DNA of 64,000 bases from a bacterium (lineage in GTDB: Bacteria; Verrucomicrobiota; Kiritimatiellia; CAIKKV01; CAIYGI01), in NCBI GenBank assembly GCA_025360745.1, contig JANYBP010000005.1:1-64000 (forward strand), in the 5' to 3' direction. The notes beneath the pieces are model-generated. The model was not told where the DNA came from. It saw only the letters and a list, made by a program, of their open reading frames with translations, and ran no database searches. The translations under genes and the position numbers were made by a program. Positions within the stretch are counted from its first letter, which is position 1; each line of letters begins with the position of its first letter. Positions 1 to 64,000 of this stretch are shown here, in pieces.

Positions 1-107
1 GGTTTCGACGAGATCGCAGAAGACTTTGAACGAATCGATATACATCGGAAAAACAAGGGGACGTAAGGTTGCCTTATGCCTGTGTCAACTGACATTACTT
101 CCACTAC

Positions 108-821
108 ATGAACGAAATCGCTGAAAACCTCGCCGCCGTCCGTGCGGCCATCGCCGCTGCCGCCGCGCGCGCGGGCCGGCGCGCGGAGGACATCGAGCTG
201 GTGGCGGTGTCGAAAACGCACCCGCCCGAGACGCTGCACGAGGCGCTGGACGCGGGGCAGACGCTCTTTGGCGAAAACCGCGTGCAGGAGGCGCGGGCCA
301 AAATTCCTCTTTGCGCCGCGGCGGCGACCTGGCACCTGATCGGCCACCTCCAGAGCAACAAGGTCCGGGAAGCGGTGCAACTTTTCTCGCTGCTGCAGGC
401 GGTGGATTCGCTGCGCCTGCTGGAGCTGATCGATCGCGCGGCCGCCGAGGCCGGGCGCACTTTGCCGGTCTATCTGGAGGTCAATGTCTCGGGCGAACGC
501 AGCAAAAACGGGCTGGCGCCGCAAGACGTGCCGGAAGCGCTGGCGGCGGCGAACCGGTTGACACATGTGGAGATACAGGGATTGATGACGATTCCCCCGG
601 CGGCGCGCGAGGTCGAGGAGGCGCGGCCCTTCTTCCGGCGCCTGCGCGAGTTGCGCGAGGGCTGGCGGCGGGTTTCGGGGCTGGCGCTGCCGGAACTTTC
701 GATGGGCATGTCGCACGATTTCGAGATTGCCGTGGAGGAAGGCGCAACCATGGTGCGGGTGGGCTCGGCGCTGTTTGGGCCGCGTCCGCCGAAGGGAGTT
801 CGCGATGCCGGGAACGACTGA
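108..821 (+). CDS. YggS/PLPBP family pyridoxal phosphate-binding protein
   Basis: 237 aa ORF; motifs LVAVSKTHPPETLHEALDAG, FGENRVQEA, WHLIGHLQSNKV, LSMGMSHDFEIAVEEGATMVRVGSALFG typical of the YggS family. Confidence 0.95.
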   Translation: MNEIAENLAAVRAAIAAAAARAGRRAEDIELVAVSKTHPPETLHEALDAGQTLFGENRVQEARAKIPLCAAAATWHLIGHLQSNKVREAVQLFSLLQAVDSLRLLELIDRAAAEAGRTLPVYLEVNVSGERSKNGLAPQDVPEALAAANRLTHVEIQGLMTIPPAAREVEEARPFFRRLRELREGWRRVSGLALPELSMGMSHDFEIAVEEGATMVRVGSALFGPRPPKGVRDAGND

Positions 822-1584
822 GTCTGAACCGAAGGAAAGCGTGGCGCGCCGCCGGCCGCCCCATGTTCCCGGCGGTCCGGGTTGTTTCGGGCTGCTGGCG
901 CTGATCGCGGCGATCGTGCTGGTGTGCATGTGGTTCGTCTCGCGGACGCATCAATTTCGCGCGGCCTTGGCGGAGGAACTGCGCGCCCGCACGGGTTTGA
1001 TCGTCAAATGCGAGCATACGGCGATGAAGTTCCCCTACGATCTGGTCGCCACCGGCGTGCTGGCCACGGGGGACGGAGCGTTCGGCGGCTCCGTGACGCT
1101 GAACGAGGTGCGCCTGGCGCTGCGGCCCGACGGTCCGCTGGTGTTGCGCTGCGAAGGGGGCGAGGTGCGTTTTGTGCGGCGCAACGAGACCGGTGTCTGG
1201 GATCCCGAACCGCTGGCCGATTGGGCCGGCATGCGGGCGCCGGACGAGGCGGCGGCCATGCTCGAAACCTTCCCGCGCTGGCTGCGGATCGAGGCGCGCG
1301 AGATGCGTGTCAGTTGGCGGGACGAGCAGGGTGTCGTCTGGCGGAGTTGGAGCAATGCGACTGTGAAATTGATCCCGGTGTCGCTGCCCGGCCGTCCCGG
1401 CTGGGTGATCGACGGCAGTGTGGCGCAGATCGTCGAAGGCGGACGCACGGGGATTGAATGCCGGCTGGAATGGTTGACCTGCCGTGGTCAGCCGTTTTTG
1501 AAGCTGGCTGAACACGGTGTATGGAATGGCGCGACGGGTACTGTGTCTGTAGCGACGGGGACGAATCGGACTGAGTCGCTGTAG
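805..1584 (+). CDS. Uncharacterised membrane-anchored envelope protein
   Basis: ATG at about 805 (MPGTTESEPKES...); one N-terminal TM segment (GLLALIAAIVLVCMWFV); lies just upstream of LPS genes. Confidence 0.7.
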   Translation: MPGTTESEPKESVARRRPPHVPGGPGCFGLLALIAAIVLVCMWFVSRTHQFRAALAEELRARTGLIVKCEHTAMKFPYDLVATGVLATGDGAFGGSVTLNEVRLALRPDGPLVLRCEGGEVRFVRRNETGVWDPEPLADWAGMRAPDEAAAMLETFPRWLRIEAREMRVSWRDEQGVVWRSWSNATVKLIPVSLPGRPGWVIDGSVAQIVEGGRTGIECRLEWLTCRGQPFLKLAEHGVWNGATGTVSVATGTNRTESL

Positions 1585-1595
1585 TAAAAAGGAGT

Positions 1596-2615
1596 ATGAG
1601 AATGATCGCCTTGGAACGCGCGCGCGAACTGGTGGCCGCTTTTGCGCGGCAGCGGATTCTCGTGGTCGGTGATTTGATGCTGGATCAGTACCTGTACGGC
1701 GGTGTCGAACGCATCTCGCCCGAGGCGCCGGTGCCGGTGGTGCGCGTGCGGCGCGAAAAGCGCATGCCGGGCGGCGCGGCCAATGTGGCCGTCAACCTGC
1801 GCGCGCTGGGCGGCGGCGCGGCGCTGGCGGGAACCGTCGGCCGCGATGCCGCGGGCGATGAATTGCGCGGCTTGCTGGCCGGACAGGGCATTGGCGCCGA
1901 AGCCGTCATGACCGATGCAAAGGCGCCGACCAGCGTCAAGATGCGCGTCGTGGCCGAACGGCAGCAGGTCTGCCGCGTGGACTGGGAATCGGGCGTCGCG
2001 TTAGCGGGCGCCGCGGCGGACGAGTTCGACGCGCGGCTGCGGTCGGCGGTGGCGGCGAGCACCGGGGTGGTGATCGAGGATTACAGCAAGGGCGTGGTCG
2101 GGCAGCGCGTGGTGGATGTCGTGATCGACGCGGCCGCGCGCGCCGGGATACCGGTTGGACTCGACCCCAAGGACAACGCCACGCTGCATTTCAGCGCCCT
2201 GGCGCTGGCGACGCCCAACTGCCGCGAGGCGCATGTTTGCGCGGGCCTGCCGCCGCGCAACGCGATCGCGGACGATCCGCTGAAGGACGCGACCCTGCGG
2301 AAGGCGGGGGAGATTCTGCTGGCCAAGTGGAACTTGAAGCAATTGATCGTCACGCTGGGCGCGCAGGGCATGTACCTGGCCGCGCCGGGCGCCGCGCCGC
2401 GGGTGATCCCGACACGGGCGCGCGAGGTTTTTGACGTGAGCGGGGCGGGGGACACGGTGATCGCGGTCTGCATGCTGGTGCTGGCGGCCGGCGGCACGCC
2501 GTCGGAGGCGGCGGCGCTGGGCAACGACGCCGCCGGTGTGGTGGTCGGCAAACTTGGCACGGCCAGTTGCGCGCCGGCGGAACTTCTGGAAGCGGTGGTG
2601 CGCGATGCCGGCTGA
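1596..2615 (+). CDS. D-glycero-beta-D-manno-heptose-7-phosphate kinase (RfaE1/HldE N-terminal domain type, PfkB family)
   Basis: VVGDLMLDQYLYGGVERISPEAPVPVVRV, PGGAANVAVNLRALGG, FDVSGAGDTVIAV. Confidence 0.92.
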   Translation: MRMIALERARELVAAFARQRILVVGDLMLDQYLYGGVERISPEAPVPVVRVRREKRMPGGAANVAVNLRALGGGAALAGTVGRDAAGDELRGLLAGQGIGAEAVMTDAKAPTSVKMRVVAERQQVCRVDWESGVALAGAAADEFDARLRSAVAASTGVVIEDYSKGVVGQRVVDVVIDAAARAGIPVGLDPKDNATLHFSALALATPNCREAHVCAGLPPRNAIADDPLKDATLRKAGEILLAKWNLKQLIVTLGAQGMYLAAPGAAPRVIPTRAREVFDVSGAGDTVIAVCMLVLAAGGTPSEAAALGNDAAGVVVGKLGTASCAPAELLEAVVRDAG

Positions 2616-3363
2616 CAAACCCCGCGTGATCGGCGTGATTCCGGCGCGCTATGGCTCGACCAGGCTGCCGGGCAAGAGTTTGATTCCTCTTTGCGGAAAG
2701 CCGCTGGTGATCTGGGTGCTCGAACGCGCGCGCCAGGCGGCGGGACTGGACGATCTCTGCGTGGCGACGGACGACGAGCGTATCCGCGCGGTGGTGGAAG
2801 CCCACGGCGGCCGGGTGGCCATGACCCGCGCCGACCATCCGTCGGGGACCGACCGTATTGCCGAGGCCGTGGCGGACGATGCGGCCGAAGTTGTGATCAA
2901 TATCCAGGGCGACGAGCCGCTGATCGATCCCGCCTTGATCAGCGCGCTGGCGCGGCGCCTGACATCCGAACCGGAATGGGCGATGGCGACGGCGGCGGCG
3001 CCGATTGACGATCCGTCCGAGTTGTCGAATCCGGCGGTGGTAAAGGTTGTCTGCGACCGGCGCGGACGGGCGCTCTATTTCTCGCGCGCGACGATTCCCT
3101 TCATTCGCGACGCCGCTCCGGCTGGCTTGCGACATTTCAGACACATTGGAGTGTATGGCTACCGGCGCGACTTTCTACGGCGGATGGTGGCCGAACCACC
3201 GTGCCTGCTCGAACGCGCCGAGAAGCTGGAACAGTTGCGGGCGCTGGATCTGGGCGCGGCCATTCTGGTGCTGGAAACGGCCTGGGCCGGGATCGGGGTG
3301 GACACGCCGGAGGACGTGCCGCGCGCCGAGGCGGCGCTGCGCCGCGCCGGATTGGCGGGATGA
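2605..3363 (+). CDS. kdsB: 3-deoxy-manno-octulosonate cytidylyltransferase
   Basis: MPADKPRVIGVIPARYGSTRLPGKSL, VATDDERI, INIQGDEPLI, HIGVYGYRRDFL; start overlaps the preceding stop. Confidence 0.93.
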   Translation: MPADKPRVIGVIPARYGSTRLPGKSLIPLCGKPLVIWVLERARQAAGLDDLCVATDDERIRAVVEAHGGRVAMTRADHPSGTDRIAEAVADDAAEVVINIQGDEPLIDPALISALARRLTSEPEWAMATAAAPIDDPSELSNPAVVKVVCDRRGRALYFSRATIPFIRDAAPAGLRHFRHIGVYGYRRDFLRRMVAEPPCLLERAEKLEQLRALDLGAAILVLETAWAGIGVDTPEDVPRAEAALRRAGLAG

Positions 3364-3369
3364 AAAGAA

Positions 3370-3551
3370 GGTGGTAGGTGGTAGGTGGAAGGTGGAGGGT
3401 GGAAGGTGGAGGGTGGAAGGTGGAGGGTGGTAGGTGGAAGGTGGTAGGTGGAAGGTGGAGGGTGGAAGGTGGAGGGTGGAAGGTGGAAGGTGGAAGGTGG
3501 AAGGTGGTAGGTGGAGGGTGGAAGGTGGGAGGTGGAGGGGGGAAGGTGGGG
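3370..3551 (+). repeat. Heptanucleotide tandem array GGTGG(AA/AG/TA), about 26 units
   Basis: Read by hand as consecutive 7-mers GGTGGTA GGTGGTA GGTGGAA GGTGGAG GGTGGAA ... with no phase shift until about 3551. Confidence 0.95.
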
Positions 3552-3681
3552 AGACGGGGAGTCAGGATTCAATGTGGCTGCTGACGCAAAAGTCGCCAGA
3601 GAAAACAGGAGAGAGGCGTAATCATAATGCGCTGTATCGCGGATCAGGAATATTTTTTAGATCATAACGTTTTCTGAACCC

Positions 3682-3730
3682 CGCATCTCGCATCTCGCAT
3701 CCCGCATCCCGCATCCCGCATCTCGCACCC
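3682..3730 (+). repeat. Heptanucleotide tandem array CGCATC(T/C), 7 units
   Basis: CGCATCT CGCATCT CGCATCC CGCATCC CGCATCC CGCATCT CGCACCC. Confidence 0.93.
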
Positions 3731-3780
3731 TAATTTGCAACCAACAAAGTCGAAAACGCGATAACTATTGAGGTGTCACT

Positions 3781-4605
3781 ATGATCCGGACGGTAAGCAT
3801 GGGCGGCGTGGCGATTGGCGGGCGGGCGCCGCTGGCGTTGATTGCGGGGCCGTGTGTGATCGAAAGCCGCAAGGGCTGCCTGGACATCGCCAGGCGGCTG
3901 GCGCGCTGGGCGGCGGACAAAGGCGTGCCGCTGGTTTTCAAGGCCAGTTATGACAAGGCCAACCGCTCGTCGCTGCGTTCCTACCGCGGACCAGGACTGC
4001 GCAAAGGTCTGGAAATTCTGCGCGAAGTCAAGGAGCGTTACGGCCTGCCTTTGCTGACCGACGTGCATGCCGTCGAGGAAGTCGAAGCGGCGGCGGCGGT
4101 GGTTGACGTGCTGCAACTGCCAGCGTTTCTGTGCCGGCAAACCGATCTGGTGCTGGAACTGGGGCGGAGCGGCAAGCCTGTGAACATCAAGAAGGGGCAA
4201 TTTCTGGCGCCGTGGGATATGCGGAGCATCATCGAAAAGGTCGAAAGCACGGGCAATCGCCGGATCGTTCTGACCGAGCGCGGCGTTTCTTTCGGCTACA
4301 ACAATCTGGTGGCCGACATGCGCAGCCTGCTGGTGATGCGCGAATACGGCTACCCGGTGGTTTTCGACGCCACCCACAGCGTGCAGAAACCAGGGGCGGC
4401 GGGCGATCGTTCCGGTGGCGACGGCTGCTGGGCGCCGGCGTTGGCGCGGGCGGCGGTGGCGGCGGGTTGCGATGGGGTTTTCATAGAAACGCATGTCGCG
4501 CCGGCCAGGGCTCTTTCCGACGCGGCCAATGCCGTTTCCTTGTCAACGCTTACCGATTTATGGCAGACTCTTAGCGGGATCGATGAACTACTGGCAAAAA
4601 AGTAA
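3781..4605 (+). CDS. kdsA: 3-deoxy-8-phosphooctulonate synthase
   Basis: LIAGPCVIESR, FKASYDKANRSSLRSYRGPGLRKGLEIL, LPAFLCRQTDLV, KPVNIKKGQFLAPWDM, FDATHSVQKPG. Confidence 0.96.
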   Translation: MIRTVSMGGVAIGGRAPLALIAGPCVIESRKGCLDIARRLARWAADKGVPLVFKASYDKANRSSLRSYRGPGLRKGLEILREVKERYGLPLLTDVHAVEEVEAAAAVVDVLQLPAFLCRQTDLVLELGRSGKPVNIKKGQFLAPWDMRSIIEKVESTGNRRIVLTERGVSFGYNNLVADMRSLLVMREYGYPVVFDATHSVQKPGAAGDRSGGDGCWAPALARAAVAAGCDGVFIETHVAPARALSDAANAVSLSTLTDLWQTLSGIDELLAKK

Positions 4606-5032
4606 CCATAAGCTGGTGTGGGTGGGGCTGATTACGGCTTTCATCGGCGCGGCGTCCTTGTGGGCGCAGTTGCCGCAGTCGGGGGTGATTTCGGGTTTCC
4701 GCGTGCCCGACCGCGACAAGCAGGGTCGGCTCAAGTCCGAACTGATCGGCGAAGAGGCGCGCATACGGCCCGACGGCAAGGTGGATTTGATGGGTGTGGC
4801 GCTGAACCTTTATAACGAGGGCGTGCGCGATGTGCAGATCAAGGCCGGGCAGTGTCAATACGACCCGACGAACCGCGTCGTGACATCGTCGGGGCCGGTG
4901 CGTTTGGAGCGCGATACGGTGACGATCAGCGGCGTCGGGTTCCGTTTCGACGGCACGACCAAGCGCATGGAATTACTCGATCAGGTGCGTGTGGAAATGA
5001 CCGGTGTACGGCGTTGGATGAAGACGGAGTAA
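4583..5032 (+). CDS. LptC-like LPS export periplasmic protein
   Basis: N-terminal TM, OstA-like beta-repeat composition, directly upstream of lptA-lptB; ATG overlaps the end of kdsA. Confidence 0.65.
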   Translation: MNYWQKSNHKLVWVGLITAFIGAASLWAQLPQSGVISGFRVPDRDKQGRLKSELIGEEARIRPDGKVDLMGVALNLYNEGVRDVQIKAGQCQYDPTNRVVTSSGPVRLERDTVTISGVGFRFDGTTKRMELLDQVRVEMTGVRRWMKTE

Positions 5033-5037
5033 ACGTG

Positions 5038-5580
5038 ATGACGAATAGAACGGTCGGACTTGGACGGGCAATTGCCATGTTGTGGCTGTTGGGCGCGGCG
5101 GCGGCGCTGGCTGGACCCGCGGCTGGGGCGGACAAGTCCGCCGAGAAACTTGCCAAGGCCAGTTTCGGGGCCGCCGGCACCAACGCGACGGTGATCACCT
5201 CCAAGCGGCTGACTTTCGACTACGCCGAACGGAAGGCGGTGTTCGAAGAAAATGTGAAGGTTGTGGACCCGTCTGTGACGATCACGGCGGATCAGATCAC
5301 GGTGACTTTCGGCGCGGACAACCAGCCCGAGACGGTGATAGCCGAGGGGCATGTGCGCGTGGAGCAGACCGATCGCTGGGCGACCTGCCAGCGCGCGGTT
5401 TACAGCGTCAAATCGGGTCTGCTGGTCCTGACCGGGCGGCCGAAACTGGTGCGTGGCCAGGATGTCTTGCAAGGCTCGCGCATCATCTTTTACCGCTATG
5501 AAGAGAAGGCCAAGTGCGAGGATGCGGTGCTGACGATTTTCCCGGGCGAAAGCGGTCTGGACAAGATGATGAAGGACTAA
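5038..5580 (+). CDS. lptA: LptA/OstA-like LPS transport periplasmic protein
   Basis: Signal peptide, then ITSKRLTFDYAERKAVFEENVKVVDPSVTITADQITVTF...VIAEGHVRVEQ (OstA-like). Confidence 0.8.
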   Translation: MTNRTVGLGRAIAMLWLLGAAAALAGPAAGADKSAEKLAKASFGAAGTNATVITSKRLTFDYAERKAVFEENVKVVDPSVTITADQITVTFGADNQPETVIAEGHVRVEQTDRWATCQRAVYSVKSGLLVLTGRPKLVRGQDVLQGSRIIFYRYEEKAKCEDAVLTIFPGESGLDKMMKD

Positions 5581-5584
5581 TCCC

Positions 5585-6310
5585 GTGGATCCGCTGATCA
5601 CTACCGACAAGCTGGTCAAGACCTACCATGGGCGCAAGGTGGTGAATGGCATCGAAATTACGGTGCAACCCGGCGAAATCGTGGGCTTGCTGGGTCCGAA
5701 CGGCGCCGGCAAGACGACGACTTTTTATATGATCACCGGCCTGATCGAGCCCACCGAAGGGCGGATTTTTTTCCGGGGCCGCGACGTGACGCGGCTGCCG
5801 ATGTACCGCCGGGCGCGCATGGGCATCGGATATCTGGCGCAGGAGCCCTCCATTTTCAGGACCATGACGGTGGCCGAGAACATCATGGCGATTTTGGAAA
5901 CGCAACGCATGGAAAACTCGGCGCGGCGCCGTCGCCTGCGTGAATTGCTGGAGGATCTGGGCATTTTGCATCTGGCCAGGCAGAAGGCCATGACGCTCAG
6001 CGGCGGCGAACGGCGGCGCCTGGAGATCGCCCGCGCCCTGGTGACCGATCCCGCGATGATCCTGCTCGACGAGCCTTTCAGCGGGGTGGACCCGCTGGCG
6101 GTCTACGACGTGCAGGAGATCGTCAAGGCGCTCAAAAAGCAGGGACTGGGCATTTTAATCACCGATCACAGCGTCCGCGAGACGCTGGCCATCGTGGATC
6201 GCGCCTACCTGATCTGCGAAGGCAAGGTCCTGCGCGAGGGTACGAGCGATTTCCTGATTCACGATGCCGTCAGTCGGGAGTTGTATTTGGGTCCGCGATT
6301 CAGTATGTAA
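5585..6310 (+). CDS. lptB: LPS export ABC transporter ATP-binding protein
   Basis: GLLGPNGAGKTTTFYMITGL, GIGYLAQEPSIFR, TLSGGERRRLEIARAL, ILLDEPFSGVDPLAV. Confidence 0.95.
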   Translation: MDPLITTDKLVKTYHGRKVVNGIEITVQPGEIVGLLGPNGAGKTTTFYMITGLIEPTEGRIFFRGRDVTRLPMYRRARMGIGYLAQEPSIFRTMTVAENIMAILETQRMENSARRRRLRELLEDLGILHLARQKAMTLSGGERRRLEIARALVTDPAMILLDEPFSGVDPLAVYDVQEIVKALKKQGLGILITDHSVRETLAIVDRAYLICEGKVLREGTSDFLIHDAVSRELYLGPRFSM

Positions 6311-6329
6311 CTTGTCAGGGGGGTGCACG

Positions 6330-6674
6330 ATGGAAATAGAAATAGTTGGCCGTCACGTGAGCGTCACCGAGAGCATGCGGGACTATGCGCATAAACGGGC
6401 GGATAAGCTCGTGGTGGAATTCCCGCGTCTGGACCGCCTGCGCGTGATCATGGACATGCAGAAGTTCATCAATCGCGTGGAGGTGACCGCGCATGCCAGC
6501 CGGGACATGCTGATCGAGGCGCATGCCGAACACGAAGACATGTATGCGGCGGTGGACGCGGCGGTGGACAAGGCGCATGCCCAGTTGCGGCGCTCGGTGG
6601 ATAAGCGGAACGAACGCAAAGCTCCGGGAGAGGCTTCCGCCGCCGAAGTGGCGCCGGATGACGGCAATGGCTGA
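6330..6674 (+). CDS. hpf: Ribosome hibernation-promoting factor, HPF/RaiA family (short form)
   Basis: MEIEIVGRHVSVTESMRDYAHKRADKL...DMYAAVDAAVDKAHAQLRR. Confidence 0.92.
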   Translation: MEIEIVGRHVSVTESMRDYAHKRADKLVVEFPRLDRLRVIMDMQKFINRVEVTAHASRDMLIEAHAEHEDMYAAVDAAVDKAHAQLRRSVDKRNERKAPGEASAAEVAPDDGNG

Positions 6675-7635
6675 CGGGCCGACACATAAGCCGAACGTTT
6701 CCGTAGCCGAGTTTCTCGACGCGGGACGGGAACGGTTGTGCCTCAAGCTGATGTCCGGCAAGTCCGGTTTGTCGCGCCGGGTCGAGGAACTGGCGATCAA
6801 CCGTCCGGGCCTGGCGTTAACCGGGTTTTTCCGTTATTTCGCCCATCGCCGCATCCAGATTCTGGGCCATGCCGAAATGGCCTATCTGCACGCGCTGTCA
6901 GAAGACGAACGGTTGCGGCGCTTGCGGCAGTTGTTCGCGCGGCATGTTCCCTGCATCGTGTTGACCCGGCGGTATCGCGTCTTTCCGGAGCTGATCGCGC
7001 TGGGCCAGGAATTCCGCACGCCGATCCTGTGCACGCCGCTGATCACGAAGGACTTCATCAACGCCGCCACGCTGGTGCTGGAACGCCTGACGCTGCCGCA
7101 GATGAACGCGCAGGGCACGATGGTGGAAATTCTCGGCGTGGGGGTCCTGATCGAGGGCAAGGCCGGCGTGGGCAAGAGCGAAACGGCGCTGGCGCTGGTC
7201 AAGAAAGGGCACAGTTTGATCGCCGACGATGTGACGCGTCTGCGCCTGGACAGTTCGGGGGCGCTGATCGGGTCGGCCATCGGGGTCACGCGTTTTCACA
7301 TGGAAATTCGCGGCATGGGGATCATTCATGTGCCCAGTCTGTTCGGCGTGGCCTCGGTGCGCGGCGAAAAGCGGCTCGATATGGTGGTCTCGCTGGTGCG
7401 CCCGGAGGGCGTGGTCAACGAGGACCGCAGCGGCCAGCAGCCGCGCAAGCGGGAGTATTTCGGCGTCGCGGTGCCGTGCATGGCGCTGCCGGTCGCGCCG
7501 GGCCGGGACATCTCAAATCTGATAGAGGTGGCGGCGCTGGATCAGAAACTCAAGCAACTGGGCCACGATGCCGCCAAGGAAATGGACGAGAAGCTGATCG
7601 CGCTGCTGACCAAGAACGGGGCCACCAGTGATTAG
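6667..7635 (+). CDS. hprK: HPr kinase/phosphorylase
   Basis: GVGVLIEGKAGVGKSETALALVKKGHSLIADDVTRL, MEIRGMGIIHVPSLFG. Confidence 0.95.
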   Translation: MADGPTHKPNVSVAEFLDAGRERLCLKLMSGKSGLSRRVEELAINRPGLALTGFFRYFAHRRIQILGHAEMAYLHALSEDERLRRLRQLFARHVPCIVLTRRYRVFPELIALGQEFRTPILCTPLITKDFINAATLVLERLTLPQMNAQGTMVEILGVGVLIEGKAGVGKSETALALVKKGHSLIADDVTRLRLDSSGALIGSAIGVTRFHMEIRGMGIIHVPSLFGVASVRGEKRLDMVVSLVRPEGVVNEDRSGQQPRKREYFGVAVPCMALPVAPGRDISNLIEVAALDQKLKQLGHDAAKEMDEKLIALLTKNGATSD

Positions 7636-7927
7636 CAAACCCTCCAGCGGTCCCAACCGGGTGCATGTGCGCGAGGTTAAAATTGTCAACTCGCTTGGTT
7701 TGCACGCGCGTCCCGCCGCCCTTTTCGTGCGCACGGCCTCGCAGTTCGAGTCCGACATCATGGTCGAGCGGGATGGCAACGCCGTCTCCGGCAAGAGCAT
7801 CATGGGCCTGATGACGATGGAAGCCGAATGCGGGACGGTCCTGAAGCTTACGGCGCAGGGAGTGGATGCGGAGCAGGTCCTGGACCGTTTGGAGGATCTC
7901 GTCCGCCGCAAGTTCGATGAGGAATGA
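7628..7927 (+). CDS. Phosphocarrier protein HPr
   Basis: NSLGLHARPAALFV (His site) and VSGKSIMGLMTM (Ser46 site); GTG start overlapping the hprK stop. Confidence 0.95.
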   Translation: MISKPSSGPNRVHVREVKIVNSLGLHARPAALFVRTASQFESDIMVERDGNAVSGKSIMGLMTMEAECGTVLKLTAQGVDAEQVLDRLEDLVRRKFDEE

Positions 7928-9756
7928 GACGTGGCATGGCCTCGGCGCGAAAAACAAGTTCCAGCGAGATGGTGCTGAAGGGCATCGGCGTGTCGCCCGG
8001 CATCGCCGTGGCCCCCGTTTTTCTACTGGCGGCCGACGACCGGCTGGTTCCGGAACGGCGCCTGACGGACCGCGAAGCGCTGGCCGAGATCATGCGGCTG
8101 GAAAATGCGATTATCGAAACCCGCCGGCAATTGACCGACATTCATCGCCATGTGGAGGAACAGGCCGGCCGCCAGCATGCCGATATTTTCGACATGCACA
8201 AACTGGTGCTTGACGATCCGGCTTTCATCGCGGAGGTTTTCGACGGGATTCTGAAACGGCACGCCAATGCCGAGCACGCCATCCGGCTGGCCGCCGAAGG
8301 CTATACCGAGACCCTGTCGCGGGTGGAGGACGATTATCTGCGCGAGCGGGTCAGCGACGTGAAGGACGTGGCGCGGCGCTTGATCAGGAATCTCTCCGAT
8401 TCCACGCACACGCCGCTGACGGGCCTGTCCGTGCGCAGCGTGATTGTGGGTGTTGACCTGGCGCCATCGGAAACGGCGACTTTGCAGCGGGAGTGGGTGC
8501 TGGGCTTTGCGACGGACCAGGGCAGTCCGACATCGCATACCGCGATCATGGCGCGGGCCCTTGGCATTCCGGCCGTGGTCGGACTTAGCAACATCAGCCA
8601 ACTCGTCAAGGTCGGCGAGGAAATCCTGGTGGACGGCTCCAGCGGCGAGGTCGTGCTGCGGCCATCTTCCGAGCGCCGCCGGATGGCCGGGCTGTATGCC
8701 GAGGCGCAGCGCACGATCGAGACCGAACTCGGAACCTTGCGCGACCAGCCCGCCGAGACGTCCGACGGCCATGCGATCGTGCTTTCGGCCAATGTGGAAC
8801 TGGTCGCGGAATTGCCCGCCGTGCTACAGTCCGGCGCGCAGGGCATCGGGCTCTTCCGGTCGGAATATCTCTATATCTCGCGCGAAACCCTGCCCTCCGA
8901 GGATGAGCAACTGGCCGCCTACGGCGAGGCCGCCAAGGCCATGGCGCCGCAACCGGTGATCATTCGCACGGTTGATCTGGGCGGCGACAAGTTTGCATCC
9001 AGCGTGCGCGTGCCGCACGAGGTCAACCCGTTTCTGGGTTTTCGCGCGATCCGTTTTTGTCTGGCGCAGCCCGCGCTTTTCAAGACCCAGGTGCGGGCCA
9101 TTTTACGCGCGAGCGCGCTGGGGCGGGTCAGCATGATGTACCCGATGATCAGCAATGTCGGCGAAGTGCGCCAGGCGAATGCGATCGTGGAGGCCTGCAA
9201 AGAGGAACTGCGCGGCGAGGGGCTGGAGTTCGACGAGGAAATGCCGGTCGGCGCCATGGTCGAAATTCCTTCGGCGGCGTTGACGGCCGAAATCATCGCC
9301 CCGCACGTGAAATTCTTCAGTTTGGGGACCAACGATCTGGTGCAATATACGCTGGCCGTGGACCGGGTTAACGAACGGGTGGCCCATCTTTATGAACCGA
9401 CCCACCCCGCGGTCCTGAGGCTCATCCGCTACACGATCGAAGCCGGCCATGCGCACGGCGTCTGGGTGGGCGTCTGCGGTGAGATGGCCGGCAACCCCGT
9501 ATTGACGCCGTTGCTGGTCGGGATGGGCCTGGATGAATTGAGCACCGCTCCGGCCAACGTGCCCGCGGTCAAGGATGCCATCCGTCGTGTCCGTCTGAGC
9601 GATGCCCGGGCCCTGGCCGAAAATGCCGCCAAATTGGGCACGGCGGGGGAAATTCTGGACCTATGTCGCGAGTTGACCAAGAGCACGGCGCCTGAAATAC
9701 TACGGCTCGCCGGTAAACCGGGCGCGGAGCGCGGGCGTGCGACATCCGGCAAATAG
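7924..9756 (+). CDS. ptsI: Phosphoenolpyruvate-protein phosphotransferase (Enzyme I)
   Basis: GSPTSHTAIMARALGIPAVVG, GIGLFRSEYLY, DLGGDKF, FFSLGTNDLVQYTLAVDR, GVCGEMAG. Confidence 0.97.
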   Translation: MRRGMASARKTSSSEMVLKGIGVSPGIAVAPVFLLAADDRLVPERRLTDREALAEIMRLENAIIETRRQLTDIHRHVEEQAGRQHADIFDMHKLVLDDPAFIAEVFDGILKRHANAEHAIRLAAEGYTETLSRVEDDYLRERVSDVKDVARRLIRNLSDSTHTPLTGLSVRSVIVGVDLAPSETATLQREWVLGFATDQGSPTSHTAIMARALGIPAVVGLSNISQLVKVGEEILVDGSSGEVVLRPSSERRRMAGLYAEAQRTIETELGTLRDQPAETSDGHAIVLSANVELVAELPAVLQSGAQGIGLFRSEYLYISRETLPSEDEQLAAYGEAAKAMAPQPVIIRTVDLGGDKFASSVRVPHEVNPFLGFRAIRFCLAQPALFKTQVRAILRASALGRVSMMYPMISNVGEVRQANAIVEACKEELRGEGLEFDEEMPVGAMVEIPSAALTAEIIAPHVKFFSLGTNDLVQYTLAVDRVNERVAHLYEPTHPAVLRLIRYTIEAGHAHGVWVGVCGEMAGNPVLTPLLVGMGLDELSTAPANVPAVKDAIRRVRLSDARALAENAAKLGTAGEILDLCRELTKSTAPEILRLAGKPGAERGRATSGK

Positions 9757-9795
9757 TTTGGAGATAAACGGAAGCAAGCGAAAGGAACCGCATCG

Positions 9796-10965
9796 ATGGC
9801 ACACGAGACGTATTTGTTTACTTCGGAATCTGTTACGGAAGGGCACCCCGACAAAGTGGCGGACGGCATCTCGGACGCCGTTTTGGACGCCAATCTGCGT
9901 CAGGATCCCCGCGCCCGTGTGGCCTGTGAAACGCTGGTCAGCACCGGGCTGGTCGTGATCGCGGGCGAGATCACCAGCCGGGCCACGGTCGACTACTCAA
10001 GCCTGGCTCGCGAAAAGATCCGCCGCATCGGCTATGACGATGCCAGCCTCGGCTTCTCGGCCGACAGTTGCGGCGTGCTGATCGCGCTGGACCGCCAGTC
10101 CCCGGACATCTCGCAGGGCGTGACGCAGGGCCAAGGAATGTTCAAGGAACAGGGCGCCGGTGACCAGGGCATGATGTTCGGTTATGCCTGCGACGAGACG
10201 CGCGAAATGATGCCGATGCCGATCATGTTCGCCCACCGGCTGACACGCGGCCTGGCCAATGCGCGGCGCGACGGCTCTCTGCCCTGGCTGCGGCCGGACG
10301 GCAAGTCGCAGGTGACCATCGCCTACGAGGATGGCAAACCGATGTACGTTGACACGGTGGTGGTTTCGACCCAGCACGCCCCGGACGTGAAGTACAAGGA
10401 AGTGCATGATGGCGTGATCGAGGAGATCGTCAAACAAGTGATTTCCCCAAAGCTGCTGACCAAGCGGACCAAGTATCTGATCAATCCGACCGGACGCTTC
10501 GTGATTGGCGGACCACACGGCGACAGCGGTGTCACCGGCCGCAAAATCATCGTGGATACCTACGGTGGCATGGGCCGTCACGGAGGCGGCGCCTTTTCAG
10601 GCAAGGATCCGTCCAAGGTTGACCGCAGCGCGGCCTATATGGCGCGTTATGTGGCCAAGAACGTGGTGGCGGCCAAATTGGCCCGCCGCTGCGAGTTGCA
10701 ACTGGCCTACGCGATCGGCTATCCGAATCCGGTTTCGGTGCATATCGACACCTTCGGCACAGGCTCGGTCAGCGACCGGCAGATCGAAAAGGCCGTCAGG
10801 GCGGTGTTTGGATTGAAACCGGCGGAGATCATCGAAACCTTGAATCTGCTGCGGCCGATTTACGAGGCCACCTCGATGTACGGCCACTTCGGACGCACCC
10901 GGGAGTTGGACGTTTTCACCTGGGAACGCACGGATCGCGCCGCGGATCTGCGCGCGGCGGTGTAA
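9796..10965 (+). CDS. metK: S-adenosylmethionine synthetase
   Basis: [67 protein letters not shown]. Confidence 0.98.
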
Positions 10966-10987
10966 GTCGGAGCGACGGAAGATAAAA

Positions 10988-11070
10988 GGGTTCAGGGTTC
11001 GGGGTACAGGTAAGATAACGACTTCTGTGCCTGATCTGAGAAACCAGGGTTCAGGGTGTCAGGGTTCAGG
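10988..11070 (+). repeat. Heptad repeat cluster of GGGTTCA/CAGGGTT units (reverse complement of TGAACCC)
   Basis: GGGTTCA GGGTTCG GGGTACA at 10988-11008; CAGGGTT CAGGGTGT CAGGGTT CAGG at 11045-11070. Confidence 0.85.
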
Positions 11071-11110
11071 AAAAATCCATCCTGAACCCTGAACTTTGGG
11101 CCCTTTTTTA
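11059..11110 (+). terminator. Hairpin made from the repeat plus a downstream T-run; possible terminator after metK
   Basis: TCAGGGTTCAGG - AAAAATCCAT - CCTGAACCCTGA (12-bp perfect stem), then a T-run after ACTTTGGGCCC. Confidence 0.5.
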
Positions 11111-11453
11111 TTTTTCGATCCATCTGGTGGCGGCCTTTGCGCCAGTTTCCCGACTGATACCCGAAACCATCTTTCCCCATTCCGACCGGCGGCGTGACTT
11201 AACCGCTTGACGGTTTTTGGGAGGGTTTTCGGCGAGGACAAAGAAACGAGAAAACCCTTGATAAGTACACGGTCATGGCGACCTCGCCACATATGTTCAG
11301 GCAGCAGTTGCGTCCGCCGCAGGACGGCGTATGATGGACGCACGGCATCGTTGGGGTATATCCCTGAGCGGAGTCAGTTGCGGAAAGTCCGTCTGATCGA
11401 TGAAGAGTTTTCCGCGGTTGATGTTCGGGTGCAAGGACGTGTAAGGAGACGAT

Positions 11454-12611
11454 ATGAGCAAACTGAAACGCATATTTCTGAACGGCTTTAAGTCGTTCCG
11501 CTTTGCCGGAAGGGAACTGGACGAAGCCCAGCAAACCGAAGCGGGCAATGCCATTGAGTTCGGGGACATCACCGTTTTGCTCGGAGCCAACGGGGCAGGG
11601 AAGAGCAACATCGTTTCGTTCTTCAGGATGCTGAATTACATGATGACCGGGGCACTTCAAGAGTTCGTCGGCAAGGGAGGCGGGGCTTCGTCCATCCTGC
11701 ACTACGGCCCCAAGACGACTCCCAAAATGCAGGCCGTCGTAGAGTTCGAGTCGGATCAACGGAAGAGCCGCTACGAGATGATCTTTACGGATGCACCACC
11801 TGATATTTTGATGTTCACCAATGAGAATGTTTTTTTTCACGATGCTGCCTGCCCCAGACCCCAGGAGATGGTTCTTCAGAGCGGGCATCAGGAGAGCGCC
11901 TTGAAGGGACGTGCGAAGAACAATGGAACGTGTCGGGTGATCTACGCAATGCTTTCCGGATGCCGTACTTATCAGTTTCACGACACGTCTGCCACCGCCA
12001 ATGTGCGGAAACCCTCCTACATCGAGAACACAAAATACTTGCTGAGCGATGCCGGCAACCTCGCCCCATACCTTTATGCCATGCGGGAGAGCACGCAGGA
12101 ACGGCGATACTACGACCGGATCGTCAGCACCATCCAGCAGGTCTACCCCCAGTTCAAGGACTTCGACATTGAGCCATCGAGACTGGATGATAAGAACATG
12201 CTTCTGAATTGGCGGGAGAAAGGAAACTCGGAGTACCTGTTCGGCCCTCATCAACTCTCTGACGGTACGCTGCGCTTCATGGCTTTGGCAACGTTGTTTC
12301 TTCAGCCGCCACATAGGCTCCCATCGGCCATTGTCATTGATGAACCTGAGCTGGGACTTCACCCCCATGCGATCACGGTGCTGGCCGGAATCATTCACGG
12401 GGTCTCCAACAAGTGCCAGGTTGTTCTCTCGACCCAGTCCACCAGACTCGTGGACGAGTTTGAGGTGGGGCAGATTGTCGTGGTTGAGCGGGATCGAAAG
12501 GAGAATTTCAGCCGTTGCCGCCGTCCCGATGCCAAGGCCCTTGAGGAGTGGATCAAGCAGTATTCGACAAGCGAACTGTGGGAGAAGAACGTGTTGGGAG
12601 GGCGGCCATGA
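11454..12611 (+). CDS. AAA family ATPase (AAA_15/AAA_21, OLD/AriA-like)
   Basis: LKRIFLNGFKSF, Walker A LLGANGAGKSNIV, LSDGTLRFMAL signature-like motif, Walker B AIVIDEPELGLHPHA, VVLSTQSTRLVDEF. Confidence 0.92.
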   Translation: MSKLKRIFLNGFKSFRFAGRELDEAQQTEAGNAIEFGDITVLLGANGAGKSNIVSFFRMLNYMMTGALQEFVGKGGGASSILHYGPKTTPKMQAVVEFESDQRKSRYEMIFTDAPPDILMFTNENVFFHDAACPRPQEMVLQSGHQESALKGRAKNNGTCRVIYAMLSGCRTYQFHDTSATANVRKPSYIENTKYLLSDAGNLAPYLYAMRESTQERRYYDRIVSTIQQVYPQFKDFDIEPSRLDDKNMLLNWREKGNSEYLFGPHQLSDGTLRFMALATLFLQPPHRLPSAIVIDEPELGLHPHAITVLAGIIHGVSNKCQVVLSTQSTRLVDEFEVGQIVVVERDRKENFSRCRRPDAKALEEWIKQYSTSELWEKNVLGGRP

Positions 12612-13300
12612 CATCCCGCCTGCATGTGACTGCCGAGGGGCCTACCGAAGAACGGTATGTCAACAATGTGCTCGTGAATCATCTCGGGGGCTTTCAGGTC
12701 GTCACCGACGTTCGCAGCGTCAAGACCGGCCGCAAGCGTGGGGTGGGCTATCGCGGCGGAATGACGAACTTTCCGAAGGCACGACAGGACATCCTGAATT
12801 GGATGAAGGAAGACCAGAACCCCGACGCATTCTTTACGACCATGTTTGACCTATACGCCCTGCCGGACGACTTCCCAGGCTATGTAGATGCCCGCCGGGA
12901 AAATGACCCGTATCGGAGGGTTGCCGTGTTGGAGGCCGCCCTCAAACAGGATTTCAGTCATCCCCGTTTCCTGCCCTACGTCCAACTTCACGAATTCGAG
13001 GCTCTGATCCTGGCCGAACCGCGGAAACTCGACTGGGAGTACCTCGAACACGACGATGCCATAGGGCGTCTCGTCCGGATGGTGGGTGAACAGAACCCTG
13101 AACTCATCAACGACGGCCCGGAGACTTCCCCCTCCAAGCGGATCATCCGGGAGATTCCGGCGTACGAACACCAGAAGGCGTCATCAGGCCCCATCGTGGC
13201 CGGGAGAATCGGGATTCCCGTGCTCAAAGATCGGTGCCGTCATTTCAATAACTGGCTTGGACAACTTGAACGGCTGCCGCAGGCACTGGGCCAAACATAA
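12608..13300 (+). CDS. DUF4276 family protein (TOPRIM-like), partner of the AAA ATPase
   Basis: ATGA overlap with the ATPase; VTAEGPTEERYV, FFTTMFDLYALPDDFPGY, VQLHEFEALILAEP. Confidence 0.87.
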   Translation: MTSRLHVTAEGPTEERYVNNVLVNHLGGFQVVTDVRSVKTGRKRGVGYRGGMTNFPKARQDILNWMKEDQNPDAFFTTMFDLYALPDDFPGYVDARRENDPYRRVAVLEAALKQDFSHPRFLPYVQLHEFEALILAEPRKLDWEYLEHDDAIGRLVRMVGEQNPELINDGPETSPSKRIIREIPAYEHQKASSGPIVAGRIGIPVLKDRCRHFNNWLGQLERLPQALGQT

Positions 13301-13496
13301 TGAGGAGGGTATCGTTATGCAGGCTCCAAAACTGACGTTCGGCGACCGAGCCTGATGTTGTCTGGGTGAACCGATGCCGTTCTCGCTGTGATCCGCGCCT
13401 GCGAACCGCTGGTCATTACCACGATATTCGACCAGTGAAATGCGGATTTTCACAAACCGTGTCGCGGGAAACACGCTGGCGTTTGGTGTGCTTTGC

Positions 13497-13531
13497 CGAA
13501 CACTGCACACCGAACACTGAACACCGAACAC
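13497..13531 (+). repeat. Heptad repeat (C/T)GAACAC, 5 units
   Basis: CGAACAC TGCACAC CGAACAC TGAACAC CGAACAC. Confidence 0.88.
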
Positions 13532-13537
13532 TCGTAC

Positions 13538-13972
13538 TCAGGCCTTCGGCGGCTCGCCGGCGTCGGGCTTTTCCGCTCTCGCATGCGGGACGCTGCTTTG
13601 CACGATCTCGCGCAGCATGGTGGTGTAGCCCTTGCCGTTTTCCAGTTCGCGGCTGACTTCCTTGAGAATCGTACCGGCGCCTTTTTCGACGCGGTTCTCC
13701 AGATGGAACACGATGTTCCCGATGCGGATCTGGTCGCCGACTTTCAGGACGGCTATATCCACGCGCTGATCGTTGACGAATACGCCGTTGCGCGACTTGA
13801 GATCCCTGATCACGTAGTCACCGTCCCAGAGCCGTATCTCGGCATGGTGGCGCGATATTTTTGTCTCCGCCACCGCCAGATCGGCATCGGAGGAACGTCC
13901 GATCACGATCGGCTCCGAACCGAGCGTTGCCACCATGTGCCGCCCCTCGCCGTCGGTAAATCGCAGGATCAT
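13538..13972 (-). CDS. FHA domain-containing protein
   Basis: MILRFTDGEGRHMVATLGSEPIVIGRSSDADLAVAETKISRHHAEIRLWDGDYVIRDLKSRNGVFVNDQRV. Confidence 0.92.
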   Translation of the reverse strand: MILRFTDGEGRHMVATLGSEPIVIGRSSDADLAVAETKISRHHAEIRLWDGDYVIRDLKSRNGVFVNDQRVDIAVLKVGDQIRIGNIVFHLENRVEKGAGTILKEVSRELENGKGYTTMLREIVQSSVPHARAEKPDAGEPPKA

Positions 13973-14031
13973 GCAATGCCTCCCCTTTTTTGTCGTCGTG
14001 CGCATAACGGTAGTCAATCGCCGCCCGTCGG

Positions 14032-14673
14032 TCAATTCCCGCCTGCAGGCGGCGCGCTCAGCCAGCCGGCCAGCCGGGCTTGTAAATCCGCCATGTTTTG
14101 CGCCCGCCGATCGGCGCGGGTGGGGGAGTTGCCACCCACCAGGATGGTTCGACAGCCGGCCCGCCGGCCGGCTTCCACGTCGCTTTCCGCGTCGCCCACC
14201 ATCCACGAACGGGTCAGGTCCAGCCCGTACTGCGCCGCGGCGCGCAGCAACATGCCCGGTTGCGGTTTGCGGCAGTCGCAGCTGTCGCGTTCGTGCGGAC
14301 AATACAAGACGTCCAGCACATCGACGCCCTGAGCGCGCAATTGTTCGCGCAGCCGGCGATGCAGGTCGTCCACCGTGGCCGCGCTCATGCGTCCGCGCGC
14401 CACCCCGCGCTGGTTGCTCACCACCACGGCGGCGAAACCAAGGCCTGTTACAATGCGTAACGCTTCCACAAACTCCGGCTGAAGATGAAAATCCTCCCAG
14501 CGTTCGACATAGCCCGGCCCCGGCGACAGGTTGACAATGCCGTCGCGATCGAAAAAAACCGCGGGGCGCCCTGAAGTTTTGGAAAGCCTATCCACCTGTC
14601 GCAACCTTTCTGGCCGGAACGCACGGGCCGTTCGGACGACCTCTTCCTTACCCCGCCCAGCTTCGCGCGTCAA
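14032..14673 (-). CDS. gmhB: D-glycero-beta-D-manno-heptose 1,7-bisphosphate 7-phosphatase (HAD family); start uncertain
   Basis: AVFFDRDGIVNLSPGPGYVERWEDF, VVVSNQRGVARG, YCPHERDSCDCRKPQPGML, WMVGDAESDVEAGRRAG. Confidence 0.88.
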   Translation of the reverse strand: MTREAGRGKEEVVRTARAFRPERLRQVDRLSKTSGRPAVFFDRDGIVNLSPGPGYVERWEDFHLQPEFVEALRIVTGLGFAAVVVSNQRGVARGRMSAATVDDLHRRLREQLRAQGVDVLDVLYCPHERDSCDCRKPQPGMLLRAAAQYGLDLTRSWMVGDAESDVEAGRRAGCRTILVGGNSPTRADRRAQNMADLQARLAGWLSAPPAGGN

Positions 14674-14730
14674 TCAAAATTGGGCACATCGTGCTTGCGT
14701 TTGCGCCGCAACTCGGGCAGATTATTCCCC

Positions 14731-16685
14731 ATGGCGCTGAATTTAAAGCGATGCACGCAATTAGTCTTGGGCCTTGTAGGTTGGTTGCTGGTATCCACCG
14801 CGCCGGCCATCTCCTACCGCGACTGGATAGCCGAGCCGGCGCCGGCGGATGCAACGATTACGCTTCTCGTTGAGCCGCTGTCCAATGGATGCGTTGCGGC
14901 GACTCAGAGCATTGAATTGTCGTCGTTCGGACATGGCCGCCATGCCAACGATAAACGTGAGTTGCCCACGCGCCCATCCGGTGGTTATCTCGGGCAACTT
15001 ATCGTTCGACGGTTTGCGGGGGCCAGACTCTATTTTCCGCTGACGGTATGCTTGTCGTTTCCAACCGTTCAAGTCGAGGACCTGCTGCCGTCTACGGGGC
15101 AAAGTCTTTCGAATTCCACGGCAAGTTTGAAATGGCACCTGCCTATGGGCATCTTGAATCCCGCCGCGCCGTTGCGCGCGGAACGCTTCCGGCGAAGTTG
15201 GTCCATCGCGAGCCTGTCCGCGGACGAGCGCGCGACCATACCGCTGATGCTTGCCGCGATGCCGGGCGGTGGATACCGCTCCCGCGACAATCTCCACACC
15301 TGTCTGTGCGAAATCCGGGATGCCCGGGGAACCGTCCTGCTGCGGAAACAGGTGGTGGAAATCTTCCGGCAGGACTGGTGCAATGGCAGCAGCACGGGCT
15401 GGGTGATGAACGAACTGGAGGCCGACCGCTTTCTGCGCGATTCCGCCGGCGTCAACAATACGCATACCATTACCGAACTTCCACCGCTGATCGAACCCTA
15501 TGCCGAAATCAATGCCTTATGGGTGTCCGACGAGGCCTCCCGCGGCGCCGCGCTGACCCAGGCGATGCTGCGGCGTCTGCTGCTGATGGGCATCTGGATT
15601 TATGGCCGCGACGCCACCATTTTCAAACTGACCGCCATGGCGGGTTTGCCAGGTCAATGTTCCGTGCTGTTGGGCGGCATTCAAGGAGTGCTTTTGCCGT
15701 CGGTCAAGGATTCCGGCGAAAAGCATGGTTCGTCACAACGCGAGAATTCGTTCTGGGACTACTACATTCCAAATGCGGGCGACGGAAATAAACAGGCCGT
15801 GCCGGTCATGGAAAACCGCCGCGATCTGTTTCAACCGCTCAAGGGCCGCTATCTTGGCTGGACCTGCGGCGTGCTTGGCATTTTTCTGGGCGTGGCCTGC
15901 ATCGGCCTGCCGGTCGCCTTCCGGCGTCTGAAAGGCTCGCGCCGCCTGATGCTCTGGTGGCTGATCCCGCTGGTCACGGTTTCGATCGGCAGCCTGAGCC
16001 TGATCGGCGGCCAGTTGCTGCTCCCGCGCCAGCCGCAAGCCGATGTCACCGAATACCGATTCGCCTTCGCCGGCTGGCCCGAAGTTTTTTGCCGCAGCGT
16101 CAATCGCAGTCTGACTTTCGAAAACCGGCAGGTCTCATGGACGATGCCCTTGGACAGTTTTATCATGCCTGTCCGCTCTCGTTCCAGTTCAGTCGGCCAG
16201 GAATGGATGGAAGCGTCAGCCGGCGGGATGGTACACGGCATGTCCGGAGTGAAACGCGGGCAATTGATGGACTCCGAAACCGCCGGATTTCGCGCTTTGC
16301 CGCTGCCCGTGGCGAGCGACGACAGCACAACCAACCCGCCCGGCTTGCGAGTGCTGGCGCCGCTGCGCCAGGTCCACGTCTGGGAAAATGGCGCGTGGCA
16401 CCGGGCGGGCGATCTTAAAGCCGGCCAGATTATCCGGACGCCCTTCGGCTCCAAGACCAATACGCTCTTCGGCCTGCCCCAGTGTATCAACGATTCCATC
16501 CCTGTTAACGGTTGCCCGTCCGCGCCTTTTTACAATACGCTGATCGTGGCGGCGTTATCCGACGAGCCCGCCGCCGTTCAACCGGGCATGAAAAATACGC
16601 GCAGCGAATCACGTGTCGTTTGGCTGATCCAGATTCCCGTGCAACCAACGCCCCCTGTGCCCGGCGAGATGGGGGATAAACCCAG

Positions 16686-16689
<4 letters not shown>
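14731..16689 (+). CDS. Uncharacterised membrane protein linked to an ABC-2 exporter
   Basis: Signal peptide, large extracytoplasmic region, two internal TMs (GVLGIFLGVACIGLPVAF, LMLWWLIPLVTVSIGSLSLIGG); 4-nt overlap with the ABC ATPase. Confidence 0.8.
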
Positions 16690-17671
<982 letters not shown>

Positions 17672-17675
<4 letters not shown>

Positions 17676-18484
17676 TGAATCCCTTGTACTGGCTGGAATT
17701 GCGCGTGCGCGCCCGGGAAAAACGGCTCTGGCTGATCGCGCTGTTTTTCGTGATCGTCATGGCGATCATCAGCGGGATCATGCTGGCCACATCCATGCAG
17801 TCGTCTGGCAATCGTTTCATCGAGCCCCTAAATATCGGCGAGGGCATGATCTGGACGGCGTTATTTTGCCAGGCCGGCCTGCTCGTGATCCTGGCGCCGC
17901 TGGCCACGGCCGGACGGATTTCACAGGAACGCGAACAACGCACGCTGGCCGCGCTGGTCAATTCTCCCGCCAGCGCGACCCGCATTGCGTTGGGCAAATT
18001 GTGGGGCGCCTGGACCTTTGTGCTCTGGCTCGGGGTGCTGGTGCTGCCGTTCCTCTTCACGGCGACACTCTGGGGCGGACCTTCCTGGAAGTTGATTCTC
18101 GGCTGCCTCGGACTGAACTTGCTGGCCGGTTTAGTTCTTTCGGCGCTGTCGCTGGGTATATCCGGACTGTTCGGACGCTCGTTAACCGCCTATTTGGTTA
18201 CCGGCTGTTTCCTTTTCGGCTGGATCGCGGTGCTGCCTATGCTGGGTTCCCTGGCCATGGCGTTGAATCATGACGGAAGTGTCGCTCCCCATTACCAGGA
18301 ATTCGTGATGTACCTGACGATGTATCACAATCCTTTCTATCCCCTGATTTCATTGACCGAGGCTGTCACGGAAACGGGCGGCAAATTTATCCTGCCGATG
18401 GTATATGGCGTGACGGTCTGGATCCTGCTGGGGTGGGGCGGACTGATGCTCGCGATCCGCAGCCTGAAGCGCGAAGTGTATTGA
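17672..18484 (+). CDS. ABC-2 type transporter permease
   Basis: Six or so TM segments; QEREQRTLAALVNSPASATRIALGKL motif; overlaps the ATPase gene. Confidence 0.9.
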
Positions 18485-18556
18485 CCGTGACAGGCCCGCA
18501 CGACGGGTCGCCCGGATGTTCTCTCCTGAAGCGCCCGTTGCGTCAAGAAAACGGGC

Positions 18557-19645
18557 TCAACGGATTTCCACGAACTTGTACTTGCGGCTGCCCATTTTGA
18601 GGGACTCGCATTCCTCGACCTGGATGTAGGGATCCTTGCCGTGAATCTGCTGGAACAGGTGGCCTGAGCCGGAGCGTTTCAACGGCGCGGGCAGCGAGCC
18701 CTCGATGAATTTCTCGTGCTTGATCAGGTCCATGGCGGCCGTCTCGCAGGCGACGATGTCGTCGCTGGCGACGATGCCGATGTCCGGCACGATCGAGGGC
18801 GTGGTAAAGCCCCAGCAGTCGCAGAAGGGCGTGATGTTCAGCAGCGCCGTGATGTGCAGCACCCGGCCCTTGTCGAATGTCTTGAGCACTTCGTTGACGG
18901 TGGTCGCCATGCCGTGCTGGAACCAGCGAAAGCCCCGGTGGTCTATGGTGATAGCCTTCTTGGGGCAGGCCAGTTCGCAGTGCATGCAATACTTACAGGC
19001 GTGGTCGAAGATGCTGATCTTGTGATCCTTGAAGGTGATGGCCGAATTCGGGCAGTTATCCTTGCAGAGCAGACAACCGCTGCACTTCGACGCATCCCAC
19101 TCGAAGGCGGCGCTCATCAGGCGGTGAATGCGGCTGCGCGTGTCGCCGTCTACGCATCCCATCGCGATATTCTTGATCGCGCCGCCGAAGCCGCTATGCC
19201 CGTGCCCCTTGCCGTGGGAGAGCACGATCATGGCGTCGGCATCGACGATGTTGCCCGCCAGTTCGACCGTTTTCATGGAGCGGTAGTTCACGCGCCGGGA
19301 ATAGATGTACTTGTCGGCCGCGCCGGCCACCGGCAGCAACTGGCAGCCCAGCGTCTCGGCCGTGTAACCGCGGGCGGCCGCCGAGGCGACGGCATTCGGG
19401 CTGTCGGTCACGAAGGGTACGCCGCCGGCATCCTTGACCGCCTTCACCACACGCCCGACCAGGAACGGGTGGATCGTGGAAAATCCCATGTTGCCGCCCA
19501 GATGCATCTTGATGGCGACACGCTTGGAGGCAAAGCGTTTCTTGAAATTCCAGGCGCCCAGCATTTTGTCCAGCAGCGCCGGCAGCGTCGCGTTGGCGCG
19601 TAATTCCTTTGGACAGGCGGAGGCGAAGGTGACGGTTGGTTGCAT
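18557..19645 (-). CDS. DUF362 domain protein with 4Fe-4S ferredoxin motifs
   Basis: IKMHLGGNMGFSTIHPFLV, CSGCLLCKDNCPNSAI, CKYCMHCELACPKKAI. Confidence 0.9.
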   Translation of the reverse strand: MQPTVTFASACPKELRANATLPALLDKMLGAWNFKKRFASKRVAIKMHLGGNMGFSTIHPFLVGRVVKAVKDAGGVPFVTDSPNAVASAAARGYTAETLGCQLLPVAGAADKYIYSRRVNYRSMKTVELAGNIVDADAMIVLSHGKGHGHSGFGGAIKNIAMGCVDGDTRSRIHRLMSAAFEWDASKCSGCLLCKDNCPNSAITFKDHKISIFDHACKYCMHCELACPKKAITIDHRGFRWFQHGMATTVNEVLKTFDKGRVLHITALLNITPFCDCWGFTTPSIVPDIGIVASDDIVACETAAMDLIKHEKFIEGSLPAPLKRSGSGHLFQQIHGKDPYIQVEECESLKMGSRKYKFVEIR

Positions 19646-19702
19646 GATCGGCTTTCTCCAGGTGTGCGTGGTGTTTTGGCTTCTGTCGGCGGTTTAAAGG
19701 GG

Positions 19703-20776
19703 TTATTTGCGGGTCGCTTCGGGGGCGGCGCCGAAGCGTTTACGGGTGATATCGGTCGCCACCCGGCCCTGCGGCGTCCTCTGCAGATAGCCTTCCTGAA
19801 TCAGGAAGGGCTCGTAGACCTCTTCGATCGTATCGGGTTCCTCGCCCACGGCCACCGCCAGCGAACTGACACCCACCGGTCCGCCGCCGAAGCGGAAGAG
19901 CAGGGTTTCCAGCAGGCGCTTGTCCATTTCGTCCAGGCCATTGGGATCGATGTCGAGCATGCCGAGCGCTTGATCGGCGACAACCCGGGTGATGCGCCCG
20001 TCGGCCTTGACCTGGGCATAATCGCGCACACGGCGCAGCAGACTGTTGCAAATGCGCGGCGTGCCGCGCGAGCGGCGGGCGATCTCGAAGGCGCCCTCGG
20101 CATCCACCGAAATATCGAGAATGCGCGCCGAACGCTCGACGATTCTGGCCAGCGCTTCGGCGTCGTAATAGTCCAGCCGGCAGGCCAGTCCGAAGCGCGA
20201 CCGCAACGGCGCCGAAAGCATGCCGCTGCGGGTGGTCGCCGCGATCAGCGTGAAAGGCTTGATGTTCAGCCTTACCGAACGGGCGTTGGGACCCTGGTCG
20301 ATCATGATATCCAGCACAAAGTCCTCCATCGCGGAGTAGAGGTACTCCTCGACGCTGCGCTGCATGCGGTGGATTTCGTCTATGAAGAGAATGTCGCCCC
20401 GTTCGAGTCCGGTCAGCAGGCCGGCCAGATCGGCCGGCCGTTCGATCACGGGGCCGGATGTGGATTTGACCTGCACGCCCATGGCATGGCCGAGGATGTA
20501 GGCCAGCGTGGTTTTGCCCAGGCCCGGCGGACCGGAAAACAGGACATGTTCAAGCACCTCGCCGCGGCGCCGGGCGGCCTCCACGAAAAGTTCCAGACGT
20601 TCCACCATCTTGCGCTGGCCCACGAAGTCCGCGAACGAAGGCGGGCGCAGTTTTAGATCCAGCTCGGGATCGGGCTGCACCGCCGCCGCGGTGACCAGGC
20701 GCTTGCGTCCCGCGGCCGACGGTGCTTCCCCGCCCGCGTCTGAAATGAAAGCTTCTTTTTTTTCGCTCATCGGCAA
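19703..20776 (-). CDS. ruvB: Holliday junction branch migration helicase RuvB
   Basis: [70 protein letters not shown]-type motif. Confidence 0.97.
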
Positions 20777-20786
20777 CCTGACAATC

Positions 20787-21380
20787 TCATCCGGCCAGCG
20801 CCTTGCGCACGATATCCTCGATCGCGGCTGTCGCCAGCGTCTCGGGATCGACGCGCTTATTGATCAATTCCTGCGCTTCGCCGCGCCGGTAACCGAGGGT
20901 TACCAGGGCCAGAACGGCGTCGCGCATTTTGAGGTTTTCCTCCGACGGTTCCGCCGCGGCGGCGGCCAGCGCCTCGCCTTCGCCGATACGGTCGCGTAAT
21001 TCCACCACCAGGCGTTCGGCGGTCTTTTTGCCGATCCCGTTGATCGAACTCAGGCGTTTCACGTCGCGTCCGACGATCGACTGCACAAGTTCGCGCACGC
21101 TCATGCCGCTGAGCGCGCTGAGCGCGATCTTGGGTCCGATGCCGCTGACGTTGAGTAACAGCATAAACAATCTGCGCTCGGCCTCGGAGGCGAATCCGTA
21201 AAGCAGGTGTGCGTCCTCGCGGATGTGGTCATGAATCAGTACGCGGCAGCGCGCGCCCGACGCAGGCAGGTGCTCGTAACTGCTCAGCGGGATTTGGACC
21301 TCGTAGCCGACGCCCGCGACGTTCATCACGAGGCGTCCGGGCTCCTTCTCCTCCAGCAGGCCGTCGAGAAAGGTGATCAT
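20787..21380 (-). CDS. ruvA: Holliday junction DNA helicase subunit RuvA
   Basis: [68 protein letters not shown]. Confidence 0.96.
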
Positions 21381-21406
21381 AGTGGGTACACAGGCGGTTA
21401 GCCTTT

Positions 21407-21889
21407 TTACAGCGCCGCCTGGCGTCCTGAGGCATGAATATGTGTTATGGCGATCGCCAGCGCGTCCGAAGCGTCCTCCTGCGGCGGAGCGCGCAAATCG
21501 AGCATTTGCATCACCATCTTACGCACCTGTAACTTGTCCGCGGCGCCGAAGCCGACCACCGCCTGTTTAACCCGCCGTGGCGGGTATTCGAACACCGGCA
21601 GTCCGGCGCGGGTGCAGATCAGCATGGCCGCGCCCCGCACCTCGCCCAGCACAACGGCCGTGCGCAGATTCTTGAAGGCGAAGACACCTTCGATCGCCAC
21701 GGCATCCGGCTGGGTGCGGTCGAGCATCTCCTCGATTCCGCCCGCCACGCGCCGCAGACACTCGCTGCGCAGCAGGCGATCGGCGTTGCGAATGCGTCCG
21801 TACTCCACGGCGCGCAGGCGGCTGCCCTCGGATTCGACCACTCCCAGCCCCGTCGAACGGAGCGAAGCGTCTATTCCGAGCACACGCAT
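21407..21889 (-). CDS. ruvC: Holliday junction resolvase RuvC
   Basis: MRVLGIDASLRSTGLGVVE, VAIEGVFAFKNLRTAVVLGEVRGAAML, DASDALAIAITH. Confidence 0.96.
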   Translation of the reverse strand: MRVLGIDASLRSTGLGVVESEGSRLRAVEYGRIRNADRLLRSECLRRVAGGIEEMLDRTQPDAVAIEGVFAFKNLRTAVVLGEVRGAAMLICTRAGLPVFEYPPRRVKQAVVGFGAADKLQVRKMVMQMLDLRAPPQEDASDALAIAITHIHASGRQAAL

Positions 21890-21905
21890 CGCGGGGTGGG
21901 GCGCG

Positions 21906-22667
21906 TTACGCGCTCTCCTTCTCGATCTCCGCCAGTACGCTGTCGTCCATGTCCATGTTCGTGAAAACGTTCTGCACGTCGTCGTGTTCTTCCAGCGCAT
22001 CCACGAAACGCATCACGGATTTGGCCACGGCCTTGTCGGAGATCGGCACGTAGGTCTCGGGAATCATCCTGACCTCGGCCTGTTCCGTCTTGATCCCGGC
22101 TTTTTCGATCGCTTCCTGCACCGGCAAGAGCATGGCCGGATCGGTCAGGATTTCGAACTCTTCGCCTTCGTTGGTCATATCGTCGGCGCCGGCGTTAAGC
22201 ACGATATCCATCAGTTTGTCTTCGTCCACCCCCTCCGACGGCACCAGAATCTGGCCGCGCCGCTTGAAGCCGCGCGAAACGGAGCCCTGCGAGGCGAAGC
22301 TCGATCCGTGGCGGGAGAAGATAAAACGGATTTCGGCCGCCGCGCGGTTTTTGTTGTCGGTGAGGACATTCACGATCAGTCCCACGCCGCCCTCGGCGAA
22401 GCCTTCGTAGGTGATCTCCTCCATGATCTCGCCGACCAGTTCGCCGGTGCCTTTCTTGATGGCCCGATCGATATTTTCGTTGGGCATGCTGATGGCCTTG
22501 CAACGCGCCACCAATGCGCGCAGGGACGGATTGGTTTCCAGGATGCCGCCGCCCTGCTTGGCCACGAGCATCAACTCCTTGGCCATCTTGCTGAATACCT
22601 TGCCGCGCTTGGCATCGATCAGGCCCTTTTTGTGCTTAATAGTCGCCCATTTACTATGACCGCTCAT
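21906..22667 (-). CDS. YebC/PmpR family protein
   Basis: MSGHSKWATIKHKKGLIDAKRGKVFSKMAKELM, MPNENIDRAIKKGTGE, YEGFAEGGVGLIV. Confidence 0.97.
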   Translation of the reverse strand: MSGHSKWATIKHKKGLIDAKRGKVFSKMAKELMLVAKQGGGILETNPSLRALVARCKAISMPNENIDRAIKKGTGELVGEIMEEITYEGFAEGGVGLIVNVLTDNKNRAAAEIRFIFSRHGSSFASQGSVSRGFKRRGQILVPSEGVDEDKLMDIVLNAGADDMTNEGEEFEILTDPAMLLPVQEAIEKAGIKTEQAEVRMIPETYVPISDKAVAKSVMRFVDALEEHDDVQNVFTNMDMDDSVLAEIEKESA

Positions 22668-23533
22668 CGTCGTTTCCTTCCAGTTTGCTCGCCGTTATCC
22701 AACATCGTTCGTACGCCCACCGCCGCGGCGCCGGGCGGCATGCGAAAACCTATCAAATTGTCATCAGGCGGCGTTCCGCCAAATTCCTGCATCCAACCGG
22801 TCTCGAAGTCGAGATCCGCGACCGCCTCCGCCACCAGTTCGTATTCGGCCTCCGTCACGCTCCGGTTCCACGGCGCGCCACTATCTTTGGCGCGGTGCGC
22901 CGGCATATACTGCGCCATCACGCTCACCGCGGCCCGGGGCTCGCTCGCACGCAGCCAGCGCAGGCTGGCCACGGCCTCCGCCGCTCGTCCCGGCAGAATC
23001 AGAATACGCGCGATCATGCCGCGCATGGCCAGACCGTCCGCGTCGAGCCTGAGCGGCCCGGTCTGCCGCACCATCTCCAAGAGCGCCGCGCGCGCCTTCT
23101 CCACATAGTCGTCCGCCGCCGAGGCCGCGCCGGCCGTGGCCGGATCGGCGTAGCGCAGGTCGGTCAAATAGACCGCCACCCGTCCCGCGCACTCGCGCAA
23201 CGTCTCCAAACTCTCGTATCCGCTGGTGTTATACACGACCGGAAGCCGCACGCCCAGCGCGGCGAGACGGTCGAGCGACGCCCAGATCCACGGCAACCAG
23301 GGCGTCGGACTTACCAGATTCCAGTTATGACAACCCCAATCCGCCAGCTGACGGAAAATATCATCCAGCCCGCCCGCGTCGCAAGACACACCAGCCCCAT
23401 CCTGGCTCCAGGGATGGTTTTGGCAGTACAAGCAGCGCAATGTGCAGCGGCTGAAGAAGATCGTACCTGATCCGCGCGTTCCCGACAAGGGGGGCTCTTC
23501 GCCAAAATGCGGCCCGTAGCGGAAGACCTCCAC
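22664..23533 (-). CDS. Radical SAM protein (PflA/PflX-like activase family)
   Basis: GSGTIFFSRCTLRCLYCQNHPWSQ (CxxxCxxC-type cluster), SPTPWLPWI, YMPAHRA. Confidence 0.88.
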   Translation of the reverse strand: MEVFRYGPHFGEEPPLSGTRGSGTIFFSRCTLRCLYCQNHPWSQDGAGVSCDAGGLDDIFRQLADWGCHNWNLVSPTPWLPWIWASLDRLAALGVRLPVVYNTSGYESLETLRECAGRVAVYLTDLRYADPATAGAASAADDYVEKARAALLEMVRQTGPLRLDADGLAMRGMIARILILPGRAAEAVASLRWLRASEPRAAVSVMAQYMPAHRAKDSGAPWNRSVTEAEYELVAEAVADLDFETGWMQEFGGTPPDDNLIGFRMPPGAAAVGVRTMLDNGEQTGRKRR

Positions 23534-23672
23534 GGCGTTTCCGGCCCCGCACCAGCCCTTCCGTCCGGCCGCCCGGTCAACTCCGCAGTTTCGCGGACAG
23601 AGACGACAGGCCGAAAGGGGGAAAACTAGAGGAATTTGGGTGAGATTGTTCGTAATAGCCCGGGTGTTCAGT

Positions 23673-23912
23673 TCAAAATCCCCACTCCCTCAAGCCGGCA
23701 TCGCCCAAGGGGGCAAACGCATCCTTTTTACACTTGACCCGTTCGGAGGTAACGGTCCCCACCATTGGCCGGCGGCGGCCAGTGGGAACAATTGCCGTCA
23801 ACCGTCCGGCTGGCACTTGGCCACACATGATGACGAGCTCTTCGCCGTGCTGTACTTCTTTCAAGAGCCGCGAGAGATGCGTCTTGGCGTAATGCGTTGT
23901 GATGGTTTTCAT
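23673..23912 (-). CDS. Phd/YefM-type antitoxin, apparently orphan
   Basis: MKTITTHYAKTHLSRLLKEVQHGEELVIMCGQVPAGRLTAIVP...DAFAPLGDAGLREWGF. Confidence 0.8.
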   Translation of the reverse strand: MKTITTHYAKTHLSRLLKEVQHGEELVIMCGQVPAGRLTAIVPTGRRRPMVGTVTSERVKCKKDAFAPLGDAGLREWGF

Positions 23913-23964
23913 GGGGCAAAGCATAAGGGTTGGTCCTGACTAAATTAAGCTGTATTCGCTGCGT

Positions 23965-24013
23965 TCCTGACCCTGAACCCTGAACCCTGAACACCGAACA
24001 CCGGACACTGAAC
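23965..24013 (+). repeat. Heptad repeat, 7 units, CCTGAAC grading into AC(C/T)G(A/G)AC
   Basis: TCCTGAC CCTGAAC CCTGAAC CCTGAAC ACCGAAC ACCGGAC ACTGAAC. Confidence 0.9.
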
Positions 24014-24026
24014 ACCTTTCGCTCCG

Positions 24027-26063
24027 CTACTCCTCGTCGCTATCCTTGACATGCACGGCGGCGGCGATGATTTTCTGGGCCACATTGGCGGGTACGACAT
24101 CGTAGCGCGCGAAGGTGGCTTCGAACGAGGCGCGTCCGCCGGTCATGCTGCGCAGTTCGGCGCAGTAGTGGAAGATGTCGGACTGCGGGATCTCTGCGAT
24201 CAGCACCTGCATGCCCTCGTCCGACTCCATGCTCACGATCCGTCCGCGTTTGTGGCTGAGGTCGCCGCTGACATCGCCCATGAAGTGATCGGGAACCGAG
24301 ATCCTGACGGTCATGATCGGTTCCAGCAGCACGGGACGCGCCTTGCTCATGCCGTCGCGGAAAGCCCGCGAACCGGCGATTTTGAAAGCGATTTCCGAGG
24401 AATCCACGTCGTGGAACGAACCGTCATAAACCACGGCCTTCACATTCACCACGGGGAAACCCGCCACGCTACCGCGATCCATGGCCATCGCAAAGCCCTT
24501 CTGAATCGCCGGCATGAAGTTGCCGGGAATCGAGCCGCCGACGGTCTTGTTGCCGAACCATTCCTGGTCGGATGAAGCCTTGGGCTCGATGAACATGTAG
24601 ACCTCGCCGTACTGGCCGCGGCCGCCGGTCTGCTTTTTGTGTTTGTAGTGGCCCTCGCCGCGCGTCGTCACGGTTTCCTTGTACGGCACCTTTGGGGTGC
24701 TGAGAGTCACCTCGACGTGGTTGCGGCTGTGCATGCGTTCCACGGCCACGGCGATGTGCAGGTCGCCCATGGCCGCCAGCACCATTTCGTGCGTGTCGGC
24801 ATTGCGCTCGACGTGAATGGTCGGGTCCTCCTCGGCCACACGGTGCAGCGCCGTCCCGATCTTATCGTCGTCACCCTGGGTTTTGGCCGTCACCGCGCTC
24901 CAGGCCACGGGATTGGGGAAAACGAAGGGCGCGAAGGTCGCCTGGGTCCCGGTCTGGCAAAGGGCCTCGCCCAGCGAGGTGGCTTTCAGTTTGGCCAGCG
25001 CCACGATGTCGCCGGCCGTGGCCTTGTCCACCGCCGCCGATTTTTTGCCCGCCAGATTGAGCAGGCTGACGATGTGTTCCTTCTGTCCCTTGGCGGAATT
25101 GGTCACGTCGGACTCGGCCTTGAGCGTGCCGCCGGCCACGTAGACGAAGGCCACCGGACCGACAAAGGGATCGTTGACGGTTTTCCAGACGAAACCGACG
25201 AACGGCGCTTCGGGGGAGGGATCGACCGCTTTTCCGCCGACATCCTTCATCGGACGATCGAGCGGCGACGGGAACCAGCGCGCCACGCCTTCCATGAACT
25301 CCGTTATGCCGAGGCCCTTGGGCGCGGCCATGGCAAAAATCGGCGTCAGCGCGCGTTTCGCCATCGCGGTGCGCGCGCCGCGGGCAATTTCCTCTTCCGA
25401 CAGCGTCCCGTCCTTGAGGAATTTCTCGGTCAGTTCGTCATCCGTCTCCGCGGCGATTTCCATCAGCTTGTCCCGGGCGGAAGCCGCCGCATCGGCCAAT
25501 TCGGTCGGCACGTTCGCGCTCAAAATGTCGGCCACTCCGCTGAGATTCGCCAGCGGCAGGACCATCGGGACGCAGGCGCCGCCCCAGGCCGTTTGAACGG
25601 CCGTCAGGGCTTTTTCGAAGGAGGTGTTTTCGCGGTCGAGACCTGTGATCAGGACGGCCACCGGCAAGCCCATCTTTTCGGCCAGCGCCCAACTGCGCAG
25701 TGTGCCCACTTGTAGCCCCGCGTGGGCGTCCACCACCACCACCATGGCCCCGGCGACGCGCGCCGCCTGAATCGTCTGCCCGGCAAAATCGGCGAAACCC
25801 GGGGTGTCCAAAATCGTCATCTGCAACTTGCGACCGCTGGCCAGCTTGGGGGGAGTGAGCGTGAAGGACTTGGCCGAGATCGTGGTTTTGTGCTTTTTCT
25901 CTTCGTCGAGGTAATCCGCCATGCTCGAACCGTTCGCCACCGAGCCCTGGCGATCGTTCACGCCCAGCGTGAAGAGCAAGGTGTCCACCAGCGTCGTTTT
26001 GCCGCTGCCGGAATGGCCCGCGAGCATGAAGTTACGCACATCCCCGACGTTGACATCCTTCAT
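24027..26063 (-). CDS. Elongation factor G-like GTPase
   Basis: LAGHSGSGKTTLVDTLLF, TILDTPGFADFAGQT, EF-G domain IV-like TGGRGQYGEVYMFIEP; C-terminal GDLSHKRGRIVSME. Confidence 0.92.
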   Translation of the reverse strand: MKDVNVGDVRNFMLAGHSGSGKTTLVDTLLFTLGVNDRQGSVANGSSMADYLDEEKKHKTTISAKSFTLTPPKLASGRKLQMTILDTPGFADFAGQTIQAARVAGAMVVVVDAHAGLQVGTLRSWALAEKMGLPVAVLITGLDRENTSFEKALTAVQTAWGGACVPMVLPLANLSGVADILSANVPTELADAAASARDKLMEIAAETDDELTEKFLKDGTLSEEEIARGARTAMAKRALTPIFAMAAPKGLGITEFMEGVARWFPSPLDRPMKDVGGKAVDPSPEAPFVGFVWKTVNDPFVGPVAFVYVAGGTLKAESDVTNSAKGQKEHIVSLLNLAGKKSAAVDKATAGDIVALAKLKATSLGEALCQTGTQATFAPFVFPNPVAWSAVTAKTQGDDDKIGTALHRVAEEDPTIHVERNADTHEMVLAAMGDLHIAVAVERMHSRNHVEVTLSTPKVPYKETVTTRGEGHYKHKKQTGGRGQYGEVYMFIEPKASSDQEWFGNKTVGGSIPGNFMPAIQKGFAMAMDRGSVAGFPVVNVKAVVYDGSFHDVDSSEIAFKIAGSRAFRDGMSKARPVLLEPIMTVRISVPDHFMGDVSGDLSHKRGRIVSMESDEGMQVLIAEIPQSDIFHYCAELRSMTGGRASFEATFARYDVVPANVAQKIIAAAVHVKDSDEE

Positions 26064-26193
26064 AGCACATCCTTTCGCTGTTTATTGACACCCCCCACGA
26101 CTCTTGAAAAGCGCATCCGTATCGCCCATTTCCACTGACGCCGGACTGAATAAATGAACTCTTAGCATACAGCAGGTGTTCCTTCAATGCCGA

Positions 26194-28659
<2,466 letters not shown>

Positions 28660-28686
28660 GGCGATCTTTCTGGAAAATCAGGCTGC

Positions 28687-31143
<2,457 letters not shown>

Positions 31144-31242
31144 TTAGTCCTGTCGCTAATGACGTTTTTATACTACAAAGCAGCCACGCTTTCAAGGCTG
31201 GAATGCTCAATTTGACGAATTATTTTTCGACCAAAAAATGAG

Positions 31243-31305
31243 TTGGACGGGCGGACTTGGCGGACAGGTTGGATAGGTCGGACAGGTCGGACAGGTCAGA
31301 CGGAC
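31243..31305 (+). repeat. Nonanucleotide tandem array with consensus (C/T)GGACAGGT, about 7 degenerate units
   Basis: TTGGACGGG CGGACTTGG CGGACAGGT TGGATAGGT CGGACAGGT CGGACAGGT CAGACGGAC. Confidence 0.85.
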
Positions 31306-31334
31306 CGGACTTTGGCGCTGGAATTTGAACTGGC

Positions 31335-32381
31335 TCAGCCGAATTCGACGCTGGGGCAGGCGTCCAGGGCCAGGCTTTCGGCGAGGGTGGGGGACTGCTT
31401 GTGCGCGGCCAGGCCGGCCACCATGGCGGCGTTGTCGGTGCAGTAGGCCGGTTCCGCCAGCAACAGACGAAAGCCGCGTGCGGCGGCGGCGGCGGCGAGC
31501 AATTCGCGCAGGCGGCGGTTGAGCGATACGCCTCCGGCCACTACCAGCGTTTCGTTTCGGCCCAGCGCAGTCAACGTGCGCGTCACCAGTGTGTCTACAA
31601 TGGCTTCCTGATAACTGGCCGCCAGATCGGCCACCGCGGGGTTCCCATCGCGGCCGGGAGGATACTTGCGCAGATGGTAAAGCAGCGCCGTTTTGATGCC
31701 GCTGAAACTGAAACAGGCGTTGGGATCGACGTCGTCGGCGAAGCGCGCATGCAGTTTGCGCGGAAAGCCGCGCGGGAAAAGCACGGCGCCGGGATTTCCG
31801 CCTTCGCGCGCGGCGCGGTCGATCGCCGGGCCGCCGGGATAACCCAGGCCGAGCAGCGAAGCGCCCTTGTCGAAAGCCTCGCCGGCGGCATCGTCCACCG
31901 TTTGTCCGATCAGGCGATAACGGCCGGGGGCCTCGACGTTCAAGAGGAGGGTGTGGCCGCCGGAGACGATCAGGGCCAGGCAGGGCATGACGCTTTCCCA
32001 GGCGGGCGCCTTGGGCCCCAGAAAGGCGGAGTAGAGATGCGCCTCCATGTGGTGAATGCCGATCAGCGGCCGCTCGAGGCGCAGGGCCAGCCCTTTGGCG
32101 GCGGCCAGGCCGACCAGCAGGCTGCTGGCAAGTCCGGGACCGTAGGTGACGGCCAGCGCATCGAGCTGGGACCACTCCAGTCCCGCACCGCGCACGGCCT
32201 CGGCGAGCACCTCGGGGAGGTGTTCGACATGCTGCCGCGAGGCGATTTCCGGCACCACGCCGCCGTAGGGACGGTGGGCGGCGATCTGACTATGCACGAT
32301 GCTGGAGAGCACCTGACGGCCGTCGCGCACGACCGCGGCGGAGGTCTCGTCGCATGATGTCTCGATGCCCAGAATATTCAT
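31335..32381 (-). CDS. tsaD: tRNA N6-adenosine threonylcarbamoyltransferase
   Basis: MNILGIETSCDETSAAVV, HMEAHLYSAFL, LIVSGGHTLL, CFSFSGIKTALLYHL, VVAGGVSLNRRLRE. Confidence 0.97.
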   Translation of the reverse strand: MNILGIETSCDETSAAVVRDGRQVLSSIVHSQIAAHRPYGGVVPEIASRQHVEHLPEVLAEAVRGAGLEWSQLDALAVTYGPGLASSLLVGLAAAKGLALRLERPLIGIHHMEAHLYSAFLGPKAPAWESVMPCLALIVSGGHTLLLNVEAPGRYRLIGQTVDDAAGEAFDKGASLLGLGYPGGPAIDRAAREGGNPGAVLFPRGFPRKLHARFADDVDPNACFSFSGIKTALLYHLRKYPPGRDGNPAVADLAASYQEAIVDTLVTRTLTALGRNETLVVAGGVSLNRRLRELLAAAAAARGFRLLLAEPAYCTDNAAMVAGLAAHKQSPTLAESLALDACPSVEFG

Positions 32382-32389
32382 GCGCGCGA

Positions 32390-34825
32390 TCAGTCCAGAT
32401 ACCACAACTTGCGGAGCAGGTATTCGATGCAGAGCAGGAGCGCGGCAATAATCAGCATGCCGGCCCAGTCCCAGAGGGTGCGTTCGAAAGTCACGGGCTG
32501 TCGCGGGCGCTGTTCCGCAATTGTCGCCAGTAACTGACGCGCGAATTTCGTCATATAGGCGGCATCCGCGAAGCAATCCCTGCCGGCCCGTTCCAGGACT
32601 GCGCGATCCTTCGATAACTCGTCGGAGCGCCGCCGGGCCTCAGCGCCGAACTTGCCTTCGTATGGCCGCAGCGTGGCCGACAGTTCGGCCGGGACGAAGA
32701 CTGCTCCGCCCGTTTTTTCGGCCAGATCGTTGAGCAGCGCCAGGTGCAGGGCGGAATCCACGAACTCCCGGTTGATCTTGAGCGCCGTGAGCTCGACCGG
32801 TTCGGCCTGGTATTCGGCCGGCAGTCGCAGCAGCCAGCGGCCGTCGCTGTCGGGATAGAACGAGCCGCGGAAGATGCCGGGCCGGTCCGCCGATCCGTCG
32901 AGCTTGACGTGTATTTCCCCGCCCGCCTCGTTCTTTGCCAGCACCTCGATCGACTCCGCCAGGTGGGGCGAAAAATCGCGATTGCGGATCATGCCCGTCA
33001 GCATCACACGCTCGTTCATCGCCACTTCCAGCCGGTCGGGAATCAGGCGCGCCTGCGCCGATTCGCGCAGCAGGTGCGGAAGCCCGAGGAACTGCACGAC
33101 CTTGCCCCAGTAGTCGCGGAAGTAGCGGTCGCCGTAGACCTTGCGCCAGCGCCAGGTGGAATCGAAGCCCATGTACAGAACGGCGCCGCGGCCATAAGTG
33201 TGATATGCAATGGCGGGAATGCGGGGCCCTTTTTCGTCGCTCCAGGCCTGAATCAGGGGAATTGCCGAAGGCTTGAGTTCCACCTGCGTGGCCAGATCGA
33301 AGAGCGGAACGAAGCGGGACCAGATCTTGCGGTTTTCAGCCGGGTTCGGATCGAAGGTCACCAGCGGATGGCCCTGTCCCTCCTCGCCGAGTTCCAGCCG
33401 GTAGGGGGTGTCCAGCGGTTTGAATATCTCCTGCGCGAAAGTGTTTTCCCCCATCGGGGCGAGCAGGCGGACCGGCAGCAGAGGCGCCAGCACGCTGCCG
33501 CTGAAACTGTAGGGCAGGTCCGCCCCGTCGCCATGAATCACCATGCTGCCGCCGTCCTCGCTGACGAAATCCCGCAGTAGCGGGATAAAGCCTTTTGGCA
33601 GGGTTCTGATGTCCACGCGCCCGAGCATCACGATGTCGAACTGCCGGAACAATTCGTCGCGCGTCGCCGGCAGCGTGGCCAGAAAGCCCGCCGCCCCGCC
33701 TTTCAAGACCTGCTTGTCCAGATTCTGTAGAAAGATTTTATGCTGCACGCGGCGATCGCGTTCGAAGGCGCCGTTCAGGTAACGATACTCCCAGGAGGGT
33801 TGTCCGAACACCATCAGCACACGGATACGGTCGCGAATGACGCGCACCTTCCGCTTGACCGTGTTGTTCTTGGCTGTAAGTTCGCGGCCGTCGGGGATCG
33901 CTTCGACGACGAGTTCCTTGATGCCTTCCTCGCGGGGCGTGACTTCGACGGGGAAGCTCCATTCGCCATCGCGTTCCGGCGTCAGTTCGGGCAGCGGCAC
34001 GGGCACATTGCCCAGCGTGACCTTGAGATTCAAGGGCTTGCCGGCGAAGCCGAACTGGCGCGCGTTGACAAAAAATTTGACCTTCTCGTTGACGAACGCG
34101 ATATCGTCGCCGAGTAATTGATCGAGCGATATATCCGGAGCGTCGGCGCGGCCCAGGGCGACCGCGTAGACCGGCGTCTGACGGCGCGCCAGATCGTCAA
34201 TGCTGGCGTCGAGCGAATCCGGCACGTTGTTCGCGCCATCCGTAAGCAGCAAGATGCCAGGGCAATAGCCGCCCCGGTGGTCGCGAAAAGCGCCGTCCAG
34301 CATGGCGCGGATCGAAGTCCTGGTTCCGGCAATGGTCATGGCATTGGTGGCGCCGGGCTTGTCCGGCAGCGGCATGGAGACGACGTCATCCCCGTAGAGA
34401 TAGGGGACCTGTTGAAGCGCCGGAACGCCCGATGCGGCATCCCGCAGCGCGCGGGCGACGATGCGGGCCTTGTCCAGGCGCGAACTGCCGCCCGGTTTGT
34501 CCGCGATGCCCATGCTTTCCGTGCGGTCCACGACCACCGGCAGCGGACCGGATGGCCGCCCTTCACCCTCGATCTTCAGGACCGGCGCCGCCAGCATGAA
34601 AAGCATCGCGGCGTAGGCGCAGGCGCGCAGCGTGGTCAGGATCAGGCGTTGTCTGCGCGAGAGGCCCGGCGCCTTCCGATAGAGGAATACCGCCAAGGCG
34701 ATAACGGCGATGATGGCGAACAGCGTGACCCAGCCCGGGAAGCGGCCTTCGATACCCATGTGATGGAGCGTTTCCACGCTTAACATGCGCGCATCGCCCG
34801 TCAACCAGTAGAGGATGCGATTCAT
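32390..34825 (-). CDS. Large membrane protein with VWA-like/glutamine amidotransferase-like region
   Basis: TM segments at both ends, PLPVVVDRTESMGIADKPGG, ILLLTDGANNVPDSLDAS; linked to MoxR/DUF58/VWA genes. Confidence 0.8.
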   Translation of the reverse strand: MNRILYWLTGDARMLSVETLHHMGIEGRFPGWVTLFAIIAVIALAVFLYRKAPGLSRRQRLILTTLRACAYAAMLFMLAAPVLKIEGEGRPSGPLPVVVDRTESMGIADKPGGSSRLDKARIVARALRDAASGVPALQQVPYLYGDDVVSMPLPDKPGATNAMTIAGTRTSIRAMLDGAFRDHRGGYCPGILLLTDGANNVPDSLDASIDDLARRQTPVYAVALGRADAPDISLDQLLGDDIAFVNEKVKFFVNARQFGFAGKPLNLKVTLGNVPVPLPELTPERDGEWSFPVEVTPREEGIKELVVEAIPDGRELTAKNNTVKRKVRVIRDRIRVLMVFGQPSWEYRYLNGAFERDRRVQHKIFLQNLDKQVLKGGAAGFLATLPATRDELFRQFDIVMLGRVDIRTLPKGFIPLLRDFVSEDGGSMVIHGDGADLPYSFSGSVLAPLLPVRLLAPMGENTFAQEIFKPLDTPYRLELGEEGQGHPLVTFDPNPAENRKIWSRFVPLFDLATQVELKPSAIPLIQAWSDEKGPRIPAIAYHTYGRGAVLYMGFDSTWRWRKVYGDRYFRDYWGKVVQFLGLPHLLRESAQARLIPDRLEVAMNERVMLTGMIRNRDFSPHLAESIEVLAKNEAGGEIHVKLDGSADRPGIFRGSFYPDSDGRWLLRLPAEYQAEPVELTALKINREFVDSALHLALLNDLAEKTGGAVFVPAELSATLRPYEGKFGAEARRRSDELSKDRAVLERAGRDCFADAAYMTKFARQLLATIAEQRPRQPVTFERTLWDWAGMLIIAALLLCIEYLLRKLWYLD

Positions 34826-36849
34826 CGGTGTTTCCTCAGGAAGTGGGCGTAGGCTTCAAACAGCAGGGCGGCCAGGAGTAGACCGATCGTCAGCCAGCCG
34901 AAATCGCGGCGGCTCACAAGTCTGCCCAGGGAACCGGCATCCGTGTAGGTCAGCCCCTTGTCCCTGGCCTGCTCCAGAGCCCTTGCGGTCACGGGCTCCA
35001 GCAAACTGTCGCCGGTATCCAGGTTATGGCCGAACTGCAGGCGTTCGACCCCATCCTCGCGAATCGAATACAGGCCCGCCGGCAGATCAAGCGGCATGGC
35101 CAGCCGTTTTTCGCCGCCGACGCCCTCCACCGTCAACGCCCTTGAAACCCCCTTTTCGTCAAGCAGCGAATATGCGCGGTCGGGCTTGATGTCGGGCAGC
35201 AGGGAATCGCCCGCGCGCTCGTCCGTCCGGCCGGAGGGAATGCCGCGATCGTGGTACAGCGCCGGCCAGTTGCGGGTTTCCCAGACCATGCGCAGGAGCA
35301 GTTGAACAAAATTAGGATTGAAGGGCAGGCTGGACTGGGCGGGCGCCGGCACAAACCCGACCACCGCGATCCGGCCCAGGCCGTTGGTTCTGACGGCGGC
35401 CACGGCGCCCGCCGTGCTCACCAGGCGGACCTCGCCGGGCGAGATGCCGGAGAGGGTGGCGAAGTTCTTGAAGCGCACGGACTCGGCTTTAAGTTCCGGC
35501 GCCAGGAAGAATTCGCCCCAGCCGCCCGCTAGATGTTGCGGATCGAGGGTGCTTTCCGGCACGAGCGTCGAACGAACGCCCGCCGCCAGCGCCTCGTCAG
35601 CTTGTATGGCGGGCAGAAAGGCCAGCACGCCGCCGCCGCGTTTGGTAAAGGTCTCGACTTGCGCGGCCAGCGGACTGCCGGGCATCAAGGCCAACCCAAA
35701 CAGGATCACGAGATGCGCGGAATTGAGCTGCAGCGTCTCGAACTCCAGCGGCGAGACGCTGCGATAGTTGAGGCTGGCATCCGGCAAGACGCTGCCCAGG
35801 GCGGCCTTGACATAGAGGTCTGCCGGGTACGCGCCGCCATGAGTGGCGGGCACGACGGCCACGACGTTTAGCGGCGGTGGCACGTTGACGGCAGCGTAGT
35901 GCACGTTGTCTTCCAGCAATGCGTCGTTGTCCAACTCCAGCTTCAGCGTGTGCCAGCCGGGGGCCGTGAAGGTCGTCGAGAAGGCCAGGCGGCGGTTTTC
36001 CCCGCCTTTCAAGCGGATGATCTGGCGTTGCTGAATGTGCCGATCCACGGAGACGGTCAATATGCGGTCGCCCGTGGCCACGGAGAGTCCGTTGCGCAGG
36101 AGACACTCGAAAAAGGCGGGACGGCCGCCAAAGGCGCCCTCCGGGGTCATGACCAGATCGGTAATGGCTACGTTATCGGGGGCGGCGCGGGGATCCACCT
36201 GCACCCATACCATGGGAAAGCGCGAGCCGAGCGTGTCCAATGCGCGGGCAATGCCGCCGCTCTCGCCATACCAGCAGGTTTGAAAATCCCCCAACAGCAT
36301 CACGCGCGAGGCTTCCGCAAAGAGCGGCAGGGCGCGCACCTGTTCGATCAGTTGCGCGGCGCCGTTGTAGCCCGCCGCGCCCCGGATGCGGGAAAGTTCG
36401 GCTTTGAGCAGTCCCTTGTCCGTCGTGAACGAGCCGATGATCGGATCGAGCTTCGATCCATAGGTAAAGAGCGAGACCGCGCCTTCGTGGCGATCGATCA
36501 CCTCCGCCGCGATGCTTTTGGCGCGCTCCAGCCGCGTGCCGCTCTCCAGCCGGGAATTCATGCTCGGCGAAACATCCAGCGCCAGGATCAGGTTTCCTCC
36601 CTGTCCGCGCGTGTTCAGAAAGGGACGCGCGCAGAACAACGTCAGCGCCAGCAGCAGCAGCAGTTTGGAAATCAGTTTCAGCAGGTCGGTGATTTCGAAT
36701 TCGCGCCGGTGATTGACGATCGAATCGCGCATCCACTCGTAGGCCGCCCACGGCAGCACCAGCGTCTTGCGGCTCAGCAGGAAGAGCAGCAGGATGGGGA
36801 CGGCAAGAAACAGCAGACCCCAAAGCGCGCCGAGGTTGAGAAAGTTCAC
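34822..36849 (-). CDS. BatA-domain/VWA membrane protein
   Basis: MNFLNLGALWGLLFLAVPILLLFLLSRK N-terminus (BatA type); LILALDVSPSMNSRLESGTRLERAK. Confidence 0.88.
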   Translation of the reverse strand: MNFLNLGALWGLLFLAVPILLLFLLSRKTLVLPWAAYEWMRDSIVNHRREFEITDLLKLISKLLLLLALTLFCARPFLNTRGQGGNLILALDVSPSMNSRLESGTRLERAKSIAAEVIDRHEGAVSLFTYGSKLDPIIGSFTTDKGLLKAELSRIRGAAGYNGAAQLIEQVRALPLFAEASRVMLLGDFQTCWYGESGGIARALDTLGSRFPMVWVQVDPRAAPDNVAITDLVMTPEGAFGGRPAFFECLLRNGLSVATGDRILTVSVDRHIQQRQIIRLKGGENRRLAFSTTFTAPGWHTLKLELDNDALLEDNVHYAAVNVPPPLNVVAVVPATHGGAYPADLYVKAALGSVLPDASLNYRSVSPLEFETLQLNSAHLVILFGLALMPGSPLAAQVETFTKRGGGVLAFLPAIQADEALAAGVRSTLVPESTLDPQHLAGGWGEFFLAPELKAESVRFKNFATLSGISPGEVRLVSTAGAVAAVRTNGLGRIAVVGFVPAPAQSSLPFNPNFVQLLLRMVWETRNWPALYHDRGIPSGRTDERAGDSLLPDIKPDRAYSLLDEKGVSRALTVEGVGGEKRLAMPLDLPAGLYSIREDGVERLQFGHNLDTGDSLLEPVTARALEQARDKGLTYTDAGSLGRLVSRRDFGWLTIGLLLAALLFEAYAHFLRKHR

Positions 36850-37760
36850 GGACGTCCTCCCTGCGTCAGGACGCGCGTGTTCAAATACTTGGCAATTGTA
36901 ACTCCGAAGTTGGCGCTCGTGACGCAGCGGATGCAGTCCACGTTCAATTTCCGGCTGCGCGTCACGAAATCGTCCAGATATTTGCCGAACAAGGCGTTGT
37001 AACTCTGGCGGATGTTGCGGCCCTCCAGCCGCAACCTTCCGGCGCCCTCCAGTTCCACCAATTCCACGCGGCCGGGATAGTTGAAATCCAGTTCCAACGG
37101 ATCGAGCACATGCAGCAGAATGACCTCGTTTTTACCGTATAGCAGACGCTGGATGCCGTCGAAGGTGGCGTCAACGTCCCCGAAAAAGTCGCTGATCACG
37201 AAGACCACCTTGCGCCGCCCGATCTGCTCGGCGAGATGCGTCAGGACGCGCCCGACGGCGGTGCGATCCTTGACCGGGGCTTCCGCCAGGGCCCTGGAAA
37301 GGTTGATGGCGGCATCCTCCGACCCGCTGGGCGGCAGCAAAGTCACGATTTCGTTGGCGAACAGCGTGGCCGCGACCTGATCGCCCTGCGCGGTTACGGC
37401 GCTGGCCAGGGCCACCGCCATGAAGGCGGCGTAATCAAGTTTGCGTCCGTGTTTGTGGGCGAATGTCATGGAGGAACTTACATCCACCAAAATGTGGGCC
37501 AGAAAATTGGTCTCCAACTCGTACTGCTTGGTGTAGTAGCGCCCCGACTTGAAAAACACCTTCCAGTCCAGGTGGCGTAAGTCGTCCCCCGGCACGTACT
37601 GCCGGTGCCCGGCGAACTCGATCGCAAAGCCATGGAAGGGCGAACGGTGATTGCCGACAAAACTCCCTTCGACCCGCTCGAGCGGTTTGAACCCGACCGC
37701 CGCGATGTGCGCGATCGCGTCGGGGTTCAAATATTTCAACAACTGTCTGGGTCGTTCCAT
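36846..37760 (-). CDS. DUF58 domain-containing protein
   Basis: GNHRSPFHGFAIEFAGHRQYVPGDDLRHLDWKVFFKSGRYYTKQYELETN. Confidence 0.95.
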   Translation of the reverse strand: MERPRQLLKYLNPDAIAHIAAVGFKPLERVEGSFVGNHRSPFHGFAIEFAGHRQYVPGDDLRHLDWKVFFKSGRYYTKQYELETNFLAHILVDVSSSMTFAHKHGRKLDYAAFMAVALASAVTAQGDQVAATLFANEIVTLLPPSGSEDAAINLSRALAEAPVKDRTAVGRVLTHLAEQIGRRKVVFVISDFFGDVDATFDGIQRLLYGKNEVILLHVLDPLELDFNYPGRVELVELEGAGRLRLEGRNIRQSYNALFGKYLDDFVTRSRKLNVDCIRCVTSANFGVTIAKYLNTRVLTQGGRP

Positions 37761-37800
37761 CGGTCGCTTTTCTCCGGGCGCGCGCTTGCTTCGCGCAGCC

Positions 37801-39021
37801 TCAATACTTTGGCACCGCGGCGACGATCTTTTCGATCACCGTGTCGGTGGTGAATCCCTCGGCCCGCGCCACGTAGTTGAGCGCCAGGCGGTGCCGCATG
37901 ATCGGCTTGGCCACGCGCACGATGTCGTCGCACGAAGGCGCCGCGCGTCCATCGATCACGGCGAAACAGCGCGCCGCGATCACGAGATTGATGGTGGCGC
38001 GCGGTCCCGCGCCCCAGGCCAGCCACTGGTTGGCGGCGTCCACGGCATCCGGGGTTTTCAGACGCGTGGCCCGCACCAGGCGGTTGGCATATTCCACCAC
38101 GGCGTCCGCCACGGGCATGTCCTTCAGCACTTTCTGAAGGGTCAGCAGTTCCGCGCCGTCGCAGACCGGGGCAATGTCGCCGAAACCGGTGTTGGCCACC
38201 CGCCGCACGATCTGCATCTCCTCATCGCCGGTCGGATAGCCGACGAAGACTTTGAAGAAAAAGCGGTCCTGCTGTGCCTCGGGCAGAGGGTAGGTGCCCT
38301 CCTGCTCGAGCGGGTTCATCGTGGCCAGCACGAGGAACGGCGACGGCAGATTGTGAATCACGCCGCCGATCGAGACCTGCCGCTCCTGCATGGCCTCCAG
38401 CATCGCCGCCTGGGTCTTGGGCGGCGTGCGGTTGATTTCGTCGGCCAGAATCATGTTGGCAAAAATGGGGCCGGTCAGGAATTTGTACTTCCGCTCGCCG
38501 CTGACGGGATCCTCGTAGAGCACGTCGGTGCCCGTGATATCGCTGGGCATAAGATCGGGCGTAAACTGAATACGCCTGAATGTCAGGTTAAGAGCCCTGG
38601 CGAGCGACGAGATCAGCAGCGTCTTGGCCAGACCCGGAACGCCTTCCAGCAGGCAATGCCCGCCGCACAACACGGCGGCCAGCAGCTCTTCGATCACCTC
38701 GTCCTGACCCACAACCACCTTGGCCAATTCCCGCCGGATCTCGGCGTGCAGCGAGCGGAAGCGTTCCAACGAGACCTGTCTGGCGTCGGTTGCGTCGAGG
38801 GCGCTGGCGGGCGGCTGAGCTGGAGCGGGGACGGGCGGTTTCGCCACGGCCTGCGGTTCGGGGAGGGGCGCCGGCGCGGCCGCTGCCGCGGGCTCCTTGT
38901 CCTTGATCGGGCGGAAGGTCCGTCCGCCGCAACGCACACAGGAGATATTCCCCAATTCGCTTTCAAGAACCATGTAGTGCGCACCGCACTCCGCGCACGC
39001 CGTCTTGATTTCCTGCTCCAT
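37801..39021 (-). CDS. MoxR family AAA ATPase with N-terminal zinc-ribbon-like segment
   Basis: LLEGVPGLAKTLLISSLARAL, RIQFTPDLMPSDITGTDVL, GPIFANMILADEINRTPPKTQAAMLEAMQE; N-terminus CAECGAHY..CVRCGGR. Confidence 0.96.
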   Translation of the reverse strand: MEQEIKTACAECGAHYMVLESELGNISCVRCGGRTFRPIKDKEPAAAAAPAPLPEPQAVAKPPVPAPAQPPASALDATDARQVSLERFRSLHAEIRRELAKVVVGQDEVIEELLAAVLCGGHCLLEGVPGLAKTLLISSLARALNLTFRRIQFTPDLMPSDITGTDVLYEDPVSGERKYKFLTGPIFANMILADEINRTPPKTQAAMLEAMQERQVSIGGVIHNLPSPFLVLATMNPLEQEGTYPLPEAQQDRFFFKVFVGYPTGDEEMQIVRRVANTGFGDIAPVCDGAELLTLQKVLKDMPVADAVVEYANRLVRATRLKTPDAVDAANQWLAWGAGPRATINLVIAARCFAVIDGRAAPSCDDIVRVAKPIMRHRLALNYVARAEGFTTDTVIEKIVAAVPKY

Positions 39022-39022
39022 G

Positions 39023-39742
39023 TTATTCCCTGCCTTTCTCCGCGTTTACCGCGAAATCGATCGCCTGGATTGCCGACTGATCCACCTCGACACTCTTTCC
39101 GTACACGTCAGCCAGAAGATTTTCGTTGCGCCAGGCCGGGGGGCCGCACAACCGGTCGCCGTTGCGCAGGGTCACCGCATCCGTGACTAGCGGCGGCGGC
39201 CCGGCGATCAGCCAGGCCACATCGCCGGCGTCGAATTTTTCCAGGCCATCCGCGGTTCTCAGCAGAATCTGCCTCCGCGTGGCCGCCATGATTTTGCCGC
39301 CGCGTGTCACACCGTCGGTCTTTACAATTTCAAATACGCCCGTCCAATTCGAGCCGCTTTTGAGGGGGAGCCCGCCGGTTTCGAAGCGGATGCGGGAGAC
39401 GTTCGTCCAGGCCACTTCGATCTCCCCCGAGGTCACGCCGCGGAAAACCACCAATTCGCTGGTGGCCCGCCGCAGCAGGCCGCTCAACTCTGTTCCGTTG
39501 CGCAAGACCAGCCTTTGCCCGGGCGCCTGCAGCGGGGCCCGGTCGCGACGGAGGCCCGAGACGTTTGTCCAAGGCACGTTCTGACCGCCGGACAAGGATA
39601 CGCCGGCGGCCGCCAGCCGCACGATTTCAGCGCTGATTTTTTCGCCGGCGCGCGTGATCACGCAATCCCCGGCCGTCACGGACACGGCGGTCCAGGTCAT
39701 CAACGCAAAGCCTGCGCGGCGAGATATGCGGTTCGTGTTCAT
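39023..39742 (-). CDS. Secreted protein with internal beta-rich repeats
   Basis: Signal-like N-terminus; repeated pattern LRNGTELSG.../LRNGDRLCG..., with WTNVSGL / WTNVSRI. Confidence 0.75.
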   Translation of the reverse strand: MNTNRISRRAGFALMTWTAVSVTAGDCVITRAGEKISAEIVRLAAAGVSLSGGQNVPWTNVSGLRRDRAPLQAPGQRLVLRNGTELSGLLRRATSELVVFRGVTSGEIEVAWTNVSRIRFETGGLPLKSGSNWTGVFEIVKTDGVTRGGKIMAATRRQILLRTADGLEKFDAGDVAWLIAGPPPLVTDAVTLRNGDRLCGPPAWRNENLLADVYGKSVEVDQSAIQAIDFAVNAEKGRE

Positions 39743-40713
39743 CTCTGATAAATCGGCAGGTAGCGGTAGGGAGTTCCGATCACGAGGATCGCCCAGGAAG
39801 TGTTCAGCACATCGCCGTAGTGTCCTCTTCTCGACCAGTCGCGCAGGACACTCTCGCAAACCTTCGGATAATAGGTCTTCCAGGCGTCGCCGCCGTAATG
39901 GTAAAGCGCCACCGAGACGTAATAGTGGCCGTACCAGCAATAGGGCTGGTCGGTGGTGTTGTAATCGATCTTCTGCATCAGGTACTGGACGGCCTTGGGC
40001 ACGTTGGGATCTTCCGCAAGTCCGCACGACTGGAGGCAGACCGTACCGGCGGCCGTCATGCGCACGCCCCCGTCACCGGCCTTGGCATAACCATAGGTCA
40101 TGGTGTCCGGCGCCCAATTACGCTTGACGTAGCGCACGCCCAGATCCACCGCCTCGCTTGGAACATAAAGTCCGGTGTCCATCGCCGCGCGCAGAGCCAT
40201 GATCTGCATCACAGTCACGGAGAGATCCTGATCCTTGGGAATCGGCGTATAGCGCCAGCCGCCCGCCGTAGTCTGGGCCTTGAGAATAAGTTGAATGGCT
40301 TTGGTCAGGGATTCCCGGATCGCGGGGTTATGGGTCATGCCGTAGGCCTCGGCCAGCGCCAGCGTGGCCAGGGCATGCTGGTACATATTGCCGCTCTTGC
40401 CCACCACCAGGTAGCCGTTCTCATGCTGGCTGCCGATCAGGAATTCGATCCCTTTGCCGATTTTGTCGCCATGCCTGCCGTGCCCCGGGGTGCTGCCGTT
40501 GACCATCAGCGCCATGACCGCCAGGCCGTTTCGGCCGTTGCAGGTTCCCCATGAGCCGTTGGGCTGCTGCGATTTCGCCAGCCATTCCTGCGCCTTCTCA
40601 ATGGCTTCCTCAACCTTGGGCTCGAGCGGCACCTCTGCGTCAAAGATAAACTCCGCCCGCGCCGTCGCGGACAGTCCCAGCCAGAGCAGGATTTGCAGCA
40701 GGCGTTTTCTCAT
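39739..40713 (-). CDS. Prenyltransferase/squalene-cyclase-like alpha-toroid repeat protein, secreted
   Basis: Signal peptide; KAQEWLAKSQQPNGSWG, IEFLIGSQHENGYL, QTTAGGWRYTP; QW-like repeats. Confidence 0.85.
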   Translation of the reverse strand: MRKRLLQILLWLGLSATARAEFIFDAEVPLEPKVEEAIEKAQEWLAKSQQPNGSWGTCNGRNGLAVMALMVNGSTPGHGRHGDKIGKGIEFLIGSQHENGYLVVGKSGNMYQHALATLALAEAYGMTHNPAIRESLTKAIQLILKAQTTAGGWRYTPIPKDQDLSVTVMQIMALRAAMDTGLYVPSEAVDLGVRYVKRNWAPDTMTYGYAKAGDGGVRMTAAGTVCLQSCGLAEDPNVPKAVQYLMQKIDYNTTDQPYCWYGHYYVSVALYHYGGDAWKTYYPKVCESVLRDWSRRGHYGDVLNTSWAILVIGTPYRYLPIYQR

Positions 40714-42296
40714 TTCGCGAGTCTCTCAAAATAGCGTTTGGCATCGTCTTCCATGATCGGCAGGCTTTTCTCCTGCTGCCCGGAAAGCAAGGACTGGCGT
40801 TCGTTGGGGGGCAGGGCGGCCTTCCAGACCCGCGATCCCGCCGGAACCGCTCCAGTCTCCGGCGTAGCCGTGCCGAAGGCCTTTTCACGGCCCTGTTGAT
40901 CGCCGATCTCCTGGGGCGGTCCCATCGGTTCCTGCGTCTCGGGCGTCGCCGGCGGCGTTCCGGGTTGCGGCGTCGCGGGCGCGCCCGCCGCCTGGGCCAT
41001 GAGCGCGTTCATCTTGGCCGACGCCTGCTTCATGGCCGTGTCAAGTTTCTGCCCGGCTGCGGCGAGCGACTTCTGCGCCGCATCGTTGTTGCCCTGATCC
41101 GTTTCCGCTTTGGCGTTGCCCACATCCTTGCCCGGTTCCGGCAGCGCCGCGTTGTTCAGGTCCTTGCCCAACTGGTCCATTTTTTCGGCGGCGGCCTGGT
41201 GGTCTGTCGCGGCCTTGTTTTCCGTGGACACGGCATCCAGACGGTCCTTGAAATCCTGCAAGGCCGCCATCTGGTTGGCCATTTCGGTCATCTGGCTCAA
41301 GGCGGCGCTTTGCGCATCGATCGAAGCCTTCATCTCGGCGGCGACCTGATCCGCCGCCGCGGCCGCCTGGTTCGCGGCGGCCTGAAAATCCTGGGCGGCC
41401 TTCGACAACTGGTTGTTCTGCAATTCGTTCTGGCCGGCGCGCGTGTTGGCGGCCGCGTCGGGCGCCACGGCTTTGTCGAGCGCCTTGGCCGTCTCGTCGG
41501 CTTTCACCATCATGTCCAGCGCCTTGTCCGCGGTCCTGGCGTCTTCCGGCGCCGCGGCCAGTTTGTCCGCCTCCTTGGACAGTTTGTTCAGTTCCTGGCT
41601 GGCGTTTTCCAGGGCGTCCTTGCGCGCGGCCGCGGCGGCCAGTTCGTTCTCGCGCATGCCGGACTCCTGTTCCAGCGCCGCCACGGCCTTTTTCATCTCG
41701 TCGGCGGCGAGCTTGGGGTCGCCCTCCACGAGTTTCTCGGCGGCCTGCTTCATATCCTTGACCGCCTCGGTGTTGGCCGTCATGTTCGTCGCGGCGCGGA
41801 TCTCGCGCGCCAGGTCGTCGGCCTTTTGCTGCTGCGCCTCCGTGGGAGCAACGGCATCCCTGGCCAGGCTGTCGGCGGCCTGGCTAAGCGCGCGGATTTT
41901 CTCCAACGCGCCCGCATTGTCGCCGGCCGACATGGCGCCAAGGCGCCGTCCCAGACCCAACAGGGTCTTCGAGATGCGCTCGTGCCCCTGCCTGGCTCCC
42001 AGCAGGCAGGCCGCCTGATTGGTCGGCTGTTTCAAGCTTTGTTCGAGCATGCGCAGGACGGCTTGCATGTCGTTATTGCGCACCGCCGTCAGGCGCAGCG
42101 CGACATCGCGGTTCGATGCTATGTTCTCTGAAGAAAAAACGTTGCTGGTGTCCATTTCGCCCGCCAGGCTCTCGATCCGCGCCGACGCATCCTTGATCGC
42201 CGTGTCGCTTTGCATGGCGTCCCGCAGCGCATCGTCGCCGAAGGCCATTCCGGCGCCAGCCAGCGCTATCAACCAGAGCCACGCGCACTGTTTCAT
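40710..42296 (-). CDS. Ala/Gln-rich coiled-coil envelope protein
   Basis: Signal peptide; long Ala/Lys/Gln/Glu helical repeats. Confidence 0.75.
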   Translation of the reverse strand: MKQCAWLWLIALAGAGMAFGDDALRDAMQSDTAIKDASARIESLAGEMDTSNVFSSENIASNRDVALRLTAVRNNDMQAVLRMLEQSLKQPTNQAACLLGARQGHERISKTLLGLGRRLGAMSAGDNAGALEKIRALSQAADSLARDAVAPTEAQQQKADDLAREIRAATNMTANTEAVKDMKQAAEKLVEGDPKLAADEMKKAVAALEQESGMRENELAAAAARKDALENASQELNKLSKEADKLAAAPEDARTADKALDMMVKADETAKALDKAVAPDAAANTRAGQNELQNNQLSKAAQDFQAAANQAAAAADQVAAEMKASIDAQSAALSQMTEMANQMAALQDFKDRLDAVSTENKAATDHQAAAEKMDQLGKDLNNAALPEPGKDVGNAKAETDQGNNDAAQKSLAAAGQKLDTAMKQASAKMNALMAQAAGAPATPQPGTPPATPETQEPMGPPQEIGDQQGREKAFGTATPETGAVPAGSRVWKAALPPNERQSLLSGQQEKSLPIMEDDAKRYFERLAK

Positions 42297-43957
42297 GGTT
42301 TGACCCGCTTTTCCGTTGCGAGCCGCTGCCGCAAGGCCTCGCTTTGGCGTTGTTCGTCTTCGCTGAACTTGAGCAGCAAGCCGCCAACTTGCTGCAATTC
42401 CGTCTCGATCATGCGCCGCAATTCCTCAGGCGGCACCACGGCGATCTCGGCCTGGTCCGATTCGGCGCGCTGCGCGCCCGGCGGCGGCCGGTTATCGATC
42501 GCGTAGCCGCGCACCACCATGCGCTGCCCCGGCGTCAGACCCAGTCCCGCGACGGTCTTCGTGATGCGCACACCGGCTTCGCGGCCCGCCGGCGCGGCGG
42601 CGGCGCGGAACGAATCCTTTTTCACCAGCACGTCCGTGTTGTCGCGGCGCTCATAAACCTCATAACTCACTCCCGCCTCCGTCAGGCCATAGTCGTCGTG
42701 CGCCACGAAATCGAAAACCAGCAGCCCGATCGGCGCGACGGCGCTGTTGGGCTTGGGAGTGTGGAGTTCGATCGTGGGCGGGGTGTCGCGGGCAATGTTG
42801 ACGCAGCGCGGGCTGGCGGCCACGATGCCCACGCCGGCGGCGTTGGTCATGGCCACGGCGTAGTTCCAGCTATCGGTGAACACACCGCCGCCTCGCCAGT
42901 TGCCTTGCTCGTCGGACTTGCACTCGATGCGCCGGCCTTCGCCTTCAAGTCCGCAAACCACAACCTGGCTGTCCGGTTCGATCTTGAACGCGACCGCGCT
43001 GCCTTCCGGCACGGTCACCGAGTCCGAGGATTCCTCCCGGCCCGGCAGGCCGGTGTAAGCGGGAGGCGTGACGGTCAGCGTGACCTTCCTGGCCAGGGGC
43101 GGCGTGTGGACGGCCACCGTGAAGGGCTCGGTCTCGGCATCGCCCAGCGCGCAGGTGAATGAGAAGGATTGCTCCGGCGCCTGGATCGTGGCCGAAAAGG
43201 TCCCGTTGGTCTGACTTTTCAACGGCACCGAGAAAGAGCGCCGCCCGTGCCGCCGCACGGTGAGCAGGCCGGAAACCGGGACGCGGCCCTCAACCGAGAG
43301 TTCCACCGGGTAATCGACGCGCGCGGGCGCCACGCGCGGCCAGAGGCCCGTGATGATCCGGGTCGCGGTCGGATAAGCGGTGGACAAACCCAGCAGGCGG
43401 CGCGAAAAGATGCAAGTCCGCGGCCAGACCGCGGCCAGACCGATCGCGACGATCAGGGCGGTCGCGCCAAGTTTTCGCATCAGTCTGATGTGTGCGGCCG
43501 CATACAGCGCCACCCGGGCCGGATCCCGGGCCTGCCTCTGAGCCGCCTGGATCACGATGTTTTTGAAGGCGATCGCCCCTGGAATGGCGGGCCGTTCGCC
43601 GAATTCGAGCGCGGAAACGATCATCGAATGCGAATGTCCGCCGCTATTCTCTCCGGCCAGTTCCACTGCGCGCGCCGTGGCATCCAGCGTGCGGTAGGGG
43701 ACAATCCAGCGCCGCGCCACGCGCGCCGCCCAGACGAGGCCGGCCGCCGTCAATCCGGCGCTAAGCAGGATGCGTACGCTGCGGGGAAAGCGCACCAGGA
43801 AATCGGCCAGGAAGTACACCCCGAAGCCCAGCGCCGCCAGCGCAACCGCATTGACGATAAAGACGGAGACTTCCACGCGCAGATAGCGCCGCGCCGCCAC
43901 CCGCAGCCGCCCTTGCAGCCAGGCGACCGACTCCAGCGTGCTGACGGACTCGTTCAT
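42293..43957 (-). CDS. DUF4175-like membrane protein
   Basis: Two N-terminal TMs followed by an Ig-like extracytoplasmic region; operon context. Confidence 0.65.
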   Translation of the reverse strand: MNESVSTLESVAWLQGRLRVAARRYLRVEVSVFIVNAVALAALGFGVYFLADFLVRFPRSVRILLSAGLTAAGLVWAARVARRWIVPYRTLDATARAVELAGENSGGHSHSMIVSALEFGERPAIPGAIAFKNIVIQAAQRQARDPARVALYAAAHIRLMRKLGATALIVAIGLAAVWPRTCIFSRRLLGLSTAYPTATRIITGLWPRVAPARVDYPVELSVEGRVPVSGLLTVRRHGRRSFSVPLKSQTNGTFSATIQAPEQSFSFTCALGDAETEPFTVAVHTPPLARKVTLTVTPPAYTGLPGREESSDSVTVPEGSAVAFKIEPDSQVVVCGLEGEGRRIECKSDEQGNWRGGGVFTDSWNYAVAMTNAAGVGIVAASPRCVNIARDTPPTIELHTPKPNSAVAPIGLLVFDFVAHDDYGLTEAGVSYEVYERRDNTDVLVKKDSFRAAAAPAGREAGVRITKTVAGLGLTPGQRMVVRGYAIDNRPPPGAQRAESDQAEIAVVPPEELRRMIETELQQVGGLLLKFSEDEQRQSEALRQRLATEKRVKP

Positions 43958-46900
43958 CTAAATACCACCCTCGCGTAGGAGAGCGGGCCGGATCCGCCGT
44001 CCGCCACAAGGTTCACAGGTTGCTCGAAGGCGTTGCGTCGCCAGAGCAGCCGTAGCGCGACATCGTCCCAGGACTGGGCTTTTCGCGGAATCTTCAGATC
44101 GTGCGGCACCCCGCGCACCGTCGCTTCGATCCGGCAGTGGCGTCCGTCGGCCGTCACCGTCCAGGCGAACTCGAATTCCTGCCCCTCGATTGTGGCCCGC
44201 CGGAAAGCTTTCAAAGTCGGACGCATCGGGGGAGCAGCATACTCCGCCAGGCACAAAGAACGCAATTCCATGGCGGATATCGTCAGACGATCGTCCAGGC
44301 CTTCGACGCCCAGGCGTTCCGCCAGGGCGGCATCGTTGATCTCGATGGCCAGGTCAAGTTCGCCCGCTTCGCCGGTGCAGACGGCCATGCGGCCAAGGGG
44401 AATGTCGAAAAAGGCGTTGGTCGGCCACTCGTCGAGAAAGCCGTCGACGTTTAGCGCGCGCGGCTTCAGCGCGCCGGTATGAATCGAGTCGGGTAGATGC
44501 AGCAGCGACTGCCACTGGTTCGGATTCATCCAGACGCCGGCGACGTTCACGATGCCGTTGGGAGCGCTCCAGGCCATGGCATAAGGTTGAAAGGCGGGAT
44601 GCTGGGAATAAGTCCGGTGGTCCGCGATCGGCGGCAGTGGCACGGGATCGCGCGCGACCGTTCCCTGCCAGGCGAGCGCCGCTCCGGAAGCGATCAGGAT
44701 CGGCTTGCCGTCTATTTGCGCCAGCGCGCCCGTGGCGCCATTGACATCCACCCCGGCCGGCAGCGGGGGGCCGATCAGCGGCGCACTGCGTCCATCGACG
44801 GCGCAGGTGTACGGCTGAAGTTTTTCGATTCTCGCGGCGTAACCTCTTCCCGATATGGCGACTTTCAAGCCATAGATGCGGTTTCCGGCCGCATTCGGCA
44901 TGACGATGCCGGCGTGCGTGAGATTTAACGAAGAGCCGGTCATGGGATTCAAGGCGACCAGCGTCTTGTCATCGCGGTGTAAAAACAGAAGATCATCCAA
45001 CGCATATGCGATCCCTCTGCTGCCCCAGCTTTTCCCAGGGGACAGGTTGGAATTGATTTCGCGCAGACCTGCCGCATCCGCCACGATCAATGCGGATGAC
45101 TGCTGCGACAGGATGGCCGCCCGCCCTCCATCGGTGGATATCCACAAGAAGGCAGCGCCTGAGTCGCCGGTTTTCCGTTCGAAGACGGCGCCCGCCACGC
45201 CGCGGGGCGCCGTCCAGAGCGTGACCGCACCGATGGCGTTGGCGAGTTGGACCATTGCCACAATCTGCGTGTCCGTCTGGATCACGGCGGCTTTCACGAT
45301 GGCGTCGAACGCATTCGGAGGCCACTGCGCAACCATCCGGCTGGCCGCCGTTCCTTCCGCGGCGAGCCTCCACAAGGTCATGCGCTGGTCGGCGCCCGGA
45401 CCGATCGCATAACCGCCTTCGGGCGCCGCGACAACCAGGCGCGCCGATTCGGCCGATCCGAAGCCGGAGGGCCAGCTTCCGAGCAGATCGGCCGTGCGTT
45501 CGTCGTACACCCAGATGCGTCCGCCGCGGGCCGTCATCACGCGGCCCTTGTCGGAAACCAGGCCGTTGGCCAACACCGCCGGCAGTTCCCAGAGCCTGCG
45601 TCCGTCGGCGCCAACGCCGATCAGCAACAGACGGTTTGACGCCAGAGGCACGGCGCCGTTCGTGCCGGACAGAATTCCCTGTGCCATATCGCAAATCGAG
45701 GTCAGGTTGCGCTGCGGACGGATGGGCGACGGTGGTGGACCGGCGCGGTTTCCGACAACCCCGCACCATTGCCCGCCCGCACCGCCCGCGCCATAACAAA
45801 CGCCGTCGGGTCCGCGGCCAAGCAGGCGCACACTGTCCGAAGCGGGAGCCAGGGCGGTCAACTTGCCGTCGGCCCCGCACAATGTCACCGCGCCGTTGCG
45901 CTCCGCCAGCAGGCAGCCTTCACGCACCGGTTGCAGGACGCCGAAAATCCGCCCGCTTGACAGGCGCCGTTCAGCCAGATCGGACAGGCTGAAGACGGCG
46001 GCCGACGAGAGGGTCAGGACCACGGCGTTATCCGGTCCGCAGGGCGCAACCTCGGTCCAGACCAGATCGGTGCGTGATGCCACCAGCCGCCCGGTCGCCT
46101 TGTCCGTCAAAATAAGCCGGTTCGAATCGGGGGGCGCGAACAGTACCGTGTTGCGGCCCACCACCGGCGGGCGCGGCACACGCAGACCCGTTACGCTGTC
46201 ATCGTAGTGGTGGCTGTAGTTTCGCAGCCAGACGATGCTCTCGTCCGCAAGGTTGACGGCCCCCAGCAGTCCCAAGGCAGTGGACACGTAGGCGATATCG
46301 CCGTCCACGACCGGCGGCGGCGCCTGCCAGAAGCTGTCCGGATCGATCAATCGGTCGCCGATCAAGCGGGTGGGCCCGCCGACCTTGCGTCCGCCCAGAT
46401 GCACCTCCGTTTGCGCCTCGCTGCGGGTGTCCAAGACCACCAGATCGGTCCGATATCCCTCCATGTCGTCTTCGGTGACCGTCAGGACCACCAGCCGGTT
46501 TGTTCCCCAAGCGGCCGGCGCGCCGGCGATCATGCCTTTGTCCGGGCGCCAGGTCCAGCGGTAGGCGCCTGTGGCGCGGTCCAGTCCGGCCACGGCGGGT
46601 GTCGCATCCGGCAGCAGGATGCGGACGGCGACGATGCCGCCCGCCGCCGCCGACTCGCAGCGCCCGCCCATGCGGAAGTTGGGCGCACGCCCCTGTTGCG
46701 AAGGCGGGCATGACAGGGGCGCCGCCCAACTCCAGGCCACCTCGCCGCCGCGCAGGCAGGCCAGCATGCGGGAGTTGGCCAGCCAGACGTCGCCGTCGCG
46801 CACCGTCAGACTTGCCGCCTGCGCCGGTTCCGCCTTAAGCGTGTAACGGAGCTGATCTTCGATGACCTCCGGCAGCCCGGGCGTCATGTCGATCAATGGC

Positions 46901-48849
46901 ACAAACCCGCTGGTGGAAATGGGCGCGCTGACAGTGGCTTTGCCGTCCGCCGTCAGCCCGCCGTCGTTCGCGGCGGCGGGCGGGGCCAGATGGGCGACGC
47001 GATCAAGACGCAGGGCATCCTGCCTGCGCAGCGGTTCGGCATTCAGTGTTTCGATTTCATTGCGCAGCCATGCTTCGTAGACCGGCGCGTAAACTCCGAG
47101 CGCCTTCCGGTAATAGGGCTTGGCTCCGGCAAATAGATTGGCGTCTCCCTCCGCGGGGACGGTGCTGTCGCCGCGGGCGCGCAGCACGTCGCGCAGGTAC
47201 ATGCACAAACGATTGGTGCTGCCGGCCTTGGCCAGCCGGTCCATGGAGGACGGCGCCTCGTCCGGCGTGGATTCCACCGATGCCGGCAGGGTTACGGTGG
47301 TGCTGAACTTGAACAGGCTGGTCCAGTACTTGGAATATTCCAGCGAATTGGTGAATGAGGGACGGGCCAGCACGGCGCCATTCAGCGCCTCTCTGGCGGC
47401 GCTCTCGTTGTTCTCCAGGATGGCCACCTGCAGGCGCCAGATCGCCGCGTCGAAGGCTTGTTTTGCCGCGAGCGCAACAGCGTGCGTTTTCAGGAACTGC
47501 GCCGCACGCCCGGTATCCTTGCGCGCGAGTACATCCTTCATGTAGCACTCCGCCAGGACGGCGCGCGCTTCGTCGTTGCTGCCGACGTTGACGGCACGTT
47601 CGATGGATTCGTAAAGCGCCTGACGAAACGGGTCCGTCGGGCGTTGCAGCCAGTCGTTGACGGTTCGTCTTAACTGGATGTAATCGGCCGGGTCGGTGGA
47701 TAGAAACTCCTTCAGGTAGGGCTCGATCCAGAACGACACGCTGTCCAGCATGTTACTGGTCTGATATGCCTGCGCCATGCGCAGGGCGCGTTCCGGCGCG
47801 GGCTTGGCGATACCCGCGGCCCGCAAGAACGCCGCCGTTTCGTCGGGACAGGACAACGCCAGCCCCAGATTGTACATCGCATCGATCAGAACCGGCCGCA
47901 GAGGATCTTGCCTGGGGAGGCGGACCAGGAATTGACCGAGTTCCTTGAGCAGTGCGCCGCCCGCGCCCGGATTCCTTGACGCGGCCGCGACCCAGCGGCC
48001 GATCATCGCCCCGGCATCGGGCGTATTGTCACGGCTGGCGCTCAATGCGTAGCCAACCCAGTAGCGGCTGTTGACGGAATCTTCCAGCTCAAGATAGAGC
48101 GCCGCCAGACGCGGGCCGTGGATGCGCAGCGCCGTTTCGTCGCGCGACCATAGCGATAAAACCAGGGATCGCAACTTGATCTCCGTATACCGGGGATCCC
48201 CCGCGGACCAATTCGCGCTCCAGTTCCAGGCGCCGTCGGCCAGGTATGCCTTGACCAGCAGCGTGTGGCTTCCGGCGCTGAGCCTCAAGGGCAGATAGAG
48301 CTTGTTGCAGGCGGCGCCATTGTTCACAACCGGCTGGCCATCCACCCACAACCGGTATCCGGCGCGGCTGGATACGATCAAGCCGCCGTCGGCCTGGGCG
48401 GTAAGCGTGAATTTCCGCGTCGCATAGACAATCGTGTCGGGAGGCTGATTGGTTAAAGGGCAGGCTGTTCCCGGCGGCCAGGGTTGCCACGAGACTTGTC
48501 GCACACCTGCGCCCCGGACGGGCATGCGGGCGCCGGCGATTTCCGGCGCATAAGGCTTGTCGAGCGCCGAGCCATTCCCGCCGTCGAACGGGCCGATGAC
48601 GTACCAGTTGTCCAGCAGCTTCCCATCCGACGGGTTGTTGGCCTGCAGCCAGTTCCAGTATTCCTCCGCGCGATCGATTTTCCCGGTTGGCTTGAGCGGC
48701 ACAACGTCGTTCCACCAAACGGGCTTTTCGGCATAGACGGCGCCCACCGACGACACGCCCCAGGCATTGCCCGCCATCACCGCCAGCGCCGCCAAATACA
48801 GAAACCCCCTCCGCAAGTTGCGCGGCGCCAAAAAGCTGTTTCCGTTCAT
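43954..48849 (-). CDS. Very large secreted protein (about 1631 aa): sugar/galactose-binding-like N-terminus, PQQ-like beta-propeller, CBM9/DOMON-like C-terminus
   Basis: Signal MNGNSFLAPRNLRRGFLYLAALAVMAGNAWG; propeller-like repeats (VAGLDRATGAYRWTWRPDKGMI, AYVSTALGLLGAVNLADESIVWLRNY); C-terminal LNVDGFLDEWPTNAFFDIPLG. Confidence 0.8.
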   Translation of the reverse strand: MNGNSFLAPRNLRRGFLYLAALAVMAGNAWGVSSVGAVYAEKPVWWNDVVPLKPTGKIDRAEEYWNWLQANNPSDGKLLDNWYVIGPFDGGNGSALDKPYAPEIAGARMPVRGAGVRQVSWQPWPPGTACPLTNQPPDTIVYATRKFTLTAQADGGLIVSSRAGYRLWVDGQPVVNNGAACNKLYLPLRLSAGSHTLLVKAYLADGAWNWSANWSAGDPRYTEIKLRSLVLSLWSRDETALRIHGPRLAALYLELEDSVNSRYWVGYALSASRDNTPDAGAMIGRWVAAASRNPGAGGALLKELGQFLVRLPRQDPLRPVLIDAMYNLGLALSCPDETAAFLRAAGIAKPAPERALRMAQAYQTSNMLDSVSFWIEPYLKEFLSTDPADYIQLRRTVNDWLQRPTDPFRQALYESIERAVNVGSNDEARAVLAECYMKDVLARKDTGRAAQFLKTHAVALAAKQAFDAAIWRLQVAILENNESAAREALNGAVLARPSFTNSLEYSKYWTSLFKFSTTVTLPASVESTPDEAPSSMDRLAKAGSTNRLCMYLRDVLRARGDSTVPAEGDANLFAGAKPYYRKALGVYAPVYEAWLRNEIETLNAEPLRRQDALRLDRVAHLAPPAAANDGGLTADGKATVSAPISTSGFVPLIDMTPGLPEVIEDQLRYTLKAEPAQAASLTVRDGDVWLANSRMLACLRGGEVAWSWAAPLSCPPSQQGRAPNFRMGGRCESAAAGGIVAVRILLPDATPAVAGLDRATGAYRWTWRPDKGMIAGAPAAWGTNRLVVLTVTEDDMEGYRTDLVVLDTRSEAQTEVHLGGRKVGGPTRLIGDRLIDPDSFWQAPPPVVDGDIAYVSTALGLLGAVNLADESIVWLRNYSHHYDDSVTGLRVPRPPVVGRNTVLFAPPDSNRLILTDKATGRLVASRTDLVWTEVAPCGPDNAVVLTLSSAAVFSLSDLAERRLSSGRIFGVLQPVREGCLLAERNGAVTLCGADGKLTALAPASDSVRLLGRGPDGVCYGAGGAGGQWCGVVGNRAGPPPSPIRPQRNLTSICDMAQGILSGTNGAVPLASNRLLLIGVGADGRRLWELPAVLANGLVSDKGRVMTARGGRIWVYDERTADLLGSWPSGFGSAESARLVVAAPEGGYAIGPGADQRMTLWRLAAEGTAASRMVAQWPPNAFDAIVKAAVIQTDTQIVAMVQLANAIGAVTLWTAPRGVAGAVFERKTGDSGAAFLWISTDGGRAAILSQQSSALIVADAAGLREINSNLSPGKSWGSRGIAYALDDLLFLHRDDKTLVALNPMTGSSLNLTHAGIVMPNAAGNRIYGLKVAISGRGYAARIEKLQPYTCAVDGRSAPLIGPPLPAGVDVNGATGALAQIDGKPILIASGAALAWQGTVARDPVPLPPIADHRTYSQHPAFQPYAMAWSAPNGIVNVAGVWMNPNQWQSLLHLPDSIHTGALKPRALNVDGFLDEWPTNAFFDIPLGRMAVCTGEAGELDLAIEINDAALAERLGVEGLDDRLTISAMELRSLCLAEYAAPPMRPTLKAFRRATIEGQEFEFAWTVTADGRHCRIEATVRGVPHDLKIPRKAQSWDDVALRLLWRRNAFEQPVNLVADGGSGPLSYARVVFR

Positions 48850-48969
48850 CGCGATGAGCCTTTTAAAAAAAACAAAAATCAGATCCGGCGGCATCCGCGG
48901 GGTGCCTGGACTGCGACGGTCCGGTAAGATACAGAAAGACGCCAAAGTCACCGCGAATATTGTGAAAAA

Positions 48970-49851
48970 TTATCGGACCGGCCGGCCGTAGACGGCCTTT
49001 TCCAGCGCCGTGCGCATGGGGACCAGGGGCGGCGTGACGCCGGTCCAGATGCGGAACGATTCGGCGCCCTGGTTCAATAGCATGCCGAGGCCGTTGACGG
49101 CGCGCGCGCCGGCCGCGCCGGCGGTGCGTGTGAAGGCGGTTTCGGGACGCATGTACACCAGGTCAATGGCGCATTGGCCGGGACGGAAGGCTTTGGAGGG
49201 CAGGGGACTGGGATCGTCGTCATGCATGCCGACCGGCGTGGCCTGCACGATCAGGTCAGCCGTGCGGCTGGCCTGCGGCCAGGCGGCCGGGTCGGAACCG
49301 GCGGTTTCGACAACCACCGCGGGGGCCAAGGCTTTAATTTCGCCGCTGAGCCGCTCGATGCGTGCGGGATCTAGATCGGCCAGCAGCAGGCGCGCGGCGC
49401 CGGCGGCGGCGGAGGTGATGGCCAGCGCCCGCCCGGCGCCGCCGCAGCCGAGCACGAAGAGCGTGCGGCCGGCGACGTTGAAATCGAAGGCCTCGGCGAT
49501 GGCGCGCAGGAAGCCGCGGCCGTCGGTGTTGTGGCCCTTGAGCCCGTCCGGCAGGATCTCAACCGTATTGACCGCGCCCAGCCGCCGGGCCAGCGGATCG
49601 AGATCGGTAAGACCGCGGAAGGCGACCTCCTTGAGCGGCACGGTCAGGTTGATGCCGCCGAAACCCATGGCGGCCATGGCCGGCAGAACCTGCATCAGCC
49701 GCTCCGGGGCCACGTCGAAGGCCAGGTATACGGCGTCGCGGCCCAGCGCCTGGAAGGCCGCGTTGTGCATGGCCGGCGAAAGCGTGTGCCCGATCGGATG
49801 CCCGAGCACCGCATACGGATGCGTGGCGCCGCTGAGGGTCGCGGTGTTCAT
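48970..49851 (-). CDS. aroE: Shikimate dehydrogenase
   Basis: YAVLGHPIGHTLSPAMHNAAFQALG, GGINLTVPLKEVAF, GAVNTVE, GHNTDGRGFLRAI, LGCGGAGRALA. Confidence 0.96.
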   Translation of the reverse strand: MNTATLSGATHPYAVLGHPIGHTLSPAMHNAAFQALGRDAVYLAFDVAPERLMQVLPAMAAMGFGGINLTVPLKEVAFRGLTDLDPLARRLGAVNTVEILPDGLKGHNTDGRGFLRAIAEAFDFNVAGRTLFVLGCGGAGRALAITSAAAGAARLLLADLDPARIERLSGEIKALAPAVVVETAGSDPAAWPQASRTADLIVQATPVGMHDDDPSPLPSKAFRPGQCAIDLVYMRPETAFTRTAGAAGARAVNGLGMLLNQGAESFRIWTGVTPPLVPMRTALEKAVYGRPVR

Positions 49852-51428
49852 GCGCGCGGCTTCCTGTGAGCCGGTTTGACGGCGGCCGCTTTGCCGGCCG
49901 CGTTGCGCAGCGCGATGCGGTTGACGCAGGAGAGATAGGCGCGCGCGCTGGCGTCCACAATGTCGGGACTGGCCGCCTTGGCGCTCAGGATGGTCTGGTC
50001 GAACTGCACGCGCACGGTCACTTCGCCCAGGGCATCCTGTCCGATCGTGACCGACTGCAGCGAAAAATCGAGCAGGTGCCCGGTAATTCCGGTGATGCGG
50101 TCGATCGTGCGCAGCGCGGCGTCCACGGGACCGTCCCCGGTGCCGGCGTCCTCGAGGATTTCCTTGCCGCGGCGGATGCGCACGGTGGCCGTCGGTATCG
50201 TGCCCGAGCCGGCGGAAACGTGCAGGTATTCCAGCGCGTAGAGCCCGACGGCCGGCGACTCGGAGATTTCGTCGCGGGCGATGGCGAGCAGGTCGTCGTC
50301 GTAAAGGTTTTTCTTGCGGTCGGCCAGGGCGATGAAGCGGGTATAGGCCCGTTCCAGTTCCACGGGCGTGAGCGCCAGCCCCATTTTCTGCAGCTTGTTC
50401 TGGAAACCGTGGCGGCCGGAGTGCTTGCCAAGCACGAGATCGTGCTCTTCGATACCGACATCCTCGGCGCGCATGATCTCGTAGGTGCTGCGATGCTTGA
50501 GAATGCCGTCCTGATGGATGCCGGCTTCGTGGGCGAAGGCGTTGCCGCCGACGATGGCCTTGTTGCGCTGCACCGAAAGGCCGGTCAGGCGGCTGACCAG
50601 GCGGCTGACGCGGTAGAGTTCGTGCGTGCGGATGCCGGTCTTGAGTCCGAAGACGTCGGCGCGGGTGCGCAGCGCCATCACCACCTCTTCGAGCGCGCAG
50701 TTGCCGGCGCGTTCGCCGAGTCCGTTGATCGTGCATTCGACGCCCCGCGCGCCGGCCTGCACGGCGGCCAGCGAATTGGCCACCGCCAGCCCGAGGTCGT
50801 TGTGGCAGTGCACATGGATGCGGGCCAGCCCGATATTGGGGACGCTCTCGAAAAGACCCCCGATCAGCCGGCCGAACTCGTTCGGAACCGCATAGCCGAC
50901 CGTGTCGGGAATATTGACCGTGCAGGCGCCGGCGTCGATCACGGCCTCCACCACCTCGGCCAGAAAGGCCGGCTCCGTGCGCGAGGCGTCCTCGGCGCTG
51001 AACTCGACGTCCGGACAGAACTTGCGGGCATAGCGGACGGAGGCCACGGCCTGCGCGATCACCCCCTGGCGCGACATGTGCAGTTTGTACTTGCGGTGAA
51101 TCGGCGAGGTCGCGAGGAAGACGTGGATGCAGGGCTTGGGCCCGGCGCAAACCGCCTCGGCGCAGCGCTGGATGTCCTTTTCGACGCAACGCGCCAGACC
51201 GGCCACCACCGGCCCCTTGACCGTTTGCGCGATGCTCTTGACGGCCTCGAAATCGTCGGGCGAGGCGATCGGGAAACCGGCCTCGATGATGTCCACGTTC
51301 AGCGCGGCCAGCGCCTTGGCGATGTCCAGCTTTTCACGCATCGTCAGGCTGGCGCCGGGCGCCTGCTCGCCGTCGCGCAGGGTGGTGTCGAAAATGACGA
51401 TTCGCCGGGAATCCTGAACGGTCTTCAT
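49848..51428 (-). CDS. leuA: 2-isopropylmalate synthase
   Basis: [77 protein letters not shown]. Confidence 0.97.
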
Positions 51429-51910
51429 GAGCGGCCTCCTTTGGCCATGGCGATGATGCCGGAACGCGAGAAGTCCATCACTTTGTAAGGCGCCAGCAGC
51501 GCGAGGAAGTCCGTGATATGCCGGGCGTCGCCGGTGAGCTGGACGATCACCGCGTCCGGTTGCGCCGCCAGCACGTTTCCGCCGAAACGCTTGGCGAGCG
51601 ACATGATCTCCTCGTGCTGCTCCTGCGTCGAGGTGAGTTTGATCAGCAGGCATTCCTGATTGAAGTGCGGCGTGCTGGTCAGGTCGGTGACTTCGATCAC
51701 GTCCACCAGTTTGGCCAGTTGCTTGGTCACCTGTTCCAGCACCCGGTTGTCGCCCGGGACCTGCATTGTCATGCGCGAGACGGTGGGATCGCCGGTGGGC
51801 CCCACGTTGAGCGTTTCGATGTTATAGCCGCGGCCCGCGATCAGGCCGACCAACCGTGCGAGCACGCCCGGATTGTTTTCCACCAGCGCCGTAATAATGT
51901 GTTTTTTCAT
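51425..51910 (-). CDS. ilvH: Acetolactate synthase small subunit
   Basis: MKKHIITALVENNPGVLARLVGLIAGRGYNIETLNVGPT ... ACT domain. Confidence 0.96.
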   Translation of the reverse strand: MKKHIITALVENNPGVLARLVGLIAGRGYNIETLNVGPTGDPTVSRMTMQVPGDNRVLEQVTKQLAKLVDVIEVTDLTSTPHFNQECLLIKLTSTQEQHEEIMSLAKRFGGNVLAAQPDAVIVQLTGDARHITDFLALLAPYKVMDFSRSGIIAMAKGGRS

Positions 51911-51912
51911 TG

Positions 51913-53640
<1,728 letters not shown>

Positions 53641-53693
53641 ACCGTTTGCCTCTTCTTTTTAACGCACGAACGACCAGTATACGTGTCTACAAC

Positions 53694-53725
53694 AAAAAAC
53701 CCACTGCGAACTTCGCAGTGGGTTT
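53694..53725 (-). terminator. Intrinsic terminator/attenuator hairpin upstream of ilvB
   Basis: Minus strand AAACCCACTGCGAAGTTCGCAGTGGGTTTTTTGTTG: near-perfect long stem followed by a U-tract. Confidence 0.88.
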
Positions 53726-53749
53726 GGCGTCAGCCAGATGGCGGGTGTA

Positions 53750-53860
53750 TCACCCGCCGCCCACCGCGGGGCGCAAAATAACCAGCAGACCACCCAGCGC
53801 CAGCTTGAGGGCCGGGCTGCGGTCTGCCGTGCGGATGGCGGTGGATGTCACGTGGCGCAT
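53750..53860 (-). CDS. Putative 36-aa BCAA leader peptide MRHVTSTAIRTADRSPALKLALGGLLVILRPAVGGG
   Basis: ATG to TGA ORF just upstream of the terminator hairpin and ilvB; Leu/Val/Ile-dense LALGGLLVIL stretch. Confidence 0.75.
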   Translation of the reverse strand: MRHVTSTAIRTADRSPALKLALGGLLVILRPAVGGG

Positions 53861-53893
53861 GGGAGTGAGTATCTTTTATCCGCCGGGGATTTG

Positions 53894-55255
53894 TCAATCG
53901 CGTTTTTTGGGGGAGGATTGCGACAAGAAATCGATCAGGCACAGACCGGTGTGGTAACCCGGATCGGCGTCCGGCGTGGCCGGAATCGCCGGGGAGGGGT
54001 TGCCGCGGGCGTCGCGAGTTTGCAGGAACAGGCCGGCAACCGGCGAGCGAAATGGGCCGAAAAGGGCGCGGGCGCACTCGGCCACGGCGGCGGCGATTTC
54101 CGCGCGGCGCGGGTGCGCGGGGGCGAGTTTGAGCAGGAGGGCGGCGGCGCGCATCGCCTCCGGCAGGGGCCACCAGGGCATGTCGTCGTTCACTGGTGTG
54201 CGGGCAACCAGGTCGAAGGTCTTGCAGATGCCGCCCATCGGCCGCTGGAAGCCGTTGGCGAAGGCCGCGAGAAAGATTTCCGGCAAACTCTCCCGGCAGA
54301 CCGCGACAAGCTTGCGCAGTTCCGGCGTTGGCGCAGAGCGTGCGGTCGCGTGGAGCAGAAAGCGGGCCGCGAGGCCCGTGAATTCCAGCGCATGACCGGG
54401 ATCCTGCATTACCTTGCCGTGTTCCATCCATGGACCGCCCGCGTCGTCCGTCCACTCCAAGAAATCGAAACGCCGCAGAGCTCCTGTGTCGCGTTGGATT
54501 ACGTGACGATCGAGCAGGTGTTGCAGAAAGCGACAGCCGCCCGCGATCCATTCGTCCGCGCCCGGATAAAGTTCGCACAGCAGCGCGAATCCGCCCAGCG
54601 CGATCATCCAAGGGCCCTGCGCGCGGCGGCCGGGAACGGGCAGCGCCGGATTCTTGGGGTCGAACGAAATCTGGTCCGAGGCAAAACTACCGTCCATGAT
54701 CGCCGCGGCGGAGGTCCGGAAGGTGCGGACGCCCAAGTTGCTCCATTCCTGGCGGTTCAGCCGGACCCCGGCGGCGGCCAGTCCCTTGCCCGTGAAGAGG
54801 TCGGCAAAACCCGGACGGATCGAGGAGGCCGGAAAGTACTCGCGTCTGCCATCCGCCCCGCAGCGAAAGGCCCGTCCCTCGGGGGTGAACAGGAAGACGA
54901 AACGGCCGTCGTTCTGCCGTCCAAATTCGGCGATCCGCGCCGCCACGCTTTCCAGCATCCGGTCGCAGCGCTCCGCCAGGCGCGGATTGTCGGCCAGGAA
55001 AGCCGCATGCCCGGCCAGCGCTTCCAGGCCGCGCCCCTGAATCCAGCCGAAGACCGCGCCGCGACCCCGGAAGTCGGTCTCGGGGTCGGCCGGTTCAGGA
55101 AAATCCTGGCCGCTGCCTGTGCTCAACTTGGTGTCCACAAAAGGATAGCCGTCGTTTTTTTCGAAACGCGACACCACGAGTTCGATGCCGGCCAGCGTGG
55201 CGGCGCGGCTGTCGGCGACGAATGCCTTTAAGACGCCGGGGAAAACTTCGTCCAT
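53894..55255 (-). CDS. AGE-like alpha-toroid protein (putative sugar isomerase/glycosidase-like)
   Basis: Helical-barrel composition with GPWMEHGKVMQDPGHALEFTGLAARFLL; carbohydrate gene context. Confidence 0.55.
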   Translation of the reverse strand: MDEVFPGVLKAFVADSRAATLAGIELVVSRFEKNDGYPFVDTKLSTGSGQDFPEPADPETDFRGRGAVFGWIQGRGLEALAGHAAFLADNPRLAERCDRMLESVAARIAEFGRQNDGRFVFLFTPEGRAFRCGADGRREYFPASSIRPGFADLFTGKGLAAAGVRLNRQEWSNLGVRTFRTSAAAIMDGSFASDQISFDPKNPALPVPGRRAQGPWMIALGGFALLCELYPGADEWIAGGCRFLQHLLDRHVIQRDTGALRRFDFLEWTDDAGGPWMEHGKVMQDPGHALEFTGLAARFLLHATARSAPTPELRKLVAVCRESLPEIFLAAFANGFQRPMGGICKTFDLVARTPVNDDMPWWPLPEAMRAAALLLKLAPAHPRRAEIAAAVAECARALFGPFRSPVAGLFLQTRDARGNPSPAIPATPDADPGYHTGLCLIDFLSQSSPKKRD

Positions 55256-55260
55256 CTATG

Positions 55261-56082
55261 TCATCCCCCAGTTTTGACCCCGCGCACCAGTTCGCCGTAA
55301 CATTCCGGGCGTCGGCGGGCAAGGAAATCGAAATCAGGCGGCGCGACCAGGCGGTTCGCCGCATCGAGCGGCAACTCCGCCACCGCCAGCCCTTCCTGCA
55401 TGTCGGTGTTGACCAGCACCCACCCGTCGGGATCGATCACTATGCCGCGCTCGAAGCGCGACGGCGGCAGCAGGCACGAGCGGTCGATGACCCCTGACCC
55501 GGCAAAATAGAGGTTGTTGTCGAGACAGCGGGCCGCGTTGCGCATCGGCTTGGACGGGTCGCCATAGGATGGACAGAACAGGACCGATGCGCCTTGGAGC
55601 GCGAGGCAACGGGCGGACTCCGGGAACTTGTTGTCGAAGCAGATCAGCATGCCGGCCCGAAACCAGGGCGTGTCGAAAACGGTGAAGGCATCGCCCGGCG
55701 ACGTGTCGCGCTCCTCGCCCGGCGCCAGGTGTACTTTCCTGTAAAGGGCCACAAGTTCGCCGCGCGGCGAGATCGCGACCTGGGTGTTGAAAGTGCGCCG
55801 CCCGCGCGCCTCGACCAGCGGCGCGACGAGCCAGAGCCGGCGCCGGCGGGCCAGCGCGCTGAAGCGCCGGAAGATCGGCCCGTCGAGCGGCTGGCGGTCG
55901 CCGGGCCGACAGGCCGACCGCTCGGGCAGCAGCACCACATCGCAGCCGCAACCAGGCAGCGCCCGGTCGCAAAGCGCGAATAGCCGGTCGTAGAAGACAC
56001 CATTACGCTTGTCCGCCGCGGTGATGATCATCGTCGTCACCCCGATCCGCACGAACGGGCTTGTTTCTTTTTTGCGTTGCAT
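55261..56082 (-). CDS. Carbon-nitrogen hydrolase (nitrilase superfamily)
   Basis: VVLLPERSA (E), LVALYRKVHLAPGE (K), MLICFDNKFPESARCLALQGASVLFCPS (catalytic Cys region), GIVIDPDGWVLVNTD. Confidence 0.85.
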   Translation of the reverse strand: MQRKKETSPFVRIGVTTMIITAADKRNGVFYDRLFALCDRALPGCGCDVVLLPERSACRPGDRQPLDGPIFRRFSALARRRRLWLVAPLVEARGRRTFNTQVAISPRGELVALYRKVHLAPGEERDTSPGDAFTVFDTPWFRAGMLICFDNKFPESARCLALQGASVLFCPSYGDPSKPMRNAARCLDNNLYFAGSGVIDRSCLLPPSRFERGIVIDPDGWVLVNTDMQEGLAVAELPLDAANRLVAPPDFDFLARRRPECYGELVRGVKTGG

Positions 56083-56106
56083 GGTCTCACCGGCCTGTCG
56101 CGAACC

Positions 56107-57390
56107 CTACCACCCGAAACTGCTGAAGGTCAGCGGTTCGCTGCCGCCCTCGAGACGCAGGTAGAAATTGACGCTGTAACCGACCGAGCGATGATGGATC
56201 GTGGTGCGGGCCACGTCGTGGCTGGATTGTCCATAGAGTCCGCCCAGCAGGCGCAGGTCGGTGCTTTCCTTGACCTGCAGGGACATGCCGAACTCCGCGG
56301 TTTTGCGCAGGCAGCGTTCGACCTCGGTGACGGAGACCGGCAGTTTCTCGGTCTCGACCAATTTGAGAAATTCGAGGTTATTGATCCCGGAGACGAAAGT
56401 GCCGCCGAAGCTGGGGTACGAACCGTCATCGTCCATCAGCCGGTTCTGTTCGGAAATGCGCTGGACCAGCAGGTCGAGCAGGCGTTGCTCGCGTTTCAGC
56501 CGATAAGCGCAGATCAGCGCCACCAGCGCGAAGTCGTCGTTGCCGTGGCTGATCGGCGCCTGCCCGTGGAAACCGTCAACCACGGGCTTGCCCAGATTTT
56601 CCTCGTAGATCCGCGCCAGACCGCGGATCAGCGGGTCCAGGCCCTTCTCGATATACCGCGCATCGCCTGTCAGTTTATACAACTGATAGAAGAAGATCGC
56701 CGAACCCGCCTGCCAGTCGCCCTTGACGAACTCGGCGCCGCTCTCCTCGCCGACCACGTGCATGCCGCGGTTGTGGCCGTGTTGTTCGATCAAGTCGAAG
56801 GTTATGAAGGGCCAGCCGTTCCCGTCCGTGCCATGCTCGATCCACCAGTCGGCGAACAGTTTGGCGCGATCGAGCCACTCCTGATCCTGCGTCTCCTTGA
56901 AGAGCCGGCAGAGTCCGAAGGCGCCGGTCACGGCGTCCCTGGGGTAACTTTCGAGCGTCTGCGGGGTGTGCTCGCGGAAACCGCCGATGCTTTTCGGATA
57001 GCGAAAATCCATGATCTGCAGCGTCTTCAAATAGTTCGCGGCCAGCTGGACCGCCCGCAGCAATGGCCCAGCGTCTTTGGCATTCCGGCGCGCCAGATCG
57101 TAAAGGTCCATGATCGCGATGGCCTGGCCCCAGACGCCCATGCCGCGCGCCATGTCGGTGTGCAGGACATATTCGTAAACGAAGCGCCCCTTGTCGGCGC
57201 TGTCTTTGATGCCGCCCCAGGGCCGCTCGTCGCTGTTCTGATTGTTGCGGTACCAGTGTCCGGCCAACTCGGCGTGGTGGAGAAACTGCAGCTTCTGCTT
57301 GGTTGTGAATGTGAGGCTCATCTTCGTGCTCCCGGTTTGCTGTGGCGCGCCCTGACGCGGCTGTGGCTTAGAATACTGTTTAAGTTCCAT
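56107..57390 (-). CDS. Six-hairpin/alpha-toroid glycosidase-like protein
   Basis: Helical toroid pattern (ARGMGVWGQAIAIMDLYDLARR, FADWWIEHGTDGNGWPFI, QAGSAIFFYQLYKLTGDARYIEKG). Confidence 0.6.
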   Translation of the reverse strand: MELKQYSKPQPRQGAPQQTGSTKMSLTFTTKQKLQFLHHAELAGHWYRNNQNSDERPWGGIKDSADKGRFVYEYVLHTDMARGMGVWGQAIAIMDLYDLARRNAKDAGPLLRAVQLAANYLKTLQIMDFRYPKSIGGFREHTPQTLESYPRDAVTGAFGLCRLFKETQDQEWLDRAKLFADWWIEHGTDGNGWPFITFDLIEQHGHNRGMHVVGEESGAEFVKGDWQAGSAIFFYQLYKLTGDARYIEKGLDPLIRGLARIYEENLGKPVVDGFHGQAPISHGNDDFALVALICAYRLKREQRLLDLLVQRISEQNRLMDDDGSYPSFGGTFVSGINNLEFLKLVETEKLPVSVTEVERCLRKTAEFGMSLQVKESTDLRLLGGLYGQSSHDVARTTIHHRSVGYSVNFYLRLEGGSEPLTFSSFGW

Positions 57391-58561
57391 ACTTGAGCGC
57401 CGACTCGATGTAGCGAATGGCGTTGGCGGTGAAACGCGGCGTATGACGCTGGTGCGGCGTGGCCGACGGGAAAAGCACCATGTGCCGCTTGCCGCCCTCC
57501 TCGATGGCCCGGCGCACCGCGGTCTCCACTTCGTCCGGCGATCCCAGGTCGAGCAGGCAGAATTCGATGTTGCCGAAAAGCGTCATGCGCCCGGCCACCC
57601 GGCGCTTGGCCTCGGCGAATTCGATGTCGCCCTGCGGGGGCGGCTCAACCGGGTCGATGGAGTCCACGCCCAGCGCGAGCCACGAATCGAGCATTGTGCC
57701 CACCCGCCCATGGCAGTGGACATGGATTTTGGCTTCAGGGTCGCGCGCCTTGATGCGGCGCATGATCTCGCCGTCGTAGGGCACGACATACTGATCCCAG
57801 TGCCGCGGGCTCATCATCGGCGGAGCGGCGCGCTCGACGCCGTTGAAATGCCAGAACGGACCGACGCCCTGCGAGAGTTCGAAGTCGACCCTGGCCCAGG
57901 TGCGCTCCAGCCAGCTGTCGGCCAGCAGTTCGATCCGTTCCGGCTCGGTGATCAGCCATTCCAGCATCTGCTCGTATTCCATCACGCCCACCAGCATGGC
58001 GACCATCGAATTCACATGCCCGCCGCAGATGGCGTCGCGGCCCATTTCGCGCCTATAGTTGCGGAAGGCCTCGTATTCCGGAGGCGTGGTCTTCTTGAGC
58101 GCGAATGGCACGCTCAGCATTTTCTCCACATCCTCCGGTTTTTCGATCGGCCGGCGCACATCCCAGGCGGTTTCGATGCCCTCGTCCTCTTCGTAGATCC
58201 AGGTCAGGTCGCCTTTGGGCGTGGGCAGAACGAAAGTGTGGCGGCTGCGGATCTCGCCAACCTTTTCCACCGGTTTCACGATCACCAGGTCGTCCGGCGC
58301 CTCCAGGAAACGCTGGTATCCGTACTTCGAGCGGATCTTGGGGTAGGGGACGGGATTCCAGACCACGAAAGGAGCGCAGTGTTCCTGAACCAGGCGCGCC
58401 ACCCGGACGAAGTCGTGGTCGGCGCGCCAGCCGCCTGGTTTCGCGCGGTCGATATCCTGCGACGGATTCCATTTGATGGGCGAGCAAAAAGGCACATGAT
58501 CGGACCGCTCGCCGCGATAGGCGGCCATGATCGATCGGCAGGCGGTTTTGGGATTGAACAT
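57380..58561 (-). CDS. Uroporphyrinogen decarboxylase-family (URO-D/methyltransferase-like) protein
   Basis: RGERSDHVPFCSPIKWNP, HVHCHGRVGTMLDSWLALGVDSIDPVEPPPQGDIEFAEAKRRVAGRMTLFGNIEF. Confidence 0.82.
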   Translation of the reverse strand: MFNPKTACRSIMAAYRGERSDHVPFCSPIKWNPSQDIDRAKPGGWRADHDFVRVARLVQEHCAPFVVWNPVPYPKIRSKYGYQRFLEAPDDLVIVKPVEKVGEIRSRHTFVLPTPKGDLTWIYEEDEGIETAWDVRRPIEKPEDVEKMLSVPFALKKTTPPEYEAFRNYRREMGRDAICGGHVNSMVAMLVGVMEYEQMLEWLITEPERIELLADSWLERTWARVDFELSQGVGPFWHFNGVERAAPPMMSPRHWDQYVVPYDGEIMRRIKARDPEAKIHVHCHGRVGTMLDSWLALGVDSIDPVEPPPQGDIEFAEAKRRVAGRMTLFGNIEFCLLDLGSPDEVETAVRRAIEEGGKRHMVLFPSATPHQRHTPRFTANAIRYIESALKYGT

Positions 58562-58563
58562 AA

Positions 58564-60882
58564 TTATTTTACGGCGGTATCGACTTCAAGAACCCCACCA
58601 CCGGGAGCCAGCTCGCACTTGACCGAATAACCGTCGTCCACGCTTCTATCCCTCACGATTCTCACGGCCAGTCCGTTGAACTTCGACTCGCCCGTTGCGA
58701 CGGCCTTGATGCCGCGCGTTACGTCGATGGAAACCGCCAGCGGAGGATCGTAGACCGGTTTGTCGGCCGGCTGTTTCGGAACGACCGCCGTCCCGGCCAA
58801 TTCGGCCAGCGCCTTGACGTCGGCGGCTTTGCCCTTCTCAACCGGGCTGCTCAGGAAAACGACGCCCAGTTTTCCCGGGGCCTTGTTGTGTCCTAACTTC
58901 ACGGGCAACACCAGCCGCGCGCCCTTGATGCCCTTGGCTGGGAGATCCTTGAGATCGCCGGTAAAATACTGTGCGCTGGCGATGCCCGTATTTTCGCTGT
59001 CTTGCGCATTCGGCCAGCGGAGCGTACCGGTCTCGCCGACTTCACCCTTCACATTCGCATATTGGACGGAGGTCAAAGGAATCCTGGTCGTCTTGACTTC
59101 CACCGGTTTGACCGCCTCGGGCTTTTCCGTGCCAATCAGGAAAGGATTGGGCAGCACGGCCAGTTCGTCGCCGGCGCCGGCTTTGGCTTCCACGGCCCCC
59201 GGCGGCAGCGGCTGCGGCGCGGAACCCGGCGCCAGCGCCTCGCGTCGCACGAACAGCATGCGCGGGTAGACGGGGTACTGTCCCTTTGGGGTGGGGCAGT
59301 CGATATCGAAGGTTGCCGGCAGCTCTTTTGACGTAAAGGTTTTCTGCACGCAGGTGATGTCATCCGACCACTTGGCGCCGGTTTGTCTGGCGATCTCCTT
59401 GCCCTGGTCGCAAAGTTTGTCGAACGACCTTGTCCGTGAACCCAGGCGGTAGGCGTAGGTCACAACCAGCTTGTTCGCTCCCAGCGCCTTCGGATCGTCG
59501 ACCGCGACGGTCACCCGGTTCTTGCCGGGGGAGAGGTACGGCAGGGCGCCGGGATTGTTCTGGACCACCGCCCGCACCTTCAAACTCGTGAGCGGCTCCT
59601 TGATGCCGATCCTGACCAGCGCGGCCAGCTTGCCCTTGACCGCCTCCGAGAAATTCGTGATCGCGGCCGGCTTATAGGTCTTGCCGCCGTCCACCGAAAC
59701 CTCGACCGTGTCGGCGCCGGCAGCTTCGCCGGACGCCATGGTCAGTATGTAAGGCGATTTCAGGCTGAAGACCACGCTGGCCGGTTTGCCGGACTCGGCG
59801 GGCGTCAGCGCCTTGTTCGCGAACTTGACGTTTTCCACGCTGACGAACGAATTCAGGCAGTCGGCGCCATTCGCGAAATCGGGGGCAAAAGTCAGGCTGC
59901 CGTTGGCATAACTGCGCGCCGGCTTGCTGTTGATGTACGGTTCGAGCACGTGACCATAGCCCGGGCTGTTGATGGTGTCCTTGTGGCGCGGGCAGCTGTG
60001 CGTCGGAGCTTTGCTTCTCCCCGCCCAATACCAGGCATCCGGCTGCGGATCCCAGCTGTTTTCCAGACTGAAGCCGGGGGCCAGGTTGACGTCCGTGGAG
60101 TAATTGCCGGTGGCGTGGTTGATACCCGCCCAGCCCTCCGCACGGACGTGGCCCTTGTGGTTCGCCAGTCCGCGCACCACGCCGTCGATGGTGTCGCCGC
60201 AGACCAGGAAAGCCGGCGCCTTCCAGTTGGCTTGCTCGCCGTTCATGACGAAAGCGTTGTCGTTCGCATAGACCACGCCACGCCCCTTGTCCAGCGTGAA
60301 GGCCTTGACGATCAGTTCCTGGGGATCCTTGTTCAGGTCGTCCTCGCCGGCGATGGTGCGTCCGCCCTTGCCGTCAGGCATCCAGGCGTAGAATTTGAGG
60401 AATATATCGACATAATGCCAGCGTCCGTCGTATTGCGCTTCCACCGTTGTGTGGCCCGGATTGCTCCAGCCCACAAAACGCCACTCCCAGCCCAGTTCGC
60501 GCCAGATCGCGGACTGCTCGGAATGCAGGCCGCCGCAAAGACTCCAGCCGTAGCAGTTGATCTCCTTGAGCACCGGCACGCCGCCCGCTTCATTCGGATA
60601 GGAATGGTGGTAGTGCGAAATCTGCATGAAGTTGTAGACCGCGATGGCCTTCTCGTCGTTGTTCTTGCAGCCGCGGGTGACCGATTCGGCGATGGCTTTG
60701 AGCGATGAGCAGTCCGCAGCCAGATCCGGTTGCACCTTGATGCCTTTGACCTCGCCAGGCGCTGCCGGCGACGCGATCTCCACCGCCGCCTTCACGGGTC
60801 CCGCCGCCTGCGCCTGTGTCCCGGCTACGCCCAGCAGTGTTGCCATGGCCAGAGTTCCGCCCAACGCCAGAGTTCTTCGAGT
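58564..60882 (-). CDS. Secreted transglutaminase-like domain protein
   Basis: Signal peptide; AIAVYNFMQIS...INCYGWSLCGGLHSEQSAIWRELGWEWRFVGWSNPGHTTVEAQYDGRWHYVDIFLKF (Cys/His/Asp transglutaminase-like). Confidence 0.75.
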   Translation of the reverse strand, partial: TRRTLALGGTLAMATLLGVAGTQAQAAGPVKAAVEIASPAAPGEVKGIKVQPDLAADCSSLKAIAESVTRGCKNNDEKAIAVYNFMQISHYHHSYPNEAGGVPVLKEINCYGWSLCGGLHSEQSAIWRELGWEWRFVGWSNPGHTTVEAQYDGRWHYVDIFLKFYAWMPDGKGGRTIAGEDDLNKDPQELIVKAFTLDKGRGVVYANDNAFVMNGEQANWKAPAFLVCGDTIDGVVRGLANHKGHVRAEGWAGINHATGNYSTDVNLAPGFSLENSWDPQPDAWYWAGRSKAPTHSCPRHKDTINSPGYGHVLEPYINSKPARSYANGSLTFAPDFANGADCLNSFVSVENVKFANKALTPAESGKPASVVFSLKSPYILTMASGEAAGADTVEVSVDGGKTYKPAAITNFSEAVKGKLAALVRIGIKEPLTSLKVRAVVQNNPGALPYLSPGKNRVTVAVDDPKALGANKLVVTYAYRLGSRTRSFDKLCDQGKEIARQTGAKWSDDITCVQKTFTSKELPATFDIDCPTPKGQYPVYPRMLFVRREALAPGSAPQPLPPGAVEAKAGAGDELAVLPNPFLIGTEKPEAVKPVEVKTTRIPLTSVQYANVKGEVGETGTLRWPNAQDSENTGIASAQYFTGDLKDLPAKGIKGARLVLPVKLGHNKAPGKLGVVFLSSPVEKGKAADVKALAELAGTAVVPKQPADKPVYDPPLAVSIDVTRGIKAVATGESKFNGLAVRIVRDRSVDDGYSVKCELAPGGGVLEVDTAVK

Positions 60883-61017
60883 CATCTTTTGCTTGCTCCT
60901 TTTGTGCGTCCCTGGCGTCCTGGCCAAGCACGCCGCCTCAGTCGATCTGAGATATGGAAAACAAAAATTCAGATTAACATTCGCTTATCCGGCGAACAAT
61001 ATAAATCGCTTCAGACT

Positions 61018-63528
61018 TCAAACTTCGGGCGCCACGTAGCGCATGCCGCCCAGCCGTTTCCAATGGCGATAGATGCCCAGCAGGGCCATCAGCCCGAGCA
61101 CGCCCGCGATACCCTGGAACAGGAAACCGTAGCGGTAGTTGTCGGTGTCGAACGAGTTGGCGGTCAGCCAATCCATCAAGAGCGCCCCCAGCAGGCCGGC
61201 CGCCGCCGCCACCGCCTGCCGTATCAGCGCATTGGCGGAACACATCTGGCCGTACTTGGAGCGCGGAAAGAGCATCACCGTCATCGGCATCCAGGCCGCC
61301 CCGAGCAGCGAGGTCAGCGGCATCCGGACCATGTTCACCCAGAAGCCCGACATGTAGTCATGCACCAGCCAGAACGGCAGGAAGGCGAACGGAAGGCCGG
61401 CGATCGTCATCCACAAGGTGATCCGGACGGGATGCAGCCGGTCCACCAGCACGCCCAGCGGGTAGGCGAGCAGGATGGAAATCGCCATGAAAAAAGCCAG
61501 GCTCATGCCGTTCTTGCGCAGGCTCACCCCTTCGTCGAGATCCCAGAAATGGATCGTGCCGTCGCCGCAAGCCGTCAGCATGCGCTTCCCGGACGCCGGC
61601 GGGGCGATGGCCGTGACCTCGTGGGTGTAGCCGGAGAAGGTCTTGAGGGACTGGTCGCCGGCCAGGACGGAGGCATCGAGCGGCATCCATAAGCGGATGC
61701 TGCTGTCATAACTGCCCGAGAGGATGGCGCGGATGTCGGCTTTATAGGCCACGCTCGAGATACTCGCCTTGTGTCCCGTGAGTTCCTGCAGCAGTTTGCC
61801 GGTGCGCAGAGCCCAGATCCGGACCGCTGAATTTGCCGTGTTTGTGTTCCCGTCCTGGCCGCCCGCGACGGCCCATCCGTCCTCCAGCGCGATCCGGCTT
61901 GCGGCATCCGCCGGCGTGTCGTAAAGGGACTCGTTCGTGAATAGATATTTCATTTGCTCCGCGACCAGCCGGAAGGTCCTGGCCCACCAGTCTCGCGGCG
62001 TCGCGTCCGGCCCGGCCCTTTTTTCCAGTGCCGGCGCGAAGCAAACCGCCTGAACCGGCCCGGGACTGTCATCCAAGGTCTGCAGCCGCACGCCCCGTGC
62101 GGCGTCCCAGATCACGACCCTGCGGTCGGAACCGCCCGAGATTAGGCGCTCGCCGTTCGCCGACCAGGCCACCGCGTTCACGGGCCCGGCATGGCCTTCA
62201 AGCACAAGCTGGCAGGCGCCGGAGGGAATGTCCCAGACGCGCACACTCCGGTCGGCGCCGGCCGAGGCCAGACGCTTTCCATCGCCCCGGAAGGCAACCC
62301 CGCAGACGGCCCCGGTGTGCCCGGTTGCGGTTTGGAGCAGCCGTCCGCTCTGCGCATCCCATATGGAAATGCGCCCGTCCGCGCGTCCGGCGGCCACGGT
62401 CAGCCCGTCGCCCGCGACGGCAACGCAAAGAACCGCGCCGCCTTCGCCGCGCAGGGTTTTCACGAGCAGCGCTGCGCCCTTGTCCGGGCAGCGCCACAGT
62501 TTTACGAGGCCGTCCCGCCCTCCCGAGACCCAGCGCGAACCGTCCGGCGTGGCCGCCGCGGCCGCGGCTCCTCCGGGATGGGCCGGCACGCTGGATTGAT
62601 GCTGGCTGATGTGAAGGTTGAAGATGCCGGCCGGGATCGTCCCGATCGTCAACACGCTGGCCGCCGACATCAGGTAAAAAAGGACGTAGATGGGGTGGGT
62701 GAAGCACTCGCGAAAGAAAATGCCGACCTGCTCCCGCACCGTCGTCTGTTTCGTCACGTCCGTGACCGGCGGATACTCGCCCTCCTTGACGCGCCAGCAC
62801 ATCAGTCCGAAGCCCACAAAGTACAGCGCCGCGAGCCCAACGTGAATGGCCTTCAGGTGGGTCAACTGATACGGCACGATCAGCGCGTTGGTCAGCAGTC
62901 CCGCGCCAAACCCGACCAGGCGGAACAAGCCCATGAAACGCCCGAGAAAACGCTCCGGCACCACATCCGCGAAGAGATACCAGTAAACCGTGCCGACAAA
63001 CTCGTTGAAAAACGAAAAGCCGACCGTTAGCGCCCCGATGGCGATCAAGGCCGCCGTGAAGGGCTGGACCAGGGAATTTTCCGACAGGTGCAGTTTGAAA
63101 AAGGTCACGATCTCGTCGGAAAAACCCACCCCCGCCGCGAAAAGACAGAGGAACGGCGCGGTCACCACCATGTAGGGAATGCGCCGTCCCCAGCGCGTGC
63201 GCGTGCGGTCCGACTTGAACCCGATGATGGGCGTCATGACCATCCCGATCAGTTGCGGGATCAAATTGAAGAGGATGTTGACTTGCAGGTTGCTGACATG
63301 GAAATTGTCCTGCAAGTAGAGCCCGAGAATGCCAGGACCGCCTGCCGATTCGAAAAGCTGGAAGCAGAGATTGCCCCAGAGCAGCCAGCTGAACATCGCG
63401 AAAAGGGCGGCCTTGGTGTAGACCAGCGTGCCGATGCGATACGGCGGACCATCATGTGCCGCGCCACCGTCCGCGGCCGGAGCCCCTGCGGTTGTGCGTT
63501 TCATATCGCGCAAGCCTTCCGCCGGCAC
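61018..63528 (-). CDS. MFS (GPH/MFS_2-like) transporter with an inserted WD40 propeller
   Basis: N-terminal TMs (LFAMFSWLLWGNLCFQLFE, PQLIGMVMTPIIGFKSDRTRTRWGRRIPYMVV); WD40 repeats (LASAGADRSVRVWDIPSGACQLVLEGHAGPVNAVAWS etc.); then TMs resume (MSLAFFMAISILLAYPLGVLVDRLHPVRITLWM). Confidence 0.88.
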   Translation of the reverse strand: MPAEGLRDMKRTTAGAPAADGGAAHDGPPYRIGTLVYTKAALFAMFSWLLWGNLCFQLFESAGGPGILGLYLQDNFHVSNLQVNILFNLIPQLIGMVMTPIIGFKSDRTRTRWGRRIPYMVVTAPFLCLFAAGVGFSDEIVTFFKLHLSENSLVQPFTAALIAIGALTVGFSFFNEFVGTVYWYLFADVVPERFLGRFMGLFRLVGFGAGLLTNALIVPYQLTHLKAIHVGLAALYFVGFGLMCWRVKEGEYPPVTDVTKQTTVREQVGIFFRECFTHPIYVLFYLMSAASVLTIGTIPAGIFNLHISQHQSSVPAHPGGAAAAAATPDGSRWVSGGRDGLVKLWRCPDKGAALLVKTLRGEGGAVLCVAVAGDGLTVAAGRADGRISIWDAQSGRLLQTATGHTGAVCGVAFRGDGKRLASAGADRSVRVWDIPSGACQLVLEGHAGPVNAVAWSANGERLISGGSDRRVVIWDAARGVRLQTLDDSPGPVQAVCFAPALEKRAGPDATPRDWWARTFRLVAEQMKYLFTNESLYDTPADAASRIALEDGWAVAGGQDGNTNTANSAVRIWALRTGKLLQELTGHKASISSVAYKADIRAILSGSYDSSIRLWMPLDASVLAGDQSLKTFSGYTHEVTAIAPPASGKRMLTACGDGTIHFWDLDEGVSLRKNGMSLAFFMAISILLAYPLGVLVDRLHPVRITLWMTIAGLPFAFLPFWLVHDYMSGFWVNMVRMPLTSLLGAAWMPMTVMLFPRSKYGQMCSANALIRQAVAAAAGLLGALLMDWLTANSFDTDNYRYGFLFQGIAGVLGLMALLGIYRHWKRLGGMRYVAPEV

Positions 63529-63564
63529 GCCGACCCGGCATCGCTCATGGACGGCGTTATTCCG

Positions 63565-64000
63565 TTACTTCACCGGGTTGGCATACGGTTCGTTGATGCG
63601 CCAGAGCGACTTGGCCAGCGCCGGGATTGTGCGGAAGTCCGAGACCAGCGGGTCGAGCGTGAGCGCCTCCTGGAAGGCGGCGAAATCTCGTTCGGCCGCG
63701 GCCCGCTCGGAGAGCAGATTCAGGCAGACCAGCGGCGTGAGGATCCCGAGCAGGAACGGCGGGAGCGGCGCGTTGGCCACCGGCTGGCAGCCATTGGCGC
63801 TGAAATGACAGGTGAGTTCGAGGTTGGCCTCGGCCGGCAGGTTGGGAACCGAAGCGCCGTTCGTGAGGTTGAGATGCAACTCGCGCTGGATGCGGTCGCC
63901 GAAGCGGCCCTCCAGTCCGAAGATGATGTCGTGCAGGTGTTCGCTCGACAACTTGTCCATGTCGGGAATCGGTTTTTTGCCGTAGGCCCAGCCGCTGATC
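63565..64000 (-). CDS. C-terminal part of a probable family 4 glycosyl hydrolase (partial, continues past the window)
   Basis: Frame stays open to the window edge (ISGWAYGKKPIPDMDKLSSEH...); LTNGASVPNLPAEANLELTCHFSANGCQPVANAPLPPFLLGILTPLVCLNLLSERAAAERDFAAFQEALTLDPLV resembles a GH4 C-terminus. Confidence 0.6.
   Translation of the reverse strand, partial: ISGWAYGKKPIPDMDKLSSEHLHDIIFGLEGRFGDRIQRELHLNLTNGASVPNLPAEANLELTCHFSANGCQPVANAPLPPFLLGILTPLVCLNLLSERAAAERDFAAFQEALTLDPLVSDFRTIPALAKSLWRINEPYANPVK

Follow-up and report, generated by a model that had tools for sequence, protein, structure and literature searches.

The locus described here raises the question of whether a bacterial gene that appears to carry an entire WD40 propeller between the two halves of a major facilitator superfamily (MFS) transporter encodes a real protein, and, if so, on which side of the membrane the propeller lies and what it may do there. 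An MFS transporter usually consists of its 12 helices and little else, and the WD40 domain is normally regarded as a cytoplasmic scaffold. The gene lies on the minus strand of the window, by which we mean the whole stretch of Verrucomicrobiota DNA that was analyzed (64,000 nucleotides). A first-pass annotation had described one uninterrupted frame of about 830 aa with an insert at roughly 61520-62600; the frame is indeed single and open over 836 codons with no internal stop, and the insert as measured spans approximately 61534-62601. The ATG at 63504, with GGAAGG upstream, is probably the better start and would yield a protein of 828 aa. The parts of the gene and its two flanking genes are as follows.

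61018..63528, minus strand: whole open reading frame, 836 codons counted from the GTG at 63528
62611..63441, minus strand: MFS N-domain and TM7 (TM1-TM7), from Pfam MFS_2, AlphaFold2 helices and alignment against uninserted relatives
61534..62601, minus strand: inserted WD40 propeller, predicted to be seven-bladed, 28-stranded and Velcro-closed, from PF00400, AlphaFold2 and Foldseek
61891..62025, minus strand: blade-5 excursion of 45 aa containing a helix, from the AlphaFold2 helix at residues 506-522 and alignment of fused copies
61021..61533, minus strand: MFS TM8-TM12, opening with a conserved G-V/I-S-L, from MFS_1, AlphaFold2 and alignment against uninserted relatives
63565..63960, minus strand: 3' part of a gene for a GH4 glycosidase (full length 449 aa), which extends beyond the end of the window
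58564..60927, minus strand: downstream gene whose 787-aa product has a signal-like N-terminus and, scoring below the Pfam cut-off, a transglutaminase-like core

To place the transporter part, we compared each half with family models and with relatives that lack the insert. The N-terminal half (62619-63504) matches Pfam MFS_2 above cut-off (1.6e-11, 43.9 bits against 27), and the C-terminal half (61021-61530) matches MFS_1 slightly below it (2.4e-7, 30.5 bits against 33.4); the uninserted relative L014 exceeds the cut-off for both profiles. The basic motif D-R-x-R-x-x-x-G-R-R of the cytoplasmic TM2-3 loop is present, with D99, R100, R102, G106, R107, and R108 invariant in alignment A1. AlphaFold2 models of both the fused protein and L014 show the two six-helix halves of a 12-TM MFS fold; that of L014 is a standard 12-helix MFS protein, for which Foldseek returns MelB, LacY, and NorA, among others. 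Family assignment within the MFS is looser. The model of GPH sugar:cation symporters (TIGR00792) scores 15.7 bits against a cut-off of 231 and that of the SUC/SLC45 sucrose transporters (TIGR01301) 23.4 bits against 511, and because both match weakly we place the MFS-WD40 protein in neither family. The description "MFS_2/GPH-like" in the first-pass annotation thus stands for MFS_2, which the N-terminal half matches above cut-off, and applies to GPH only loosely. The GPH family, to which MFS_2 and MelB belong, lacks the insert; the best-matching sequences of solved structure, which include plant SUC1 (8bb6, 8.2e-14) and human SLC45A4 (9giu, 4.6e-6), likewise lack it, and their similarity is weak and covers part of the chain. 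Other members of the same transporter family carry extensions of different kinds: Calx-beta domains fused N-terminally (L082:4783-8289 in G328 and L083:5552-9172 in G330, both minus strand), a C-terminal extension of ~180 aa with several hydrophobic segments (L039 and L053), an N-terminal extension of ~200-300 aa with hydrophobic segments (L084 and L059), or a C-terminal TPR region (L087).

The middle part of the frame matches PF00400 (WD40) with at least five repeats (1e-49, 165 bits against a cut-off of 27). The AlphaFold2 model of the fused protein, built from an input alignment of 21 sequences (mean pLDDT 81.4, pTM 0.72), runs from seven TM helices through 28 beta strands to five TM helices, for 12 TM helices in total, and Foldseek matches the propeller to seven-bladed WD40 structures with a target TM-score of ~0.94. 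In this model, the strand order, as we read it, is that of seven blades of four strands each, with the first strand completing the last blade in a Velcro closure, and the two ends of the insert are therefore adjacent. Among uninserted relatives, the turn between TM7 and TM8 is four residues long in 42 of 42 aligned sequences, and the junctions of the insert (...GIFNLHIS and ...DEGVSLRKNGMSLAFF...) coincide with this turn. The G-L-S-L that precedes TM8 in uninserted relatives is retained as G-V/I-S-L directly after the final blade. A Velcro-closed propeller with its ends side by side would fit such a four-residue turn and leave the 12-helix fold undisturbed. Model and 42-relative alignment therefore agree with the earlier proposal of a propeller inserted after TM7 between the transporter halves, and structure prediction, which the first-pass annotation had put forward as a check, gives an MFS fold in the flanks and not two separate proteins. 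A helical excursion in blade 5, whose motif F-T/V-N-E-S/T-L-Y/F is conserved in most fused relatives, is a possible docking element.

Loop charges bear on the side of the membrane. In the fused copies, K+R averages 6.0 in the TM2-3 loop and 4.5 in the TM6-7 loop, compared with 0.3 in TM1-2 and 1.5 in TM3-4; taken with the normal N-in topology of MFS proteins, the basic TM2-3 and TM6-7 loops argue strongly for a propeller on the periplasmic side, in line with the extracytoplasmic location first suggested for the loop after TM7.

A frame of this kind could in principle arise from two genes fused by mis-assembly or a frameshift, and the members of the group do come from draft assemblies, largely metagenome-derived. 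The window genome, however, has a second gene with the same architecture, on contig C34 (L052:3352-6615, minus strand; 1088-1139 aa), with roughly 13 WD-like repeats rather than seven, that is, about six additional blades by count. Fused copies occur elsewhere once in G009, once in G334 (L011, on G334:C193), and twice in G437 (one of them L012, on G437:C459); L011 and L012 have the same lengths as those contigs and give identical matches, and each is entered once. In the Planctomycetota MAG GL140, two pieces are present: L013 is cut off by a contig end after its N-terminal half has passed into the propeller, and L115 opens another contig with a propeller that leads into a C-terminal half. We infer these to be one gene broken by contig ends. 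At L115:3-160, the 5' contig end preceding the WD40 part, there is a hydrophobic segment where a blade would be expected, representing either a contig-end chimera or a different arrangement. Homologs with the same insertion point, which the first-pass annotation had proposed to look for, are thus represented by the paralog and by four other genomes. The junctions are the same at independent loci in several genomes, although propeller identity is 22-58%; the copies form one clade, the frames are free of stops, and selection at the codon level is purifying. No frameshift or assembly join was found in the insert, and because the same insertion recurs in independent assemblies, we reject an artifact as vanishingly improbable. 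The MFS-WD40 fusion is a real transporter design, since the insertion recurs in the genomes of at least four other uncultured bacteria.

When the transporter part is analyzed by itself, the tree groups all seven fused copies in a single clade (support 100/98) adjoining the uninserted L014 and L015; the simplest account is a single insertion that was later inherited or transferred. Within the propeller, pN is ~0.29-0.39 per site with pS near-saturated, from which we infer that the domain is maintained by purifying selection. Conservation is uneven: the fused copies differ more from one another in the propeller than in the N-terminal half, and within the propeller blade 2 shows the lowest identity and blades 4-7 are more conserved than blades 1-3. 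The most diverged copy (G437b/L012; 22-25% identity) has lost the WD signature from most blades, and its propeller surface is therefore not conserved. The fused gene is present in 3 of 347 genomes of the class of the window genome and in 1 of 199 genomes of the class of G437, which makes the fusion rare and patchy. In two genomes checked, that of the window and G437, all WD40 matches fall within these transporters, and no alternative WD40 protein as a source of the insert was found in the window genome. Elsewhere in the same phylum, two adjacent large WD40-rich frames of 1219 and 1225 codons are present at G508:C71:99726-109942.

A genome of the same order, G003, presents a two-gene arrangement at L088 (G003:C1), in which an uninserted MFS gene overlaps the next gene by 4 bp (ATGA).

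2394-4247 and 4244-5794, minus strand: the G003 split pair

The second gene encodes one N-terminal TM helix, a middle region of ~270 residues in which no Pfam match was seen, and a C-terminal WD40 propeller. The MFS gene of this pair sits near the fused clade in the tree, and the anchored WD40 shares ~28% identity with the insert, a level that a generic WD40 might also reach. A wider search of its class for the anchored WD40 protein recovered the G003 copy only. This single split case suggests two ways, fused or split, in which a transporter of this type can be combined with a membrane-attached WD40 domain.

The gene neighborhood bears on substrate. The GH4 gene lies upstream of the transporter on the same strand with a gap of 36-60 bp, and a GH2 enzyme is also near, in keeping with the carbohydrate setting noted initially; at other fused copies the surroundings include GH42-like and GH94-like genes and genes for GntR/LacI-type regulators. 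From these neighbors and from precedents, the substrate is likely a sugar or small glycoside. An all-against-all comparison of neighbors turned up no gene common to all fused loci across genomes, and no partner can therefore be named. Several other frames are recorded here as observations: one resembling the transglutaminase-like protein of 58564-60927 on the other side of the cluster (L114:5776-6999, plus strand), a distant relative of that protein (24% identity) near the G003 split pair (L088:11709-13610, plus strand), and a 905-aa frame that joins Peptidase_M28 and Antibiotic_NAT (AAC(3)-like) domains (L077:2797-5511, minus strand).

What might a periplasmic propeller do at this position? 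The usual ligands of WD40 propellers are proteins and peptides. We propose a reading, which we consider about evenly poised between right and wrong as a whole, in which a SUC/SLC45-like MFS sugar symporter acquired, through one ancestral TM7-TM8 insertion, a periplasmic propeller that docks a partner. The transporter would be proton- or cation-coupled and nearest to the SUC/SLC45 branch; the insertion would have placed a closed seven-bladed propeller in the short periplasmic TM7-TM8 turn, where it would form a fixed docking platform beside the pore mouth. The docked partner would be kept near the entrance and may be a glycan or a protein; a glycosidase that releases the substrate and a channel of the outer membrane are examples of the latter. 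Judged from neighbors and precedents, docking is the most likely function, and we prefer it because other MFS proteins with extramembrane domains offer precedents and because WD40 is mostly a protein-binding platform; it appears to fit those precedents at least as well as the sensor ("transceptor") or substrate-capture roles originally suggested.

The propeller might instead act as a capture device or lid, one face or the central channel binding a sugar or oligosaccharide and passing it to the pore. The predicted location at the pore mouth, the short direct links to TM7 and TM8, the higher conservation of blades 4-7, which lie toward the TM8 junction, and the conserved blade-5 motif all suit such a role, but the general preference of WD40 propellers for proteins and peptides does not, nor does the lower conservation of the propeller relative to the N-terminal half, and no conserved sugar-binding pattern was identified in it; we regard capture as fairly unlikely. 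A structural or protective role, in which the propeller shields the periplasmic face or stabilizes or oligomerizes the transporter with no specific partner, would explain why the divergent G437b/L012 copy keeps the size of the domain while losing its WD signature and why the paralog tolerates ~six extra blades, and has a precedent in MFSD1-GLMP (PMC11252000). The good conservation of blades 4-7 and of the blade-5 motif across most genomes is less readily explained in this way, and we consider such a role unlikely. Least favored among the functional alternatives is a transceptor, in which the propeller would sense an extracytoplasmic ligand and the transporter relay the signal inward. The position of the propeller is sensor-like, and two copies have GntR/LacI-type regulators, which are substrate-responsive, in their vicinity, but the cytoplasmic termini are short, a cytoplasmic signaling domain is absent, and no regulator gene is common to all copies, which makes this a long shot.

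Periplasmic docking thus remains our preferred reading. In broader terms, and with confidence just short of even, we suggest that a Verrucomicrobiota/Planctomycetota lineage of sugar transporters possesses a built-in periplasmic WD40 docking or gating module that evolved once and has a two-gene version in a relative. If so, a bacterial WD40 scaffold would work outside the cytoplasm as an integral part of a transporter. The fused clade, the extra-blade paralog, and the split two-gene relative constitute natural variants with which the role of the domain can be probed.

MFS-WD40 is a little-known transporter design: a keyword search of a library of open-access papers, with subscription journals and protein databases outside its scope, returned no description of the insertion, and a study that surveyed prokaryotic WD40 proteins systematically (PMC5587647) makes no mention of MFS or transporters. 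Within freshwater Verrucomicrobia, WD40 domains are carried by PSCyt (Planctomycete-specific cytochrome c) proteins for which a periplasmic or cytoplasmic location is predicted (PMC5615132); these are redox-type proteins and not transporters. The G003 split pair resembles MFSD1 and its luminal partner GLMP, where an MFS protein is likewise accompanied by a beta-rich luminal accessory domain on a single TM anchor (PMC11252000), although GLMP is a beta-sandwich and that system belongs to animals and handles dipeptides.

The well-known MFS proteins with folded extramembrane insertions are, to our knowledge, animal proteins. PepT1 and PepT2 (SLC15) also carry an extra globular beta domain within the MFS fold and outside the cell; their Ig-like domains bind trypsin, and transport is not appreciably reduced when these domains are removed (PMC4597091). 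Recruitment of a hydrolase that makes the substrate is a likeness to the docking reading, whereas the presence of two Ig-like domains, in another loop of mammalian peptide transporters, is a difference. The insertion site is shared by the luminal domain LD4 of SV2A/SV2C, a folded all-beta domain in a 12-TM MFS protein that lies between TM7 and TM8 on the noncytoplasmic side and joins TM7 directly, as the WD40 insert does (PMC11026379). LD4 is a beta-helix and not a WD40 propeller, and SV2A/SV2C are animal proteins rather than bacterial sugar transporters; the two insertions are likely of independent origin. The locus presents a bacterial MFS protein in which a complete WD40 propeller occupies the TM7-TM8 site that in SV2A holds the luminal domain.
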